A DNA stretch of 64,000 bases from Methylotenera sp. (GTDB taxonomy: Bacteria > Pseudomonadota > Gammaproteobacteria > Burkholderiales > Methylophilaceae): assembly GCA_021732365.1 (NCBI GenBank), contig JAKFVD010000017.1:1-64000 (forward strand), written 5' to 3'. Positions within the stretch are counted from its first letter, which is position 1, and each line of letters begins with the position of its first letter. Shown in pieces: positions 1 to 64,000 of this stretch. The translations under genes and the position numbers were made by a program. Under the pieces are notes generated by a model. That model was given only the letters and a program-made list of their open reading frames with translations. It had not been told where the DNA came from and made no database searches.

Positions 1-289
1 TATTCGATTTAACTTCGCCCGCTAACTTAGGCCAATCGCTTAATTGATTGTTAGCGCCAGTAATTTCCAAATGCGAAGCCACCCCCAAAATACGATTGCG
101 CAGTTCCGCCTGAAATCCATTCATCACCGACAGCACAATAATCAGCGCCGCTACGCCAAGTCCAATGCCAATCATGCTGGTGAACGAAATAAAAGAGATG
201 AAATGATTTTTACGTTTGGCTTTGGTGTAACGCAAGCCAACGAATAATTCAAAGGGTAGTTTTGACACTATTTTGGTGAAAAATGACAT
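1..289 (-). CDS. Lipoprotein-releasing ABC permease LolC/LolE, N-terminal part (partial)
   Basis: Reading back from an ATG at 289 gives 96 codons that run off the left edge of the window. The start MSFFTKIVSKLPFELFVGLR, the basic YTKAKRKN stretch, a long hydrophobic segment (about residues 30-57) and the following FQAELRNRILG are the N-terminus of the LolC/LolE family. These inner-membrane proteins work with the ATPase LolD to release lipoproteins from the inner membrane to LolA. LolC and LolE cannot be told apart from this fragment. It lies 96 bases downstream of the 559-residue gene on the same strand. Confidence 0.85.
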   Translation of the reverse strand, partial: MSFFTKIVSKLPFELFVGLRYTKAKRKNHFISFISFTSMIGIGLGVAALIIVLSVMNGFQAELRNRILGVASHLEITGANNQLSDWPKLAGEVKSN

Positions 290-295
290 AGGCAG

Positions 296-323
296 AATCT
301 TAGCAGTTTATCTGCTTAAGATT
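296..323. repeat. Imperfect inverted repeat before lolC
   Basis: Arms AATCTTAGCAG and CTGCTTAAGATT, with one bulged T, flank a four- to five-base loop in the 96-base gap upstream of the LolC/E start. No T-run follows on the minus strand, so it is not a clear terminator. It could be an operator or an mRNA 5' hairpin. Confidence 0.35.
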
Positions 324-385
324 CTACTTTGTAAGGGTATTTTGATTACTTAACCACTAAATAAGGACGAATTTATAACAAGTGC

Positions 386-2065
386 TTATGCTGGCAATTC
401 AACGCCCACCCATTCACGTTGCTTCATTTGTAAAACGCCTACTTGCACTAGTTTATCTTGTCCATCGACTTGAATCACATACTCGCTGCCGCGTTTATAT
501 TCGTTTCTGGGCAGAATCAATGTATTTTTGCCGGCATGGCGATTGGTATTTTTAAGCATGATGCCGTCAAATGCATTTAGCGCGTCAAAGCTCAGCGTAC
601 CGTCTTCTACAAAATAGCCAAACTGTGCTTCTGTACTTTTTTCTGGATTGTTATGCGCCACTTTGATTGATACGCCATGTGAGCCAATAAATTCCAGTCC
701 TGCGCGATACGTTCCATTCGCCTGCTTGCGCACACTTTTTATTTCGGCAATCATCAAGGTCGATTTATCGTCGGTTGTAGTGTAACCAATCAATTGACCA
801 GGCTCTATCCAATGATTGATTTCTTTGCCTAAATCCACTGCAAAACCACCACTGCTTTCATCCACCATCCACCAGTTTTCGCTACCAAGATGATTTTGAG
901 TTGGCTTTGGAATGAATTGACTACGGCGTTGTTGCGCTAATTTCAAATCAAACTTGATGAGATCGTCATCTAATGATGGCGGACTGACAAACGCTTGCGC
1001 CTGAAGACTTTTACGCATATTTTCCAGTCGCGCACAAATATCTGGCAAGCCAAAACTCACATTCAGCAATTTACTATTTTTAAGACGCGGCTCTTTTCTG
1101 CGTTGACGCTCAAAACCCTCTACACACCACTCTGCACGTAGTTTTTTAAATAATTTCAACACCACAGATGGCGGTGCAACTTTATCTAATCCAAACTCTG
1201 TTAACGGTTTTTGCGTATCCACTGCACATAAATAGGCTTCAATTTTATCCACAATACGCGTGGTTTTCCAAAAGCGATACTCTGCATATTTTTCAACGGC
1301 GCGAATTCTTTCTGGGCCTTTATCACCCTCTAAATTAATAAAGAACTGCATTTTATCTTGTCTAAATTTATTTAAAATTAACGGATTAGTCGCCCAAATT
1401 TTAAGTATTTGTTCCGTTAATTGAATTTGCAAGCGGCTGTAATTGCCTTTATGCAAGGTGTCCATCATAAAGCCCTGTTTTAAAACAGTGGCAATACTGG
1501 TTTCTTTGCGATGGAAGCTATACAGGAATAAGTTTTTGTTCATAATTGCCAAGTTTTCGGCGAGTCTGATGACTTTATGCACAGTCGACCACATACCAGC
1601 AGGCGCTGGTTGGTCATCAAAATAACGCCATTTGGCCATCGCAAAAGCGGCATTTAGCAAGCGACATAAAATTAAATTGATTTTATCTTCACTCACAAAT
1701 GCATTGTTTTGCGCTTCATAGCAGGTTAAGAATTGCGTGTAAGAAACAAATAACTGGCGATAGTACAAATAGGCTGCGTTATAAATGCTGGCTTCTAGTT
1801 TTTTATTAATCTTTAATATAGTCAAGTACTTATGCGTTTCTTTCTTGGCATAACGGTACGTATTTCGGTCGATTTCTAGGATTAAATCGATTTGAAGTTT
1901 AGCCTGATGAATATTATCAAATTCAATTTTAGCCAACTGTTGTCTAGTTTCAATTAATACATCCAACTCTGCCTTTTCTGGCAAAGTGTGCATCCAGCCG
2001 AGCGTTTTCTGCATCTCTTGATGCTGAAAAACTGTTTGAATTTTATGCATAACCACAGACAACAT
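386..2065 (-). CDS. Conserved-looking protein of unknown function, 559 residues
   Basis: I do not recognise this protein securely. The first ~330 residues look all-helical and are rich in charged and aromatic residues, with no signal peptide or membrane segment. The last ~160 residues look beta-rich, with WWMVDESSGGFAV near residue 400. This recalls the 'W-x-x-x-(D/N)ES-x-G' segments seen in PilZ-like C-terminal domains of betaproteobacterial proteins, but I cannot confirm the classic PilZ RxxxR and (D/N)xSxxG pair. It is probably cytoplasmic. A second Met lies five codons in, so the start could be at 2050. It is transcribed towards lolC/E and divergently from ribE. Confidence 0.6.
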   Translation of the reverse strand: MLSVVMHKIQTVFQHQEMQKTLGWMHTLPEKAELDVLIETRQQLAKIEFDNIHQAKLQIDLILEIDRNTYRYAKKETHKYLTILKINKKLEASIYNAAYLYYRQLFVSYTQFLTCYEAQNNAFVSEDKINLILCRLLNAAFAMAKWRYFDDQPAPAGMWSTVHKVIRLAENLAIMNKNLFLYSFHRKETSIATVLKQGFMMDTLHKGNYSRLQIQLTEQILKIWATNPLILNKFRQDKMQFFINLEGDKGPERIRAVEKYAEYRFWKTTRIVDKIEAYLCAVDTQKPLTEFGLDKVAPPSVVLKLFKKLRAEWCVEGFERQRRKEPRLKNSKLLNVSFGLPDICARLENMRKSLQAQAFVSPPSLDDDLIKFDLKLAQQRRSQFIPKPTQNHLGSENWWMVDESSGGFAVDLGKEINHWIEPGQLIGYTTTDDKSTLMIAEIKSVRKQANGTYRAGLEFIGSHGVSIKVAHNNPEKSTEAQFGYFVEDGTLSFDALNAFDGIMLKNTNRHAGKNTLILPRNEYKRGSEYVIQVDGQDKLVQVGVLQMKQREWVGVELPA

Positions 2066-2225
2066 TGTGCAAACCTAACATTAATAATGATTCATGATGT
2101 TTCTTTTTACTGTTAGCTTTGCAAAATACGTACCAACTGCAATTGTATAATTTTTAATGACACACATTGTGATTAAATAGCGGTCTATTTAACCGCATAT
2201 TGGTCACAACTGTTAAAATATTACG

Positions 2226-2846
2226 ATGTTTACAGGAATCATTCAGGCCGTGGGCCACATTGAGACGATTACACCTCTTGGGCGCGATGTTAAGTTGCTC
2301 ATTCATGCAGAAAATTTAGGTTTAGAGGATGTGTTAATTGGTGACAGCATTGCCGTGAATGGCGCATGTCTAACCGCAACCCGCTTGATTGAAACTAATC
2401 ATCTCTTAAGCCATTTTGAGGTGCATGTTTCAGCAGAAACACTTCTTGTCACCACTGGTTTAAATCATCCGCAAGCAGTCAATTTAGAAAAAGCGCTACG
2501 TTTAAACGACCGATTAGGTGGGCATTTAGTCAGCGGCCATGTCGATGGCATTGGCGTGGTAGTCAACTTTACCGATTTGGGTGATTGTTGGACACTGGCG
2601 ATTAAAGCGCCGCATGCGTTATCAAAATATATCGCCAAAAAAGGCTCTATTTGCGTGAATGGTGTCAGCTTAACCGTCAATAGTGTCGAAAAAGACACAT
2701 TTACCATGAATATTATTCCACATACCTTACAACACACCATGTTTAATCAGCTTGCAGCAGGCAGCTATGTCAATTTAGAAATTGACCAAATTGCGCGATA
2801 TGTAGAGCGCATGACTCAATGGTCGGATGAAAATGCAGACAAATGA
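2226..2846 (+). CDS. ribE: Riboflavin synthase alpha subunit
   Basis: Catalyses dismutation of two 6,7-dimethyl-8-ribityllumazine molecules to riboflavin, the last step of the pathway. At 206 residues it has the family's usual length and its two tandem lumazine-binding repeats. The first begins MFTGIIQAVG with VNGACLT at 44-50; the second has GGHLVSGHVDG at 98-108 and VNGVSLT at 144-150. It sits 26 bases upstream of ribBA and is probably cotranscribed. No FMN riboswitch was recognisable in the 160-base upstream gap. Confidence 0.95.
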   Translation: MFTGIIQAVGHIETITPLGRDVKLLIHAENLGLEDVLIGDSIAVNGACLTATRLIETNHLLSHFEVHVSAETLLVTTGLNHPQAVNLEKALRLNDRLGGHLVSGHVDGIGVVVNFTDLGDCWTLAIKAPHALSKYIAKKGSICVNGVSLTVNSVEKDTFTMNIIPHTLQHTMFNQLAAGSYVNLEIDQIARYVERMTQWSDENADK

Positions 2847-2872
2847 AAAAGTGGGCGAATGAGAATTAAATT

Positions 2873-3976
2873 ATGCCGTTAAAATCAATTAGCCCTATTA
2901 CTGACATTATTGCCGACATTAAAGCGGGCAAGATTGTCATTTTGGTGGATGACGAAAGTCGCGAAAACGAAGGGGATTTTGTGATTGCGGCAGAGTTTGC
3001 CACCGCTGAACATATTAACTTTATGGCCAGATTTGGGCGCGGTTTAATTTGCCTGACTTTATCTGAGGCGCGCTGCAAACAACTGAATTTACCGCCGATG
3101 GTACAAAAAAACGGTACGCGCTTAGGCACCAATTTTACGGTTTCGATTGAAGCCGCAACTGGCGTGACCACTGGCATTTCTGCCAAAGATCGCGCCACAA
3201 CCATTAAAGCCGCTGTTGCCAAAGATGCTACGCCAAAAAGCATAATCAGCCCAGGCCATATTTTTCCGCTTACCGCATTAAATGGTGGCGTTTTAGTGCG
3301 TGCAGGTCATACAGAGGCAGGTTGCGATTTGGCGGCATTAGCTGGTGTAGAGCCCGCTTCGGTTATTTGTGAAATATTAAAAGATGACGGCGAAATGGCG
3401 CGCTTGCCAGATTTAGTCGAAATTGCACAACAACATGGCATAAAAATTGGCACCATTGCCGATTTGATTCATTATCGCAGTGAAACGGAAAGATTGATTG
3501 AGCGTGCTGCAGAACGCACAATCACCACGCCATACGGCCCAATGCGCTTAGTCGCTTATGCCGACAAAATCGCCAATGAAACGCATTTGGCATTGGTAAA
3601 GGGTGAGCCTTCTGCCAATGCAGAAACTCTAGTACGCGTGCATGAGCCATTATCAGTATTCGATTTGTTAGATAGCACTAGCTGCACGCATAGCTGGAAT
3701 ATGCTGCAAGCCATGCGCGTGGTTTCAGAGTCGGCGTGCGGTGTGATTGTATTGCTGCATCATAGTGAAAGTGCGGGCGATTTACTGTCGCGTATTGCAC
3801 ACGCCGATGAGCCAATTCGCTATAACCAAGAGTTACGCACTTACGGTATCGGTTCGCAAATTTTGCTGGATTTAGGCGTACGCAAAATGCGTTTAATGGC
3901 AACGCCGCGCAAAATGCCTAGCATGATGGGCTTTGGTTTAGAAATCACAGGCTATTTGGAATGCGACAAAACCTAG
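2873..3976 (+). CDS. ribBA: RibBA-type protein: 3,4-dihydroxy-2-butanone-4-phosphate synthase with degenerate GTP cyclohydrolase II domain
   Basis: The N-terminal half (about 1-205) is a complete DHBP synthase, which converts ribulose 5-phosphate to the four-carbon riboflavin precursor. The acidic loop DDESRENEGDF (26-36), SPGHIFPL (126-133) and GHTEAGCD (145-152) are intact. The C-terminal half (about 217-367) is GTP cyclohydrolase II-like: it keeps TYGIGSQIL (323-331) and the DLGVRKMRL strand. However, the family zinc region (SECLTGD...CDC) is replaced by VRVHEPLSVFDLLDSTS, and the GRGIGL motif is missing. GTP cyclohydrolase II activity is therefore unlikely and a separate ribA is expected elsewhere. 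This matches the proteobacterial RibBX variant. It follows ribE by 26 bases. Confidence 0.92.
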   Translation: MPLKSISPITDIIADIKAGKIVILVDDESRENEGDFVIAAEFATAEHINFMARFGRGLICLTLSEARCKQLNLPPMVQKNGTRLGTNFTVSIEAATGVTTGISAKDRATTIKAAVAKDATPKSIISPGHIFPLTALNGGVLVRAGHTEAGCDLAALAGVEPASVICEILKDDGEMARLPDLVEIAQQHGIKIGTIADLIHYRSETERLIERAAERTITTPYGPMRLVAYADKIANETHLALVKGEPSANAETLVRVHEPLSVFDLLDSTSCTHSWNMLQAMRVVSESACGVIVLLHHSESAGDLLSRIAHADEPIRYNQELRTYGIGSQILLDLGVRKMRLMATPRKMPSMMGFGLEITGYLECDKT

Positions 3977-4051
3977 CTTGCGCTAAATTTCGCTCAAAAA
4001 AAGTGTTAAGTATTTGATTAATCAAGCTAAATAATGTTAAAGTATTAGCCA

Positions 4052-4627
4052 TTGGAAAATATTAATCTTACAGGTCAGTTTCTCATCGCGATGCCCGCCA
4101 TGACAGACCCTTATTTTTCTAAAACTGTCATCTATATTTGCACGCACAATCAAGATGGTGCAATGGGCATAGTAGTTAATCGCGCTACCGATATCACCAT
4201 TATCGATTTATTCGAACAAATCAAACTCAGCCCAGATTCCCCTGCGCTACTCGAAAAAACAGTGCATTACGGCGGCCCAGTGCAGATAGAGCGTGGCTTT
4301 ATTTTGCACACACCGCATCAGGAATATAACTCGACCGTGCTGGTTAACAACACTATTGCACTTACAACATCAAAAAATATTTTAGAAGCGGCCGCGCAAA
4401 ATGCGGGCCCTGAAAAAATCCTCATTGCGCTGGGCTATGCAGGCTGGACGCCAGGCCAGCTAGAAGATGAAATGATGCAAAATGCGTGGTTAAGCCTAGA
4501 TACCAACAATATTCATGATATTCACACCTTAGTTTTTGATGCGCCAAACGAGTCAAAATTTGATTTTGCGATGCAATTAATGGGTTTAAATCTGGCTAAT
4601 TTATCGCACAACGCAGGGCATGCTTAA
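4052..4627 (+). CDS. YqgE/AlgH family protein
   Basis: At 191 residues this is a UPF0301 (YqgE/AlgH) protein. The family signature is clear: LTGQFLIAMPAMTDPYFSKT at the N-terminus, then GAMGIVVNRA, VHYGGPVQIERGFILH and GYAGWTPGQLEDE. The molecular function is not established; it nearly always precedes ruvX. The start used is TTG at 4052, because no ATG precedes the conserved LTGQFLIA segment in frame. The stop is three bases from the ruvX start, so the two genes are probably translated from one message. Confidence 0.9.
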   Translation: MENINLTGQFLIAMPAMTDPYFSKTVIYICTHNQDGAMGIVVNRATDITIIDLFEQIKLSPDSPALLEKTVHYGGPVQIERGFILHTPHQEYNSTVLVNNTIALTTSKNILEAAAQNAGPEKILIALGYAGWTPGQLEDEMMQNAWLSLDTNNIHDIHTLVFDAPNESKFDFAMQLMGLNLANLSHNAGHA

Positions 4628-4630
4628 ATA

Positions 4631-5131
4631 ATGGCAGACGCGCCAAATAACTTAAGCAACGCCAAAAATCCTAATAGCCAAAGCCATCTACCTATTTTAG
4701 AACGCAAATATCCTGATATTGCAGGTACCGTGCTTGCCTTTGATTTTGGCGAAAAGCGCATTGGCGTGGCGGTGGGCGAGACGTTATTGAAAGCAGCGCA
4801 CCCAGTAACGACGATAGAAGCCGAAACCAATGATGAGAAATTCTCACAGATTGCTAAGGTGATTCAAGAATGGCGCCCTAGCTTATTAGTGGTCGGCTTG
4901 CCCACTCATATGGACGGTGCTGAGCATACCTTAACGCATTTAGCGAAAAAATTTGCGCAACGCTTAGAAGGCAGATTTAATTTACCAGTGTCCATGATGG
5001 ATGAGCGACTCACTTCTTTTGAAGCCGCAGAGCGTTTACATGCTGCAGGTATTAAAGGTGCCAAACAAAAAAAACTGTTGGATGCAGTGGCGGCACAAAG
5101 CATATTACAATCTTATTTTGAGCAGTTTTAA
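4631..5131 (+). CDS. ruvX: Putative pre-16S rRNA nuclease / Holliday-junction resolvase-like YqgF (RuvX)
   Basis: An RNase H-fold protein of 166 residues implicated in 16S rRNA 5'-end maturation. The catalytic first strand FDFGEKRIGVAVG (about 36-48), VVGLPTHMDG and the late acidic motif DERLTSFEAAERL are all present. A roughly 30-residue N-terminal tail precedes the fold, rich in Asn and Ser; later in-frame starts are not obvious. It lies between yqgE and pyrR, the usual order in beta- and gammaproteobacteria. Confidence 0.9.
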   Translation: MADAPNNLSNAKNPNSQSHLPILERKYPDIAGTVLAFDFGEKRIGVAVGETLLKAAHPVTTIEAETNDEKFSQIAKVIQEWRPSLLVVGLPTHMDGAEHTLTHLAKKFAQRLEGRFNLPVSMMDERLTSFEAAERLHAAGIKGAKQKKLLDAVAAQSILQSYFEQF

Positions 5132-5169
5132 GTGGTTAACTTTCTTTAATATTACAACAAAAAATTAAC

Positions 5170-5718
5170 ATGCAACTACCCAACCCAGAATCATTATTAA
5201 GTGATATCAGCGCGAAAATTCTAACGCAACTGGCCAACCCCGATTTGGCTGAAAGTAGTGCTTTGGTGGGCATTCACAGTGGTGGTGTTTGGTTGATGCA
5301 ACGCATTTTAAGCCAGCTTAAAACTGAGATTCCTTATGGCACACTAGATGCAGCTTTATACCGCGACGATTATGCGCAGCGCGGTTTAAAAGCCGAAATG
5401 CAGCCTTCTAATATTGCTTTTAACGTACAAGATAAACACATTATTTTAATTGACGATATTTTCTACACAGGCCGCACCACGCGCGCTGCCATGAATGAGC
5501 TGTTTGATTATGGCAGACCAGCCAGCATCACGCTTGCTGTATTAATCAATCGCGGCGGCTCGCAACTTCCAATTGCGCCCCAAATTGTGGGTGCGGAAAT
5601 TTTACTGAAACCCAATGAAAGCTTGCAGTTATCGCAAGATACCAAAGGCAAATTACACTTAAGCCTAGAAACAGACGATGTATCAGCAACAGACGACTTA
5701 AAGGCAAGCCATGTATAA
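5170..5718 (+). CDS. pyrR: PyrR bifunctional pyrimidine regulator / uracil phosphoribosyltransferase
   Basis: A PRTase-fold protein of 182 residues. The PRPP-binding motif [16 protein letters not shown] spans about 91-106 and the N-terminal IHSGGVWL loop is typical. In Gram-positives PyrR attenuates pyr mRNA; proteobacterial copies next to pyrB are less well understood and may act mainly as uracil phosphoribosyltransferase. I saw no convincing PyrR-binding anti-antiterminator loop in the short upstream gap (5132-5169). It overlaps pyrB by 8 bases. Confidence 0.92.
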
Positions 5719-6739
5719 CCCGCAACTGGACGCTGACGGCAATTTAAAACATTTACTGACGATTGAAGGCTTACCCAAGCGTATTCTGAATCAGATTTTA
5801 GACACCGCTGAAACCTTTGTTGGCGTGGCAGAGCGCGATATTAAAAAAGTGCCTTTGTTGCGCGGTAAAACAGTGTGCAATATCTTTTTTGAGAACAGCA
5901 CTCGTACCCGTACCACATTTGAGATTGCAGCCAAACGTCTATCGGCTGATGTGATTAATCTCAACGTAGGCACATCAAGCCAATCTAAAGGCGAAACCAT
6001 TTTAGATACGGTAGACAATCTAATCGCCATGCATGCCGATATGTTTGTGGTACGTCATGCACAAAGCGGCGCGGCACATTTTATTGCGCAGCATGTGCCA
6101 GATAATATCAGCGTGATTAACGCAGGCGATGGCCGCCATGCGCACCCAACGCAAGGCTTGCTGGATGTGTTTACCATACGCCGCTACAAACCTGATATGC
6201 ATAATCTGCGCGTGGCACTGGTGGGCGATGTGTTGCATTCACGTGTGGCGCGTAGTGAAATTCATGCGCTCACCACATTAGGCGTGCCAGAGGTGCGCGT
6301 GATTGCCCCTAAAACATTATTGCCCACTGGCATAGAGAAAATGGGCGTGCAAGTGTTTCATGATCTAAAAGCAGGCTTAAAAGATGTGGATGTGATTATG
6401 ATGCTGCGTTTGCAAAACGAGCGCATGAACGGCGCGATGTTGCCTAGCGCGCAAGAGTATTTTAAAACCTTTGGCTTAACTCAAGAAAAATTAAAGCTTG
6501 CTAAGCCAGATGCCATCGTCATGCACCCTGGCCCCATGAATCGCGGTGTAGAAATCGATTCCAGCGTGGCAGACGGTAGCCAATCGGTGATTTTGCCGCA
6601 AGTGACTTATGGTATCGCGGTGCGAATGGCGGTGATGGCACTTCTTGGTGGTGGTCAGTCCGCAGGCACTGCTGCTGGCGGACTTTTAGGTTCTGGATTT
6701 CCGTCAAGCCTACAATCCTCTGCAGGGGGTACAGCTTGA
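5711..6739 (+). CDS. pyrB: Aspartate carbamoyltransferase catalytic subunit
   Basis: Joins carbamoyl phosphate to aspartate in pyrimidine synthesis. At 342 residues it carries the carbamoyl-phosphate loop STRTRTTFE (63-71), HPTQGLLD and [10 protein letters not shown]. An N-terminal extension before the catalytic fold and the adjoining pyrC' match the Pseudomonas-type dodecameric enzyme (six PyrB plus six inactive PyrC'). The last ~30 residues form a Gly/Ser-rich tail, starting near [10 protein letters not shown], that is longer than I expect for the family. The stop overlaps the pyrC' start in TTGA. Confidence 0.95.
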
Positions 6740-8016
6740 AAATTCATATCAAAAATGGTCATGTGATTGACCCTAAAAATAAGATTGATGCTAAACAAGA
6801 TGTTTATATTGCCGCTGGCAAAATTGTGGGTATTGGCAACAAGCCTGCCGACTTTGCCGCCAATCACACGATTGATGCCGCTGGCTTAATTGTAAGCCCA
6901 GGGTTTGTGGATTTAAGCGCGCGTTTACGCGAACCTGGCTCTGAATATTCGGCTACTTTAGTGAGCGAATTACATGCCGCCGCCGCAGGTGGAGTGACCA
7001 GCCTTGCCTGCACGCCAGATACGCAACCCGTGTTAGATGAGCCAGGTTTGGTTGAGATGTTAAAACATCGTGCCAAGCAAATTAATCTTGCCCATGTATA
7101 TCCACTTGGTGCGTTAACGCGACAGCTGCAAGGCAAGTTGCTAACGGAAATGTGTAAATTGACAGAGGCAGGCTGTGTAGGGTTTAGCCAAGCCGATAAT
7201 GCGATTACCGACACCCAAGTGCTATGGCGCGCTTGCGAATATGCCGCTACGTTTGGCTATACCTTATTTTTGCGTGCTGAAGACGAGTATTTGGCAAGAA
7301 ACGGCGTTGCACATGATGGCGAAATGGCCAGCAGACTGGGCTTAAAAGGTATTCCAGCCGCGGCAGAAGGCTTAGCAATCGCCAGCATTTTACGCATTGC
7401 GCTAGAAACCAATACCAAAGTACATTTGTGCCGATTATCGACTGCTGAGGGCGTTGCCTTGGTACGTGACGCCAAAAAACAAGGCATAAAAGTCACTTCG
7501 GATGTCAGCGCACAGCACTTGCATTTAACAGATTTTGATATTGGCTACTTTAATACCCATGCCAACTTAAAACCGCCCCTACGCACCATGCGCGATAAAG
7601 ATGCCTTATGTGCTGGCCTAAAAGACGGTACCATTGATGCTGTTTGCTCTGACCATACACCCGTAAATGAAGACGCGAAATTGCTACCTTTTGCTGAGGC
7701 TGAAGCAGGCGCAACAGGCTTGGAGCTATTGCTGCCATTGGCACTAAAATGGGCTAGCAATCATAAACTATCAGTAGCTGATGCGATTGACAGAATCACC
7801 ACACAGCCAGCCGCTATATTGGGTATAGCAGGCGGCAATCTTTCAGTAAATAGTGATGCAGATATTACGATTTTTGACCCAGAACAAGTATGGACAGTCA
7901 CACCAAGTCGATTAGTCAGCCAAGGTAAAAATACACCCTTTTTGGGTTTAGAAATGATAGGTAAAGTGCAATACACGCTTTTACACGGACAAATCACTTA
8001 TCAAGCGCGTCATTAA
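6736..8016 (+). CDS. Dihydroorotase homologue PyrC' (probably catalytically inactive)
   Basis: Class I dihydroorotase fold, 426 residues, but the metal site is gone. The family HxH in D-L-H-x-H-L-R-E-P-G reads [10 protein letters not shown] (59-68). The His of the usual 'H-x-E-D' segment is Arg in LRAED (179-183), and the second His of the 'H-x-x-H-x-S-T' segment is Arg in VHLCRLST (229-236). SDHTPV (305-310) remains. Such PyrC' proteins are structural partners of PyrB in pseudomonads, and a true dihydroorotase must be encoded elsewhere. Translation starts at a TTG overlapping the pyrB stop, suggesting coupling and matched subunit amounts. Confidence 0.92.
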
Positions 8017-8186
8017 TTACCTAAATAAATACCGTTAACTTTTGTATTTAATCAAAGTGCTTTCTGACTATTGCTTGACGTTTTTCCAAAAGGGGCAGAT
8101 AGTCATCACAGTGTCGTAAAGTTTTGTATTAATAAGCCTTTGTTTCAATTCGTTGTTTCGATTCATCATTTTATTGGGGAGTAAAA

Positions 8187-8774
8187 ATGAGTGCTTTCTT
8201 TAGTACGTTATCTTGCTGCTGGTTTTGGTTGCTGTTGGGACTATTATTAGGCTGGCTGCTTAATCGCTGGCTGTGTAAATGCTGCTGCAAACCGAATAAT
8301 TTAGTGGCCGATAAATTATCAGCACCTGACCCCGTTACTGCTAGCCCAGTGAATGCGCCTACACTAAGTAGCGCCCCCAGTAAGTTAGCTGAAATGCCAG
8401 CACCAGCTAAAAAAGCGAGTAAGCCCGTAAAAGCGGCTCCTGCTAAAGCTATGGTTAAGCCAAGTGCCACAGTGATTGACATTGCAGCAGCAAAAGCCGC
8501 TGGTTTTACCCTTAAAAATGCCAATGATTTAACCATCGTTGAAGGCATTGGCCCTAAAATCAATGAGTTATTTCATAGCAATGGTATTAAAACATTTGCC
8601 GCATTAGCTAATGCAACTGTACCGCAAATGCGCGCCATTTTAGATACGGGTGGCTCACGCTTCCGTATTGCCAACCCAAGCACTTGGGCACAACAAGCGG
8701 CGTTAGCGGCTGACAATAAATGGGCTGAGCTTAAGAAATTGCAAAATGCACTTTCTGGTGGCGTTAAAAAATAA
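8187..8774 (+). CDS. Membrane-anchored helix-hairpin-helix protein, function unknown
   Basis: A 195-residue protein starting after a strong ribosome site (GGGGAG). Residues 12-28 form one hydrophobic segment, followed by a cysteine cluster WLCKCCCKP (28-36) and a long Ala/Pro/Lys linker. A helix-hairpin-helix-like domain follows at about 114-142 (DLTIVEGIGPKINELF...GIKTFAALA). The VEGIGPKI pattern is the helix-hairpin-helix turn seen in proteins often labelled 'L21-like' or NAD-dependent ligase-like. It probably sits in the inner membrane with the domain in the cytoplasm. It is 15 bases upstream of the OmpA-like gene and likely cotranscribed with it. Confidence 0.75.
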   Translation: MSAFFSTLSCCWFWLLLGLLLGWLLNRWLCKCCCKPNNLVADKLSAPDPVTASPVNAPTLSSAPSKLAEMPAPAKKASKPVKAAPAKAMVKPSATVIDIAAAKAAGFTLKNANDLTIVEGIGPKINELFHSNGIKTFAALANATVPQMRAILDTGGSRFRIANPSTWAQQAALAADNKWAELKKLQNALSGGVKK

Positions 8775-8789
8775 TATGGGAGTTATGCT

Positions 8790-9575
8790 ATGAATGAACA
8801 ATCTACGCATCATCAACCCAGTTACACCCTTTGGACATGGGTTGTCGCGGCCTTACTTGCGTTAATTTTGCTGTGGATGCTGTTGACAGGTCATGGGCCA
8901 TCCAATACATGTTGTGGCGTATCAACTGAAACAACACCAGTTGACGCGGGTTTGTCTAGTGAAGCGAGTAACTCAAACAGCGATTTTACCTTTAGTGCGA
9001 CCAGCAGCGGTTTGACCACCACTGGTGATGGCAGGAATATCTCATGGTTAAGTCAAGCCGCTACGCTTAACACTATTTTAGATGGTGACGATTTACAGGC
9101 TCAAGGTAACGATAAAAATGTGGTGTTATCTGGCAATGTAGATAGTGAAACAATCAAGCAACAAATCGGTGTTAATGCACAGGCATTTTTTGGCTCTGGC
9201 ATAGTGATTGATAATCAAATTGCAGTTTTAGCAAGTGATGAAGCAATAGCCTCTGATTCAGTACCCGCTACCATTAAAGTATATTTTGAATCTGGCAAAA
9301 CAACGTTGCCCAGTGATGCTGGCATTAGTTTAGCCGCCATGGTTGAATGGCTAAAATCGCACCCTGAATCTAAAGCAATACTTTCTGGCTATCACGATCC
9401 AAAAGGCAATAAAGCATCGAATGAACAGCTAGCAAAAGAACGTGCTGAGTCGGTAGAAGATGCTTTAGAAGACGCAGGCATAGACGATGATAGAATCGAT
9501 AAGCGTAAACCGCAAAGTGTTGACGGCGGTACAGATTTAGCTGAAGCTAGGCGCGTAGAAGTATCCATCGAATAG
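8790..9575 (+). CDS. OmpA-family C-terminal domain protein
   Basis: Of 261 residues. A single membrane anchor at about 15-33 is followed by a Ser/Asn-rich linker and a BON-like segment around 80-145 (KNVVLSGNVDSETIKQ). A C-terminal OmpA peptidoglycan-binding-like domain spans about 165-261: IKVYFESGKTTLPSDAG, then NEQLAKERAESVEDAL and EARRVEVSIE. It is likely inner-membrane-anchored with a periplasmic domain contacting the wall. It is paired with the preceding helix-hairpin-helix protein; both have N-terminal anchors. Confidence 0.8.
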   Translation: MNEQSTHHQPSYTLWTWVVAALLALILLWMLLTGHGPSNTCCGVSTETTPVDAGLSSEASNSNSDFTFSATSSGLTTTGDGRNISWLSQAATLNTILDGDDLQAQGNDKNVVLSGNVDSETIKQQIGVNAQAFFGSGIVIDNQIAVLASDEAIASDSVPATIKVYFESGKTTLPSDAGISLAAMVEWLKSHPESKAILSGYHDPKGNKASNEQLAKERAESVEDALEDAGIDDDRIDKRKPQSVDGGTDLAEARRVEVSIE

Positions 9576-9608
9576 CTGAAAAATCTAAAGCTTTAAACTC
9601 TGTATATT

Positions 9609-9637
9609 AAAAAGCCGATGCATGCATCGGCTTTTTA
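9609..9637. terminator. Bidirectional intrinsic terminator
   Basis: A perfect palindromic stem (AAAAGCCGATG and its complement) ends in T-runs on both strands. It sits between the convergent OmpA-like gene and pilU and can serve both. Confidence 0.85.
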
Positions 9638-9661
9638 ATAACCACTTGCTATAACTGTTAT

Positions 9662-10801
9662 CTAGACAATACCTAAATGATCCAAACCTGCTGACACATC
9701 TTTATCATGTGCGCCTTTGCCATGTAGCTTGATTTTCAATCGAATATCATTCACAGAGTCCGCATTTTTGAGCGCATCTTCATAGCTAATATCACCCGAT
9801 TCGTGCAAATCAAACAAGGCTTGATCAAACGTTTGCATGCCGATTTCGCGAGAACGACTGATAATCTCTTTAATTTCGTGCACATCACCTTTGAAGATTA
9901 AGTCAGAAATTAACGGCGAATTAATCATAATTTCAATCGCTGCAGCGCGGCCAATACCATCACTTTTAGGGATTAAGCGCTGTGAGATAAACGCGCGCGT
10001 ATTTAACGATAAATCCATCAATAACTGGTGACGACGCTCTTCTGGGAAAAAGTTAATAATGCGGTCTAGTGCCTGATTGGTGCTATTGGCATGCAAAGTC
10101 GCCATACACAAATGACCTGTTTCAGCAAAGGCAATCGCGTAATCCATGGTTTCACGATCGCGAATTTCACCAATTAAAATCACATCAGGCGCTTGGCGTA
10201 AGGTGTTTTTAAGGGCTATATGCCAGCTTTCGGTATCTACGCCCACTTCGCGCTGGGTGATGACACAATTTTTGTGATCATGCACAAACTCAACTGGGTC
10301 TTCAATGGTAATAATATGTCCATAACTATTTTCATTACGATAGCCAATCATCGCGGCTAAAGAAGTTGATTTTCCAGAACCCGTGCCACCCACAAAAATC
10401 ACTAAACCACGTTTGGTCATGGCGATATCTTTGAGCACTTCTGGTAACTTTAACTCTTCAAATTTGGGAATTTTAGTAGCGATGGTTCTAAAAACCATGC
10501 CAACTGAGCCGCGCTGCACAAAGGCACTCACCCTAAAGCGCGCAACACCCGGCAAGCCAATCGCAAAGTTACACTCACTAGTGGCATCAAATTCTGCTGC
10601 TTGTTTGTCGTTCATAATCGAACGTCCAATTTCGCGCGCCTGTTGCGCAGACAAAATCTGTTGGCTGATTGGCGTCATTTTTCCATCAATTTTCATCGCT
10701 GGCGGAAAGCCCGCAGTAATAAACATATCAGAAGCTTTTTTGCCAATCATCAAACGCAGCAAATCAAATACAAATTTCTCAGCCTGACCTTTTTCCATCA
10801 T
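9662..10801 (-). CDS. pilU: Type IV pilus retraction ATPase PilU
   Basis: A 379-residue hexameric secretion-type ATPase that assists PilT in pilus depolymerisation. Walker A is GGTGSGKST (138-146), and the Walker B region reads APDVILIGEIRD. His and Asp boxes are present (TIEDPVEFVHDHK, AETGHLCMATLHANS). It keeps the PilU-type extended C-terminus (KLHGKGAHDKDVSAGLDHLG). It lies 26 bases downstream of pilT, the usual order. Confidence 0.95.
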   Translation of the reverse strand: MMEKGQAEKFVFDLLRLMIGKKASDMFITAGFPPAMKIDGKMTPISQQILSAQQAREIGRSIMNDKQAAEFDATSECNFAIGLPGVARFRVSAFVQRGSVGMVFRTIATKIPKFEELKLPEVLKDIAMTKRGLVIFVGGTGSGKSTSLAAMIGYRNENSYGHIITIEDPVEFVHDHKNCVITQREVGVDTESWHIALKNTLRQAPDVILIGEIRDRETMDYAIAFAETGHLCMATLHANSTNQALDRIINFFPEERRHQLLMDLSLNTRAFISQRLIPKSDGIGRAAAIEIMINSPLISDLIFKGDVHEIKEIISRSREIGMQTFDQALFDLHESGDISYEDALKNADSVNDIRLKIKLHGKGAHDKDVSAGLDHLGIV

Positions 10802-10827
10802 GTATTCCTAGCGCTTCATCATTAATA

Positions 10828-11871
10828 TTAACCAATAATCGATTCTTTATTGGATGCTTTGCTGCGTGCCTCACTGGCTGAGATAATATTACGGCGCACC
10901 AAATCCTGCAGGTTCTGATCCAGCGTTTGCATGCCAATATTTTGGCCAGTTTGAATGGCAGAATACATTTGCGCGACCTTATTCTCACGAATTAAGTTAC
11001 GAATCGCAGGCGTACCAATCATGATTTCATGCGCAGCCACGCGGCCTTGCTCATCTTTGGTTTTACATAAAGTTTGTGAAATAACAGAGCGCAGGGATTC
11101 AGACAACATAGAACGTACCATTTCTTTTTCTGCTGCTGGGAACACATCCACAATACGGTCTACCGTTTTAGCGGCTGAGCTGGTATGCAAAGTACCAAAC
11201 ACTAAATGGCCTGTTTCTGCGGCACTTAACGCTAGCCGAATCGTTTCTAAATCGCGCATCTCACCAACCAGAATCACATCAGGGTCTTCGCGCAACGCAG
11301 AGCGCAAGGCATTTTGGAAAGATAAGGTATGCGGACCTACTTCGCGCTGATTGATTAAACACTTTTTAGAAGTGTGCACAAATTCGATTGGGTCTTCTAC
11401 AGTTAGTATATGACCCATTTCATTTTCGTTAATATAATCCACCATAGCAGCCAAAGTTGTCGATTTACCAGAACCAGTAGGCCCAGTGACCAATACAATG
11501 CCGCGCGGCGTGTTAGCAATCTCTTTAAAAATGGCAGGGCAATTCAGTTGTTCTAAGGTTAAAATTTTAGAAGGAATAGTCCGAAAAACAGCACCAGCAC
11601 CACGGTTATGATTAAACGCGTTGACGCGAAAACGCGCCAGATTAGGAATCTCAAACGAAAAGTCGCATTCCAGTGTTTCTTCATAAACCTTACGCTGCCC
11701 ATCGTTCATGATGTCATACACCATGCCATGTACTTGGGTATGATCAAATGCAGGTACATTGATTTTACGAATATCACCATGCACACGAATCATTGGCGGC
11801 AAACCTGCTGAAAGATGCAAATCCGATGCTTTATTCTTAACCGAAAAGGCCAGTAAATCTGAAATATCCAC
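10828..11871 (-). CDS. pilT: Type IV pilus retraction ATPase PilT
   Basis: A 347-residue motor for pilus retraction and twitching. Walker A is GPTGSGKST (130-138). EDPDVILVGEMRD and GHLVFGTLHTSSA are intact, and the C-terminal AIRNLIRE signature of true PilT is present. The start MDISDLLAFSVKNKASDLHLS is canonical. It is divergent from yggS across a 118-base gap, a standard beta/gammaproteobacterial arrangement. Confidence 0.97.
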   Translation of the reverse strand: MDISDLLAFSVKNKASDLHLSAGLPPMIRVHGDIRKINVPAFDHTQVHGMVYDIMNDGQRKVYEETLECDFSFEIPNLARFRVNAFNHNRGAGAVFRTIPSKILTLEQLNCPAIFKEIANTPRGIVLVTGPTGSGKSTTLAAMVDYINENEMGHILTVEDPIEFVHTSKKCLINQREVGPHTLSFQNALRSALREDPDVILVGEMRDLETIRLALSAAETGHLVFGTLHTSSAAKTVDRIVDVFPAAEKEMVRSMLSESLRSVISQTLCKTKDEQGRVAAHEIMIGTPAIRNLIRENKVAQMYSAIQTGQNIGMQTLDQNLQDLVRRNIISASEARSKASNKESIIG

Positions 11872-11989
11872 GTGCGGCTCCTGCTATAATTTAGACTTGC
11901 ATTAGCGTTAAATCTGTAAAACTTTAATTATTAATAATATTTTGCTATTAATAAGTTACATTAAACAAATTACTTAAAGTGTTTGAATT

Positions 11990-12685
11990 ATGACCACAAT
12001 TGCGGATTCCTTGCAAGCGATTCAAGCAAATATTCATGCAGCATTACTTCATGCAAATCGGCAGCATAAAGTACAACTGCTCGCCGTCAGTAAATCACAA
12101 CCCGCCGAAAAACTGCGCGAAGCCTACCAAAATGGGCAAGCTTTATTTGGCGAAAACTATGTGCAAGAAGCCACTAACAAACAGCAGCAATTAAGAGATT
12201 TAGATATTGAGTGGCATTTTATTGGCCCAATTCAAAGCAATAAAACGCAATTGATTGCCAAGCACTTTGATTGGGTGCATTCGGTTGATCGACTTAAAAT
12301 CGCGCAGCGTTTATCTGACGCCAGGCCAAGCACACTCGCACCGTTGAACATTTGTATCCAAATTAACAGCAGCTTTGAAGCGACCAAAAGCGGCGCAGAT
12401 TTAGCCGAAGCGGCGCAACTGGCGGCAGCGATTAATCAACTCCCTCATCTAAAATTACGCGGCGTGATGTCGATTCCAGCACCTGCTAACGACTACGAAA
12501 CTCAGCGCGCGCAATTTAAAATTGTATCGGATACTTTTAGCAGCTTGCAAAAACAGGGCTTTATTTTAGATACATTATCTATTGGCATGTCGGATGACTA
12601 TGTTGCAGCAATTCACGAAGGTGCTACCATAGTACGTATCGGCTCAGCGTTATTTGGCGCACGTTCTGCAGCATCAACTCAATGA
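11990..12685 (+). CDS. yggS: YggS family pyridoxal-phosphate homeostasis protein
   Basis: A 231-residue single-domain PLP-binding protein (alanine-racemase N-terminal fold, PROSC/YggS). The PLP lysine lies in LLAVSKSQP (about 28-36). FGENYVQEA, WHFIGPIQSNKT and the C-terminal SIGMSDDYVAAIHEGATIVRIGSALFG phosphate-binding segment are all present. The family maintains the free PLP pool. It lies 11 bases upstream of proC. Confidence 0.95.
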   Translation: MTTIADSLQAIQANIHAALLHANRQHKVQLLAVSKSQPAEKLREAYQNGQALFGENYVQEATNKQQQLRDLDIEWHFIGPIQSNKTQLIAKHFDWVHSVDRLKIAQRLSDARPSTLAPLNICIQINSSFEATKSGADLAEAAQLAAAINQLPHLKLRGVMSIPAPANDYETQRAQFKIVSDTFSSLQKQGFILDTLSIGMSDDYVAAIHEGATIVRIGSALFGARSAASTQ

Positions 12686-12696
12686 GAATAAGTTAA

Positions 12697-13518
12697 ATGA
12701 AATTAGTGTTTATTGGCGGCGGCAACATGGCATATGCCTTGATTGTTGGCTTAAAAAACAAAAAAGTAGCCATGTCTAATATCGTGGTGATAGAACACGA
12801 TGTAAGCAAATGGCCGCAATTAGAGCAATTGGGTGTGCATGTGAATGCAGACTTAGCCAGTGTTAATGGTTGCAGCGCGATTGTATTAGCAATCAAACCG
12901 CAGCAATTATCGGCTTTAGCCAAAAACTTAACCCCTTTTTTATCGGTAAAATCTGCCTCGCAACCGCTGATCATTTCAATTGCTGCAGGCATTCGGCTTA
13001 AAGATTTAAGTCGTTGGCTGGCTGGCTATGAAACGATTGTGCGTGCCATGCCCAACACGCCAGCTCAAATACAAGCAGGTGTAACTGGTTTATATGCCAT
13101 GCCCAATGTATCTAAAAAACATATCGCCTTGGCCGACCAAATATTAAAAGCAGCAGGCAGCAACATTTGGCTGGATTCTGAGGAAAAATTAGATGCGGTG
13201 ACCGCTATTTCTGGCAGTGGCCCTGCTTATGTATTTTATTTTATAGAGGCTTTGCAGGCGGCCGCCCTAAATTTGGGCTTAAATGAAGAGCAAGCCAAAG
13301 AATTAAGTATTGCCACATTTAAAGGCGCCAGTTTATTAGCAGATGCCAGCACAACACCTATTGCAACCTTGCGCATGCAAGTGACTTCAAAAGGTGGCAC
13401 AACGGAACAAGGTTTGCTGAGCTTAGAAAAATCACAGGTAAATCAAGCCATTATGCTGGCGGCGCAAAAAGCCTGCGAGCGAGCCAATACTTTAGGCAAT
13501 GAATTAGGCAAAGATTAA
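12697..13518 (+). CDS. proC: Pyrroline-5-carboxylate reductase
   Basis: NAD(P)H-dependent last step of proline synthesis; 273 residues. The Rossmann motif FIGGGNMA is at about 5-12. VRAMPNTPAQIQAGVTG and the C-terminal signature region SGSGPAYVFYFIEAL through VTSKGGTTEQGL are intact. It sits between yggS and yggT in one probable operon. Confidence 0.96.
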   Translation: MKLVFIGGGNMAYALIVGLKNKKVAMSNIVVIEHDVSKWPQLEQLGVHVNADLASVNGCSAIVLAIKPQQLSALAKNLTPFLSVKSASQPLIISIAAGIRLKDLSRWLAGYETIVRAMPNTPAQIQAGVTGLYAMPNVSKKHIALADQILKAAGSNIWLDSEEKLDAVTAISGSGPAYVFYFIEALQAAALNLGLNEEQAKELSIATFKGASLLADASTTPIATLRMQVTSKGGTTEQGLLSLEKSQVNQAIMLAAQKACERANTLGNELGKD

Positions 13519-13565
13519 TCTTTAAATTATCCAATATTTATATTTAAAACAAGGCTTTTATTAAT

Positions 13566-14141
13566 ATGCTCAGCACTGCGCTAGAATTTTTACTCACCAC
13601 GGTTTTAAACTTACTCACTTTGGTATTTTTATTGCGCTTTTTCATGCAACTATTAAGAGCACCGTTTAATAACCCATTGGGGCTGATGGTGATTACACTG
13701 ACCGATTTTGCCGTTAAGCCAGTACGCAGAATTCTATCCAGCTTTAAAAAAATAGATTTATCTACCCTATTTTTGGCATTAATCACGCAATTTTTGCTGC
13801 AAATTAGCCTATTAATGTTGCGCAATTTCCCCCTATTTGTTGCTGGCGATGCGGCTTGGCTTGGATTTGTTGGCTTGAGTTTACTAGGCGTTTTGCGCAC
13901 TGCTTTAGATGTATTCTTTTATGCTATTTTGATGCAGGTGATACTCAGCTGGGTCAACCCACACTCACCTTTTTCGGGTGTTTTAGATACCTTAACAAGA
14001 CCAATTTTAGGCCCAATACGCCGATTAATCCCCATAACAAATGGTTTGGATTTTTCACCGTTAGTTGCGTTAATTTTGCTACAAATGGTGAATATTTCCG
14101 TATTTAAAACGTTAGAATTGCAATTATTAGGTCTATTTTAA
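13566..14141 (+). CDS. YggT family integral membrane protein
   Basis: A 191-residue protein with two YGGT repeats, each with paired membrane helices. The second repeat carries the diagnostic ILSWVNPHSPFSGVLDTLTRPILGPIRRLIP. The function is poorly defined; it nearly always follows proC in proteobacteria, as here (47-base gap). Confidence 0.9.
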   Translation: MLSTALEFLLTTVLNLLTLVFLLRFFMQLLRAPFNNPLGLMVITLTDFAVKPVRRILSSFKKIDLSTLFLALITQFLLQISLLMLRNFPLFVAGDAAWLGFVGLSLLGVLRTALDVFFYAILMQVILSWVNPHSPFSGVLDTLTRPILGPIRRLIPITNGLDFSPLVALILLQMVNISVFKTLELQLLGLF

Positions 14142-14165
14142 AGTGCCAATATTAATCATAACAGC

Positions 14166-16187
14166 ATGATTTCACAACGTTTAGAAGCTAAAGTTCACGA
14201 GTATCAGGAATGGCGCAATACGCTTAGGCAAACCATTACCGATTACCGCGATTGGCTGGCAAAAAGCCAATATAGTGATGCCGTTCAAGAGTTGCGACTT
14301 TACGATGTGTTAGAAATGTTAAAACGCGATCAACTGGTGCTGGCTTTTTTAGCAGAATTTTCGCGTGGCAAAACTGAAATGATTAATGCATTATTTTTTG
14401 CCGATTTTAATCAGCGATTATTACCCAGCGAACCAGGCCGTACCACGATGTGCCCCACCGAAATTTTTTGGGACGCGCGTGAAGAGCCTTGCATTAAATT
14501 ACTGCCTATTGGCACACGCGCCAGTGATGACTCCCTTACTTATCTAAAAGCCACGCCAAACGCATGGCAAAAATTTAAGCTAAACATTGATTCGCCAGCA
14601 GAAATGCAAACTATTTTGCGTAAGTTGATTGAGCAAAAAGAAGTGACTCAAGGCGAAGCAGAAGCGCTAGGTTTATATAATCCACAAGATATTGGCATGA
14701 CGAATGCACTAAAAACGCACGGCTTGCTCAAAATTCCTTTTTGGCGTCACGCCATCATTAACTATCCGCATCCACTGCTTAAAAGTGGCCTAGTTGTGAT
14801 TGATACGCCAGGCTTAAACACGCTAGGCGCCGAGCCTGAACTAACTCTTAGTATAATCCCCAACGCACATGCTGTATTGTTTTTAACGGCAACCGACACT
14901 GGCATTACGCAATCAGATATGCAGATTTGGAATGAGTATATTAAGGGGCGCACCAAATATAAACTGGTATTACTAAACAAAATTGATATGTTGTGGGATG
15001 CGCTTAAACCCAAGCAAGATATTGCTAATGAGATTGCAAAACAAGTGAACGTGACTGCGCACCAATTGGGTGTTTCGCCTGATAGCGTATTTGCTATTTC
15101 TGCCCAAAAGGCTTTAGTAGCCAAAATTAAAAAAAATGAATCCCTGCTCAAACAAAGCGGCATTATTGAGCTTGAAACGATATTGGGAAATCAGATTGTT
15201 CAAGCCAAACATGAGATTTTAGGTCGCACAGTTGCCAGTGAATGTAGCGAAATGATTAAAGGTTCGCGCAAAATCATTCAGCAACGTCTCAATAGTTTAC
15301 GTGCGCAAATTGCAGAACTGCGCGGCCTGAGAGGCCAGAATAGTGACGCAACTAAACATATTTTCGCGCAAGTGGTGACCGATAGAAAACGCTACGAATT
15401 ATCAATCCCAACCTTTAATCAAGCTGACGAAAAAATTGGTCATATTGGCAAAAAGCTGCTGCGCCATTTAAGTGTAGATTATCTAGAATCTGCATTAGCA
15501 TCCAGTCGCAAAGAAATGGGGGATAGTTGGACGACGGTAGGCTTAAATAAGGGCATGCGCAACTTGATGAAGCAGGCGAATGAGTTAGCTGCAAATATCA
15601 ACAAGCAAAGTAGTGATATTAAAAAATTGGCCGACAATATTTATCAGGTTTTTCATTCAAAACATGGCTTTGAAGTGTTTAATCCGCCGCCGTTAGATAT
15701 GTCTAACTTTATTCATAATATGCACGCGTTAGAAAAAATCACCCACGATTTTTGTGCTGACCCTATTAACGTGTTAACTGAAAAGCACTTTTTGATTCGT
15801 AAATTTTTCTTGGGGCTTGGCACACAAACGCGTGCCATTTTTAGTCAAGCTGAAAAAGATTGCGAGCACTGGCTGCAAGACGTGTTGGGCACGCTAAAAA
15901 ACCAAATGGCAGAACACAAAGCCAGCTTAGATCAGCGATCTAAAAACCTAATGCAAGCAAGAGCGAGTGCTGAGGCGCTGGATAATCAATTAGCATTAGT
16001 GGAAAGAGAATACGCCACGATATTAAAAGAAGGGCAAACCCTAGATTTGATGTTGTTGCAGTTAATTAAAACAGTTAAGCCAGCCATTAAGGCTAATATT
16101 TCTGTTAAAAATAGTGCGGATTTTGAAAAAACGATTCAAATAGCGCCCTTTCCTTTTTTGAACATTGTCCCGCAACCCTCATCTTAA
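14166..16187 (+). CDS. Dynamin-like GTPase
   Basis: A large GTPase of 673 residues. The P-loop is AEFSRGKT (63-70), with Ala instead of the first consensus Gly, followed by the switch-I region around PSEPGRTTMCPTEI. G3 is DTPG (213-216) and G4 is NKID (271-274). The C-terminal ~350 residues are predicted helical and coiled, as in the middle and effector domains of bacterial dynamins. There is no clear transmembrane segment. Family members remodel membranes. It begins 24 bases after yggT and is probably the last gene of that operon. It ends 7 bases before the convergent rng stop. Confidence 0.85.
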   Translation: MISQRLEAKVHEYQEWRNTLRQTITDYRDWLAKSQYSDAVQELRLYDVLEMLKRDQLVLAFLAEFSRGKTEMINALFFADFNQRLLPSEPGRTTMCPTEIFWDAREEPCIKLLPIGTRASDDSLTYLKATPNAWQKFKLNIDSPAEMQTILRKLIEQKEVTQGEAEALGLYNPQDIGMTNALKTHGLLKIPFWRHAIINYPHPLLKSGLVVIDTPGLNTLGAEPELTLSIIPNAHAVLFLTATDTGITQSDMQIWNEYIKGRTKYKLVLLNKIDMLWDALKPKQDIANEIAKQVNVTAHQLGVSPDSVFAISAQKALVAKIKKNESLLKQSGIIELETILGNQIVQAKHEILGRTVASECSEMIKGSRKIIQQRLNSLRAQIAELRGLRGQNSDATKHIFAQVVTDRKRYELSIPTFNQADEKIGHIGKKLLRHLSVDYLESALASSRKEMGDSWTTVGLNKGMRNLMKQANELAANINKQSSDIKKLADNIYQVFHSKHGFEVFNPPPLDMSNFIHNMHALEKITHDFCADPINVLTEKHFLIRKFFLGLGTQTRAIFSQAEKDCEHWLQDVLGTLKNQMAEHKASLDQRSKNLMQARASAEALDNQLALVEREYATILKEGQTLDLMLLQLIKTVKPAIKANISVKNSADFEKTIQIAPFPFLNIVPQPSS

Positions 16188-16194
16188 CCAGGGC

Positions 16195-17655
16195 TTAAAT
16201 CCAAATAATATCAAACGCTTCTCTCGCGTATTGATTGTCAGGCTGCAAAGTGACACGTTTTTTAATAAAATCAGATAGATTCGCCAAACTTTGCGACTCT
16301 TCATCCATCAGCATATCAATCACCTGCGTGCAGGCAATTACTTTAAATTCTTTAGCGTTAAACTGTTTCGATTCGCGCAGTAATTCGCGCATAATTTCAT
16401 AACAAATGGTTTGTGCCGTTTTATGCTCACCGCGGCCTTGGCACACATCGCAAGGTTCGCAAAGTAAATGCGCCAAACTTTCTCTGGTGCGTTTACGCGT
16501 CATTTCCACCAAGCCAAGCGAAGTAAAACCATTCACGCTAATGCGCGCACGATCTAAATCCACCGCTTTATTCAGCTCCTCTAACACGGTTTCGCGCTGG
16601 CTATCTTCATCCATGTCAATAAAATCGATAATGATGATGCCGCCTAAGTTTCTAAGCCTTAACTGCCGCGCAATACATTGCACCGCTTCTAAGTTGGTTT
16701 TATAAATGGTATCCGACAGATTTTTACCACTGACAAAGCTGCCTGTATTCACATCAACCGTGGTTAACGCTTCGGTTTGGTCAAAAATCAAATAGCCGCC
16801 TGATTTTAATTCCACTTTACGCGATAGTGCGCGCGTGATTTCAATTTCAATATTATAAAAATCAAAAATCGGGCGCTCGCCTTGATAGTGATAAAGCGGC
16901 TTTACCGCTTTTGCCACATATAAATCGGCAAACTCTTTTAAATGATTAAAGGTTTCTTTGGAATCAACACGAATACTCACGGTTTCGTCATTTACTACGT
17001 CACGCAGAATGCGGCGTGGCAGGCTTAAATCATAAAAAATCAATGAGCGCTCACCGGCAGATTGGCTATCGAGTTGGATTTTTGCCCACACTTTTTGTAG
17101 ATAATCGATATCTGCCAATAACTCGGCATCGCTGGCCGTTTCTGACATGGTGCGAATAATAAAACCGCCAGAACGTTTTTCTGGCAGCAAGCCCAGTAGA
17201 CGATTGCGTAATAATTCGCGCTCTTCTTCATCTTCAATGCGCTGCGAAACGCCAATATGATCTTGATGCGGCAAAAAGACTAAAAAGCGCCCTGCAATAC
17301 TTACTTCGGTAGTCAAGCGCGCGCCTTTGGTGCCAATCGGCTCTTTAATTACCTGCACGACAATCGATTGGCCTTCACGCAACACATCTTGAATCAGGCG
17401 TTCTGTTGGCGGTTCGCCATCAACATGGCATTCCATAATATCCGCCACATGCAAAAAAGCCGCGCGCTGCAAGCCAATTTCGACAAACGCCGATTGCATA
17501 CCAGGCAGCACGCGGCACACTTTGCCGCGATATACATTACCCACAATGCCCAGTGATGAACTGCGCTCAATATGCAGTTCTTGCGCAATGCCTTGCTCTA
17601 GCACGGCAACACGCGTTTCTTGCGGCGTCACGTTGATTAATATCTCTTGTCCCAA
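16195..17655 (-). CDS. rng: Ribonuclease G
   Basis: A 486-residue RNase E/G-family endoribonuclease that processes 16S rRNA 5' ends and some mRNAs. The S1 domain lies in about 38-125 (GNVYRGKVCRVLPGMQSAFVEI). Catalytic acidic residues are in TTVDVNTGSFV and GGIIIIDFIDM, and the Zn-link is CEPCDVCQGRG. It lacks the long C-terminal scaffold of RNase E. The upstream neighbour on the same strand is maf (55-base gap), the yhdE-rng arrangement. Confidence 0.96.
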   Translation of the reverse strand: MGQEILINVTPQETRVAVLEQGIAQELHIERSSSLGIVGNVYRGKVCRVLPGMQSAFVEIGLQRAAFLHVADIMECHVDGEPPTERLIQDVLREGQSIVVQVIKEPIGTKGARLTTEVSIAGRFLVFLPHQDHIGVSQRIEDEEERELLRNRLLGLLPEKRSGGFIIRTMSETASDAELLADIDYLQKVWAKIQLDSQSAGERSLIFYDLSLPRRILRDVVNDETVSIRVDSKETFNHLKEFADLYVAKAVKPLYHYQGERPIFDFYNIEIEITRALSRKVELKSGGYLIFDQTEALTTVDVNTGSFVSGKNLSDTIYKTNLEAVQCIARQLRLRNLGGIIIIDFIDMDEDSQRETVLEELNKAVDLDRARISVNGFTSLGLVEMTRKRTRESLAHLLCEPCDVCQGRGEHKTAQTICYEIMRELLRESKQFNAKEFKVIACTQVIDMLMDEESQSLANLSDFIKKRVTLQPDNQYAREAFDIIWI

Positions 17656-17710
17656 TTTGCAACACCTTATCTTGATTTTTTCGTGCTAAAAAAGTGGTTA
17701 AGTTAACCCT

Positions 17711-18307
17711 TTAAAAGCCTAATTTTTTTAATATTATCGCCGTTTCATGAACAGGCAAACCCATCACGCCCGTATAACTGCCATCGATGCGTTTAATCCA
17801 GCTACCCGCCAAGCCTTGAATGGCGTAGCTACCTGCTTTGTCAGCATGCTCTTTGGTGGCGATATACGCCGCTATCATAGCATCGCTAAGCGGCATCATT
17901 TCAACTAATGTGGTGCATAGTGCTAACTCGATTTGCTGATTAAAAACGCCTGCCACTGCTGTATGCACTTGATGTTGCGTGCCAGATAATTGTTTAAGCA
18001 TCCGCAAAGCATCTGCGTCATTTTCTGGTTTGCCAAAAATGCTATCCCCAAGCGCAACCGTGGTATCTGCCGCCAAAATGGGCATGTCAGAAAATTGCCC
18101 ATTTAATTGCTGCTGTATCGCCAACGCTTTTTGTTTAGCCAAGCGCAACACATAATCGGTTGGCGATTCACTAGCCAGCTGCGATTCATCAATATCGGCT
18201 GGCATCACTACGCAATCAATACCCATTTGTTTTAATATCGCCACACGGCGCGGACTTTGCGAAGCAAGTATGACTTTTTGAAGATTCATCTGCATTAAGC
18301 TGTTCAT
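17711..18307 (-). CDS. Maf-like nucleoside triphosphate pyrophosphatase (YhdE type)
   Basis: A 198-residue house-cleaning pyrophosphatase, probably acting on dTTP/UTP. SQSPRRVAIL, PADIDES, LAADTTVALGD and YTGVMGLPVHETA are the family motifs. Two further Met codons lie at positions 5 and 7, so the true start may be a few codons in. It is the first gene of a maf-rng pair. Confidence 0.92.
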   Translation of the reverse strand: MNSLMQMNLQKVILASQSPRRVAILKQMGIDCVVMPADIDESQLASESPTDYVLRLAKQKALAIQQQLNGQFSDMPILAADTTVALGDSIFGKPENDADALRMLKQLSGTQHQVHTAVAGVFNQQIELALCTTLVEMMPLSDAMIAAYIATKEHADKAGSYAIQGLAGSWIKRIDGSYTGVMGLPVHETAIILKKLGF

Positions 18308-18373
18308 TTAAATTAACATAGGCAATACTATCAAAGCATTGCGCGTTCACAAACGTTAACATCGTCATCATGG

Positions 18374-19033
18374 ATGAAAATCATGGATTTACTTAACCAA
18401 GACTTTACTTATCTGCTTAAAATCACCATCGCGTTGCTGGCAATTGTGAACCCGATTGGTAGCTTGCCGATTTTTATCAGCGCAACCGATGGCTGGAGCA
18501 AGCCAGACCGTGCTAAAACTGCGCGCACAGTGGCAGTGACTGTCTTTATTGTATTAAGTTTGGCCGCGTTTATTGGCGACGGTATTTTAAATTTTTTCGG
18601 TATTTCTATTCCATCGTTTCAAGTAGGCGGCGGCATTTTAATTATGCTAATTTCTATTTCGATGATGCATGGCAAGCAAGGAGGCACCCGCCAAACGCTG
18701 GAAGAGGCGCAAAGCATGGCAGAGCGCGAAGTGATTGCCATTGTGCCGCTCAGCATCCCTTTGCTCGCTGGGCCGGGTGCGATTTCTAGTATGATTTTAA
18801 GCGCGCAGCAACAACCATCTTTGCTGGGCCATGTTTCTTTGGTTATTCCTGTTTTGCTGGTAACCATCGTGATTTGGTTGGTGCTTAAATTATCAGATGG
18901 CATTACGCAGCAACTTGGTACAATCGGCATTAATATCATCACGCGTTTAATGGGCTTGATTCTGGCGGCAATGGCAGTTGAGTTTATTGCACATGGCTTA
19001 ACTGGCTTGTTTCCGCAGTTGGCCATTAGCTAA
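18374..19033 (+). CDS. MarC family integral membrane protein
   Basis: A 219-residue protein with six predicted membrane segments. ALLAIVNPIGSLPIFI, VGGGILIMLISISMMHG and VPLSIPLLAGPGAISSMIL are typical of the MarC/UPF0056 family. The physiological role is unresolved; the earlier link with multiple antibiotic resistance was not upheld for E. coli MarC. The alternative start at 18383 (second Met) cannot be excluded. It is divergent from maf. Confidence 0.9.
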   Translation: MKIMDLLNQDFTYLLKITIALLAIVNPIGSLPIFISATDGWSKPDRAKTARTVAVTVFIVLSLAAFIGDGILNFFGISIPSFQVGGGILIMLISISMMHGKQGGTRQTLEEAQSMAEREVIAIVPLSIPLLAGPGAISSMILSAQQQPSLLGHVSLVIPVLLVTIVIWLVLKLSDGITQQLGTIGINIITRLMGLILAAMAVEFIAHGLTGLFPQLAIS

Positions 19034-19140
19034 ATACAATCACTTAAATTCAGTTAATCACTATTTTTTAGGTAAAATAACGCATTAACTTAACCCTATT
19101 TTTGAATCAATATTTTAAAAATAATCTCAAAAGCATTTTT

Positions 19141-19593
19141 GTGAAAAAACCCCAATTTAAGCCCAATTCTACAGTCGCCGCCATTGTCGAGCAAAACGGC
19201 AAATTTTTGCTGGTTGAAGAAAGCACTGATAGAGGCAACCGTTTTAACCAGCCCGCTGGCCATTTAGAAGATAACGAAAGTTTAATTCAGGCTGTGATTC
19301 GCGAAACTTTAGAAGAATCGGCCTACGATTTTGTGCCTACTGCATTACTTGGCGTTTATCATTGGAAACATCCGCACAATGACACTACTTATTTGCGTTT
19401 TGCCTTTATAGGCAACGTAGGTGTGCATTATGAAACCCAAGAATTAGATGATGGCATTATCCGCGCGGTGTGGATGAGCATAGACGAAATTCGCGAAAAG
19501 GCAGCGCTAATGCGTAGCCCGCAAGTATTAACCTGTATTGAAGATTATTTAAACGGAAAAAGCTATCCGTTAGAAGTGATTACTAACTTATGA
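19141..19593 (+). CDS. nudJ: NUDIX hydrolase, NudJ type
   Basis: Hydrolyses thiamin pyrophosphates or nucleoside di/triphosphates in characterised relatives. The Nudix box [20 protein letters not shown] follows FNQPA; the family's Gly near the end of the box is Ala here. The GTG at 19141 starts five residues before a stretch aligning with E. coli NudJ ([11 protein letters not shown]). An upstream in-frame TTG at 19102 would add 13 residues; neither start has a strong ribosome site. It overlaps mnmA by 4 bases, the same nudJ-mnmA order as in E. coli. Confidence 0.85.
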
Positions 19594-20684
19594 CTAAAAA
19601 AAGAGTGGTAGTTGGCCTGTCTGGCGGCGTCGATTCATCTGTCACCGCCCTGCTATTAAAACAGCAAGGTTATGATGTAGTCGGTCTTTTCATGAAAAAC
19701 TGGGAAGACGACGACAACGATGAATACTGCTCATCCAAGCAAGATCTCATCGATGCGGTTTCCATCGCCGACAAAATCGGTATTGATATTGAAGCCGTGA
19801 ATTTCAGCGCCGAATACAAAGACCGCGTATTTGCCAATTTTTTAAGCGAATACGAAGCTGGACGAACGCCAAACCCTGATATTTTATGCAATGCGGAAAT
19901 CAAATTTAGGGCATTTTTAGACCATGCCATGAGTTTAGGCGCCGATTTAATTGCCACTGGCCATTATGCGCAAGTGCGCGAAAACCCACTAAAACCTGGC
20001 TTATTTCAATTATTAAAAGCCGATGACGGCAGCAAAGACCAAAGCTACTTTTTATATCGATTGAATCAAGCACAATTAAGCAAAACTTTATTTCCACTGG
20101 GTAAATATTTAAAGCGCGAAGTGCGCGAGATTGCACGCCAAGCAGGCCTAATTAATGCAGAAAAAAAAGATTCGACTGGCATTTGCTTTATTGGCGAACG
20201 GCCTTTTCAAGAGTTTTTACAGCGCTATTTACCCAAAAAACCGGGTGATATTAAAAACGCTGAAGGCAAATTAGTCGGCCAGCACGAAGGCTTGATGTAC
20301 TACACATTAGGTCAGCGCCAAGGTTTGAAAATTGGCGGTAGCCGCGACAGCAATGGCGAGCCGTGGTTTGTTGCCGCAAAAGATATGCTTAAAAATGAGT
20401 TAATCGTGGTGCAAGGCCATCAACACCCTTTGCTACTAAACGATGGCCTTAAGGCTGGCCAATTAACATGGATAGATAACGAAGAGCCGATTACCAATTG
20501 GGTTTACGCGGCCAAAACACGCTATCGCCAGCCCGATGCGCCATGTGAAATTGACGCATTAAATAGTGAAGAGGTAACAGTTAAATTTGGTCAAAAACAA
20601 TGGGCAATAACGCCAGGCCAATCGGCTGTAGTTTATGAAAGCAATGTTTGCCTGGGCGGCGGCATTATCACTGCCGCAATCTAA
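19590..20684 (+). CDS. mnmA: tRNA-specific 2-thiouridylase MnmA
   Basis: A 364-residue enzyme that thiolates U34 in tRNA Lys, Glu and Gln. The PP-loop is [12 protein letters not shown] (about 9-20). Catalytic cysteines lie in [10 protein letters not shown] and [10 protein letters not shown], and the C-terminal beta-barrel ends CLGGGIIT. Its start is translationally coupled to nudJ (ATGA overlap). Confidence 0.97.
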
Positions 20685-20929
20685 ATAGCTTGACCGCACT
20701 ATTACAGCCGTAATTTAATTGCATAGTTTAACGACACGGTCACCGCTACAACGAACTAAACCTACTCAGATATATTTGGCTGCATATAGCCATATTATTG
20801 GTTTATTTTAACCATCTAAGTAGTTATGTTTTTTAAATATCCATATAAATCAATTAGATATTTAATATTTTAATTAGCATAATTATTGCTTAAGCTAAGT
20901 ATGTTTAGCTTAATTTGGCTTTGCCATCA
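20685..20929. other. Intergenic region, nothing recognised
   Basis: AT-rich gap between mnmA and the ECF sigma gene. I see no hairpin with a T-run, no RNA gene and no clear promoter; it probably contains the promoter of the sigma/anti-sigma pair. Confidence 0.5.
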
Positions 20930-21481
20930 ATGATTGCGTTATCACAATCCAACACTGCACTATTTTGGTATGGCCTAGATTTACGCTGGGTTTATACCGA
21001 TTTACTTAGAAATATTTTCTTTCACACCAAGTGCAGTCATGCTGCGCAAGATGTATTGCATGATGCGCTATTGCGTTTTGCTTTTAGTAAAAACGCAGCT
21101 ATTGCTGATGAGCCGCATGCATACTTGCGCACAGTTGTTAAAAACTTGCTGTTGGATAATTTTCAATCAGCGTCTAAATTCGTCACGCTTACTGACCATG
21201 CCGATAACCACACCACTGAGCTTTGCCCAAATGAAAATTTAGATGCCAATTGGGCCTTGTCACCTGAAAAAATCATCGATATTCAGCAACGTTTGCAAGC
21301 TATACAGCATATTATTAATTGCCTGCCGCCTAAGTGCAGAGAGGTGTTTTGGTTATTTAGAATTGAAGGCTTACGCCAAGCAGAAATTGCCACTCAATTA
21401 AATATCAGCATGAATATGGTCGAACGCCATGTGATTCGCGCGCTAATCGATATTCGCACTGCGCGTGAGCAGCTACTTTAA
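20930..21481 (+). CDS. ECF RNA polymerase sigma factor, FecI-like
   Basis: A 183-residue group IV sigma factor. Region 2 lies around AAQDVLHDALLRF...AYLRTVVKNLLLDNF. Region 4 helix-turn-helix lies in LPPKCREVFWLFRIEGLRQAEIATQLNIS...VERHVIRAL. The ATG at 20930 is preferred over a TTG five codons upstream. It is followed 20 bases later by a FecR-type regulator and then a TonB receptor. This is the classic cell-surface signalling trio, in which an outer-membrane receptor signals through FecR to this sigma factor. Confidence 0.93.
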   Translation: MIALSQSNTALFWYGLDLRWVYTDLLRNIFFHTKCSHAAQDVLHDALLRFAFSKNAAIADEPHAYLRTVVKNLLLDNFQSASKFVTLTDHADNHTTELCPNENLDANWALSPEKIIDIQQRLQAIQHIINCLPPKCREVFWLFRIEGLRQAEIATQLNISMNMVERHVIRALIDIRTAREQLL

Positions 21482-21501
21482 GATGTTTTAAATTGACCGC
21501 C

Positions 21502-22494
21502 ATGCTGAACAAGCACCATCAAATACGCAAAGAAGCTGCCAAATGGTTTGCGCGCATGCAATATGCCGAGGCAGACCATCCTGAACGCTCAACGTTTGAA
21601 GCATGGCTGATGCAAAGTAACCTACATGCAGATGAATATTTAGCCATTAGCGCGGCCTGGGACGATTTTGATTCTACCAGCAAGATAAATGCTTTGGCCC
21701 AGGCCATGTTGCGCAAAAAGGATAGTGCCGCTTCAAATCGAAAAAAAATCATGCAAATAGCCAGCAAATCCTTGGTGCTTACTGCTATTGGTTTATTCAG
21801 CTTGTTTGGTTATCAAGCATGGCAATCACAGCCTGTTGTAAATATGGCTAGCAATACTACAATCGGCAAAATCAGCCAACAAGCGCTAGATGACGGCAGC
21901 AAGCTCATCTTAAACGCCAATTCTGAGGTAGAAGTTATCTACTATCGCAACAAACGCTTGGTTAAGCTTAAACGCGGCGAAGCGGTTTTTGATGTGGTAA
22001 AAGATGTCAATCGCCCCTTTATCGTGGAATCACAATTTGCACGCGTAACGGTATTGGGCACACGCTTTGTAGTGAATCAAATTGATGGTCGCGTGATTGT
22101 GAGTGTTGATCATGGACAGGTAAAAGTAGAGAGCCTGTATGCCAAAAATTCCATCCCTATTTTAATCACCAATGGCCAAGTGGCGGAAATAAAACCAAAC
22201 GCACAGCCCACTAGACTTAAACGTGATGCAGCAGATGCTTTTGCCTTCTTAGATGGCAAGCTTATCTTTAACGAAGCATCGTTAAACGAGATTGCGGAAA
22301 GTTTGTCGCGTTACCGCAAAAAGCCAGTGATTGCGACGATTAAGTCAGCCGCCCAACAATCAAGCACGCAACCGCATATTACCGCCGTTTTAAATATTGC
22401 AGAGATGGAAAGATTTTTAACATTAATGCCGCAAATAGCCCAAGTGAATGTTAAAGACACATCCGATAGAACAGAAATTTCACCGAAAAATTAA
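21502..22494 (+). CDS. FecR-family anti-sigma regulator
   Basis: Of 330 residues from the ATG at 21502 (a TTG nine bases upstream is possible). The cytoplasmic N-terminal domain carries EAAKWFARMQYAEADHPERS and FEAWLMQSNLHADEYLAI. A single membrane segment follows (SLVLTAIGLFSLFGYQAW), then the periplasmic FecR domain (DDGSKLILNANSEVEVIYY, LKRGEAVFDVVKD, VTVLGTRFVV). The C-terminal part resembles an STN-contacting domain. It should relay the state of the adjacent receptor to the sigma factor. Confidence 0.93.
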   Translation: MLNKHHQIRKEAAKWFARMQYAEADHPERSTFEAWLMQSNLHADEYLAISAAWDDFDSTSKINALAQAMLRKKDSAASNRKKIMQIASKSLVLTAIGLFSLFGYQAWQSQPVVNMASNTTIGKISQQALDDGSKLILNANSEVEVIYYRNKRLVKLKRGEAVFDVVKDVNRPFIVESQFARVTVLGTRFVVNQIDGRVIVSVDHGQVKVESLYAKNSIPILITNGQVAEIKPNAQPTRLKRDAADAFAFLDGKLIFNEASLNEIAESLSRYRKKPVIATIKSAAQQSSTQPHITAVLNIAEMERFLTLMPQIAQVNVKDTSDRTEISPKN

Positions 22495-22583
22495 CGATAA
22501 AATTAATTATTTTTATGCGTTGACATCAGGGTTTTAATCCCTAAACCGTCATATCAGTATCAACCGACTGTTTAGGGCTAAGT

Positions 22584-25500
22584 ATGCAATTTTCTAACTT
22601 TAAAGTGAATAAAACGCACTATTTAATTTCACTAGCATTACTCACTTTTTGTATTAATGCCTATGCCGAGCCATTAAATACCAGCATACCCATTACCATT
22701 GATTTGCCCATGCAGCCGCTGGCAGAATCATTAAAACAATTCTCAAAGAAAACTGGTTTAAGTATTGCAGTAGATAGTGAATTAGTTAAAAACAAAATGG
22801 CACCCGCCGTAAAGGGTAACTATGAGAATAGCGAAACGCTGAAAAAACTGTTAATTGATAGCGGCCTAGAAGCCAATATGGAAGGTACTACTGCAATTAT
22901 CAAACGCGAACGTATTTTACCAACCAAAACCGAAGCAATTGATTTAAAAGAAGTTCAAGTACGCGCTAAACGCTTTTACGAAGTTGGCCCATTACCAGGC
23001 TTAGGATTAACCAAAGAAGAAATCCCTGGCAACGTTCAAAGCATTACCGCTAAAGAAATTAAAGAATCACACTCTCTTAGCATTACCGACCTGATGAATA
23101 GCAAATTGCAATCAGTCAGCGTCAATGACTATCAAAGCAACCCTTTCCAAATGGATGTGAATTACCGTGGCTTTACCGCCAGCCCGCAAATTGGCACGGC
23201 GCAAGGCATTTCAGTGTTCTTAGATGGCATACGTGTCAATGAACCGTTTGGTGATGTGGTGAACTGGGACATGCTTCCTATGAATGCATTGAAAGGTTTA
23301 GATGTATTTCCTGGCTCAAACCCGATATTTGGCTTGGGTACATTAGGTGGCGCGATTGCAATGCGCACTAAAAGCGGTTTTGATGGCAATACGCTAGATG
23401 GTGAAATACTGACGGGTTCATTTGGGCGCAAACAGCTACAAGTTTCCGCAGGGGGCAATAATGGTGTCATCGCTGGTTTTGCTTCGGGTAACTTCTTTAT
23501 GGAAGACGGCTGGCGTGATAATTCCCCCAGCAAAGTAAACCAATTGTTTGGTAAAGGTGAGTGGCGTAATGAGCAAGTGCAAGTGGGTTTATCTATGCTT
23601 TATGCCGGTAACAAACTTACTGGCAATGGCTTATTGCCACAGCAGATGGTGGATCAAAACCCCAAGCAAGTCTACACATCCCCTGATGAAACTAAAAATG
23701 ACCTACTTCAATTTCAATTAAGTGGTATCTGGGATGTAACTGATACTTTTAATGTTACTGGACAAATCTACAAGCGTAAAAGCAAACGTAAATCGAGTAC
23801 TTCCGATGTGAATGAGAACTTTGGGGGGACTGATGGGCGTCGTAATTCTGCAAGCCTTAATGATCCTAACCGGCAATTGCTATATGGATTTGCCGATAGC
23901 AACCGTGATGGTAAGCCAGACTACAATAATTTTGCCTACAACGTTGCAGCAGATTCGGCGGGTAACGCGCTTACCAATAGCGGGGCGATTTGCAATCCCG
24001 TAGATTTTAGTGATCCATGCTTGAGTGATTTAGCTATAGGCACTGATTTTAATACGCAAGCCAATGCAAACCAAGTGCAAGTAACTGCTGCGGATGGCTC
24101 GGGCAATCTGGTGTGGAACTGGACCTTACACCCTGGAATCAATATAGAGCCAGACTTTGCAACGTTCCCTGCTACTACACCTGGGGCTTTTAATGCACCG
24201 GTAACCGCAGAGTACGATCAGTTTGTGCGCTGGGCGCAGGCTAACTATGGCAAATTGGTTGCTGGTTTACCTGTAATATACGCCAATACAATTCACCCTG
24301 GTGTTGGTCTCCCAAGTTACGATTATCAGCTATATGCTTCGCTAGGGCAGATAGGAGTAACTGGACAATATACCGATAGTGCAGGTTTTTACCATTATTA
24401 TCAAGAACTTAATCCAATCAACAACGCAAATGTTCCTACTTATGGAACCATAGGTGGGCTTGCCTCAACTCCAACAATTGGCCCTGTTGTACTGGATTCT
24501 AATGGACAACCAATTTATCGCGATGGTAAATATGGTGCTGATGGCAGCGGCTTTTTAAATACTGGCTATATTCAAGGTACTCCCACCGCGCTATTTACAG
24601 ATACGCAGATAGACCAAGATGGTATTGGCGGTGCATTACAGTTGAACTGGAACTTAGATAAACACAAGTTTATGGTTGGTGCATCGGTAGATAAATCTGA
24701 CACTATTTATGATAGCAAACAGTACTTAGGTTTATTAGACGCAAACCGTCGCGGTTTTGTAGCACCAGAATTATTGGGCTGGGAATATTTTGCCAACAGT
24801 CGTAAAAATGGAGTTGGTTTAAATGATTTCAGTGGAAACTCCATTACTAAAAGTATTTATGCCAGTGAAACTTGGAAAATCACTGAAACCCTGAATATTA
24901 ACGCTGCTGCGCGTTTTAACCACACCGTAGTAGAAAACAAACTTGCTGTTTCTGCGTTAACCTCTTACGCAGATGTCAATTCAATTTTAAATTTTCTGAA
25001 TCCGGTTACTTTGTGTACCGATAACAATAATGACGGCACAATAGACCCCAATACCGAATGCCCCACTGGTTTCAATGGCAGCATTCAACCATTTGATCCA
25101 ACTGCGTTACCCACTGACGGAGGTCAAAACATTGGCACCTTTAGGCCGCCAGAGACCGATAAATTCAAATACCGCTCATTTAATCCGTCTCTTGGGCTTA
25201 CCTGGCAAGCGCGCGAAGATTTAAACCTTTACGGCAGTATTGGCCGCGGCGCCAGAACACCAAGCGTGATTGAGCTTGGTTGTGCTTATGACCCCTTGTT
25301 TGCCCTGCAGCGACGGGTGTGTACTCTGCCGGGAGCTTTGTCAGGAGACCCTTATTTAAAACAAGTGCGCTCTACGAGTGTTGAATTGGGAGCGCGCGGT
25401 AGGCTAACAGATGATATCGAATGGAACGCCGCTGTATATCAAACCGATTTAAGCGATGACATTTACTTTGTTGCGGTAAATGCAACAGCTAGCTTTTTCC

Positions 25501-26210
25501 AGAACGTAGGCGATACACGCCGCCGTGGTATTGAAATGGGCTTTAAGGGCAAAACGGGCAAAGCCAGTTTTGGTGTCAACTATGCACTCACAGATGCTAC
25601 TTTTCAATCAGCGATTAAGTTATTAAGCCCACACAATAGCAGTGCGGGTAATGTTTATGATCTGGTTGATGGCATAAATGGCAATTATCAACAAATCCAA
25701 GTTAAACCGGGTAACCGCCTGCCAGGCATTCCACTACATAACCTTAATATGAATTTTGCCTATGATGTCACAGATAAATGGCGGGTAGGTCTCAATGCCG
25801 TGATGCATTCCAACGCGTTTATCCGAGGTAACGAGAATAATAAACATAAGGCAGGCTCTGCAAGCCCCTTAGATTTATGTGCAATCCTCGTAGGGCAGTG
25901 CATTGTTCAGCGCTCAGATTTTGGTGAGGGTAAAACCCCAAGTTACACCGTGTTCAACTTCCAGACCAGTTACAAATTTACCCCAGAATGGACGTTGGGA
26001 CTGCAAGTCAATAACGTGTTTGACAAAAAATATGCCAGTGCTGGGCGTCTGGGTTTAAATGCTTTTTCACCATCAATCAATGGCGCGATTGGTGCGGGTG
26101 GCTTTAACTACAATAGCAGCGACTGGCAAGGCACCAGCTTTTTAGGTACAGGCGCACCTAGGGCGGCTTTTGTTACCTTGAGTTATGAGTTTGTGCCGGA
26201 TAAGAAGTAG
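22584..26210 (+). CDS. TonB-dependent outer-membrane receptor with STN signalling domain
   Basis: Of 1208 residues, which is long for the family. The signal peptide ends at AYA (28). The STN domain (about 40-105, PMQPLAESLKQFSKKTGLSIAVDS) contacts the anti-sigma factor. A TonB-box-like EVQVRA precedes the plug (about 135-260: YRGFTASPQIGTAQGISVFL, NPIFGLGTLGGAI). The barrel follows, ending FVTLSYEFVPDKK, so the usual terminal aromatic is five residues from the end. Large insertions between about 420 and 660, and near 800-830, are probably extracellular loops. Two carry D-x-N-x-D-G-x-x-D calcium-loop-like motifs (from D438 and D813). The ligand is unknown; iron-siderophore is the default guess. 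Confidence 0.93.
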   Translation: MQFSNFKVNKTHYLISLALLTFCINAYAEPLNTSIPITIDLPMQPLAESLKQFSKKTGLSIAVDSELVKNKMAPAVKGNYENSETLKKLLIDSGLEANMEGTTAIIKRERILPTKTEAIDLKEVQVRAKRFYEVGPLPGLGLTKEEIPGNVQSITAKEIKESHSLSITDLMNSKLQSVSVNDYQSNPFQMDVNYRGFTASPQIGTAQGISVFLDGIRVNEPFGDVVNWDMLPMNALKGLDVFPGSNPIFGLGTLGGAIAMRTKSGFDGNTLDGEILTGSFGRKQLQVSAGGNNGVIAGFASGNFFMEDGWRDNSPSKVNQLFGKGEWRNEQVQVGLSMLYAGNKLTGNGLLPQQMVDQNPKQVYTSPDETKNDLLQFQLSGIWDVTDTFNVTGQIYKRKSKRKSSTSDVNENFGGTDGRRNSASLNDPNRQLLYGFADSNRDGKPDYNNFAYNVAADSAGNALTNSGAICNPVDFSDPCLSDLAIGTDFNTQANANQVQVTAADGSGNLVWNWTLHPGINIEPDFATFPATTPGAFNAPVTAEYDQFVRWAQANYGKLVAGLPVIYANTIHPGVGLPSYDYQLYASLGQIGVTGQYTDSAGFYHYYQELNPINNANVPTYGTIGGLASTPTIGPVVLDSNGQPIYRDGKYGADGSGFLNTGYIQGTPTALFTDTQIDQDGIGGALQLNWNLDKHKFMVGASVDKSDTIYDSKQYLGLLDANRRGFVAPELLGWEYFANSRKNGVGLNDFSGNSITKSIYASETWKITETLNINAAARFNHTVVENKLAVSALTSYADVNSILNFLNPVTLCTDNNNDGTIDPNTECPTGFNGSIQPFDPTALPTDGGQNIGTFRPPETDKFKYRSFNPSLGLTWQAREDLNLYGSIGRGARTPSVIELGCAYDPLFALQRRVCTLPGALSGDPYLKQVRSTSVELGARGRLTDDIEWNAAVYQTDLSDDIYFVAVNATASFFQNVGDTRRRGIEMGFKGKTGKASFGVNYALTDATFQSAIKLLSPHNSSAGNVYDLVDGINGNYQQIQVKPGNRLPGIPLHNLNMNFAYDVTDKWRVGLNAVMHSNAFIRGNENNKHKAGSASPLDLCAILVGQCIVQRSDFGEGKTPSYTVFNFQTSYKFTPEWTLGLQVNNVFDKKYASAGRLGLNAFSPSINGAIGAGGFNYNSSDWQGTSFLGTGAPRAAFVTLSYEFVPDKK

Positions 26211-26243
26211 GATAAAAATAAGCAGAAAAACAAGCGCTTTAAT

Positions 26244-26504
26244 ATGTTAACAAAAAATAAAAAAGCATCTTCAGACTTTAACTCAGCGGAATCAAATGAT
26301 ATTGCCATTATCATGCGCGAGGTAAAGCAGCACGGGTTTTATTCTGCATTTTGCTCAGATGTAATATTGAATGCACCTAATCATGATGATGTTGTGCAAA
26401 TGATTAAAGCGTTGGCTGTGCGTGCGCACCTAAAAGTAAGCTTTAATGCAGCAGAGAATATTTGCTTGTTTGAGGGGGATGGTAATGATTTATTGTTAGA
26501 GTGA
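26244..26504 (+). CDS. Small protein of unknown function (86 residues)
   Basis: Not recognised. It follows the receptor by 33 bases on the same strand, has codon use like its neighbours, and has no signal peptide or membrane segment. The C-terminal half (HDDVVQMIKALAVRAHLKVSFNAAENICLFEGDGNDLLLE) looks like a small alpha/beta fold. It may be the last gene of the sigma/receptor operon. Confidence 0.55.
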   Translation: MLTKNKKASSDFNSAESNDIAIIMREVKQHGFYSAFCSDVILNAPNHDDVVQMIKALAVRAHLKVSFNAAENICLFEGDGNDLLLE

Positions 26505-26570
26505 TTTTGCAAGCGCGAATACTAAAGCGGTAAATCTAAGGCCACCACGCAATACAGTATTTTCGTAGCA

Positions 26571-27476
26571 TTAGTAAACTTCTGGCACAAACATACTTTG
26601 CGGAACAGGCTGGCGTACATAATCGTCATGGTGTACGCGCTCTGGCAGCTCGATGACAGGCCGCTTGATTTCTTCATAAGGCATTTGATTGAGCAAATGG
26701 TGAATACAGTTAAGGCGCGCTTTTTTCTTATCGACGGCTTCTACAATGTGCCAGGGCGCTTCTTCAATATGCGTGCGCTCTAGCATCACCTCTTTGGCTT
26801 TTGTATACAATTCCCAGCGGCGGCGTGATTCCAGATCCATTGGGCTGAGTTTCCATTGTTTAAGCGGATCGTGGGCACGCCCTAAAAAGCGCAGGTGTTG
26901 TTCTTCATCTGAGATGGAAAACCAATATTTAATGACTTGAACACCTGAGCGCACCAGCATTTTTTCAAATTCAGGCACTGAGCGAAAAAACTCTTCATAC
27001 TGTTCATCGTCACAAAAACCCATGACACGCTCCACACCCGCGCGGTTATACCAGCTACGGTCAAATAGCACGATTTCGCCAGCGGCAGGTAAATGCGAAA
27101 CATAGCGTTGAAAATACCACTGCGTGCGCTCCCGCTCATTGGGGGCAGGTAGAGCAGCGACGCGGCAGATACGCGGATTGAGGCGCTGCGTGATGCGCTT
27201 GATGACGCCGCCCTTGCCTGCCGCATCGCGGCCTTCAAAAATAATAACCACTTTATGCCCAGTAGCTGCTACCCAATCTTGTAACTTTACCAATTCAGCC
27301 TGTAGGCGAAACAGCTCTTTAAAATAGATGCGGCGGTATTCTTTATTGTTGTTGGCATCGTTGCCTGAAATGGCATCTAAATGGCTGTCTTCCAGTTCAA
27401 GCTCTAATTCTTCATCTAAGCTATCAATCAAGTCATCATGAATACGCTGCATCAATTCGGCGTCATTTAAATTCAT
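26571..27476 (-). CDS. ppk2: Polyphosphate kinase 2 (class I PPK2)
   Basis: A 301-residue P-loop kinase transferring phosphate between polyphosphate and nucleotides, usually nucleoside diphosphates to triphosphates for one-domain class I members. Walker A is GRDAAGKGG (82-90). The lid/Walker B segment is LFDRSWYNRAGVERVMGFC (about 137-155), with QWYFQRYVSHLPAAGEIV between. The acidic N-terminal ~40 residues are typical. Monocistronic by appearance. Confidence 0.93.
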   Translation of the reverse strand: MNLNDAELMQRIHDDLIDSLDEELELELEDSHLDAISGNDANNNKEYRRIYFKELFRLQAELVKLQDWVAATGHKVVIIFEGRDAAGKGGVIKRITQRLNPRICRVAALPAPNERERTQWYFQRYVSHLPAAGEIVLFDRSWYNRAGVERVMGFCDDEQYEEFFRSVPEFEKMLVRSGVQVIKYWFSISDEEQHLRFLGRAHDPLKQWKLSPMDLESRRRWELYTKAKEVMLERTHIEEAPWHIVEAVDKKKARLNCIHHLLNQMPYEEIKRPVIELPERVHHDDYVRQPVPQSMFVPEVY

Positions 27477-27589
27477 TACAATCTCTTAGCTAGGTGAATA
27501 TATTAGAGAATAGTGATTTTTTGTGACAGCTTTGTGACAATGCCTTTCAGCTAAGCAAACGAATGTGTCATTTAAAAATCGTTAAATCA

Positions 27590-28507
27590 CTACAATAATT
27601 TAATGCCCGCTAATTTTTCTGCACAAACATCACGAATAATACGCGCCAGATCTTTTGCATAAGGGCGCGCCATCATTTCATTGGTGCCGATTGCATGTAA
27701 CTCAGACCATAGGCCTTTGGTGCCGATGGGCTTGGCTATTACGTAGTCATGCTCTACATAGCTTTGAATTCCCCAGTTGGGCAATGCTGCCAAGCCTCGA
27801 CGGCTGGCAACAAGTTGCATAATTGCAATAGTCAGCTCTGCTGTACGGCGGTTAAATTGGATATTGGCAGGCTTCAACACTTGCCGAATTACGTCAATAC
27901 GCTCTTCTGGTACTGGGTAAGTAATCAGCGTTTCACCGCTAAAATGCTCTGCTAATAATCTTGGTTTATTGCGCAGTGGGTGGTCAACGGGCAATACCGC
28001 CATGATTTCAAATTTGAATAAGGGTAAATGTTCTAAATTATCTAGCTTATTTGGCAAGCCGCCAATCACTACGTCGGCCTTGCCTGCATGCAATAAATGC
28101 CATGGGTCGCTGTGAAACCCTGCCACTAAATCAATCTCCACCTCTGGCCAAGCGCGCCTAAATGCGTCCATCACTGGGGTTAGCCAATCAAAGCAGGTAT
28201 GGCATTCCAAAACAATTCTTAGCTCACCCGATTGATCGCTTTTTAAGCGAATCAAATCACGCTCTGATTTTTCAATCAGCGGTAACAACTCATTGGCCAG
28301 ATCCAGCAAGCGCTGCCCTGCCGGTGTAAAACGCAAACCTTGCGCGCTACGCTGGAAAAGCGTGATGTCGTAGTGCGTCTCTAATGCGCGTATTTGATGG
28401 GATAGCGCTGATTGCGTTAAAAAAACACGCTCGGCTGCCAAGCCAAGTTTGCTGGTTTCTGCAATGGCTTTTAGCGATTTTAGGTGACGGATTTCCAGCA
28501 TAAGCAT
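27590..28507 (-). CDS. metR: LysR-type transcriptional activator MetR
   Basis: Of 305 residues. The winged helix-turn-helix spans about residues 5-65 (LEIRHLKSLKAIAETSKLGLAAERVFLTQSALSHQIRALE). The ligand domain begins near 90. Identity as MetR rests on the start (E. coli MetR begins MIEVKHLKTL), on FLTQSALSHQI, and on its divergence from metE. It senses homocysteine in E. coli. Start codons at 28507 and 28501 are both plausible. Confidence 0.92.
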   Translation of the reverse strand: MLMLEIRHLKSLKAIAETSKLGLAAERVFLTQSALSHQIRALETHYDITLFQRSAQGLRFTPAGQRLLDLANELLPLIEKSERDLIRLKSDQSGELRIVLECHTCFDWLTPVMDAFRRAWPEVEIDLVAGFHSDPWHLLHAGKADVVIGGLPNKLDNLEHLPLFKFEIMAVLPVDHPLRNKPRLLAEHFSGETLITYPVPEERIDVIRQVLKPANIQFNRRTAELTIAIMQLVASRRGLAALPNWGIQSYVEHDYVIAKPIGTKGLWSELHAIGTNEMMARPYAKDLARIIRDVCAEKLAGIKLL

Positions 28508-28516
28508 TTACATGTA

Positions 28517-28529
28517 TGAATTTAATTCA
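28517..28529. promoter_or_regulatory. MetR-binding box
   Basis: TGAATTTAATTCA matches the dyad TGAA-N5-TTCA recognised by MetR. It lies in the metR/metE divergent gap, 9 bases before the metR start and about 80 before metE. Confidence 0.75.
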
Positions 28530-28610
28530 AATTTATCACAAAAACTTTCGCTTTATTAAATTAATTCGTCATTAGAGAATGCATGCCTTGTATAGATTGA
28601 AGGTAATAAA

Positions 28611-30914
28611 ATGACAACAATAAACATTAAAGCCCATATCCTGGGTTATCCACGCGTAGGCGCGAAACGTGAATTGAAATTTGCCTTGGAATCGTTCTGG
28701 CGCAAAGAAACGACATCGGATCACTTACAAAAAACGGCCGCAGAGTTGCGCAAAACGCATTGGCAAAAGCAACAGGATGCCGATTTAGCTTTTATTACTA
28801 GCAATGATTTTTCGTTATACGATCATGTGCTAGATCACACCGTTTTATTTGGCGCGCAACCAAAACGCTTTACCAAGTTACCTTTTGGTGAAAAGAGTAT
28901 TTCTGCCGAAAACGCCTATTTTTCACTGGCACGCGGTAATTTAGAGCAGCCTGCAATGGAAATGACCAAATGGCTGGACACCAACTATCATTACATCGTG
29001 CCAGAATTAAACCAGGACACGCAGTTTTCAATCAATGCGCATGATTTTTTAAGCCAGATAGATGAAGCTTTAGCGCGCTCAAAAAACGTTAAGCCTGTGC
29101 TACTTGGCCCAGTCAGCTTTCTGTATCTGAGCAAAGCGCGTGGTGTTAATAAATTAGACTTCTTAGATAGCCTGGCGGAGCAGTATGCTTATTTATTGCA
29201 GGAACTGCATACTAAAAAAATTGAATGGCTACAAATTGACGAACCGATTTTTGCGCTGGATCTTGATGATGCCTGGCTAAAAGCGTTTGAGCGCGCTTAT
29301 GCGCATTTTCGTATTTCGCATTTTCTTACTGGGCGCCCAAAATTATTGCTGACGACGTACTTTGCTAATGTATCGCGCTATCAAGGCTTTATTACACAAC
29401 TGCCGATTGATGGCGTCCATATCGATTGCGTACGCGCGCCAGAGCAATTAGGGCCGTGGGTCAATGCTATTCCTAGCTATTGGGTATTATCAGCTGGCGT
29501 CATCAATGGCCGCAATATCTGGCGTACCGATTTAGATAAAGCACTAGCCCTTTTACAGCCATGGGTACAAAGGCTGGGTGAGCGCTTATGGCTTGCGCCT
29601 AGCTGCTCCCTGCTACACACTCCAGTGACGCTTGCGCATGAAGTGAATTTAGATACAGAGATTAAATCCTGGCTAGCATTTGCCGATGAAAAATTAGAAG
29701 AGTTGCGTATTATCACCAGTGCTTTGAATAATGGTACTGATTCTGTTGCAAACGAATTGGCGATATCGCGGGCGGCAATTAGTGCGCGCCATCATTCATT
29801 GCGCGTTCACAATATCGATGTGAAAGAGCGCATCAAAGATCTGGTCAACGTGAATGAAAACCGCACAAACAAATTTGATAATCGCCAGATCATTCAGCGT
29901 GCACGCCTGAATCTACCCTTATTGCCGACTACAACGATTGGCTCCTTCCCGCAAACACCTGATATCCGCGCCAGCCGTGCTGCCTTTAGAAAAGGTGAAA
30001 TCAGCCAGGCCAAATATGATGCCGATATGGAGTCGCACATTGCTTATGCCATTAGCCAACAAGAAGAAATTGACCTGGATGTATTGGTGCACGGCGAAGC
30101 CGAACGCAACGACATGGTGGAATTCTTTGGCGAACAATTGGCAGGTTATGTGTTTACGCAAAATGGCTGGGTGCAAAGTTATGGTTCGCGCTGCGTCAAG
30201 CCGCCTATCATTTATGGCGATGTACACAGACCAAACCCAATGACAGTTGATACGGCACGTTTTGCACAATCGCTGTCGAAACGCCCTGTAAAAGGCATGC
30301 TAACTGGCCCCATTACCATGCTGCAATGGTCTTTTGTGCGCGATGACCAAACACGCGAAAGCACTGCTTTGCAACTGGCGTTAGCGATACGTGATGAAGT
30401 GGAAGATTTGCAAAATGCAGGTATCGCGATTATCCAGATTGATGAACCCGCCTTACGTGAAGGCTTACCATTACAGAAATCGGCTTGGGCACATTATTTG
30501 GGTTGGGCAGTACGCGCATTCAAGCTGTCAGCCAGCGTAGCGCGCGACGATACGCAGATTCATACGCACATGTGTTATGCAGAATTTAACGATATTTTGC
30601 CAGCGATTGCTGCGATGGATGCCGACGTAATTACCATTGAGACATCGCGTTCTGCTATGGAGTTGCTGGATGGTTTTGGTGAATTTTCATACCCAAATGA
30701 AATTGGCCCTGGCGTTTATGACATTCATTCGCCACGTGTGCCAAGCATTGAAGCAATGGAAAAACTAGTCAAGCGCGCCTTTGAGGTGATTCCCGCAGAA
30801 CGTTTGTGGATTAACCCAGATTGCGGCTTAAAAACGCGCGGCTGGGATGAAACGAAATTGGCTTTGCAAAATATGGTGACTGTGGCTAAAAAATTGCGGG
30901 TGCAATTGGCTTAA
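28611..30914 (+). CDS. metE: Cobalamin-independent methionine synthase
   Basis: A 767-residue 5-methyltetrahydropteroyltriglutamate-homocysteine methyltransferase. The N-terminal barrel starts HILGYPRVGAKRELKFALESFW. The catalytic C-terminal barrel carries TTTIGSFPQTPDIR, VHGEAERNDMVEFFGEQLAG and the zinc-binding segments HMCYAEFNDI and NPDCGLKTRGW. The AAGG ribosome site is 7 bases before ATG. It probably needs MetR activation via the adjacent box; no cobalamin riboswitch precedes metE itself. Confidence 0.97.
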   Translation: MTTINIKAHILGYPRVGAKRELKFALESFWRKETTSDHLQKTAAELRKTHWQKQQDADLAFITSNDFSLYDHVLDHTVLFGAQPKRFTKLPFGEKSISAENAYFSLARGNLEQPAMEMTKWLDTNYHYIVPELNQDTQFSINAHDFLSQIDEALARSKNVKPVLLGPVSFLYLSKARGVNKLDFLDSLAEQYAYLLQELHTKKIEWLQIDEPIFALDLDDAWLKAFERAYAHFRISHFLTGRPKLLLTTYFANVSRYQGFITQLPIDGVHIDCVRAPEQLGPWVNAIPSYWVLSAGVINGRNIWRTDLDKALALLQPWVQRLGERLWLAPSCSLLHTPVTLAHEVNLDTEIKSWLAFADEKLEELRIITSALNNGTDSVANELAISRAAISARHHSLRVHNIDVKERIKDLVNVNENRTNKFDNRQIIQRARLNLPLLPTTTIGSFPQTPDIRASRAAFRKGEISQAKYDADMESHIAYAISQQEEIDLDVLVHGEAERNDMVEFFGEQLAGYVFTQNGWVQSYGSRCVKPPIIYGDVHRPNPMTVDTARFAQSLSKRPVKGMLTGPITMLQWSFVRDDQTRESTALQLALAIRDEVEDLQNAGIAIIQIDEPALREGLPLQKSAWAHYLGWAVRAFKLSASVARDDTQIHTHMCYAEFNDILPAIAAMDADVITIETSRSAMELLDGFGEFSYPNEIGPGVYDIHSPRVPSIEAMEKLVKRAFEVIPAERLWINPDCGLKTRGWDETKLALQNMVTVAKKLRVQLA

Positions 30915-30984
30915 TTAAAAGTCTTTATAAAACCTTTATAAAACATAGATATAGAAAATATTATCAATATATAGTGTTTTTATG

Positions 30985-31014
30985 TTGAACTTTCGCTTTA
31001 TATTGCGTTATAGT
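30985..31014 (+). promoter_or_regulatory. Putative sigma-70 promoter of the riboswitch-nrdA transcript
   Basis: TTGAAC at 30985 and TTATAG at 31008 are separated by 17 bases. Transcription would start close to the first base of the riboswitch P1 helix (31018). Confidence 0.55.
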
Positions 31015-31017
31015 GTG

Positions 31018-31291
31018 GTCACACGGTTCTTACGTTTTAATCAAAATGTAAGATAAAAGGGAATATGGTGCGCTGTTTAATTGACTTAAACAGCAATGCC
31101 AAAGCTGCCCCCGCAACTGTAATCAGCGAGTTATTTTGTGCTTATTTGCCACTGACAAGATGTTTAAACATCAACTTGGGAAGGCTAACGAAATAATGAT
31201 GACCTGAAAGCCAGGAGACCTGCCGTGTGACTTTTTTGCGTTCTTATTTGAAGCAAAACTATTTTTATAACGTTTGAGGCGGGGTGTCCTC
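31018..31291 (+). promoter_or_regulatory. Cobalamin (B12) riboswitch
   Basis: All conserved landmarks appear in order: GGGAATATGGTG (around 31061-31072), GCCCCCGCAACTGTAA (31107-31122), GCCACTG, GGGAAGGC, and the B12 box AGCCAGGAGACCTGCC (31209-31224). A nine-pair closing P1 helix joins GTCACACGG (31018-31026) to CCGTGTGAC (31223-31231). A downstream hairpin GAGG-(CGGGGTGT)-CCTC (31276-31291) exposes CGGGG, which is complementary to CCCCG at 31109-31113. This fits the kissing loop of this class. It lies downstream of metE and directly upstream of nrdA, so it should lower nrdAB expression when B12 is plentiful. Confidence 0.95.
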
Positions 31292-31388
31292 GGCAGATGG
31301 AAGTGCGCTTTTTTTAACGCCACTTCTCTTGCTGGTCTTTAATTGTTCTGGAGTTGTTCTGAATTTAGAGCCATTTAAAGCGTACCTG

Positions 31389-31404
31389 CCCTTTATTAAA
31401 AGGG
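31389..31404 (+). promoter_or_regulatory. Hairpin sequestering the nrdA ribosome-binding site
   Basis: CCCTTT-ATTA-AAAGGG forms a six-pair stem whose 3' arm holds the Shine-Dalgarno AGGG, 9 bases before the nrdA ATG at 31413. It is a plausible translational expression platform for the riboswitch. Confidence 0.55.
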
Positions 31405-31412
31405 AAATTCAC

Positions 31413-34214
31413 ATGGATGATATTCGACCATCTGCTACCGATGTATCGTTGCCGACGCTACAAGTCATACGCCGTAACGGCGCGGCGGTAGAATTTAATT
31501 TAGACAAAATCGCTATTGCGATCACCAAAGCATTTTTGGCGGTAGAGGGCAATCAAAGCGTCGCTTCTGCGCGCGTGCGTGACCAAGTGGCTATCTTAAG
31601 CCAGTTAGTGAACAACGCATTGATGCGCCGCTTACCTGCTGGCGGATCCATTCATATTGAAGATATTCAAGACCAGGTTGAATTAGCGCTGATGCGTAAT
31701 GGCAACCACGATGTAGCGCGTGCCTACGTGCTTTACCGTGAAAAACGCAATGCAGAACGCACGGCTGAAAAGGCGATTACAACTGAACCTGTACATACGC
31801 TGAATGTGAATATTGACGGCAAATTAACACCGCTTAATATTGCGGAACTCAACAAAATGGTGGCTGAAGCCTGTTTGAACTTAGGAGATGCAGTCAGCCC
31901 AAGTCTAGTGGTAGAGCAAGCTGTGCGTGATTTATACGATGGCATTCCATTTACGGAAGTCTATAAAGCGCTGATTTTATCTGCCCGCAGCCTGATTGAA
32001 ACGGAGCCAGCATACAACTACGTAACGGCACGTTTGCAATTAGACTTAGTGCGCGCAGAGGTTTTGGGCGAGCGCGTCAGCCATGCGGATATGGACGGGC
32101 ATTATGTAGATTATTTTCCACGCTACATCAAAACAGGTATTGATGCAGAACTGCTAGACCAGCGCTTAGCCCAATTCGACTTAAACAAACTCGCAGCCGC
32201 ACTCAATAAAGACCGTGATTTTCAATTCGGCTATCTAGGCATTCAAACTTTATACGACCGCTACTTTTTACATATTGAAGAGCGCCGTATTGAGCTACCG
32301 CAAATCTTTTTTATGCGCGTAGCGATGGGCTTAGCCATCAATGAGATTGACCGTGAAGCACGCGCAATCGAGTTCTATAACGTATTGAGCACATTCGACT
32401 TTATGAGCTCGACGCCTACCTTATTCAACGCCGGCACTTTGCATTCACAACTATCAAGTTGCTACCTCACGACAGTCAATGACGATCTTGAGGGCATCTA
32501 TCAAGGCATTAAAGAAAACGCGCTGTTGCAAAAATATGCAGGCGGACTGGGCAACGATTGGACGCCAGTGCGCTCTTTAGGCGCACGTATCAAAGGCACT
32601 AACGGCAAAAGTCAGGGTGTAATTCCCTTCTTAAAAGTAGTGAATGATACGGCTGTAGCCGTTAACCAGGGCGGCAAACGCAAAGGTGCTGTTTGTGGCT
32701 ACCTAGAAACCTGGCATTTAGATATTGAAGAGTTTTTGGATTTACGCAAAAACACCGGCGATGACCGCCGCCGTACGCACGACATGAATACTGCACACTG
32801 GATTCCAGATTTATTTATGCGTCGCGTGACAGAAGCTGGCGATTGGACATTGTTCTCTCCTTCTGACGTACCAGACTTGCATGATAAATATGGCAAAGCA
32901 TTTGAAACCGCTTATGTGGAATATGAGCGCCGCGCTGAGAACGGCGAAATCAAACTATTCAAGAAAATCCCTGCCCTGCAAATGTGGCGCAAGATGCTTT
33001 CTATGCTGTTTGAAACTGGCCATCCATGGATTACATTCAAAGACCCATGCAATATTCGTTCACCTCAGCAGCATGTGGGCGTGGTGCATAGTTCAAACCT
33101 TTGTACGGAAATCACACTCAATACTTCAGACACTGAAATCGCCGTTTGCAACTTGGGCTCTGTGAACTTATTGCAGCATTTAACCGAAATTAATGGCAAG
33201 TTAGTGTTAGATAACGACAAATTGCAAGCTACCATCAAAGTGGGCATGCGCATGCTGGATAATGTAGTGGATATTAATTTCTACCCTGTTGGCAAAGCAC
33301 GTAATTCCAATACACGCCATCGCCCAGTGGGCATGGGAATTATGGGCTTCCAGAATTGTTTACATGCAATGCGAATCCCTTACGCCAGTATGGAAGCAGT
33401 GGAATTTGCTGACCGCGCGATGGAAGCGGTTTGTTACAACGCCTACTATGCTTCTACTGTGCTAGCAGAAGAACGTGGGCCTTACTCAAGCTTCAAAGGC
33501 AGCTTGTGGGATCAAGGTATTTTGCCCTTAGACACATTAGACTTGTTGCTATCTGAACGTGGCGGCAATGTAGAAGTGGATAGAAGCAAAACGCTGGATT
33601 GGGATGGCTTGAGAACCCGCATTCAAAAAGTTGGCATGCGCAACTCTAATTGCGTGGCGATTGCACCGACGGCAACGATTTCCAATATCGTCGGCGTATC
33701 GGCCAGTATTGAGCCAGAATACCAAAACTTATACGTCAAATCCAACCTGTCTGGCGAATTTACGATTGTGAATGAGCAACTAGTGATTGACCTGAAAGCG
33801 CGCGGCTTATGGGATACCGTGATGGTATCTGACCTGAAATATTTTGATGGCTCATTACAGAAAATCGACCGCATACCAGCGGATTTAAAACAGCTTTATG
33901 CTACTGCGTTTGATGTTGACCCAACATGGCTAATTGAAGCTGCTGCCCGACGCCAGAAATGGATAGATCAAGCGCAATCGCTGAATCTGTATTTTGCAGT
34001 GCCATCAGGTAAAAAATTAAACGACACTTATTTATTGGCTTGGCAACGCGGCTTAAAAACCACGTATTACCTGCGCTCACTTGGCGCAACTGCGGCTGAA
34101 AAATCAACAGGTACTGGCGGTGAATTGAATGCAGTTTCGGCTGGCAGCAACGCGCCTGAAGAGGCGCCGAAAATGTGTTCGATTGATAATCCAGAATGCG
34201 AATCTTGCCAATAA
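31413..34214 (+). CDS. nrdA: Ribonucleoside-diphosphate reductase large subunit, class Ia
   Basis: Reduces ribonucleotides for DNA synthesis; 933 residues from the ATG at 31413. That ATG follows AGGGAAATTCAC, and the open frame extends 129 bases further only through leader sequence. It has an N-terminal ATP-cone (LQVIRRNGAAVEFNLDKIAIAI) and a second cone-like segment near 130-210. Catalytic-core segments NLCTEITLNTSDTEIAVCNLGSVNL and GMRNSNCVAIAPTATISNI are present, as is the redox-active C-terminus CSIDNPECESCQ. It is followed by nrdB. Confidence 0.96.
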   Translation: MDDIRPSATDVSLPTLQVIRRNGAAVEFNLDKIAIAITKAFLAVEGNQSVASARVRDQVAILSQLVNNALMRRLPAGGSIHIEDIQDQVELALMRNGNHDVARAYVLYREKRNAERTAEKAITTEPVHTLNVNIDGKLTPLNIAELNKMVAEACLNLGDAVSPSLVVEQAVRDLYDGIPFTEVYKALILSARSLIETEPAYNYVTARLQLDLVRAEVLGERVSHADMDGHYVDYFPRYIKTGIDAELLDQRLAQFDLNKLAAALNKDRDFQFGYLGIQTLYDRYFLHIEERRIELPQIFFMRVAMGLAINEIDREARAIEFYNVLSTFDFMSSTPTLFNAGTLHSQLSSCYLTTVNDDLEGIYQGIKENALLQKYAGGLGNDWTPVRSLGARIKGTNGKSQGVIPFLKVVNDTAVAVNQGGKRKGAVCGYLETWHLDIEEFLDLRKNTGDDRRRTHDMNTAHWIPDLFMRRVTEAGDWTLFSPSDVPDLHDKYGKAFETAYVEYERRAENGEIKLFKKIPALQMWRKMLSMLFETGHPWITFKDPCNIRSPQQHVGVVHSSNLCTEITLNTSDTEIAVCNLGSVNLLQHLTEINGKLVLDNDKLQATIKVGMRMLDNVVDINFYPVGKARNSNTRHRPVGMGIMGFQNCLHAMRIPYASMEAVEFADRAMEAVCYNAYYASTVLAEERGPYSSFKGSLWDQGILPLDTLDLLLSERGGNVEVDRSKTLDWDGLRTRIQKVGMRNSNCVAIAPTATISNIVGVSASIEPEYQNLYVKSNLSGEFTIVNEQLVIDLKARGLWDTVMVSDLKYFDGSLQKIDRIPADLKQLYATAFDVDPTWLIEAAARRQKWIDQAQSLNLYFAVPSGKKLNDTYLLAWQRGLKTTYYLRSLGATAAEKSTGTGGELNAVSAGSNAPEEAPKMCSIDNPECESCQ

Positions 34215-34232
34215 TATAAAACCTCTCAATTT

Positions 34233-34343
34233 GTCATTCCCACGAAAGCGGGAATCCATTTTAACAATAGTTGAATAATCTTAATCGTTTAAATATTAAG
34301 CATTTTTAAATTCAACTTGGATTCCCGCTTTCGCGGGAATGAC
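34233..34343. repeat. REP-like inverted pair between nrdA and nrdB
   Basis: Two 26-base elements (34233-34258 and 34318-34343) are reverse complements of each other except for one base. Each is itself a near-palindrome (ATTCCC-G/A-CGAAAGCGGGAAT). They are separated by about 60 AT-rich bases. This is the layout of REP/BIME-type extragenic repeats. In the transcript they could form two small hairpins or one long stem between nrdA and nrdB. Confidence 0.85.
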
Positions 34344-34390
34344 GGTGTTAAGTAAGGTTTTTTAAATCGAAAAAATTAAAAGGAAAAAAC

Positions 34391-35515
34391 ATGCTTTCAT
34401 TTGAAGATGAAGTTTACGTAGAGCCAGCTGCACCAAAACTGGCATTAGTAGCCGAAGCCAAGCTCGTATCGACAGCGGCTAATCAACCATCCATCTCAGG
34501 CCGCGTAAACGCCTCTGATAAGCGCATGATTAATGGTCAAACAGATGTAAATCAACTCGTGCCGTTTAAATATCATTGGGCTTGGGATAAGTATTTAGCC
34601 GGTTGCGCAAACCATTGGATGCCGCAAGAAGTATCAATGAGCCGCGACATTGCGCAATGGAAAGATAGCACTGCATTAACTGACGATGAGCGTTTGATTG
34701 TAAAGCGTAACCTGGGGTTTTTTACCACTGCAGATTCACTGGCAGCAAACAATATCGTGCTAGGCACTTACCGACATATTACAGCGCCAGAATGTCGCCA
34801 ATACTTGTTACGCCAAGGTTTTGAAGAAGCGATTCATACCCATGCTTACCAATATATTGTGGAAAGTCTGGGCTTGGATGAGTCTGAGGTATTTAATGCT
34901 TACCAAGAAGTAGCCAGCATTAAAGCCAAAGATGATTTCTTGATTCCATTTATCAATATCCTGACCGATCCAGACTTTAAAACTGGCACGCCAGAAGCGG
35001 ATCAACAGTTACTACGCTCTTTGATTGTGTTTGCCTGCATCATGGAAGGCTTATTTTTCTATGTCGGCTTTGTGCAAATTTTAGCCTTAGGCCGCCAAAA
35101 TAAGATGCAAGGCGCTGCAGAGCAGTATCAATATATTTTGCGTGACGAATCCATGCACTGTAATTTTGGTATCGATGTGATTAATACGATCAAGTTAGAA
35201 AATCCGCATTTGTGGACAATGCAATTTCGCGAAGAAATAAAAGGCTTGATCCAGCACGGCGTGGAATTGGAATATCAATACGCAGAAGCTACTATGCCAC
35301 GCGGTGTATTGGGTTTAAACGCTACCATGTTTAAGGAGTATCTGCGTTTTATCGCTAACCGTCGTTGCACGCAGATCGGCCTAGATGTGCTGTACCCAGG
35401 GGCTACGAATCCGTTCCCATGGATGAGTGAAATGATGGATTTGAAAAAAGAGAAGAACTTTTTTGAAACCCGCGTGACGGAATACCAGACAGGCGGTGCT
35501 TTAAGCTGGGATTAA
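34391..35515 (+). CDS. nrdB: Ribonucleoside-diphosphate reductase small subunit, class Ia
   Basis: A 374-residue ferritin-like subunit that houses the diiron-tyrosyl cofactor. Metal-ligand segments include [32 protein letters not shown] and [16 protein letters not shown]. The C-terminal tail [18 protein letters not shown] resembles the NrdA-docking end. A ribosome site (AAAAGGAAAA) precedes ATG. It lies 176 bases after nrdA, across the REP-like pair. Confidence 0.96.
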
Positions 35516-35567
35516 ACCAAACTTAAGTTAAACCAAACTTAAACTAAATTAAGCTGGAATTAATGGC

Positions 35568-35599
35568 AAAAAGGCTCAATATTGTATTGAGCCTTTTAA
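35568..35599 (+). terminator. Intrinsic terminator after nrdB
   Basis: The stem AAAAGGCTCAATA...TATTGAGCCTTTT ends in a T-rich tail, in the gap between nrdB and the convergent GST gene. It may serve both. Confidence 0.85.
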
Positions 35600-35615
35600 T
35601 TTTCTATTCATCTAA

Positions 35616-36224
35616 TTAAACAATTGGCATGGTTTGTTTAAAGCTGGGGCGTTTTACCAAAACGCTATAATGCTTGGCTAAATTCGGAAATTTATCTTGC
35701 CATTGCAAACTCTTAAAGCGTAAATCCAAGTAACCTAACATACAGCCCAGCGCAATATCGGCTAGGCTAAATGTCTCATTTACACACCATTTTTTCTTAG
35801 TAATATCTAGGTTAAGTACCTCTAAACCCAGTACTACTTTCGCTAGTTGTTTATCAATATTGGCTTGCGATTGTTGCGCCTCATCTCTGCGCGCTTCTAG
35901 CATCGCGGCGATTGCAGCATCGCAAACACCGTCTGCTAAGGCCTCCCAACGGCGCACGGCTATTTTGCTGGTATTATCAATTGGAATTAAATGCGTGCCA
36001 GGCGCGCGGTTATCTAGATACTCTACAATCACTTTTGAGTCGTATACGCTGTCGTTATCGTCCAGAACTAACACTGGCACTTTGCCCAGCGGATTATAGT
36101 TTTTGACTGGGCAATCGGCATCTGCCAACACCACTTCTAGCAGTTCAATATCAATATGCTTTTCAAGCGCAACAATGCGCACTTTACGCGCGTAAGGACT
36201 ATTTGGGGTGTATAAAAGCTTCAT
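35616..36224 (-). CDS. Glutathione S-transferase family protein
   Basis: A 202-residue soluble protein. The thioredoxin-like N-domain starts MKLLYTPNSPYARKVRIVALE, with NPLGKVPVLVLDD and the glutathione gamma-Glu-contact YDSKVIVEYLD. The helical C-domain includes FSLADIALGCMLGYLDLRF. It resembles E. coli YibF. Substrate unknown. It is divergent from nadC. Confidence 0.9.
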   Translation of the reverse strand: MKLLYTPNSPYARKVRIVALEKHIDIELLEVVLADADCPVKNYNPLGKVPVLVLDDNDSVYDSKVIVEYLDNRAPGTHLIPIDNTSKIAVRRWEALADGVCDAAIAAMLEARRDEAQQSQANIDKQLAKVVLGLEVLNLDITKKKWCVNETFSLADIALGCMLGYLDLRFKSLQWQDKFPNLAKHYSVLVKRPSFKQTMPIV

Positions 36225-36301
36225 ATAAGATTTTGGGTTAAGTAGATTTCGTATTAAAAGAGTAAAGCTGATTAGTAAATAAATTGCATTATAATAGATT
36301 T

Positions 36302-37183
36302 ATGTTAACACCTCTATTTACCCAACATTATCCGCGCGGGTCAACTGCATTTAGCGCTTTAGTTGAGCAAGATGTAAAGCGCGCCTTAGATGAAGATATT
36401 GGCACAGGCGATTTAACTGCAACGTTAATCCCTGCCGATAATATTGCACATGCCACCATTATCACGCGGCAAGATGCCGTTATCTGTGGAATTGACTGGG
36501 TGAACGCCTGCTTTAAGGTAATAGACGCAGACATCAAACTAAAATGGCTGGTGAACGAAGGCGAAAAAATTGCAGCTAATCAATTATTGTGCGAAATTAC
36601 CGGCAATGCTCGCGCACTATTAACAGCAGAACGCTGCGCGCTTAATTTTTTACAGTTAATGTCTGCCGTTGCTACGCAAACCCGAAAGTTTGTGATGGCG
36701 GTATCTGGTACTAAAGCGCAAATATTAGATACGCGAAAAACCATTCCAAGCTTAAGATTAACGCAAAAATATGCAGTCACCGTTGGCGGCGGCGCCAATC
36801 AGCGGCTGGCTTTATATGATGGTATTTTAATTAAAGAGAACCACATTGCCGCAGCTGGCAGTATTCATGCAGCACTTGAAATTGCCTTTAAAACATACCC
36901 AAACACCAGCACGCAAATCGAAGTTGAAAACTTAGATCAACTTAAACAAGCCTTAGATGCAGGTGCCACCAGTATTTTGCTGGATAATTTTGGCATGCTT
37001 GACATGAAAAAAGCAGTACAAATGAATATTGAGGCGTATGCAGGTCGCGCAGAAATTGAAGCTTCAGGTGGTGTAGATTTAAGCTCTGCACGCGCGATTG
37101 CACTAACAGGCGTTGACCGTATTTCAATTGGTAGCCTCACAAAAAATATCGATGCCATTGATTTATCGATGAGAATAAAATAA
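36302..37183 (+). CDS. nadC: Nicotinate-nucleotide pyrophosphorylase (quinolinate phosphoribosyltransferase)
   Basis: A 293-residue enzyme forming nicotinate mononucleotide from quinolinate and PRPP in NAD synthesis. ALDEDIGTGDLTA, LTAERCALNFLQLMS, ILDTRKTIPSLRLTQKYAV, IEVENLDQ, ILLDNFGM and EASGGVDLSSARA are all intact. The ATG at 36302 is preferred over a TTG six codons upstream. A 12-base perfect palindrome (GGTATGCATACC, 37184-37195) starts at the base after the stop. Confidence 0.95.
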   Translation: MLTPLFTQHYPRGSTAFSALVEQDVKRALDEDIGTGDLTATLIPADNIAHATIITRQDAVICGIDWVNACFKVIDADIKLKWLVNEGEKIAANQLLCEITGNARALLTAERCALNFLQLMSAVATQTRKFVMAVSGTKAQILDTRKTIPSLRLTQKYAVTVGGGANQRLALYDGILIKENHIAAAGSIHAALEIAFKTYPNTSTQIEVENLDQLKQALDAGATSILLDNFGMLDMKKAVQMNIEAYAGRAEIEASGGVDLSSARAIALTGVDRISIGSLTKNIDAIDLSMRIK

Positions 37184-37321
37184 GGTATGCATACCACTAA
37201 TAGCCAAATTATTTCGGCTTTTAATTGGGTTAAGTTTGAATTAAATTTCAATCAGTTAAGTCAGAAAATTGCTTAACTTGCACCATCAAATGCGACAAAA
37301 CCAAATTTAACAAGGTAATGC

Positions 37322-39211
37322 ATGACAAAAGCACCAAATACCATCTCTAGTTTAAGTAGCAGCACTGGGCAAAGTGTTGGCACGGCCACACAGCAAAACT
37401 TAAGCAGGCATACTGGTCAAGCCATGTCAAAAGCTTCTGGCGTTGTAAAATCCGCCGTAAAAGCAAAATTTACCTTAGGTGATGTGTTGCGCATGCTGGT
37501 GAACGATGGTCGGCTTGATAAAACGCAAGCCGAAAAACTATACAAAGATAGAAAGCTTGATAGCTCAAACCTGCACCCTGTGGTGGTGATTGGTGAGCAA
37601 AAATGGAAAGATTTGCGTCCGCCACACAAAGCGATGTCGGTTGACTATTTAAGCCGCTGGCTAGCCACACAAACAGGCCTAGATTTTTATCATATCGACC
37701 CATTAAAACTGGATTTCACCTCAGCCGCTCAAATCGTCTCCAAAGCGTATGCCGAGCGATTAAGAATCATGCCGATATCGGTAAAAGGCGATGAGGCGAC
37801 AGTTGCCACTTCTGAGCCTTACCAGACAGATTGGATACCCGATTTAGAGCGTATTTTAAACATGCGCATCAAATTGGTATTCGCCAATCCACTAGAAATC
37901 AACCGTTACTTACCTGAGATTTACAACCTAGCCAGCTCGATTAATCAAGCCAACTTGGCTAAGGCAGGCCAAATAGTTGGTGTACAAAATTTCGAACAAC
38001 TAGTTGAGCTAGGTAAAGATAAAAACTTAGATGCTAATGAACAGCATGTAGTGAATATTGTGGACTGGCTGTTTAAATATGCATTTGAACAACGCGCCAG
38101 TGATATTCACCTAGAGCCGCGCCGCAATATGGGCACGATGCGCTTTCGGATTGATGGTGTGCTGCATCAAGTTTATCAATTGCCATCTAACATTATGAAC
38201 GCCATTACTAGCCGTATTAAGCTGCTAGGCCGCATGGATATGGTGGAAAAGCGTCGCCCACAAGATGGCCGCATTAAAACGGTGAGCAATACTGGCACTG
38301 AGATTGAGTTACGTTTATCCACCATGCCAACCGCTTTTGGCGAAAAACTGGTAATGCGTATTTTTACGCCCGACGTGATTGTGCAAGACTTTGTACAATT
38401 GGGTTTCTCAAAAAAACAAGCCGATTTATGGGCACATTGGACGAAATCGCCTAATGGCATTATTTTGGTGACAGGGCCTACGGGTTCAGGAAAAACCACC
38501 ACTTTATATTCCACACTCAAACAATTGGCCACGCCAGAAGTCAATGTCAGTACGGTTGAAGACCCGATTGAGATGGTAGAACCCGCATTTAACCAAATGC
38601 AAGTGACGACCAATATTGGGCTAAATTTTGCGGATGGTATCCGCACTTTGATGCGACAAGACCCCGACATTATTATGGTGGGCGAGATTCGTGATATTGA
38701 AACTGCCGATATGGCAATTCAGGCGGCGTTAACTGGTCATTTAGTGCTATCTACACTGCATACTAACGACGCGCCATCGGCTGTTACGCGCTTGCTTGAT
38801 TTAGGTGTTGCGTCTTATCTGATTCATTCTACGGTACTGGGTATTATGGCGCAGCGCTTGGTGCGCACCTTGTGTGCCGCCTGCAAAGCGCCGCATGATA
38901 TTAGCGATGAAGAATGGAAATCGATTACGCATCCGTTTAAAGCGGCAAAACCCACCACCTGCATGAAAGCAGTGGGCTGCTTGGAATGCCGCAATACTGG
39001 TTACCGTGGCCGTAGCGGCATTTATGAAATGCTCACTATTACACCAAAATTACGAAAACTAATCACGACAGACACTGATTTACCCATGCTCAGAAACATG
39101 GCTTACCAAGAAGGCATGCAGCCATTAATGTTAAACGGCGCCGAAAAAGTGGCTGCTGGATTAACCACAGTTGAAGAGTTACTAAAAGTAGCACCTCCAC
39201 TGGATTCTTAA
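37322..39211 (+). CDS. GspE/PilB-family secretion or pilus-assembly ATPase
   Basis: Of 629 residues. It has a Ser/Thr-rich N-tail and a GSPII_E N-terminal domain (about 55-215). The ATPase core has Walker A GPTGSGKTT (385-393), STVEDPIEMVEPAFNQ, RQDPDIIMVGEIRD and GHLVLSTLHTNDAPSA. A zinc-binding pair of CxxC motifs follows (LCAACKAP...GCLECRNTGYRGR). Size and zinc motif fit an extension-type ATPase (PilB or GspE). Its isolation from pilC/pilD or gsp genes leaves the system unclear. Confidence 0.9.
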   Translation: MTKAPNTISSLSSSTGQSVGTATQQNLSRHTGQAMSKASGVVKSAVKAKFTLGDVLRMLVNDGRLDKTQAEKLYKDRKLDSSNLHPVVVIGEQKWKDLRPPHKAMSVDYLSRWLATQTGLDFYHIDPLKLDFTSAAQIVSKAYAERLRIMPISVKGDEATVATSEPYQTDWIPDLERILNMRIKLVFANPLEINRYLPEIYNLASSINQANLAKAGQIVGVQNFEQLVELGKDKNLDANEQHVVNIVDWLFKYAFEQRASDIHLEPRRNMGTMRFRIDGVLHQVYQLPSNIMNAITSRIKLLGRMDMVEKRRPQDGRIKTVSNTGTEIELRLSTMPTAFGEKLVMRIFTPDVIVQDFVQLGFSKKQADLWAHWTKSPNGIILVTGPTGSGKTTTLYSTLKQLATPEVNVSTVEDPIEMVEPAFNQMQVTTNIGLNFADGIRTLMRQDPDIIMVGEIRDIETADMAIQAALTGHLVLSTLHTNDAPSAVTRLLDLGVASYLIHSTVLGIMAQRLVRTLCAACKAPHDISDEEWKSITHPFKAAKPTTCMKAVGCLECRNTGYRGRSGIYEMLTITPKLRKLITTDTDLPMLRNMAYQEGMQPLMLNGAEKVAAGLTTVEELLKVAPPLDS

Positions 39212-39325
39212 AACTCTAACTCTTAAGCTGAAATTTAGTCTGTATTTCAGCCTTAAATCATATTTTCTGCGTTCGTTTTCTATTACAAATTAGGTTTAAA
39301 CCTTGATTTTACAATCTGGGTAAAC

Positions 39326-39354
39326 TTGACCAATTTCGCTTAAAAGGTTAATGT
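39326..39354 (+). promoter_or_regulatory. Putative sigma-70 promoter of the ilv operon
   Basis: TTGACC at 39326 and TAATGT at 39349 are 17 bases apart. An upstream in-frame ATG at 39351 falls inside the -10 element, which supports the later ATG at 39393 as the start of ilvI. Confidence 0.5.
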
Positions 39355-39392
39355 TTAGGGTTCATCATTTAATCGTAAAAAATCAAGGTTTT

Positions 39393-41165
39393 ATGGATTC
39401 ACAAAATAACAATCCGACATCTGCCAGCAAAGATGTAATCAACGCAAATCCAACGATTACAGGCGCAGAAATTGTCATTCGCTGCTTAAATGAGGAAAAA
39501 GTCAAATTTGTATTTGGCTATCCTGGTGGCGCAGTCTTGCACATTTACGATGAAATATACAAACAAAATGGCTTTAAGCACATTTTAGTACGCCATGAGC
39601 AAGCCGCTGTTCACGCAGCCGACGCTTACTCGCGCGCGACTGGCACAGTTGGCGTAGCTTTGGTTACTAGCGGTCCAGGCGCCACTAATGCGGTTACGGG
39701 TATTGCTACCGCCTACATGGATTCTATTCCAATGGTTGTGATTAGCGGTCAAGTACCAGTACCAGCAATCGGTCTAGATGCTTTCCAAGAAGTGGATATG
39801 GTGGGCGTAACGCGTCCGTGCGTAAAACATAACTTCTTGGTTAAAGATGTAAAAGACATCGCCGCCACCATGAAAAAGGCTTTTTATATAGCGGCTACTG
39901 GTCGCCCTGGCCCAGTGGTAGTCGATATTCCAAAAGATATTACCGCGCACTTGGCTGAATACATTTACCCAAAATCGGTAGAAATGCGTTCGTACAATCC
40001 TGTATTAAAAGGCCACAGCGGACAAATTAAAAAAGCCATTAAACTATTGCTAGAAGCTAAACGCCCGATGATTTACACGGGCGGCGGCTTAGTACTAGGT
40101 GACGGCAGCCATGAATTAGTAAAATTAGCGCGCGCGCTTAATTATCCAGTCACCAACACCTTAATGGGCTTAGGCGGCTACCCAGCTACAGACAAACAGT
40201 TTGTTGGCATGTTAGGCATGCATGGCAGCTACGAAGCCAATATGGCGATGCAAAACTGTGACGTTTTAATTGCGGTTGGTGCACGTTTTGACGACCGCGT
40301 AATTGGCGATCCTAAAGACTTTTTAAGTAAAAAACGCACCATTATCCACATAGATGTGGATCCATCTAGCATTTCAAAACGCGTAAAAATAGACGTGCCT
40401 ATTGTTGGGCATGTGCAGTCTGTATTAAGTGAAATGAATGAACTGCTTGCCGCTGAAAAAACTACCAATGACATTAGCGCATGGTGGAAACAAATTGACG
40501 AATGGCGTGGCGTTAAATCCATGGTTTACGCCAACTCAGACATCGTGATTAAGCCGCAATACGTGATTGAAAAACTATGGGAAGTGACCAAGGGCGAGGC
40601 TTATGTAACGTCTGACGTGGGTCAACACCAAATGTGGGCGGCACAATATTACAAATTTGATAAACCACGTCGCTGGATTAACTCTGGCGGCTTGGGCACC
40701 ATGGGCGTTGGCTTGCCATATGCCATGGGCTGTCAGTTTGCCGATAAAGATGCGCAAGTAGCCTGCGTAACGGGTGAAGGCAGTATTCAAATGAATATTC
40801 AAGAGCTTTCTACTTGTGCGCAATACGGCTTGCCAATTAAAGTGATTATGTTGAATAACCGCTATTTAGGCATGGTGCGTCAGTGGCAAGAATTTTTCTA
40901 TGAAAATCGCTACTCAGAATCGTATATGGATAGCTTGCCAGACTTTGTTAAATTGGCAGAATCGTATGGCCACGTTGGTATGAAAATTACCAATCCTGCT
41001 GACGTTGAAGGCGCATTAAAAGAAGCGTTCGCTAAAAAAGATAAATTTGTGTTTATGGATTTTATTACCGATCAGGACGAAAACGTGTTCCCGATGATTG
41101 CGGCTGGCAAAGGCTTGGCTGACATGGTGCTTAAAAAAGACAACAAAGAAAGGCATGAGGACTAA
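39393..41165 (+). CDS. ilvI: Acetolactate synthase large subunit
   Basis: A thiamin-diphosphate enzyme that starts valine, leucine and isoleucine synthesis. Of 590 residues from the ATG at 39393 (AAGG ribosome site 5 bases before). Key segments are FGYPGGAVLHIYDE, VRHEQAAVHAADAY, the quinone-like FAD-site region VTSGPGATNAVTG, and the diphosphate motif beginning GEGSIQMNIQEL. The last has Glu where many homologues have Asp. An ATG at 39351 would add 14 residues. It is the first gene of ilvI-ilvH-ilvC. Confidence 0.95.
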   Translation: MDSQNNNPTSASKDVINANPTITGAEIVIRCLNEEKVKFVFGYPGGAVLHIYDEIYKQNGFKHILVRHEQAAVHAADAYSRATGTVGVALVTSGPGATNAVTGIATAYMDSIPMVVISGQVPVPAIGLDAFQEVDMVGVTRPCVKHNFLVKDVKDIAATMKKAFYIAATGRPGPVVVDIPKDITAHLAEYIYPKSVEMRSYNPVLKGHSGQIKKAIKLLLEAKRPMIYTGGGLVLGDGSHELVKLARALNYPVTNTLMGLGGYPATDKQFVGMLGMHGSYEANMAMQNCDVLIAVGARFDDRVIGDPKDFLSKKRTIIHIDVDPSSISKRVKIDVPIVGHVQSVLSEMNELLAAEKTTNDISAWWKQIDEWRGVKSMVYANSDIVIKPQYVIEKLWEVTKGEAYVTSDVGQHQMWAAQYYKFDKPRRWINSGGLGTMGVGLPYAMGCQFADKDAQVACVTGEGSIQMNIQELSTCAQYGLPIKVIMLNNRYLGMVRQWQEFFYENRYSESYMDSLPDFVKLAESYGHVGMKITNPADVEGALKEAFAKKDKFVFMDFITDQDENVFPMIAAGKGLADMVLKKDNKERHED

Positions 41166-41173
41166 TTAATTTT

Positions 41174-41665
41174 ATGAAGCATATTATTTCTTTGCTAATG
41201 GAAAACGAAGCTGGCGCGTTATCACGCGTGGCAGGCTTATTTTCAGCGCGTGGCTACAATATTGAATCGCTTACTGTTGCGGTGACTGAAGACCCAACTT
41301 TGTCACGCATGACGATTGTGACAGCTGGATCAGATGAAGTGATTGAGCAAATTATCAAGCAACTCAACAAATTGATTGACGTGGTCAAAGTGTTGGATTT
41401 GAACGACGGAAAATACATAGAACGTGAGTTGATGCTAGTTAAAGTGAAAGCAAGTGCTAACTTTAAAGATGAAATGAAACGCATGTGTGACATTTTTCGT
41501 GGTCGCATTATCGATGTGGCAGACAATAGCTACACCATTGAGCTGACTGGATCATGTAGCAAACTAGATGCGTTTTTAGAAGCGATTGATAAAACCGCTA
41601 TTTTAGAAACGGTACGCACAGGCGCATCGGGCATTGGCCGCGGCGATAGAATTTTAAAGATTTAG
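41174..41665 (+). CDS. ilvH: Acetolactate synthase small (regulatory) subunit
   Basis: A 163-residue subunit mediating valine feedback. The N-terminal ACT domain (MKHIISLLMENEAGALSRVAGLFSARGYNIESL) is followed by the conserved C-domain ending in GASGIGRGDRIL. It starts 8 bases after ilvI. Confidence 0.96.
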   Translation: MKHIISLLMENEAGALSRVAGLFSARGYNIESLTVAVTEDPTLSRMTIVTAGSDEVIEQIIKQLNKLIDVVKVLDLNDGKYIERELMLVKVKASANFKDEMKRMCDIFRGRIIDVADNSYTIELTGSCSKLDAFLEAIDKTAILETVRTGASGIGRGDRILKI

Positions 41666-41715
41666 GTTTGATTTAAAAAGTAATTAAGCAAGTTAAGTAA
41701 TCTATTAATAAATAA

Positions 41716-42753
<1,038 letters not shown>

Positions 42754-42803
42754 GCCAAAAAATTGACCAGAAATAATGGTTAAGTATTTACGCTGAACGC
42801 AAG

Positions 42804-42839
42804 AAAAAGGGCAAGACGCATTCCGTTTTGCCCTTTTTT
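42804..42839 (+). terminator. Intrinsic terminator of the ilv operon
   Basis: AAAAAGGGCAAGACG pairs with CGTTTTGCCCTTTTT around a five-base loop. It lies between ilvC and psd, so psd may need its own promoter or read-through. Confidence 0.85.
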
Positions 42840-42853
42840 ATTAAAGGACTCAT

Positions 42854-43711
42854 GTGCCACTTTCTATCATTATGCAATATATATTACCCAAACAGGTGCT
42901 GACCATTTTGGCGGGTAAGTTCGCCAATTTAAAAGGTGGGAAACTGACCACCACAGTAATTGCTTGGTTTATCAAGCGCTATCAAGTGAATATGATGGAA
43001 GCGGCTAACCCAGATATCGCTAGCTATGCGACTTTTAACGATTTTTTTACGCGACCACTTCAATCAGGCGCGCGTCCACTTGCAAAAGCTGCGTTTATTT
43101 GCCCAGTTGATGGCGCGATTAGCCAATTTGGCTATATTGACCAAGACCAACTCTTTCAGGCAAAAAATCACAACTATTCAAGCTTAACCTTGCTGGCAGG
43201 CAATCAAGCGCTTGCCAATAAATTTCATAATGGCCATTTTGCGTGTCTTTATTTAAGCCCAAAAGATTATCATCGCATTCATATGCCCTGTGATGGCACG
43301 CTAAAAAGTATGGCTTATGTACCAGGGGATTTATTTTCAGTTAACCCAAACACCGCGGCCAATGTACCGAATTTATTCGCGCGCAACGAACGTGTGGTGT
43401 GCGAGTTTGAATCAGCACAACACGGTACATTTGTGATGGTTTTAGTGGGTGCAACCATTGTGGGCAGCATGGCAACAGTTTGGCACCAAGATAATACTGG
43501 TGCGCCCAATAAAGTGATTAATCCGCCACGCAGCAAAAGTGTCCGCAACTGGAATTATGCAGATAAAAATATTATGCTAAAACAAGGCGAGGAAATGGGC
43601 AGATTTTTGTTAGGCTCAACAGTGGTGATGCTATTTGAAAAAGATGCACTGCAATTTAATCGCGATTGGCAACCTGCCCGAGCAATAAAATTAGGTGAAA
43701 AAATGGGTTAA
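42854..43711 (+). CDS. psd: Phosphatidylserine decarboxylase proenzyme
   Basis: A 285-residue inner-membrane enzyme making phosphatidylethanolamine. The self-cleavage motif LGST is at 253-256, giving a pyruvoyl group from Ser255. PVDGAIS (84-90) and DYHRIHMPCDG (138-148) carry the autoprocessing Asp and His residues. The start is GTG at 42854, preceded by AGGA; an ATG three bases earlier is out of frame. Confidence 0.94.
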   Translation: MPLSIIMQYILPKQVLTILAGKFANLKGGKLTTTVIAWFIKRYQVNMMEAANPDIASYATFNDFFTRPLQSGARPLAKAAFICPVDGAISQFGYIDQDQLFQAKNHNYSSLTLLAGNQALANKFHNGHFACLYLSPKDYHRIHMPCDGTLKSMAYVPGDLFSVNPNTAANVPNLFARNERVVCEFESAQHGTFVMVLVGATIVGSMATVWHQDNTGAPNKVINPPRSKSVRNWNYADKNIMLKQGEEMGRFLLGSTVVMLFEKDALQFNRDWQPARAIKLGEKMG

Positions 43712-43748
43712 CTTAATGCCTAAAAATACGCAATAAATAACGCTTAAC

Positions 43749-43782
43749 AAAAAAGCCTGCTCATTTAAGCAGGCTTTTTTGT
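43749..43782. terminator. Bidirectional intrinsic terminator
   Basis: AAAAAAGCCTGC and GCAGGCTTTTTT flank a short loop between the convergent psd and rppH, with T-runs on both strands. Confidence 0.88.
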
Positions 43783-43795
43783 TGTCTAGTTAATC

Positions 43796-44299
43796 CTAAA
43801 TATGTTTAGCTGGATGGGTTTTAATTTTATGATGCAAATGCGTTGCAAGCTCATTTAAAGCCGCTTTATACACATCACGTTTAAACTCAATCACATCTTC
43901 TAATGGCACCCAGTAATCGCTCCAGCGCCACGCGTCAAACTCAGGATGCTCAGAAGCGCGCAAAGATACATCGGTATCGCGCCCCACCATGCGCAACAAA
44001 TACCAGATTTGCTTTTGGCCCTTATAGCTACCGCGCCATTCGCGCTTAATCCAGCTACTAGGCACTTCATAACGCAGCCAATCACGCGTGCGACCCAAAA
44101 TTTCTACGTGCTTAGGCTCCAAGCCAACTTCTTCCATCAGCTCGCGATACATGGCCTGCTCTGGGCTTTCGCCATATTTAATACCACCCTGTGGAAACTG
44201 CCAAGCGTGTTCTCGAATACGCTTGCCCCAAAACACCTGATTTTGAGCGTTACACAGGATTATCCCCACATTGGGGCGGAATCCGTCACGATCTAACAT
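43796..44299 (-). CDS. rppH: RNA 5'-pyrophosphohydrolase RppH
   Basis: A 167-residue NUDIX enzyme that removes pyrophosphate from mRNA 5' ends and so triggers decay. The start [17 protein letters not shown] and the Nudix box [20 protein letters not shown] are diagnostic, as are [13 protein letters not shown] and [10 protein letters not shown]. Confidence 0.96.
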
Positions 44300-44404
44300 A
44301 TTGCAAACTACCTAAAATATTTAGTGCAATTTTTTCATATTTTTGCCACTATTGAAAGCATCCATTTGCATACGCGCTGCAATTAACACTTAAATCACCT
44401 TAAC

Positions 44405-45373
44405 ATGATGCATAAATTCATTTTAGTCGCCATTTTTAGTCTGTTTTTCAGCCTGAATGCCTGCACGCCGATTAAAAACGTTAGCTCCTACGCCTATATT
44501 ACGAATCAAGGCGATAACACTGTTTCAGTCATTGATGTTGCACAATCCAGCTTGATTAAAACCATTGCCGTGGGTAAAGCGCCTGTGGGCGTTGCGGTTT
44601 CGCGCACATTAAATCGTGCTTTTATTACAAACGTAGAAGGTCAAAGTATTTCGGTGATTGATACCAATACCAATTTAGTGATTGAAACGATGACGATTAA
44701 TGGCTCGCCAGTGGGCATTACCATTGCGCCAGACAATAAAACCTTATACGTGGCAGATTGGTACAGTGACCGTATTTTGGCGATTAACACCAGCGACTTA
44801 AGCGTGCAAGGCGAAGTAATTGTGGCAACAGCACCCGCAGGATTAGTGGTAAGCACTGATAGCAAAACGCTTTACGTTGCTGCGCGAGATACCAACGACA
44901 TTGCCGTGATTGATACAGCAAGCCTGACCATTCGCAAACGTATTCAAGTCGGCAAACATCCCTTTGGTTTAACGCTAAGCCTTGATAGCAAAATGCTGTA
45001 TAGCGTGAATGTTTACGATAATACGGTTTCTGCAATCCATACCGATACATTTAAACAGCACACATTAACAGTGGGCGAGCACCCCTACTGCGCTGCAGTT
45101 AACGCAGACAATTCAATAATTTATGTCACTAACACACAAGATGATACAGTTTCCGTGATTGATTTATTAACACATAAAACTATCAAAACCATCGATGTAG
45201 GCATGACGCCTGAGGGAATTAGCTTTGATGCAGCCAACAATCAAATATTAGTGGCCAGCTGGGGCGATAACGAAATCAGCGTGATTGATGCCGCGACCAA
45301 TACACTTAAAACGCGCATTAAAACGGGTGATAAAAGCCGTGCATTTGGCCAATTTGTATTGGTCGATCAGTAA
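44405..45373 (+). CDS. YVTN-family beta-propeller lipoprotein
   Basis: A 322-residue exported protein with a lipobox at LNAC (Cys20). About seven repeats of the type 'YITNQGDNTVSVIDVAQSSL' form a beta-propeller (ITN/VAD...VSVIDT). Function unknown; related propellers occur near PQQ-dependent dehydrogenase genes. It lies 132 bases upstream of the MxaD-like gene on the same strand, which hints at, but does not prove, a role in periplasmic C1 oxidation. Confidence 0.85.
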   Translation: MMHKFILVAIFSLFFSLNACTPIKNVSSYAYITNQGDNTVSVIDVAQSSLIKTIAVGKAPVGVAVSRTLNRAFITNVEGQSISVIDTNTNLVIETMTINGSPVGITIAPDNKTLYVADWYSDRILAINTSDLSVQGEVIVATAPAGLVVSTDSKTLYVAARDTNDIAVIDTASLTIRKRIQVGKHPFGLTLSLDSKMLYSVNVYDNTVSAIHTDTFKQHTLTVGEHPYCAAVNADNSIIYVTNTQDDTVSVIDLLTHKTIKTIDVGMTPEGISFDAANNQILVASWGDNEISVIDAATNTLKTRIKTGDKSRAFGQFVLVDQ

Positions 45374-45505
45374 AAGTCAACGATGTGCATAATCGCACGT
45401 TAAGGCTAAACATAGGCTTATTCAATTAACTGATTTATAATAACCAGCTATCCTAGTTAGTTATTGAATTTAAGTTTATTTATTGTTATTTAATGGAGAC
45501 CATGC

Positions 45506-46033
45506 ATGAAAAAGTTTTTAACATTATTAGCCCTTGCGACATTATCGTTTAATGCGGCTGCGCACGGCCCAACGCCACAAAAAGTAGAAAAAACCATCGT
45601 CATTAAAGCTGCCCCAGCAAAAACATGGGCATTGGTAAAAGATTTTGGCAATATGCAATCATGGCACCCAGCTGTTGCTTCATCAAAATTAGAAAAAAAA
45701 GGGACTGAAGTATTTAGAACGCTAACACTTAAAAACAATGGTGGCGAAATTTACGAAAAACTACGCTCAGCAGACGACAAAGACATGAAATTGAAGTATG
45801 AAATTGTAAGCGGCGTTGCACCAGTAGCCGATTACAACTCAACAATGACGGTGACGGCTGGCCCTGGCGCTGGTGAATCAACGGTAACATGGGTTGGTCG
45901 TTTCTATCGTACATACAAATTAAACCCACCAATTCCAGCAGGCCAAGATGATGAAACGGCATTTAAATTTGTTGAAGGTGTTTATGATAGCGGCCTAGCG
46001 AATATGAAAAAGGTGCTAGAAAGCTCAAAGTAA
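45506..46033 (+). CDS. MxaD-like periplasmic SRPBCC-family protein
   Basis: A 175-residue exported protein. The signal peptide ends near FNAAA (18), followed by HGPTPQKVEKTIVIKAAP. The fold is START/SRPBCC (polyketide-cyclase-like), with TWALVKDFGNMQSWHPAV. This sequence and the HGPTPQK mature end resemble MxaD, reported to aid electron transfer between methanol dehydrogenase and cytochrome cL. A good ribosome site (GGAG) precedes ATG. No methanol dehydrogenase gene is in view, so the MxaD assignment is by sequence only. Confidence 0.78.
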   Translation: MKKFLTLLALATLSFNAAAHGPTPQKVEKTIVIKAAPAKTWALVKDFGNMQSWHPAVASSKLEKKGTEVFRTLTLKNNGGEIYEKLRSADDKDMKLKYEIVSGVAPVADYNSTMTVTAGPGAGESTVTWVGRFYRTYKLNPPIPAGQDDETAFKFVEGVYDSGLANMKKVLESSK

Positions 46034-46159
46034 ATAGCCAGGAAGCTGGCGCAACAGCGAAAAAACCTTGGTGGAAGTTTTGGTAATTTAAATGCTGATT
46101 CAGCAATTAAATGATTATTAAAAAATAGTAACCGACCGAACGTAATCAAAGTTAAAACT

Positions 46160-46195
46160 AAAAGGATTGTAAGCACTGCTTACAATCCTTTTTTT
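46160..46195 (+). terminator. Intrinsic terminator after the MxaD-like gene
   Basis: A long perfect stem (AAAAGGATTGTAAGCA with its complement) is followed by a run of Ts. Confidence 0.88.
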
Positions 46196-46425
46196 ATTGT
46201 TAATGATTGACGTATGAAACAAATGAAAACCAAGCGACTCATTTTAAGTAACTCAATTTAAGTGACGCAATTGGCAAACATTGACACTTTTTGTCATTCC
46301 TTTATTAAAAAAAACCGCATTAACAAGTCGCTTTTACCACTCAATATTCAATTAACGCACTAACTATTAGCCTTTAAAATAATTTAATCTTTTAAAATCA
46401 TATGGTTAATAAAAAATTCAGTAAA

Positions 46426-46442
46426 TTGGCACATCTGTTGCT
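46426..46442 (+). promoter_or_regulatory. Sigma-54 (RpoN) promoter of pilin gene 1
   Basis: TTGGCAC-N5-TTGCT is a perfect -24/-12 element. It lies about 95 bases before the pilin ATG and predicts a 5' leader of roughly 80 bases. Pilin genes of pseudomonads are RpoN/PilR-dependent, which supports the call. Confidence 0.88.
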
Positions 46443-46535
46443 AATACCTATTCAAGCACTGATAACAACGACTGAGACAGTGTTTGATTATTGTGTGTAA
46501 GCAACTTAATTTAATATTTACTAAAGGAATTTAAA

Positions 46536-46892
46536 ATGAACATGAAACAAGTACAAAAAGGTTTTACATTAATCGAGTTAATGATTGTGGTTGCAATTAT
46601 CGGCATTTTGGCAGCGATTGCGATTCCTTCTTATCAAAACTACACCATCCGTTCTTCAACTAACGCATGTACAATCCAAGCAAAAGCAGCAACAAACAAC
46701 TGGATAGTTGAGCTTGCACAAGGTAACCCTTATGCCTCACTTACAGCACAGACGAATCCAGGCGCATGTACTGCTACTATTGCAACACCAACTGGCGCTG
46801 GAGTCAACGTTACTGCAACAGCTAAATCACCAAGTACTGCAAATATTACTTGCCTAATGACAGATGGTACATGTACAGCAGTTACACCTTAA
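46536..46892 (+). CDS. Type IV major-pilin-like protein 1
   Basis: A 118-residue prepilin. The short class A leader MNMKQVQKG is cleaved before [20 protein letters not shown], with Glu5 of the mature protein present. Two Cys pairs occur (NACTIQ...PGACTA and [13 protein letters not shown]); the last pair resembles the C-terminal disulphide loop of pilins. It is very short for a major pilin (about 109 mature residues). The N-terminus is nearly identical to the second pilin gene downstream. Confidence 0.93.
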
Positions 46893-46916
46893 TTAATTTC
46901 ACTTAATTATGTTTAC

Positions 46917-46943
46917 AAAAGCCCTGCCAATGCAGGGCTTTTA
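46917..46943 (+). terminator. Intrinsic terminator after pilin 1
   Basis: AAAAGCCCTGC and GCAGGGCTTTT around a short CAAT loop, ending in TTTTAT. Confidence 0.85.
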
Positions 46944-47197
46944 TATTTATGCGATTAAGATTTAGGTAATTTTGTTCGACTACAAAATCAAGATGAATGC
47001 ACAAAAATCAACTTTTCAAATCACTATTATGTCGTTTCTTTGTGTCTTAAATTGTCAATCGTTGACATAAGTTGTTAGCGCAAAATGAAATTAATTGACA
47101 CTTAAAAATTGTATCAATTTTTAACTCAAATTTATGGTTAAGTATCTGTTTTAAATCAATATATTAATAAGTATTTAACTGGATTTGATTATCAAAG

Positions 47198-47214
47198 TTG
47201 GCACAAGTCATGCT
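47198..47214 (+). promoter_or_regulatory. Sigma-54 (RpoN) promoter of pilin gene 2
   Basis: TTGGCAC-N5-ATGCT keeps the GG and GC dinucleotides at the required spacing, one base off the best consensus. It lies about 59 bases before the pilin ATG, giving a leader of about 48 bases. Confidence 0.78.
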
Positions 47215-47272
47215 ATCTGTATTATGTAACCTGCTTACTGTTGAGCATAAATACAGAAATGAGATTAAAACG

Positions 47273-47641
47273 ATGATTAATCAATACTTTGAACAATCTC
47301 TACAAAAAGGCTTTACCTTGATTGAGCTCATGATTGTGGTTGCCATTATCGGTATTTTGGCTGCAATTGCGATTCCGTCATATCAAAATTACACCATTAA
47401 ATCGGCTAATAATGCTTGTTTAATGGAAACAAAATCCTACACAAATGCGGTATTAACCTCACTTAATAATAACGATTCAGCCCCTGCTCCAAGCTTTGGG
47501 GCATGTGAGAATACATCAACCGATGCCAGCGGGATGACACTCACTACTTTAGGTGCAATTACTGGCGTACCCAAAAGCCCTGGTAATAAAAATACGACTT
47601 GCGACGCGGCTGGCGGCACTCCTTGTATGTTAGCGCCTTAG
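47273..47641 (+). CDS. Type IV pilin-like protein 2
   Basis: A 122-residue prepilin from the ATG at 47273. The leader [13 protein letters not shown] precedes [20 protein letters not shown]. Cys residues occur at NACLMET, GACENT and, near the end, [14 protein letters not shown] longer in-frame start at 47198 is rejected because that codon lies inside the sigma-54 promoter. It probably arose by duplication of pilin 1, with a diverged globular part. Confidence 0.9.
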
Positions 47642-47787
47642 CTTTACTGGCTTGCATGGATAAAATTACCCATAAAAGTAAGCCCTTAAATTTATTCGCA
47701 CAAAATATTCACAAATAGCTTTATAAAAATGATGTGCTCACTGTAAGCTAATGGTTATTGACGTTAGTTTTTTAGGATTTTAGCCTT

Positions 47788-49569
47788 ATGTTATCTCGTG
47801 TTTTTAGCGCTTCAAATGTCATTAACGTCAGCCTTATTTTTTTGGGACTGATGTTTTTTTTACCATTTATTAATATGTCCCATAATCAACCAATCACGAC
47901 TTTTTATTCCGAATGGTTGGCAGGGTTATTAGGCTTAATCGCTATTTTGCCACTGTTACATTCAGCCTACTGGCACACTAAAGATTCCTTACTGCAACAA
48001 GCGGCTTTAGTAATCCCACAGGTTTCACTTATTTTTATTGGGCTTGCTGTCATTTTATTTGTGCAATGGGCGCTGGGTATGCTGCACTCAAATCGCTACG
48101 CATTATCTGTATTTTCCTACTTTATTTGGGCATTTTTATTGATTGTGCTGGGCAGTTACTTGCGGCGCGAATTGGGTTTGCAAAAGCTTGTTAATGCTCT
48201 TGCATGGGGTTTGCTGGCTGCAAGCGTTACTAATATCGGCATTGTGGTGTTGCAGTTTGTGGGGCGTACTGGTGGAGCCATTCATTTCTTACCCAGCTTA
48301 ACAAGTTATGGCGCTCTTTCGCAGCCTAATCACTTTGCCAATTTTTGTGCGCTAGCAATTGCATCTTTAATTTATTTGTATGCAAAAGGTCGCTTTTCAC
48401 TCAGTTTTTTTAGCCTATTACTTGTGTTAATGATGTTTATGCTGTCATTCTCGGGCTCGCGCAGTGGTTGGCTTTATTTAACGGCTCTCACTATATTAAT
48501 CGCTATGATGTACAGCAGCGCTGCCAAACAAGGCGCAGTAACTGACAGAACCCGTCATATATGGCGAGCTGGTTTACTGTTGATTCCTTTATTTATTTTG
48601 GTGCAGCTTTTTATTTTCTTTGTTACCCCAAATGCGCTTGTTAATTTGCCGACTGAACGTTTGGTTGATGGTGTAACGGCTTACACCCCATCAGCACGTT
48701 TACAGTTTTGGTACGACAGCTTGCGACTATTTTTACAATCACCATGGCTGGGCGTCGGCGTTGGCAAGTTTTTTACTAGCACATTCTTATTAGTGGATTC
48801 CCCGACGACAATGGCTTCACATCGTGCTTTTGAACATGCTCACAATTTGTTTTTGCATGTATTAGCAGAAATGGGCATTGGCGGTTTTTTAATCGTGGTG
48901 ACAGGTTTATTGGCTTGGATAAGTGCTTTTAAATGGCGCGAGTTAAGTATTGAAAAATGGTGGTTAATCAGCTTGCTGAGCGTTATCGGCATACATAGCA
49001 TGTTGGAATATCCATTATGGTTAAGCTTTTTCTTAGGGGTTGCTGCAGTTTTGTTAGGCGCAGGTGATGAAAAAAATATCACTATTGGCACTTCAACACA
49101 GGTTAGAAAGTTTATACGCTCAGGCTTAATAATCGTTTGGGTATTGGGTCTAATAAATGTGACTACGCTATTTATTGCTAACGTAAAGCTGGAAAAATGG
49201 GTACAGAAAATGGGTTATGAAAATGTGAATGATTCAGCCCAATTGAGTTGGGTACAGCAATACTCATTGCTATTGCCTCAGGCGAATCTTATGCAGGCGA
49301 TGTCAATGGATATAAGCTCTACGCCTATTGATGAAGCGATTGCGATAAACCAATCCGCTATGCAATTTAACCCGATGAGAAGAGTTGTATACCAACATGC
49401 GCTTTTACTCGATATACAGGGCAATAGAAAAGAGGCTGTAGCGCAACTAAATCGCGCGTTAATAGCATTTCCAGGTCAATTTGAAACGGCTTTGAATCAT
49501 GTGCCCTCGGAATACAAGCAACAGTTTCTAGATTTGTATGTTGAAACGCAGCAAGGTTCTGTTAAATAA
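47788..49569 (+). CDS. PglL/Wzy-type O-oligosaccharyltransferase (probable pilin glycosylation ligase)
   Basis: A 593-residue polytopic inner-membrane protein with about 12 hydrophobic segments. The Wzy/WaaL region includes GALSQPNHFANFCALAI and FSGSRSGWLYLTAL. The long periplasmic loop contains YTPSARLQFWYDSLRLFLQSPWLGVGVGKF and AFEHAHNLFLHVLAEMGIGGF. The C-terminal ~120 residues are soluble, as in PglL-type enzymes. Its position directly after two pilins suggests pilin glycosylation, but an O-antigen ligase role is not excluded. Confidence 0.85.
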   Translation: MLSRVFSASNVINVSLIFLGLMFFLPFINMSHNQPITTFYSEWLAGLLGLIAILPLLHSAYWHTKDSLLQQAALVIPQVSLIFIGLAVILFVQWALGMLHSNRYALSVFSYFIWAFLLIVLGSYLRRELGLQKLVNALAWGLLAASVTNIGIVVLQFVGRTGGAIHFLPSLTSYGALSQPNHFANFCALAIASLIYLYAKGRFSLSFFSLLLVLMMFMLSFSGSRSGWLYLTALTILIAMMYSSAAKQGAVTDRTRHIWRAGLLLIPLFILVQLFIFFVTPNALVNLPTERLVDGVTAYTPSARLQFWYDSLRLFLQSPWLGVGVGKFFTSTFLLVDSPTTMASHRAFEHAHNLFLHVLAEMGIGGFLIVVTGLLAWISAFKWRELSIEKWWLISLLSVIGIHSMLEYPLWLSFFLGVAAVLLGAGDEKNITIGTSTQVRKFIRSGLIIVWVLGLINVTTLFIANVKLEKWVQKMGYENVNDSAQLSWVQQYSLLLPQANLMQAMSMDISSTPIDEAIAINQSAMQFNPMRRVVYQHALLLDIQGNRKEAVAQLNRALIAFPGQFETALNHVPSEYKQQFLDLYVETQQGSVK

Positions 49570-49639
49570 AACCATTCAACTTGACCGGGCAATTAAACAC
49601 GCATTAAAATGTAGTCTATGAACTACTATAGGAACTGCC

Positions 49640-49861
49640 ATGAACGTTAATGTGAGATTAAGAAAAGATGCGGAAGTGCTTTTGGCCAATGCGGCTATGT
49701 TATCTGGCAAACCAAAAAACGCCATAATTAATGAAGCTATTTTGCTTTATGCAGAGCAGTTTAACAGCCAGCATTTACAAGATGATATTAACAAAAAAAT
49801 GCGTTTATTAAACCTCACAGATACCAAAGATGACACTAGTGACCTTGGAGACTTTGATTGA
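49640..49861 (+). CDS. Ribbon-helix-helix-like antitoxin of a type II toxin-antitoxin pair
   Basis: A 73-residue protein. MNVNVRLRKDAEVLLANAAMLSGKPKNAIINEAI has the beta-strand plus two-helix pattern of a ribbon-helix-helix repressor. The acidic tail (DTKDDTSDLGDFD) would cover the toxin. The stop overlaps the toxin start. Confidence 0.78.
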   Translation: MNVNVRLRKDAEVLLANAAMLSGKPKNAIINEAILLYAEQFNSQHLQDDINKKMRLLNLTDTKDDTSDLGDFD

Positions 49862-50199
49862 GTGCCCTACAATACAACCGTGGCGATATTGTGTTGTGTG
49901 CAGATAAATCTGGCGACTTTACAGGCAAGCCAAGGCCTTTTTTAATTGTGCAAAAAACCATATATATTGAAGCAAAAGATAGTTTGTTAGTGTGCCCAAT
50001 TAGCACAATATTGGATGAAACAGGTTTAAGGATACGGCTAAATGCCACGACCGAAAATGGTCTAACTCAAAATTCTGATATTCATACAGATAAAGTATCT
50101 ACAATAAAAAAAATACGCGTGCGACAAATAATTGGTAAAGTCAGTAAGCAGAAAATGGTGGAAGTTTCACACTCAATTAGAGAGTGGGTAGATTTGTAG
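49858..50199 (+). CDS. MazF/PemK-family toxin (endoribonuclease-like)
   Basis: A 113-residue CcdB/MazF-fold protein. YNRGDIVLCADKSGDFTGKPRPFLIVQ matches the family's 'GDIv...GS/KxRPaliv' N-terminus, and LLVCPISTI and KVSTIKKIRV follow. The start is a TTG overlapping the antitoxin stop in TTGA, a coupling that keeps toxin below antitoxin. The gene appears intact. Confidence 0.85.
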   Translation: MSALQYNRGDIVLCADKSGDFTGKPRPFLIVQKTIYIEAKDSLLVCPISTILDETGLRIRLNATTENGLTQNSDIHTDKVSTIKKIRVRQIIGKVSKQKMVEVSHSIREWVDL

Positions 50200-50216
50200 G
50201 AGCTTTAAATTATCTG

Positions 50217-51308
50217 CTAGAAATTATTGGCAAACCTAGTACCCCCTTCAAGCACCTCGGCTTGTAACCCACACTGCGCCAATATAAATGCTGCCGCGCT
50301 ACTCCGGCGGCCAGTTTGGCAGTAAACGATATAAGATTTTTGTTTATCAAGTTTAGCGGCGTGTTGGCGTAATTCATGCAATGGTGCGTTAATTGCGCCT
50401 TCAATATGTTCATGTTTATATTCAGACGGAAAGCGTACATCTATCCATATTGCTTCCCCACTCGCCACTTTTTCATCGGCAGCTTGTTTGTTAATGCTGC
50501 TTACAATCGGGGCTTTTAGTAGCTCAATGAAATCTTGTTTTTTTAAACGTAATAGTTGCCCACTTGTTTTCATGGTGACTGTGGCGTTACGCTTATTATC
50601 AGAAGCCAAAGCTTCTTCACCAAAACCGTCCCCTGTTGAAATTTCTGCCAGCACCACAGGCGGCTGGCTCATATCGTTAATGCGGCTAACAACGGCCGTG
50701 CCTTGCTGAATAAGGTAGTAATAATCACCCTCTTGGCCTTGGGTAATAATGGTTTGTTTGGCCTCTACATTAATGGCTGTCATGCGTGCAAACATCGCTT
50801 CAATATTGGCAGGCGGCAGTCTGCTAAATACGCCGTTATGCACTTGAAAAGCGTGAAAACTAGCGGTATCTAACTGCCAGTTATTGTGTGATGTATTGCT
50901 TTTTGCTTTAGTTTGAGCAGACGGATAGCCTGATAGCTGATCCCACGTCATCATAATGTCGAGTAAATCTAAATCAATACGCACAATATCAATTGGCGTT
51001 AATGCAATGGTATCTTTAATTTTTAAACGTTCAGTATCCAGTGGATGTTTAGCTGCATCGGTGCCTGCGCGCAAAATCAATTTATTGCCGTTTTCATAGC
51101 GAATGCCTAAATCGCCTTTCACCAAATACAGCGCCTGCGTCGTGGCGTTCATACGTGTGGGGTCTAAATCTTTGCTAATCTGCTCCACAATACACAGTGG
51201 GGCTAGCTCATCTAATCGATTGGGTGATAGCCTAGCAATTGGTTCAAATCGCAGCAATGTACTTTTGCTGATTGCGGCACTAGCTGATTGATTTTCAGGA
51301 TGCATCAT
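50217..51308 (-). CDS. Cyclic-nucleotide-binding protein fused to rhodanese
   Basis: A soluble protein of 363 residues. Residues ~20-125 look like a degenerate first cNMP-type jelly roll. Residues ~160-265 are a full cyclic-nucleotide-binding domain with phosphate-binding cassette GFGEEALASDNKRNATV (228-244), keeping the Glu and Arg that contact the ligand. Residues ~280-358 are a rhodanese domain with active-site loop CQTGRRS (Cys330), so probably catalytic. There is no DNA-binding domain. It lies 34 bases downstream of the phosphodiesterase-like gene and is the last gene of the cyclase cassette. Confidence 0.9.
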   Translation of the reverse strand: MMHPENQSASAAISKSTLLRFEPIARLSPNRLDELAPLCIVEQISKDLDPTRMNATTQALYLVKGDLGIRYENGNKLILRAGTDAAKHPLDTERLKIKDTIALTPIDIVRIDLDLLDIMMTWDQLSGYPSAQTKAKSNTSHNNWQLDTASFHAFQVHNGVFSRLPPANIEAMFARMTAINVEAKQTIITQGQEGDYYYLIQQGTAVVSRINDMSQPPVVLAEISTGDGFGEEALASDNKRNATVTMKTSGQLLRLKKQDFIELLKAPIVSSINKQAADEKVASGEAIWIDVRFPSEYKHEHIEGAINAPLHELRQHAAKLDKQKSYIVYCQTGRRSSAAAFILAQCGLQAEVLEGGTRFANNF

Positions 51309-51342
51309 AAGTTTTTAAATTTAGCTTTTTAAATTAAATGGC

Positions 51343-52107
51343 TTAGAGGTTAAATATTTGTTGTTGTCTTAATGCTTGGCAATGCTGTGTTTTAGGATTT
51401 TCTGCAATTTCTTGCATAATAATGACATCTTCACCTGGTTTTAAATGCGTGATATACACCTCTGGCTGGCTTTGCAAATGCGTTAATTCGTCTGCCAAAG
51501 TCGCTGGGCAAAGGTGTTTAGAAAGCCTCGCTAATTCGAGTTCTGCATTGCTAAATGCTGTTTCAATAATCAGTACTTTTAAGTTGTTAATCTGATTAAC
51601 CTCATGCCAAAAGGCAAGACTACCTGCTGTATCTCCAGTAAAAACCAAGCTGCTTTTGCCACTATCAATTTGGTAACCAACTGCTGGAATCACATGGTTG
51701 GCTGGTACAGCAGTAATGGTTTTAGAGTTGATACGTACACCATTGCCAACACAAATTTCATGATATTTTAAAAATGGTGTGGCGGGGTCGGGTATTAAGT
51801 TAAAATTGGGCCAAATAAGCCAATTAAAAACGTGCTGTTTTAAGATGTTAATCACTTCAAGCGTGGCATGTACGGTAATTGGCTCTGCACGTAAACCCAT
51901 CACGGTGTCCAGTAACAAGGGAATCGACACAATGTGATCTAAATGTGAATGGGTAACAAAAATATGATCGATTTTTAACAGCGCATCTAACGATAAATCG
52001 CCCACGCCTGTGCCAGCATCAATCAATACATCGTCATCCACCAATATGGATGTGGTACGCATATCACCGCCAATACCACCACTACAGCCTAAAATTTTAA
52101 TTTGCAT
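51343..52107 (-). CDS. Metallo-beta-lactamase-fold hydrolase, likely class II 3',5'-cyclic-nucleotide phosphodiesterase
   Basis: A 254-residue protein with the zinc motif THSHLDH (52-58). A later His lies in AVPANHVIPAVGY, the bridging Asp in LVFTGDTAGS, and a terminal His in VYITHLKPGED. The start MQIKILGCSGGIGGDMRTTS and the layout match class II cyclic-nucleotide phosphodiesterases. Position between an adenylate cyclase and a cNMP-binding protein supports cAMP hydrolysis. No signal peptide, so cytoplasmic. Confidence 0.82.
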   Translation of the reverse strand: MQIKILGCSGGIGGDMRTTSILVDDDVLIDAGTGVGDLSLDALLKIDHIFVTHSHLDHIVSIPLLLDTVMGLRAEPITVHATLEVINILKQHVFNWLIWPNFNLIPDPATPFLKYHEICVGNGVRINSKTITAVPANHVIPAVGYQIDSGKSSLVFTGDTAGSLAFWHEVNQINNLKVLIIETAFSNAELELARLSKHLCPATLADELTHLQSQPEVYITHLKPGEDVIIMQEIAENPKTQHCQALRQQQIFNL

Positions 52108-52204
52108 TTGATTATCTTTATATTGTCTATACGCAACTTTTTACTACTTAGATTTCTTATTACTTAAATTTTTTATTTAAATTACTTATTACTTAGATTC
52201 AACA
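52108..52204. repeat. Degenerate ATTACTTA repeats between cyclase and phosphodiesterase genes
   Basis: Short units of the type CTTATTACTTAGATT or CTTATTACTTAAATT recur at least three times in 97 bases. This looks like slippage-derived tandem repetition. Confidence 0.55.
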
Positions 52205-54433
52205 TTACTTGGCTTCAACGCTAAAAGCGCCATCCCAATCCGCACTTGGTGGCGATTGCCTAAACTGGCCAATACGCTCGATATAAAGCGCATAAAGCAG
52301 TTGCTGTGGATACATTTTTTGCAGGTTAATAAACTGAATTTCACTTAAATCCCACTGCTGATTGCGATACAACTTTAATGCTTCGCGATACAGCTTTAGC
52401 TCATCTATCATTTCTGCCGATAACGCACTTTTTGTATCAAGCGGCTCAAAAACTGCTACCGGAATTTCTTTACCTTTTACCCGCACCAAATCCAGCTCTC
52501 GGTATACAAACTGCGGCGTTTGCGATTTAACAAATTCACTCACCACAATATCAACACCATAATATTTGGTTAAGCTTTCTAAACGCGAACCCAAATTGAC
52601 CGCGTCGCCCATCACGGTGTAAGCCATGCGGAAACTAGAACCCATATTGCCCACCACCATATTGCCTGTATTAATGCCAATGCCAATTTTGATTACAGGC
52701 CAGCCTTTTTTAACGAACTTTTCGTTAATGTTTTTAAGCGCAGCTTTCATTTCGATTGCTGCATTTAACGCATGTTGCGCATGGCTTTCATCTTTGAGTG
52801 GCGCGCCCCAAAAAGCCATAATCGCATCACCCATATATTTATCAATCGTGCCGCGGTTGTGATGTATTATTTGCGTCAAAGGTGTCAAAAATTCATTCAT
52901 CATTTGTGTTAACTGCGTTGGGTTTAAGCCCTCAGCAATCGTCGTAAATCCACGAATATCGGTAAATAGAACCGTCATTTCGCGACTCTCGCCTGCCAAG
53001 TTAATCGACTCAGGATTCTGCGCCATCTCAACCACCAATTCTGGCGGAACGTACTGGCCGAAAAGCCCCGTCAATTGGCGCTTTCCGCGCGATTCAACAA
53101 AAAATCCGTAGCTCATATTCACTAAATAAATCAAACCTATCATTAGCAGTGAAGCGGCAATTGGTAACACCAGATTTACGTATTGCCAACTCACTATATT
53201 AATTACCAAAATACCCAACAGCACCCCAACCGACATTAACGTTGCTTTTAGTGGATTAAGTGCTGGTAAAGTGAATGCTAGCAATAAGCCTGCCAACAAT
53301 ACCAATAAGAACTCAGCACCGCGCACATAGCCAGGCTGTGCTTTAATATTATTATCCAAGATGCCTGCAATGATATTGGCATGTACCTCAACACCTGGAT
53401 ATACATTTTGCACAGGCGTCGCGCGCAAATCCATTAAACCTTGCGCGGTTGTACCTACCAATACGATTTTATTTTTAAGGCTTGCGGGTGGCACTTTTTG
53501 ATTGAGTACGTCGGTTGCTGATACATACTGAAAGCTGCCTTGCATGCCACGATAGGGAATCAGCATAGCCACTTTATCATCCACAGGAATATGCATACCA
53601 GCTAAGTTAAATGATTCTAAACCCGCGTATTTTTTACTCACACCTAAGCTCGCAAATTCTGCCTTTAGCTGGGCATTGTTAAAATAAGCGCGCGCCACTG
53701 CAATTGCCAGCGCATCGTAATATTGATGATTATGTTTGATTAATACAGATATTTTTCGACTAACACCATCAGTATCTGGCTCTGGATTAAAATGGCCTGC
53801 TGTTGATGCTGCGTTTTGTAGTATGGGTAAATTGGCGCCGTATCCTGCCGCCTCAACAAAATCAATCGGCTTGCCTGCAAAGCTACCTGCTGCAAATATT
53901 GCGCCGGGTAACTCGCCAACGCGATTCACATCGACATTATTAAAAAAATAACCTAGTACCACATTGCGATTTTTTAAACTATCGGCAAAGGTCTGGTCAT
54001 AATCCAGCATCGGCTTAATCTTTTCTAATGCGCTGGCAAAATGCGTGTCATTTTTAAAATATTGTTGTTGCATACGCTCTAGATTTTTCAGTCCAGAACT
54101 TTCGTCTTTTTCGGCAAACACCACATCAAAGCCCAGTGTATTAATATGATAATAATCGAACAACTGGTTCACCAATTGCGCCGATTTATCACGACCCCAC
54201 GGCCAACGACCTTGCTCTTTTAAGCTCGCTTCATCAATATCCACAATCACAATACGATTATCTAAGGTACGCGGCATGAGCAAGTTAAGCCGCATATCGT
54301 AGCTAAAATTTTCTAATTTTTGAATAAAGCCCAAGGATAGTCCACCACTGACGTGGAACAATATCAATACAATAATGGCTATGCTCAGTGCAAATCGCAC
54401 GCCATGCTGTTTTAAAATTGAAGATAAAAACAT
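52205..54433 (-). CDS. CHASE2-domain class IIIb adenylate cyclase
   Basis: A 742-residue inner-membrane protein. One N-terminal membrane helix (about 12-35) is followed by a periplasmic CHASE2 sensor (to ~350: VIVDIDEASLKEQGRWPWGRD, GFDVVFAE, LVGTTAQGLMDLRATPV, PGVEVHANII). Three membrane helices and the cyclase domain (~480-660) follow. Metal ligands D492 (FTDIRGFT) and D536 (KYMGDA), Lys532, Thr606 and the catalytic N613/R617 (NLGSRLE) are present. The Lys/Thr purine pair is that of ATP-using class IIIb cyclases. It is the first gene of a three-gene signalling cassette. Confidence 0.92.
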   Translation of the reverse strand: MFLSSILKQHGVRFALSIAIIVLILFHVSGGLSLGFIQKLENFSYDMRLNLLMPRTLDNRIVIVDIDEASLKEQGRWPWGRDKSAQLVNQLFDYYHINTLGFDVVFAEKDESSGLKNLERMQQQYFKNDTHFASALEKIKPMLDYDQTFADSLKNRNVVLGYFFNNVDVNRVGELPGAIFAAGSFAGKPIDFVEAAGYGANLPILQNAASTAGHFNPEPDTDGVSRKISVLIKHNHQYYDALAIAVARAYFNNAQLKAEFASLGVSKKYAGLESFNLAGMHIPVDDKVAMLIPYRGMQGSFQYVSATDVLNQKVPPASLKNKIVLVGTTAQGLMDLRATPVQNVYPGVEVHANIIAGILDNNIKAQPGYVRGAEFLLVLLAGLLLAFTLPALNPLKATLMSVGVLLGILVINIVSWQYVNLVLPIAASLLMIGLIYLVNMSYGFFVESRGKRQLTGLFGQYVPPELVVEMAQNPESINLAGESREMTVLFTDIRGFTTIAEGLNPTQLTQMMNEFLTPLTQIIHHNRGTIDKYMGDAIMAFWGAPLKDESHAQHALNAAIEMKAALKNINEKFVKKGWPVIKIGIGINTGNMVVGNMGSSFRMAYTVMGDAVNLGSRLESLTKYYGVDIVVSEFVKSQTPQFVYRELDLVRVKGKEIPVAVFEPLDTKSALSAEMIDELKLYREALKLYRNQQWDLSEIQFINLQKMYPQQLLYALYIERIGQFRQSPPSADWDGAFSVEAK

Positions 54434-54563
54434 GATGTTTAATTAGTTGATTTTAATATTATTTTTAGTGCTTTTATTAGTAATAGCATAGCGGATAAAC
54501 TGCTCAGTGAATAGGCGGTTTATAATGATTAACAATTGAATTGATGCGGAATAATTAAGTAAA

Positions 54564-55229
54564 ATGACAGAACAGCCAATCGAAATATCGAGCAAGCAAC
54601 CAATTAACGCCAGCGTGATTTGGATGCACGGGCTGGGCGCAGATGGAAATGATTTTGTGCCCGTAGTCGAAATGCTGGATTTGCCACATATACGGTTTAT
54701 TTTGCCACACGCGCCCTATCGAAAAGTAACGCGCAACAATGGTTATGAAATGCGTGCTTGGTATGATATTTACGGCTTAACGCCAATCAGCCGCGAAGAT
54801 GCAACTGGCATTTCGGAAAGCCAACTGGCAATTGAATCCCTAATTGCGCAGGAAATCAAGCGTGGCATACCTGCAAAACGGATTGTATTGGCTGGGTTTT
54901 CGCAAGGTGGCGCCATTGCCTTGCATACGGCATTGCGCTTCAAACAAACTCTGGCTGGCGTGCTCGCACTCTCTACCTATTTGCCATTAAATACGCTTCT
55001 AGGCGCAGAAAAATCTACAGCGAACCAGCATACGCCAATTTTTATGGCACACGGCGTTGATGATGCAATCATCACCTTGGATACTTGTAAATCGTCATTA
55101 GCAGTTCTGCAGGCGCAATCTTATCGCGTAGATTGGCACGAATACCCGATGGCACATTCTGTTTGCATGCCAGAAATAAGCGATATCAAACAGTTTGTAA
55201 CTCAGGTTTTAAATGATTCATCTAAATAG
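54564..55229 (+). CDS. Carboxylesterase/phospholipase family alpha/beta hydrolase
   Basis: A 221-residue cytosolic hydrolase of the Abhydrolase_2 family. The nucleophile motif GFSQGG has Ser113. The oxyanion segment is WMHGLGADGNDF, the acid is in HGVDDAIITLD (about Asp168), and the His is in PMAHSVCMPE (about His199). Related enzymes cleave short acyl esters; natural substrate unknown. Confidence 0.92.
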   Translation: MTEQPIEISSKQPINASVIWMHGLGADGNDFVPVVEMLDLPHIRFILPHAPYRKVTRNNGYEMRAWYDIYGLTPISREDATGISESQLAIESLIAQEIKRGIPAKRIVLAGFSQGGAIALHTALRFKQTLAGVLALSTYLPLNTLLGAEKSTANQHTPIFMAHGVDDAIITLDTCKSSLAVLQAQSYRVDWHEYPMAHSVCMPEISDIKQFVTQVLNDSSK

Positions 55230-55359
55230 TGATTATTTACGAAATAAAGTGTGAATAAATCAGGAATTAATCCGCAACAATCGATTGTTTTGCTAAAATC
55301 AGTTAATAAAATTTTAGCTATAAAAAAAGCTAAATCGGTAACATAAATAATGTTTTAAA

Positions 55360-55638
55360 ATGACTGCATCTATAAAAACATCATCCAAAAAATCGCAACC
55401 TAGCACTGTTGACGCTGCTAACAGCACACTTAGCTTTGAGCAAGCGGCAACAGAACTAGAAGCCATTGTGCAACAAATGGAATTAGGCAATTTGGCGTTA
55501 GATGATTCTTTTAATGCTTATAAACGCGGCGCAGAACTACTGCAAATATGCCAAGCGTCTTTGAGTAATGTAGAGCAACAAGTGCGCATCTTAACCGATG
55601 CTAATAAACTAGGGGTATTTAGTGTTGATAACGCATAA
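55360..55638 (+). CDS. xseB: Exodeoxyribonuclease VII small subunit
   Basis: A 92-residue protein with the family core SFEQAATELEAIVQQMELGNLALDDSFNAYKRGAELLQICQASL. The N-terminal ~25 residues are a Ser/Lys-rich extension. It is followed directly by ispA and dxs, the usual isoprenoid operon order. Confidence 0.94.
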   Translation: MTASIKTSSKKSQPSTVDAANSTLSFEQAATELEAIVQQMELGNLALDDSFNAYKRGAELLQICQASLSNVEQQVRILTDANKLGVFSVDNA

Positions 55639-55657
55639 AACCATTACAAATAAGCCC

Positions 55658-56662
55658 ATGCCTAACAAAACCATAACAGCCAATTTAATGACCGAACTTA
55701 ACTTAAATCAAAACCCAAATCAAAACCCAAATCAAAACCTAGATCAACGCCTAGATCAACACTTGGATCAAAAAGAAACTTTCAATATTTGGGCGGCAAG
55801 CCTGCAAGTGCGCATGGAAGAAGTGTTAAATACGCACATGCCAACTGCTGAAACCATACCAACTAGATTGCATGAAGCCATGCGTTACTCTACTTTAGGT
55901 GGCGGCAAGCGCGTGCGTGCATTGCTAGCTTACGCTGCAGGTGAGTTTTGTGGCGCAAAGCTAGCCACAATTGATTTACCAGCGGCTTCTGTTGAGTTAA
56001 TTCATGCATTTTCGCTGGTACATGATGATATGCCTTGCATGGATGACGATGATTTGCGTCGCGGCAAACCATCAACCCACAAGAAGTATGGTGATGCCAT
56101 GGCATTACTGGTGGGTGATGCCTTACAAAGTTTGGCCTTTCAGTTTATTTCACAAGATAAATTACTGAATAATGCCACACAAAAATTACAAATGTTGCAT
56201 ATTTTGGCACTTGCCAGCGGCTCACGCGGCATGGCGGGTGGGCAAGCCATTGATTTGGATAGCATAGGTATACCACTCACGCGCGAAGAACTAGAACATA
56301 TGCATATCCATAAAACTGGTGCGCTAATTCGTGCGGCTGCTTTATTGGGTGCGTACAGCGCAGAATCCCCTGCAGAAGATAAATTAAAAGCGATTGACCA
56401 TTTTGCCAAATCGATTGGCTTGGCTTTTCAGGTGGTCGATGACATTTTGGATGCTGAAGCTGACACCCAAACTTTGGGCAAAACAGCAGGTAAAGATGCG
56501 AAACATAACAAATCCACTTATGTCACTATTTTGGGCTTATCAGCAGCAAAACAACTAGCCGCTGAGCTGCATGCTAATGCAATGGCGGCATTGTCTTATT
56601 ATGGTCGCGAGGCTGATTTATTACGCCAACTGGCTAACTTCATCACGCAACGTAGTTTTTGA
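55658..56662 (+). CDS. ispA: Farnesyl/geranyl diphosphate synthase
   Basis: A polyprenyl synthase making farnesyl diphosphate. The first Asp-rich motif is in [18 protein letters not shown] and the second in [18 protein letters not shown]. The true fold starts at about [15 protein letters not shown]. Ahead of it is an Asn/Gln/Asp-rich tail encoded by 12-base tandem repeats. Starts at 55622 (TTG, overlapping xseB), 55658 and 55688 are all possible and none is decided by a strong ribosome site. Confidence 0.92.
55706..55775 (+). repeat. 12-base tandem repeats in the 5' end of ispA
   Basis: About three units of AAATCAAAACCC-type are followed by about three of GATCAACGCCTA-type. They encode NQNP/NQNL and DQRL/DQHL tetrapeptides. 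The period is a multiple of three, so unit gain or loss keeps the frame. Confidence 0.8.
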
Positions 56663-56670
56663 TTTTAAGC

Positions 56671-58566
56671 ATGTTCAATCTGTTAGATTCGATTCAGTCG
56701 CCTGAAGACCTGCGCAAGCTCAATCGTGATGAATTAACCGTTTTAGCCAGCCAATTACGCACGTTCTTAGTCGAAAGTGTAGCAAAAACGGGTGGTCACT
56801 TAGCCTCTAATTTAGGCGTGGTAGAGCTCACAATCGCCTTGCATTATGTGTTTAATACACCAGATGACCGCTTGGTGTGGGATGTCGGCCATCAAACCTA
56901 TCCGCATAAAATACTCACTGGCCGCCGCGAAGCGATGGCAAATTTGCGCAAGCCCAATGGCATAGCAGGCTTTCCGCGCAGATGCGAAAGCCAATATGAT
57001 ACCTTTGGCACAGGCCATTCCAGCACATCCATTTCAGCTGCCTTAGGTATGGCAATCGCTGCCAGACAGGCAGGTTTAGACCGCCGTAGCGTGGCGATTA
57101 TTGGTGATGGTGCGATGACAGCGGGCATGGCGTTTGAAGCACTGAACAATGCTGGCGATATGGATGCTAACTTGCTAGTGATTCTTAACGACAATGACAT
57201 GAGTATTTCTAACAATGTTGGTGCGCTTAATAATTATTTGGCACGATTGCTATCAGGTCGCTTTTATGACTCTGTTCGCCGTAGCGGCAAAAAAGTGTTG
57301 GATGTGATGCCAAACGTAAAAGAGTTTGCCAAGCGCGCTGAAGAACACGCCAAAGGCATGGTGACGCCAGGCACACTGTTTGAAGAATTTGGTTTCAATT
57401 ATATTGGCCCCATCGATGGCCATGATTTACCCGTTTTGCTGGACACCTTAACCAATATTCGCGAGTTAAAAGGCATGCAGTTTCTGCATATCGTCACCCA
57501 AAAAGGCAAAGGCTTTGAGCCAGCCGAAGATGACCCCAACAAATATCACGGTGTAAGCAAGTTTGACCCTTGCAATGGTGTTTCAACCAGTACTTCTCAG
57601 GCAAAAACGTACACACAGGTATTCGGTGATTGGCTGGTGGATATGGCAGATAAAGACAGTCAATTGGTCGCCATTACGCCAGCCATGTGCGATGGTAGCG
57701 GCTTAAACGCTTTTGCCGAAAAATACCCAAAACGCTATTTTGATGTGGGTATTGCAGAGCAGCATGCGCTTACTTTTGCAGCAGGTTTGGCTTGCGACGG
57801 ACTTAAACCTGTGGTCGCGATTTACAGCACATTTTTGCAACGCGCTTATGACCAATTGATACATGATATTGCCATTCAAAATTTAAATGTATTGTTTGCC
57901 ATCGACCGCGCTGGCTTGGTTGGCGCAGATGGCCCAACGCATGCTGGTACGTTTGATTTAAGTTATTTACGCTGTATTCCCAACATCATCGTTATGGCGC
58001 CCAGCGATGAAAACGAATGTCGCCAAATGCTGACGACTGGCTATCAATATAACGGCGTAGCTGCCGTGCGCTATCCGCGCGGTGCTGGGCCAAATAAACA
58101 CATTGATGCAACTTTAAGCGCTTTGCCAATTGGAAAAGGTGAAATTGTGCGTCATTTGAGCGTTAACTTAACCAATAAAAACAGCCAAAAAATCGCTATT
58201 TTAAGCTTCGGCAGCATGTTAACTGCCAGTTTAGAGGCAGCAGAAAAACTGGATGCAACGGTGGCAAATATGCGTTTTGTTAAGCCGCTGGATACTGCAT
58301 TAATTCAGCAATTAGCCAGCACGCATGACTTAATTGTTACCGCAGAAGAAAATGCTTTGATGGGTGGCGCGGGCTCTGCAGTGCTAGAAGCAATGCAAGC
58401 CATGCATTTAAACAATGCAACATTGTGTTTAGGCTTGCCTGACACATTTATTGAACATGGCGTGCATGAAGCGATGCTGGCAGAGTGTGGTTTAGATGCG
58501 GCTGGTATGGTCAATGCCATTCAATTAATGCTAGATACTAAAATAAAGCTAAACACTAAAAATTAA
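56671..58566 (+). CDS. dxs: 1-Deoxy-D-xylulose-5-phosphate synthase
   Basis: A thiamin-diphosphate enzyme, first step of the methylerythritol phosphate pathway; 631 residues from the ATG at 56671. [48 protein letters not shown] and the pyrimidine-binding [17 protein letters not shown] are canonical. A TTG at 56659 overlapping the ispA stop could add four residues. It supplies precursors to the adjacent ispA product. Confidence 0.97.
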
Positions 58567-58758
58567 GCCTTTTTGTGCATTAAGGGTATTGATTTAATCC
58601 GTTTCATCTCAACATCAATCATATGATTATTTAACTAAAAATAGTTTACTCATTTACTTAAGCGAGTAAACTAAATGTTAAATTGATGTTCAATACTAGC
58701 TTATAGCTTATACAAACTTTAATTTAATGTTGCGCCAATTTGGAGTGGCCACTTAACA
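58567..58758. other. Gap between dxs and folE2, nothing recognised
   Basis: AT-rich, 192 bases. I see no T-run terminator after dxs and no Zur-type operator that I would defend before folE2. Confidence 0.45.
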
Positions 58759-59574
58759 ATGAATTTACCTTTACCAGACGTTGCAAACACCAGCATAGAA
58801 GATACGCAAAACTTGCAGGACGTGCGCCACTTAGATATTAACAAAGTGGGCATCAAATCAATTCGCCATCCTGTGGTCGTCAAAGACAAAAGTGGTGGCG
58901 AGCAAAGCACTGTGGCGGTGTTTGATATGTACGTGCATTTGCCGCACAACTTTAAAGGCACGCACATGTCGCGCTTTGTTGAGATTCTCAACACCAACGA
59001 ACGCGCCATTTCGATTGAATCATTCGAAAGTATTTTGCGCGAAATGGTGAAGCGTTTAGAAGCCGATTCTGGTTATGTAGAAATGCGCTTCCCGTACTTT
59101 GTGAATAAATCTGCGCCGATTTCTGGTGTTAAAAGTTTGCTAGATTACGATGTGACTTTTATTGGCGAAATTAATAATGGCAAATTTGATATTACGGTTA
59201 AAGTATTGGTGCCTGTTACCAGCCTTTGCCCTTGTAGCAAAAAAATATCGGATTACGGCGCGCACAATCAGCGTAGCCATGTCACCGTCACCGCGTTGAT
59301 TAATGATTTTATCTGGATAGAAGATATTATTAGCTTGGTGGAAAAACAAGCCTCTTGCGAGTTATATGGCTTACTTAAACGCCCAGACGAAAAATTTGTG
59401 ACTGAGCGCGCTTACGACAACCCTAAATTTGTAGAAGACATGGTTCGCGATGTTGCGACGCAGTTAAATAACGAAAAACGTATTGATAAATTTATTGTGG
59501 AATCAGAGAACTTTGAAAGTATTCACAATCACAGCGCTTATGCATTGATTGAAAACGATAAACGCATTAAATAA
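58759..59574 (+). CDS. folE2: GTP cyclohydrolase FolE2 (type IB)
   Basis: Makes dihydroneopterin triphosphate for folate and pterin synthesis; 271 residues. The catalytic segment [24 protein letters not shown] carries the family Cys. [18 protein letters not shown] and [22 protein letters not shown] are typical. FolE2 can work with metals other than zinc, unlike FolE. Pterins matter in methylotrophs for C1 carriers. Confidence 0.95.
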
Positions 59575-59591
59575 TTTTTTATTTTTACTAT

Positions 59592-59620
59592 AAAAAACGG
59601 GCTTTTTAGCCCGTTTTTTT
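59592..59620. terminator. Intrinsic terminator after folE2
   Basis: AAAAAACGGGCT and AGCCCGTTTTTTT around a TTTT loop. It lies between convergent genes, with T-runs on both strands. Confidence 0.88.
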
Positions 59621-59649
59621 ATGTGTTTTAAAGTGTTAAGTTTTCTTAA

Positions 59650-60300
59650 TCAATACTTTTTAGTCAGCGTCATAATCGAATTATCGCGCTTCATATCAAC
59701 ACGATTTAGGGCCGACATACCAAGCAAAACATAAGGCGGTGAACCGCCCTCATGAATGACTGCTTCTACGTTATTCAAAATAATGGTACCAATTTTTAAG
59801 GTATTTAATTTCACCAAATAAGCCCCTACTTCGCCGTTTGCGGTAGAAAGTGTGACCTTCTCGCCTTTTTCATAATCAATTTTGGCAAACTTGGCATCGC
59901 CGCTATTCAGCGCAACTGAACTCGCACCTGTGTCTACCACGTATTTAAGTGATGCGCCGTTAATATTCAAATTGCCGTAGAAATGTCCGCGGCTGTCAGC
60001 ATACAAACTGACAGGGTCATTATTTGCAGGGCCAGCACTGGCGGCTACTGATGCTGCCTGACCCATTTTGAGCACCTGCTGTTTGCCTTCCACTACAAAT
60101 GTAGCCGATTCACTATTGGCAGAAATCAATTTTACGCCATTTTTTGTTTGCCCAGCGCTAATGCTTTGCGGGCTGCCACCATTAATGGTGATAAGGGCTT
60201 TATTGCTAAATAAACCAACCACATTAATTTGTGTGGCAGCATGCGTTATTAGGCTTAAAGTAGTGAGCAGCAAAACAATCAATCGTTTTAAGGTAAACAT
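59650..60300 (-). CDS. Exported retropepsin-like aspartic protease
   Basis: A 216-residue protein with signal peptide MFTLKRLIVLLLTTLSLITHAA. A small N-terminal beta domain follows (KALITINGGSPQSISAGQ), then a single-lobe aspartic protease (clan AA, TIGR02281-like). The active site VVDTGASSVALN has Asp123, and the last part is PYVLLGMSALNRVDMKRDN. It should dimerise to be active, in the periplasm. Substrate unknown. Confidence 0.88.
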   Translation of the reverse strand: MFTLKRLIVLLLTTLSLITHAATQINVVGLFSNKALITINGGSPQSISAGQTKNGVKLISANSESATFVVEGKQQVLKMGQAASVAASAGPANNDPVSLYADSRGHFYGNLNINGASLKYVVDTGASSVALNSGDAKFAKIDYEKGEKVTLSTANGEVGAYLVKLNTLKIGTIILNNVEAVIHEGGSPPYVLLGMSALNRVDMKRDNSIMTLTKKY

Positions 60301-60348
60301 TTAATCTCTCTTTATTTATCTACTTAACCACTTTGACAACACAATTAT

Positions 60349-61515
60349 CTAGCCAAACATACCAGCACGGGCATGTGTTTTAGCTAATTTTAAACCTAAT
60401 GCTATCACGATAAAGCCAGCTAGCGGAAACATGGCGGCCAGCAAAAAAGTATTTTCACCACCCAAAAATTGCAAAGCGTACCCACCCGCAAGCCCGCCAA
60501 TCGTACCACCCACGCCATAAGCCACGCTATTATAAATCGCTTGGCCTTTGGCTTGATGGCGTCCATTAAAGAATTGCGTAATCACCTCAACTGAAGCCGC
60601 ATGGAAGCTGCCAAAAGTAGCCGCATGCAGGCTTTGTGCGATGATTAACAAAACCAAGTTATCTACTGCAACGCCTATCATGCTGAATCGGATTACCGCT
60701 AACACCAGGCTGGTAAGTAGAATGCTTTTTAAGCTAAAACGTTGCATCAACTTAGGCATCAGCATAAAAATCACAATCTCAAAAATCACGCCGACTGACC
60801 ACAGCAAGCCTATCATACCCTTGCTATATCCATGCTCTGCCAAATAGATTGAATAAAAGTTATACAGTACGCCATGCGCTGTCACCATTAAGGAACAGCC
60901 TACCAGCAAAGCAATCACCGCAGGCTGTTTGATAATTTGCCAAATTGAAAATGTATCATGGGCGTGTGGCGCGATAATGGCCTCGGGTAATTTAAAAGTG
61001 AGGGAGAATAGCAAGATTTGCACACCCAACAAAAACCACAGCAGGCTTTTGATACCATACGCATCGATTAAAAAGCCCAATATCACAGCCGCGACAATAA
61101 ACCCTAGCGAACCCCACATGCGGATGCGACTGTAATGGCCATTGGTAGTTGCCAAATGTGCCAAAGTTAACGACTCAGACAGCGGTAAAGTGGAACTGGT
61201 AAACAGGCTTAGTGACGCCATCACAAAAAATAACCAAAAGAAACTATGCGCCCAAAAAACCGCAACAAAACCGCATAAACCCAAAAAAGCCGTCAGCTTT
61301 ATCCATGTAACGCGTTTGCCCGTATGGTCTGCCAGCCATCCCCAAAAATTAGGCGCAAAGATACGGCTGATTTGAAACAAAGACATCAGAATGCCGATAT
61401 CAGCCGCTGAGAATTGCTCCGACTGTAAATACAAACCCCAATAAGGCACAAACGCGCCCACAAAGAAGTAGTAAATAAAATAGAAACGGGAAAGATTGGC
61501 GTGAAGACTTTTCAT
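60349..61515 (-). CDS. MFS transporter, PPP/HcaT-like
   Basis: A 388-residue protein with 12 predicted membrane helices. The start SRFYFIYYFFVGAFVPYWGLYLQSEQFSAADIGILMS, the loop WLADHTGKRVTW and RIMGWGSLGF-type sequence (here RMWGSLGFIVAAVILGFLID) match the MFS_1-like group near E. coli HcaT. Substrate unknown. Confidence 0.88.
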   Translation of the reverse strand: MKSLHANLSRFYFIYYFFVGAFVPYWGLYLQSEQFSAADIGILMSLFQISRIFAPNFWGWLADHTGKRVTWIKLTAFLGLCGFVAVFWAHSFFWLFFVMASLSLFTSSTLPLSESLTLAHLATTNGHYSRIRMWGSLGFIVAAVILGFLIDAYGIKSLLWFLLGVQILLFSLTFKLPEAIIAPHAHDTFSIWQIIKQPAVIALLVGCSLMVTAHGVLYNFYSIYLAEHGYSKGMIGLLWSVGVIFEIVIFMLMPKLMQRFSLKSILLTSLVLAVIRFSMIGVAVDNLVLLIIAQSLHAATFGSFHAASVEVITQFFNGRHQAKGQAIYNSVAYGVGGTIGGLAGGYALQFLGGENTFLLAAMFPLAGFIVIALGLKLAKTHARAGMFG

Positions 61516-61524
61516 ATTTAAGTA

Positions 61525-61947
61525 CTAATCTTCCTGAATCTTACTTTTACACTTTTTACAAATTTTATATTTCTTTGGCGGGATAACTCGCCCAATAAAA
61601 AAATAGGCAATTAAAATAATAGTAATTAATGAATAAATCGCAGGGATTTCTTGAGTGTCATGACTTCCGCAGTTTTGGCAAATAGTTGTAGGTAATTTGA
61701 ACTCTACTTCTAGCGGCGCTTGAAAATAGCCTTGCTGATATTGCATTAATAATTCTTTAGCAATTGAAACCAACTCACTTGGGACTTGTAACCGAATATC
61801 AGCCAGTGCAACATTGAACATTTTTTGAGATATTAAGAAATGTTCACCAACTAAAAATACTGGAACGTCCTCACTTTCCAGTAAGCCTTTAACAATATGT
61901 GCTTCTAAATAATTATCGAACGTTCCAACTGTTACCCATTGCAACAT
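61525..61947 (-). CDS. DUF2007-like protein with split CxxC pairs and one membrane segment
   Basis: Of 140 residues. The N-terminal ~70 residues (VTVGTFDNYLEAHIVKGLLESEDVPVFL) resemble the DUF2007 'putative signal transducing' domain. CQNC (90-93) and CKKC (130-133) look like a zinc ribbon, but a hydrophobic helix (about 104-121) lies between them. It lies 2 bases after aroC and 9 bases before the MFS gene, so it is in an operon with both. Confidence 0.8.
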   Translation of the reverse strand: MLQWVTVGTFDNYLEAHIVKGLLESEDVPVFLVGEHFLISQKMFNVALADIRLQVPSELVSIAKELLMQYQQGYFQAPLEVEFKLPTTICQNCGSHDTQEIPAIYSLITIILIAYFFIGRVIPPKKYKICKKCKSKIQED

Positions 61948-61949
61948 AC

Positions 61950-63035
61950 TTAAATTTTAGGCACAGTCGAAACCACATCGGCATTTTGCGCACGATGACG
62001 CAAAGCATGATCCATCAGCGTTAACGCCAGCATGGCCTCTGCAATCGGTGTGGCGCGCACACCTACGCACGGGTCATGGCGACCTGTGGTTTGCATGGTA
62101 ACAGCATTGCCATTTTTATCAATGGAACGGCGCTCTTGCGGAATGCTAGAAGTGGGTTTTAAAGCGATATTGACGCGAATTTCTTGACCTGTGGAAATGC
62201 CGCCCAAAATACCACCTGCATGATTGGTGACAAAGCCCTGTGGTGTCATTTCATCGGAATGCACACTGCCGCGCTGGCTGATGGATGCAAAACCCGCACC
62301 AATTTCTACGCCTTTTACGGCATTAATGCTCATCATGGCATGTGCAATATCCGCGTCTAAGCGGTCAAATACTGGCTCGCCCCAACCGACTGGCAAGCCT
62401 TCTGCTACCACCGTAATGCGCGCGCCCACTGAATCGCGTTCAGAGCGGATTTTGTCTAAATAGGCTTCTAATTGCGGCAAAATTTCTGTATTGGGTGAGA
62501 AAAACGGGTTGTCATTAACGCAATCCCAAGTTTGAAAGGGAATGGCAATTTCACCCAATTGGCTCATGTAGCCGCGTACTGTTACGCCAAAACGCTCAAA
62601 CAACCATTTTTTGGCAATGGCGCCAGCCGCCACGCGCACCGCTGTTTCGCGCGCGCTACTGCGTCCGCCGCCGCGGTAATCGCGTACGCCGTATTTTTGG
62701 CTATAGGTGTAATCAGCATGGCCAGGCCTAAACGTATCCATGATTTTGCTGTAATCTTGGCTGCGCTGGTCTGTGTTACGAATCAGCAAGCCAATCGGCG
62801 CGCCTGTGGTTTTGCCTTCAAACACACCTGACAAAATCTCTACCGCATCCGCCTCTTGGCGTTGCGTGACATGGCGTGAGGTGCCAGGCTTGCGTCTATC
62901 TAAATCAATTTGCAAATCTTCTGCGCATAAACTCAAACCTGGTGGGCAGCCATCGACCACGCCGCCAATCGCTGCGCCGTGCGATTCGCCAAAGCTGGTT
63001 AAAGTAAAAATAGTGCCAAATGTGTTGCCAGACAT
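61950..63035 (-). CDS. aroC: Chorismate synthase
   Basis: A 361-residue FMN-dependent last step of the shikimate pathway. [72 protein letters not shown] and [18 protein letters not shown] are all intact. It is divergent from the TPR gene across 47 bases and first in a minus-strand operon with the DUF2007-like and MFS genes. Confidence 0.97.
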
Positions 63036-63082
63036 AATGAATTCATCTAAATTAAGTTTTTGTTATTTTAACATGTTTAACT

Positions 63083-64000
63083 ATGTCTACTATAAGCGCG
63101 ATTAAACAGCCGTCAACCGCCATCAGTGCAGACCAACAAATTGAAAAAATTTACCAAGCTGGTTTAAAAGCGCATCAAAATAATGATTTCAAAAGTGCGC
63201 GTGAGTGCTATTTAGACGTTATTGCCCAGCACCCAACACATATTAAAGCGCATTATTTATTGGGCACTTTATGTTGCCAAACGCAACAATTTACTGAGGC
63301 AATCAGCTATTTAGACAAGGCAATTTTATTATCGCCAGACCATGCTGAAGCCCACTCTAGCCGTGGCAATGCGCTGAATCAGCTACATCAATTTGAAGAA
63401 GCGTTAAAATGCTATGTCAAGGCCACCAGCATTAATCCAGAGTATGCAGAGGCGTACCATAATCAGGGCATTACGCTGGTTAACCTAAAACGGTATAGTG
63501 AAGCCATTGCGAGTTTTGATGAAGCAACACGCCTAGACCCTAATCATGCGATGGCTTATTTTGAAAAAGCCAACATCGCGCTAACCTTAAATGATTATAA
63601 GCATGCCATTGCGAATTTTGAGCGATGCCTTGCAATTACACCCGCATTTTCAGAGGCAAGTACGCATCTAAAATACGCCCAAGACGCTTTTACTTTATCG
63701 AAAAATACAAATAACGCTGCTACTAATACCTCAGACTTAAGTACGCAAACACTGAATTCTTTATTATCGCATGGCGAAAAATTAGAGCAGCTTAATCTAG
63801 CCAAATTAGCCCGCGCACATTATCAAGAGGCGGTGCAGCGTTACCCAACTGCAGCCAAAGCCCATATTAGATTGGGAGTCCTATGTAAATTAGAAAATCA
63901 GGCTAATGAGGCATTAACCTGCTTTAACACCGCCATTGCTTTAAACGAAAATAGCGCGCTTGCTTATCAAAAAAGAGGCGAGCTATTTACGCGTATTAAC
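63083..64000 (+). CDS. Tetratricopeptide-repeat protein (partial, runs off the end)
   Basis: An open frame of 306 codons from ATG 63083 to the window end, without a stop. TPR units follow one another from about residue 24: AGLKAHQNNDFKSARECYLD, AHYLLGTLCCQTQQFTEAIS, AHSSRGNALNQLHQFEEALK, AYHNQGITLVNLKRYSEAIA, AYFEKANIALTLNDYKHAIA. After a Ser/Asn/Thr-rich spacer (about 205-225) more TPRs start. Such proteins often continue into a methyltransferase, sulfotransferase or O-GlcNAc transferase-like domain, not visible here. Confidence 0.88.
   Translation, partial: MSTISAIKQPSTAISADQQIEKIYQAGLKAHQNNDFKSARECYLDVIAQHPTHIKAHYLLGTLCCQTQQFTEAISYLDKAILLSPDHAEAHSSRGNALNQLHQFEEALKCYVKATSINPEYAEAYHNQGITLVNLKRYSEAIASFDEATRLDPNHAMAYFEKANIALTLNDYKHAIANFERCLAITPAFSEASTHLKYAQDAFTLSKNTNNAATNTSDLSTQTLNSLLSHGEKLEQLNLAKLARAHYQEAVQRYPTAAKAHIRLGVLCKLENQANEALTCFNTAIALNENSALAYQKRGELFTRIN

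Follow-up and report, generated by a model that had tools for sequence, protein, structure and literature searches.

A conserved cobalamin riboswitch upstream of the class Ia reductase genes nrdAB in a family of methylotrophic bacteria probably acts on translation

Introduction

Which gene is served by the cobalamin riboswitch located between metE and nrdA, at which level would it act, and why should a ribonucleotide reductase that is independent of B12 be placed under B12 control? These questions are raised by a locus in the window, i.e. the whole stretch of 64,000 nucleotides analyzed here. The B12-isozyme circuit of nrdAB and nrdJ is of an already known kind, with Propionibacterium acnes as one example and Streptomyces as the classical case. 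In P. acnes, a cobalamin riboswitch is present in the 5′-UTR of nrdAB, together with a single nrd-box at the promoter and an nrdJ gene without riboswitch (PMC3848588), while for Streptomyces nrdABS, control of class Ia nrd genes by coenzyme B12 via a riboswitch is given by the title of Borovok et al. 2006, as cited in PMC5962746. In E. coli btuB and in env8HyCbl, a kissing loop between L5 and L13 stabilizes P13 and promotes a ribosome binding site (RBS) hairpin blocking translation, and precedents are known in which a P13 stabilized in this way promotes either an RBS hairpin or a terminator (PMC10653944).

In this study, we analyzed the nrdA leader of the window and compared it with the leaders of related genomes. 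As far as the literature searched shows, the family-wide retention of the switch in methylotrophs, the exchange of the enzyme behind it and a decayed switch in a genome without nrdJ appear to be new, and a literature search of limited reach found no published report for this methylotroph family.

Materials and methods

The window is part of a draft genome of 2.5 Mb in 35 contigs, with a completeness of 99.98%. All coordinates given for the window refer to the + strand. For the survey, 130 genomes of the same family were used, in which matches to PF02867 and RF00174 were compared by coordinates. Judged from sequence, both the source genome and the survey set appear to belong to a Methylophilaceae-like family; the nearest named relatives of NrdA are from Methylobacillus (79%), followed by other methylotrophs. 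G075 and G086, whose PF02867 matches were fragmentary or had low scores, were left out of the counts, and four genomes were checked directly, namely G072 and G083 with PRK07207-type and G100 and G104 with PRK09103-type nrdA, all four of which carry the riboswitch. An aptamer tree of 47 nrdA and 27 btuB-type riboswitches was calculated with FastTree. The aptamer, the hairpins, the gene context, their conservation and the decay where nrdJ is absent were all obtained by computation.

Results

The window contains a cobalamin riboswitch aptamer with a peripheral extension (RF00174; 31007-31241), for which cmscan covered the full model (1-189) with 105.4 bits (E 2.3e-25) at a gathering score of 31.5. 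It is followed by nrdA (31413-34214, ATG at 31413), encoding a class Ia ribonucleotide reductase alpha subunit of 933 aa (NF005544, 1685.6 bits), and by nrdB (34391-35515) for the beta subunit of 374 aa (NF005550, 680.8 bits). Both scores are above the cut-off, and the class Ia assignment of NrdA is given by the NCBIfam equivalog together with the neighboring nrdB. On the other side, metE for the B12-independent methionine synthase (28611-30914; NF003556, 1138 bits) ends about 90 nt before the riboswitch, and a divergent gene for a MetR-like regulator is also present. In several relatives, metR-metE is likewise found upstream of the nrdA leader, so that metE is a conserved neighbor; in the window genome it has no riboswitch of its own. 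The initial annotation had described a complete B12 aptamer directly upstream of nrdA, with nrdA and not metE as the target, and this was borne out by the full-length match. The gene metE does adjoin the switch, but on the upstream side, and it was therefore rejected as the controlled gene.

Upstream of and overlapping with the aptamer, a consensus scan predicted a sigma-70-like promoter (TTGAAC-18-TATAGT; 30985-31014; 9/12) with a start at about 31020. Its −10 element TATAGT is located at 31009-31014, and it is the best promoter found by the scan; relatives have similar −35 and −10 letters at the same place, with TTGACA in several of them. A site resembling an NrdR box (TATCAATATATAGTGT; 30962-30977) differs at three positions from ACACWATATATWGTGT. 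It is the sole such match in the window and, with 1.45 matches expected by chance, not significant when taken alone. However, among 46 nrdA leaders of the family, nearly all have such a site some 45 nt upstream of the aptamer, with a mean of 3.0 mismatches, whereas shuffles give 5.9 and btuB-type riboswitches 5.8. The genome also contains nrdR, and one box could be recognized at the promoter. A further NrdR-like box, GCACAATATGTTGTGT, precedes the ATG of nrdJ by 170 nt. Both reductases are thus probably under NrdR, and the B12-independent one alone under B12.

Within the leader, the P1 helix is formed by GTCACACGG (31018-31026) and its complement CCGTGTGAC (31223-31231), which is directly followed by six T, U6 in the transcript (31232-31237), a run whose length is not conserved. 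Because the −10 of the best promoter is located at 31009-31014 and the start near 31020, the first two nucleotides of the 5′ strand may not be transcribed. Of the P1 with nine pairs and six T that had been annotated, the letters are present, but perhaps only about seven pairs would be transcribed. The L5 loop, the kissing-loop partner (31108-31113), reads CCCCCG in 46 of the 47 nrdA leaders, with TCCCCG as the only deviation. Behind the aptamer, the P13 hairpin GAGG-CGGGGTGT-CCTC (31276-31291; arms 31276-31279 and 31288-31291) exposes the L13 sequence CGGGG (31280-31284), which is complementary to L5. The resulting five contiguous pairs, CCCCG with CGGGG, are nearly invariant in the 47 leaders, as is the hairpin itself: the P13/L13 block TTTGAGGCGGGGTGTCCTC is identical in 44 of them, and the other three have single-base variants. 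The spacing between the block and the aptamer end ranges from 6 to 84 nt, and that to the start codon from 115 to 296 nt. The conservation of L5 and P13/L13 goes beyond chance. Directly before nrdA, the hairpin CCCTTT-ATTA-AAAGGG (31389-31404; arms 31389-31394 and 31399-31404), supported by folding and by relatives, includes the Shine-Dalgarno (SD) sequence AAGGGA (31400-31405), which ends 7 nt before the ATG. Of 26 dereplicated leaders, nearly all have the SD within a local hairpin, although with different arms (CCCUUU/AAAGGG, GCUUCC/GGGAGC, GCUCCU/AGGAGC and others), and the local folds at the SD are more stable than those of dinucleotide shuffles (mean z −1.1, SE 0.2). Thus, both annotated hairpins, the GAGG/CCTC hairpin displaying CGGGG complementary to CCCCG in the core and the CCCTTT/AAAGGG hairpin hiding the nrdA SD, were recovered and found to be kept among relatives, the latter with changed arms. 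The minimum free energy fold of the whole leader does not by itself reveal a switch, and a terminator scan found none.

The genome encodes a second, adenosylcobalamin-dependent reductase of class II, nrdJ (L005, 3398-5563; TIGR02504, 566 bits, cut-off 400), accompanied by a separate gene for a C-terminal partner, so that class Ia nrdAB and its B12-dependent isozyme occur in the same genome, as they do in the family survey. No RF00174 match was found before nrdJ or before its partner gene. The only other cobalamin riboswitch of the genome precedes genes for a BtuB-related TonB receptor, a membrane protein, bluB and cobU, with cobT/cobS-like genes adjoining, which is a cluster for B12 uptake and salvage. 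The genome also contains metH.

Across the 130 family genomes, 47 of 48 class Ia nrdA genes are preceded by RF00174. For nrdA of the PRK07207 type, the riboswitch is found immediately upstream and in the same orientation in 27 of 27 cases, and the PRK09103-type nrdA (767 aa, equivalog), present in 21 genomes, has it in 20. In each of the 47 genomes with the switch, PF02867 matches at least twice, and wherever the second match is listed it is nrdJ. Where a family genome contains only nrdJ, there is no nrdA on which the switch could act. Among the matches listed for relatives of the same order, no nrdA riboswitch was found. In one of these (G056; L160, C3:93601-93812), a cobalamin riboswitch with the same kind of L13 (GGGCGGGGTGTCCC) lies before nrdD for the class III reductase. 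Further single observations were made in the course of the survey. In G024 (L159, C11:1005566-1005976), the nrdA aptamer is split by an insertion of about 200 nt flanked by the inverted repeats GTGGCTAACAAAACTC ... GAGTTTTGTTAGCCAC, similar to a MITE, and still scores 61 bits. In G104 (L165), metR, metE and nrdA are each found in two frames, which suggests sequencing errors or decay. In G145 (L166, C1:1576082-1577557), there is an extra reading frame of 1018 aa for a reductase large subunit, and no cobalamin riboswitch was found within the 8 kb taken.

The two NrdA types are distant from each other, the PRK09103-type protein being only 28.5% identical to NrdA of the window. In the tree, nrdA and btuB-type aptamers are fully separated (support 1.0), and leaders of both NrdA types are intermixed within the nrd group, with 27 + 6 leaders in a clade of 33 leaves (0.92) and 10 + 6 in a clade of 16 leaves (0.96). 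Both types also share P13, which differs from the btuB-type P13 ACCGCGGGGTGACGGT, and both are found behind metR-metE. In the simplest reading, nrdA was apparently replaced in place behind a retained riboswitch; a possible alternative is that the leader was moved by recombination.

The sole nrdA of the 48 without riboswitch is of the PRK09103 type and belongs to G079 (99% complete), in which nrdJ was not found: there is one PF02867 match, and the only TIGR02504 signal is weak and due to cross-matching with nrdA itself. In its genus mates G024, G067 and G088, both nrdJ (562-573 bits) and the riboswitch are present. Rfam finds no cobalamin riboswitch upstream of nrdA in G079, where a remnant of the leader is left, in which the promoter, the NrdR box and the beginning of P1 are still present. 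The core of the aptamer is gone, and the P13/L13 block has changed from TTTGAGGCGGGGTGTCCTC to TTTGAGGCAAGGTGTCTTTC, so that L13 reads CAAGG instead of CGGGG. Such decay would be expected if B12 repression of the sole ribonucleotide reductase had turned harmful, with G079 as a single case. Because the neighboring metE is also truncated, the switch may have been lost in one local decay event. Near this locus, a fluoride riboswitch was detected (RF01734, 51.8 bits; L161, 67-147).

Discussion

We consider it quite probable that a repressing cobalamin riboswitch controls translation of nrdAB, the genes of the B12-independent class Ia reductase. With abundant B12 coenzyme, the aptamer would bind it, CCCCG of L5 would kiss CGGGG of L13, and P13 would be held closed. 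In this bound state, the CCCTTT/AAAGGG hairpin would cover the SD of nrdA and nrdAB would be off, so that the cell would depend on NrdJ, the class II enzyme requiring B12. When B12 is lacking, P13/L13 would be freed and the ribosome site would open, possibly because GGCGGGG of P13/L13 then pairs with the C-rich strand on the 5′ side of the SD hairpin. The NrdR box at the promoter would add control by the dNTP level. Ligand binding, the direction of the response, the translational level, the action of NrdR and the anti-sequestor pairing are what we infer from this anatomy. Translational repression is favored because the SD hairpin is conserved, no terminator-like site was found and the U-run after P1 varies; the translational OFF control proposed initially, with B12 bound and P13/L13 docked, is therefore the best-supported reading, also given the nearly invariant P13/L13, the presence of nrdJ and the decay of the switch in the genome without nrdJ.

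How L13 docking would be coupled to an SD hairpin about 100 nt away was addressed by pairing and folding analyses, which make pairing of L13 with the anti-SD strand a working hypothesis for the transmission route. In many leaders, GAGGCGGGG, comprising the P13 5′ strand and L13, finds its complement in the SD hairpin, namely in the C-rich 5′ arm (CCCCGCC, CCUCGCUUCC, CCUGCC), with up to 12 contiguous pairs in PRK09103-type leaders. The mean z of this pairing was −0.85 ± 0.20 for 26 leaders. The P13 3′ strand as an alternative partner (GGCAG with CTGCC) reached −0.64 and was set aside as the weaker of two weak signals. In the window itself, the pairing of P13/L13 with the anti-SD strand was not above shuffles (p 0.56), but it beats every other stretch of the leader. 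When folding was constrained with L13 blocked and P13 closed, mean SD accessibility decreased from 0.28 to 0.19; in the window's leader it hardly moved (0.25 to 0.24).

Among other explanations, early termination had been offered as a second route by the initial annotation: B12 would stabilize P1, which together with U6 would act as an intrinsic terminator. The arrangement of GTCACACGG and CCGTGTGAC directly before six T in the window, and T-runs of 5-7 behind P1 in many relatives, agree with this. However, leaders with a readable U-run have anywhere between 2 and 7 U, several of them only 2-4, the terminator scan is empty, P1 would have to close over about 200 nt with its first part probably untranscribed, and no function would remain for the SD hairpin and the nearly invariant P13/L13. 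Termination at P1 and U6 was therefore rejected as very unlikely. For some translational riboswitches, Rho-dependent termination or mRNA decay on the untranslated leader is established. Here, such a process, with the SD hairpin as the trigger, could lower nrdAB under B12, in line with an anti-SD hairpin and the absence of an intrinsic terminator; since no specific sequence element points to it, we regard it as unlikely, and it would be compatible with translational repression rather than opposed to it.

That the riboswitch serves metE, or is a non-functional relic with NrdR alone controlling nrdA, is scarcely credible. It is true that metE is close by, often also in relatives, and that an NrdR-like box is present, but a gene upstream of the aptamer is beyond its reach, and there are relatives in which nrdA stays adjacent while metE lies at a distance of 1-4 kb or was not found in the stretch examined. 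A relic is also difficult to reconcile with L5 and P13 being nearly invariant over many genera and with the tie to nrdJ.

Compared with known systems, repression of nrdAB translation as proposed here shares with P. acnes the nrdAB riboswitch, the nrd-box and the riboswitch-free nrdJ (PMC3848588). There, however, transcription appears to end before nrdAB in a terminator-type arrangement, whereas the anatomy of the present leader points to RBS sequestration; moreover, P. acnes has a second cobalamin riboswitch before nrdDG (PMC3848588), and the host here is a proteobacterial methylotroph family. The nrdA leaders differ from E. coli btuB and env8HyCbl in having an RBS hairpin apart from P13, with L13 located 115-296 nt before the start codon, and in their target, which is nrdAB instead of a transporter. 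The metE corrinoid riboswitch of Priestia megaterium is similar in that one strand of P13 acts as switching partner for the output hairpin, but there this hairpin is a terminator, and it is the 3′ side of P13 that serves as partner (PMC10653944), whereas here the 5′ side with L13 seems to be the better candidate, albeit weakly supported.

The circuit is unusually well documented in the present family because it was kept across the family and had decayed in the one surveyed genome that lost nrdJ. Streptomyces reportedly has a class II isozyme, too, and is said to control its class Ia genes at the level of transcription. The likeness, to the extent the cited title conveys it, thus lies in a class Ia nrd under a B12 riboswitch next to a class II isozyme, and the difference in the unrelated lineage and the reported transcriptional control. 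For the methylotrophs, B12 supply would set a whole family's choice between two versions of an essential enzyme, and G079 would represent a natural knock-out and thus an evolutionary test of the isozyme logic. A broader picture can be offered only tentatively: the switch, of a single ancestral nrd lineage, may be the stable part and the enzyme the replaceable one, swapped to a distant type perhaps more than once, with the switch discarded upon loss of the B12 isozyme. In addition, L13 may pair with L5 in the presence of B12 and with the anti-SD strand in its absence. The well-separated docking and ribosome-site hairpins should be useful for studying how kissing-loop formation reaches the ribosome site, a step described as open in PMC10653944.

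Observations on the btuB-type leaders concern the same structural elements. Several of them (L006 complement, about 7696-7850; L043, L046, L049, L053, L055, L062, L039, L047, L036) have, besides the P13 ACCGCGGGGTGACGGT, a second hairpin with a GGGGT or GGGGA loop (CACGCGGGGTCGCGTG, CATGCGGGGTCGCATG) just before the SD, the stem of which varies on both sides and which is possibly a second partner of L5. In the btuB-type leaders of L006 and L043, CGGTATTCCT is complementary both to AGGAAATACCG, located upstream of P13, and to the SD AGGGATA, by eye a clear pair of sequestor and anti-sequestor.
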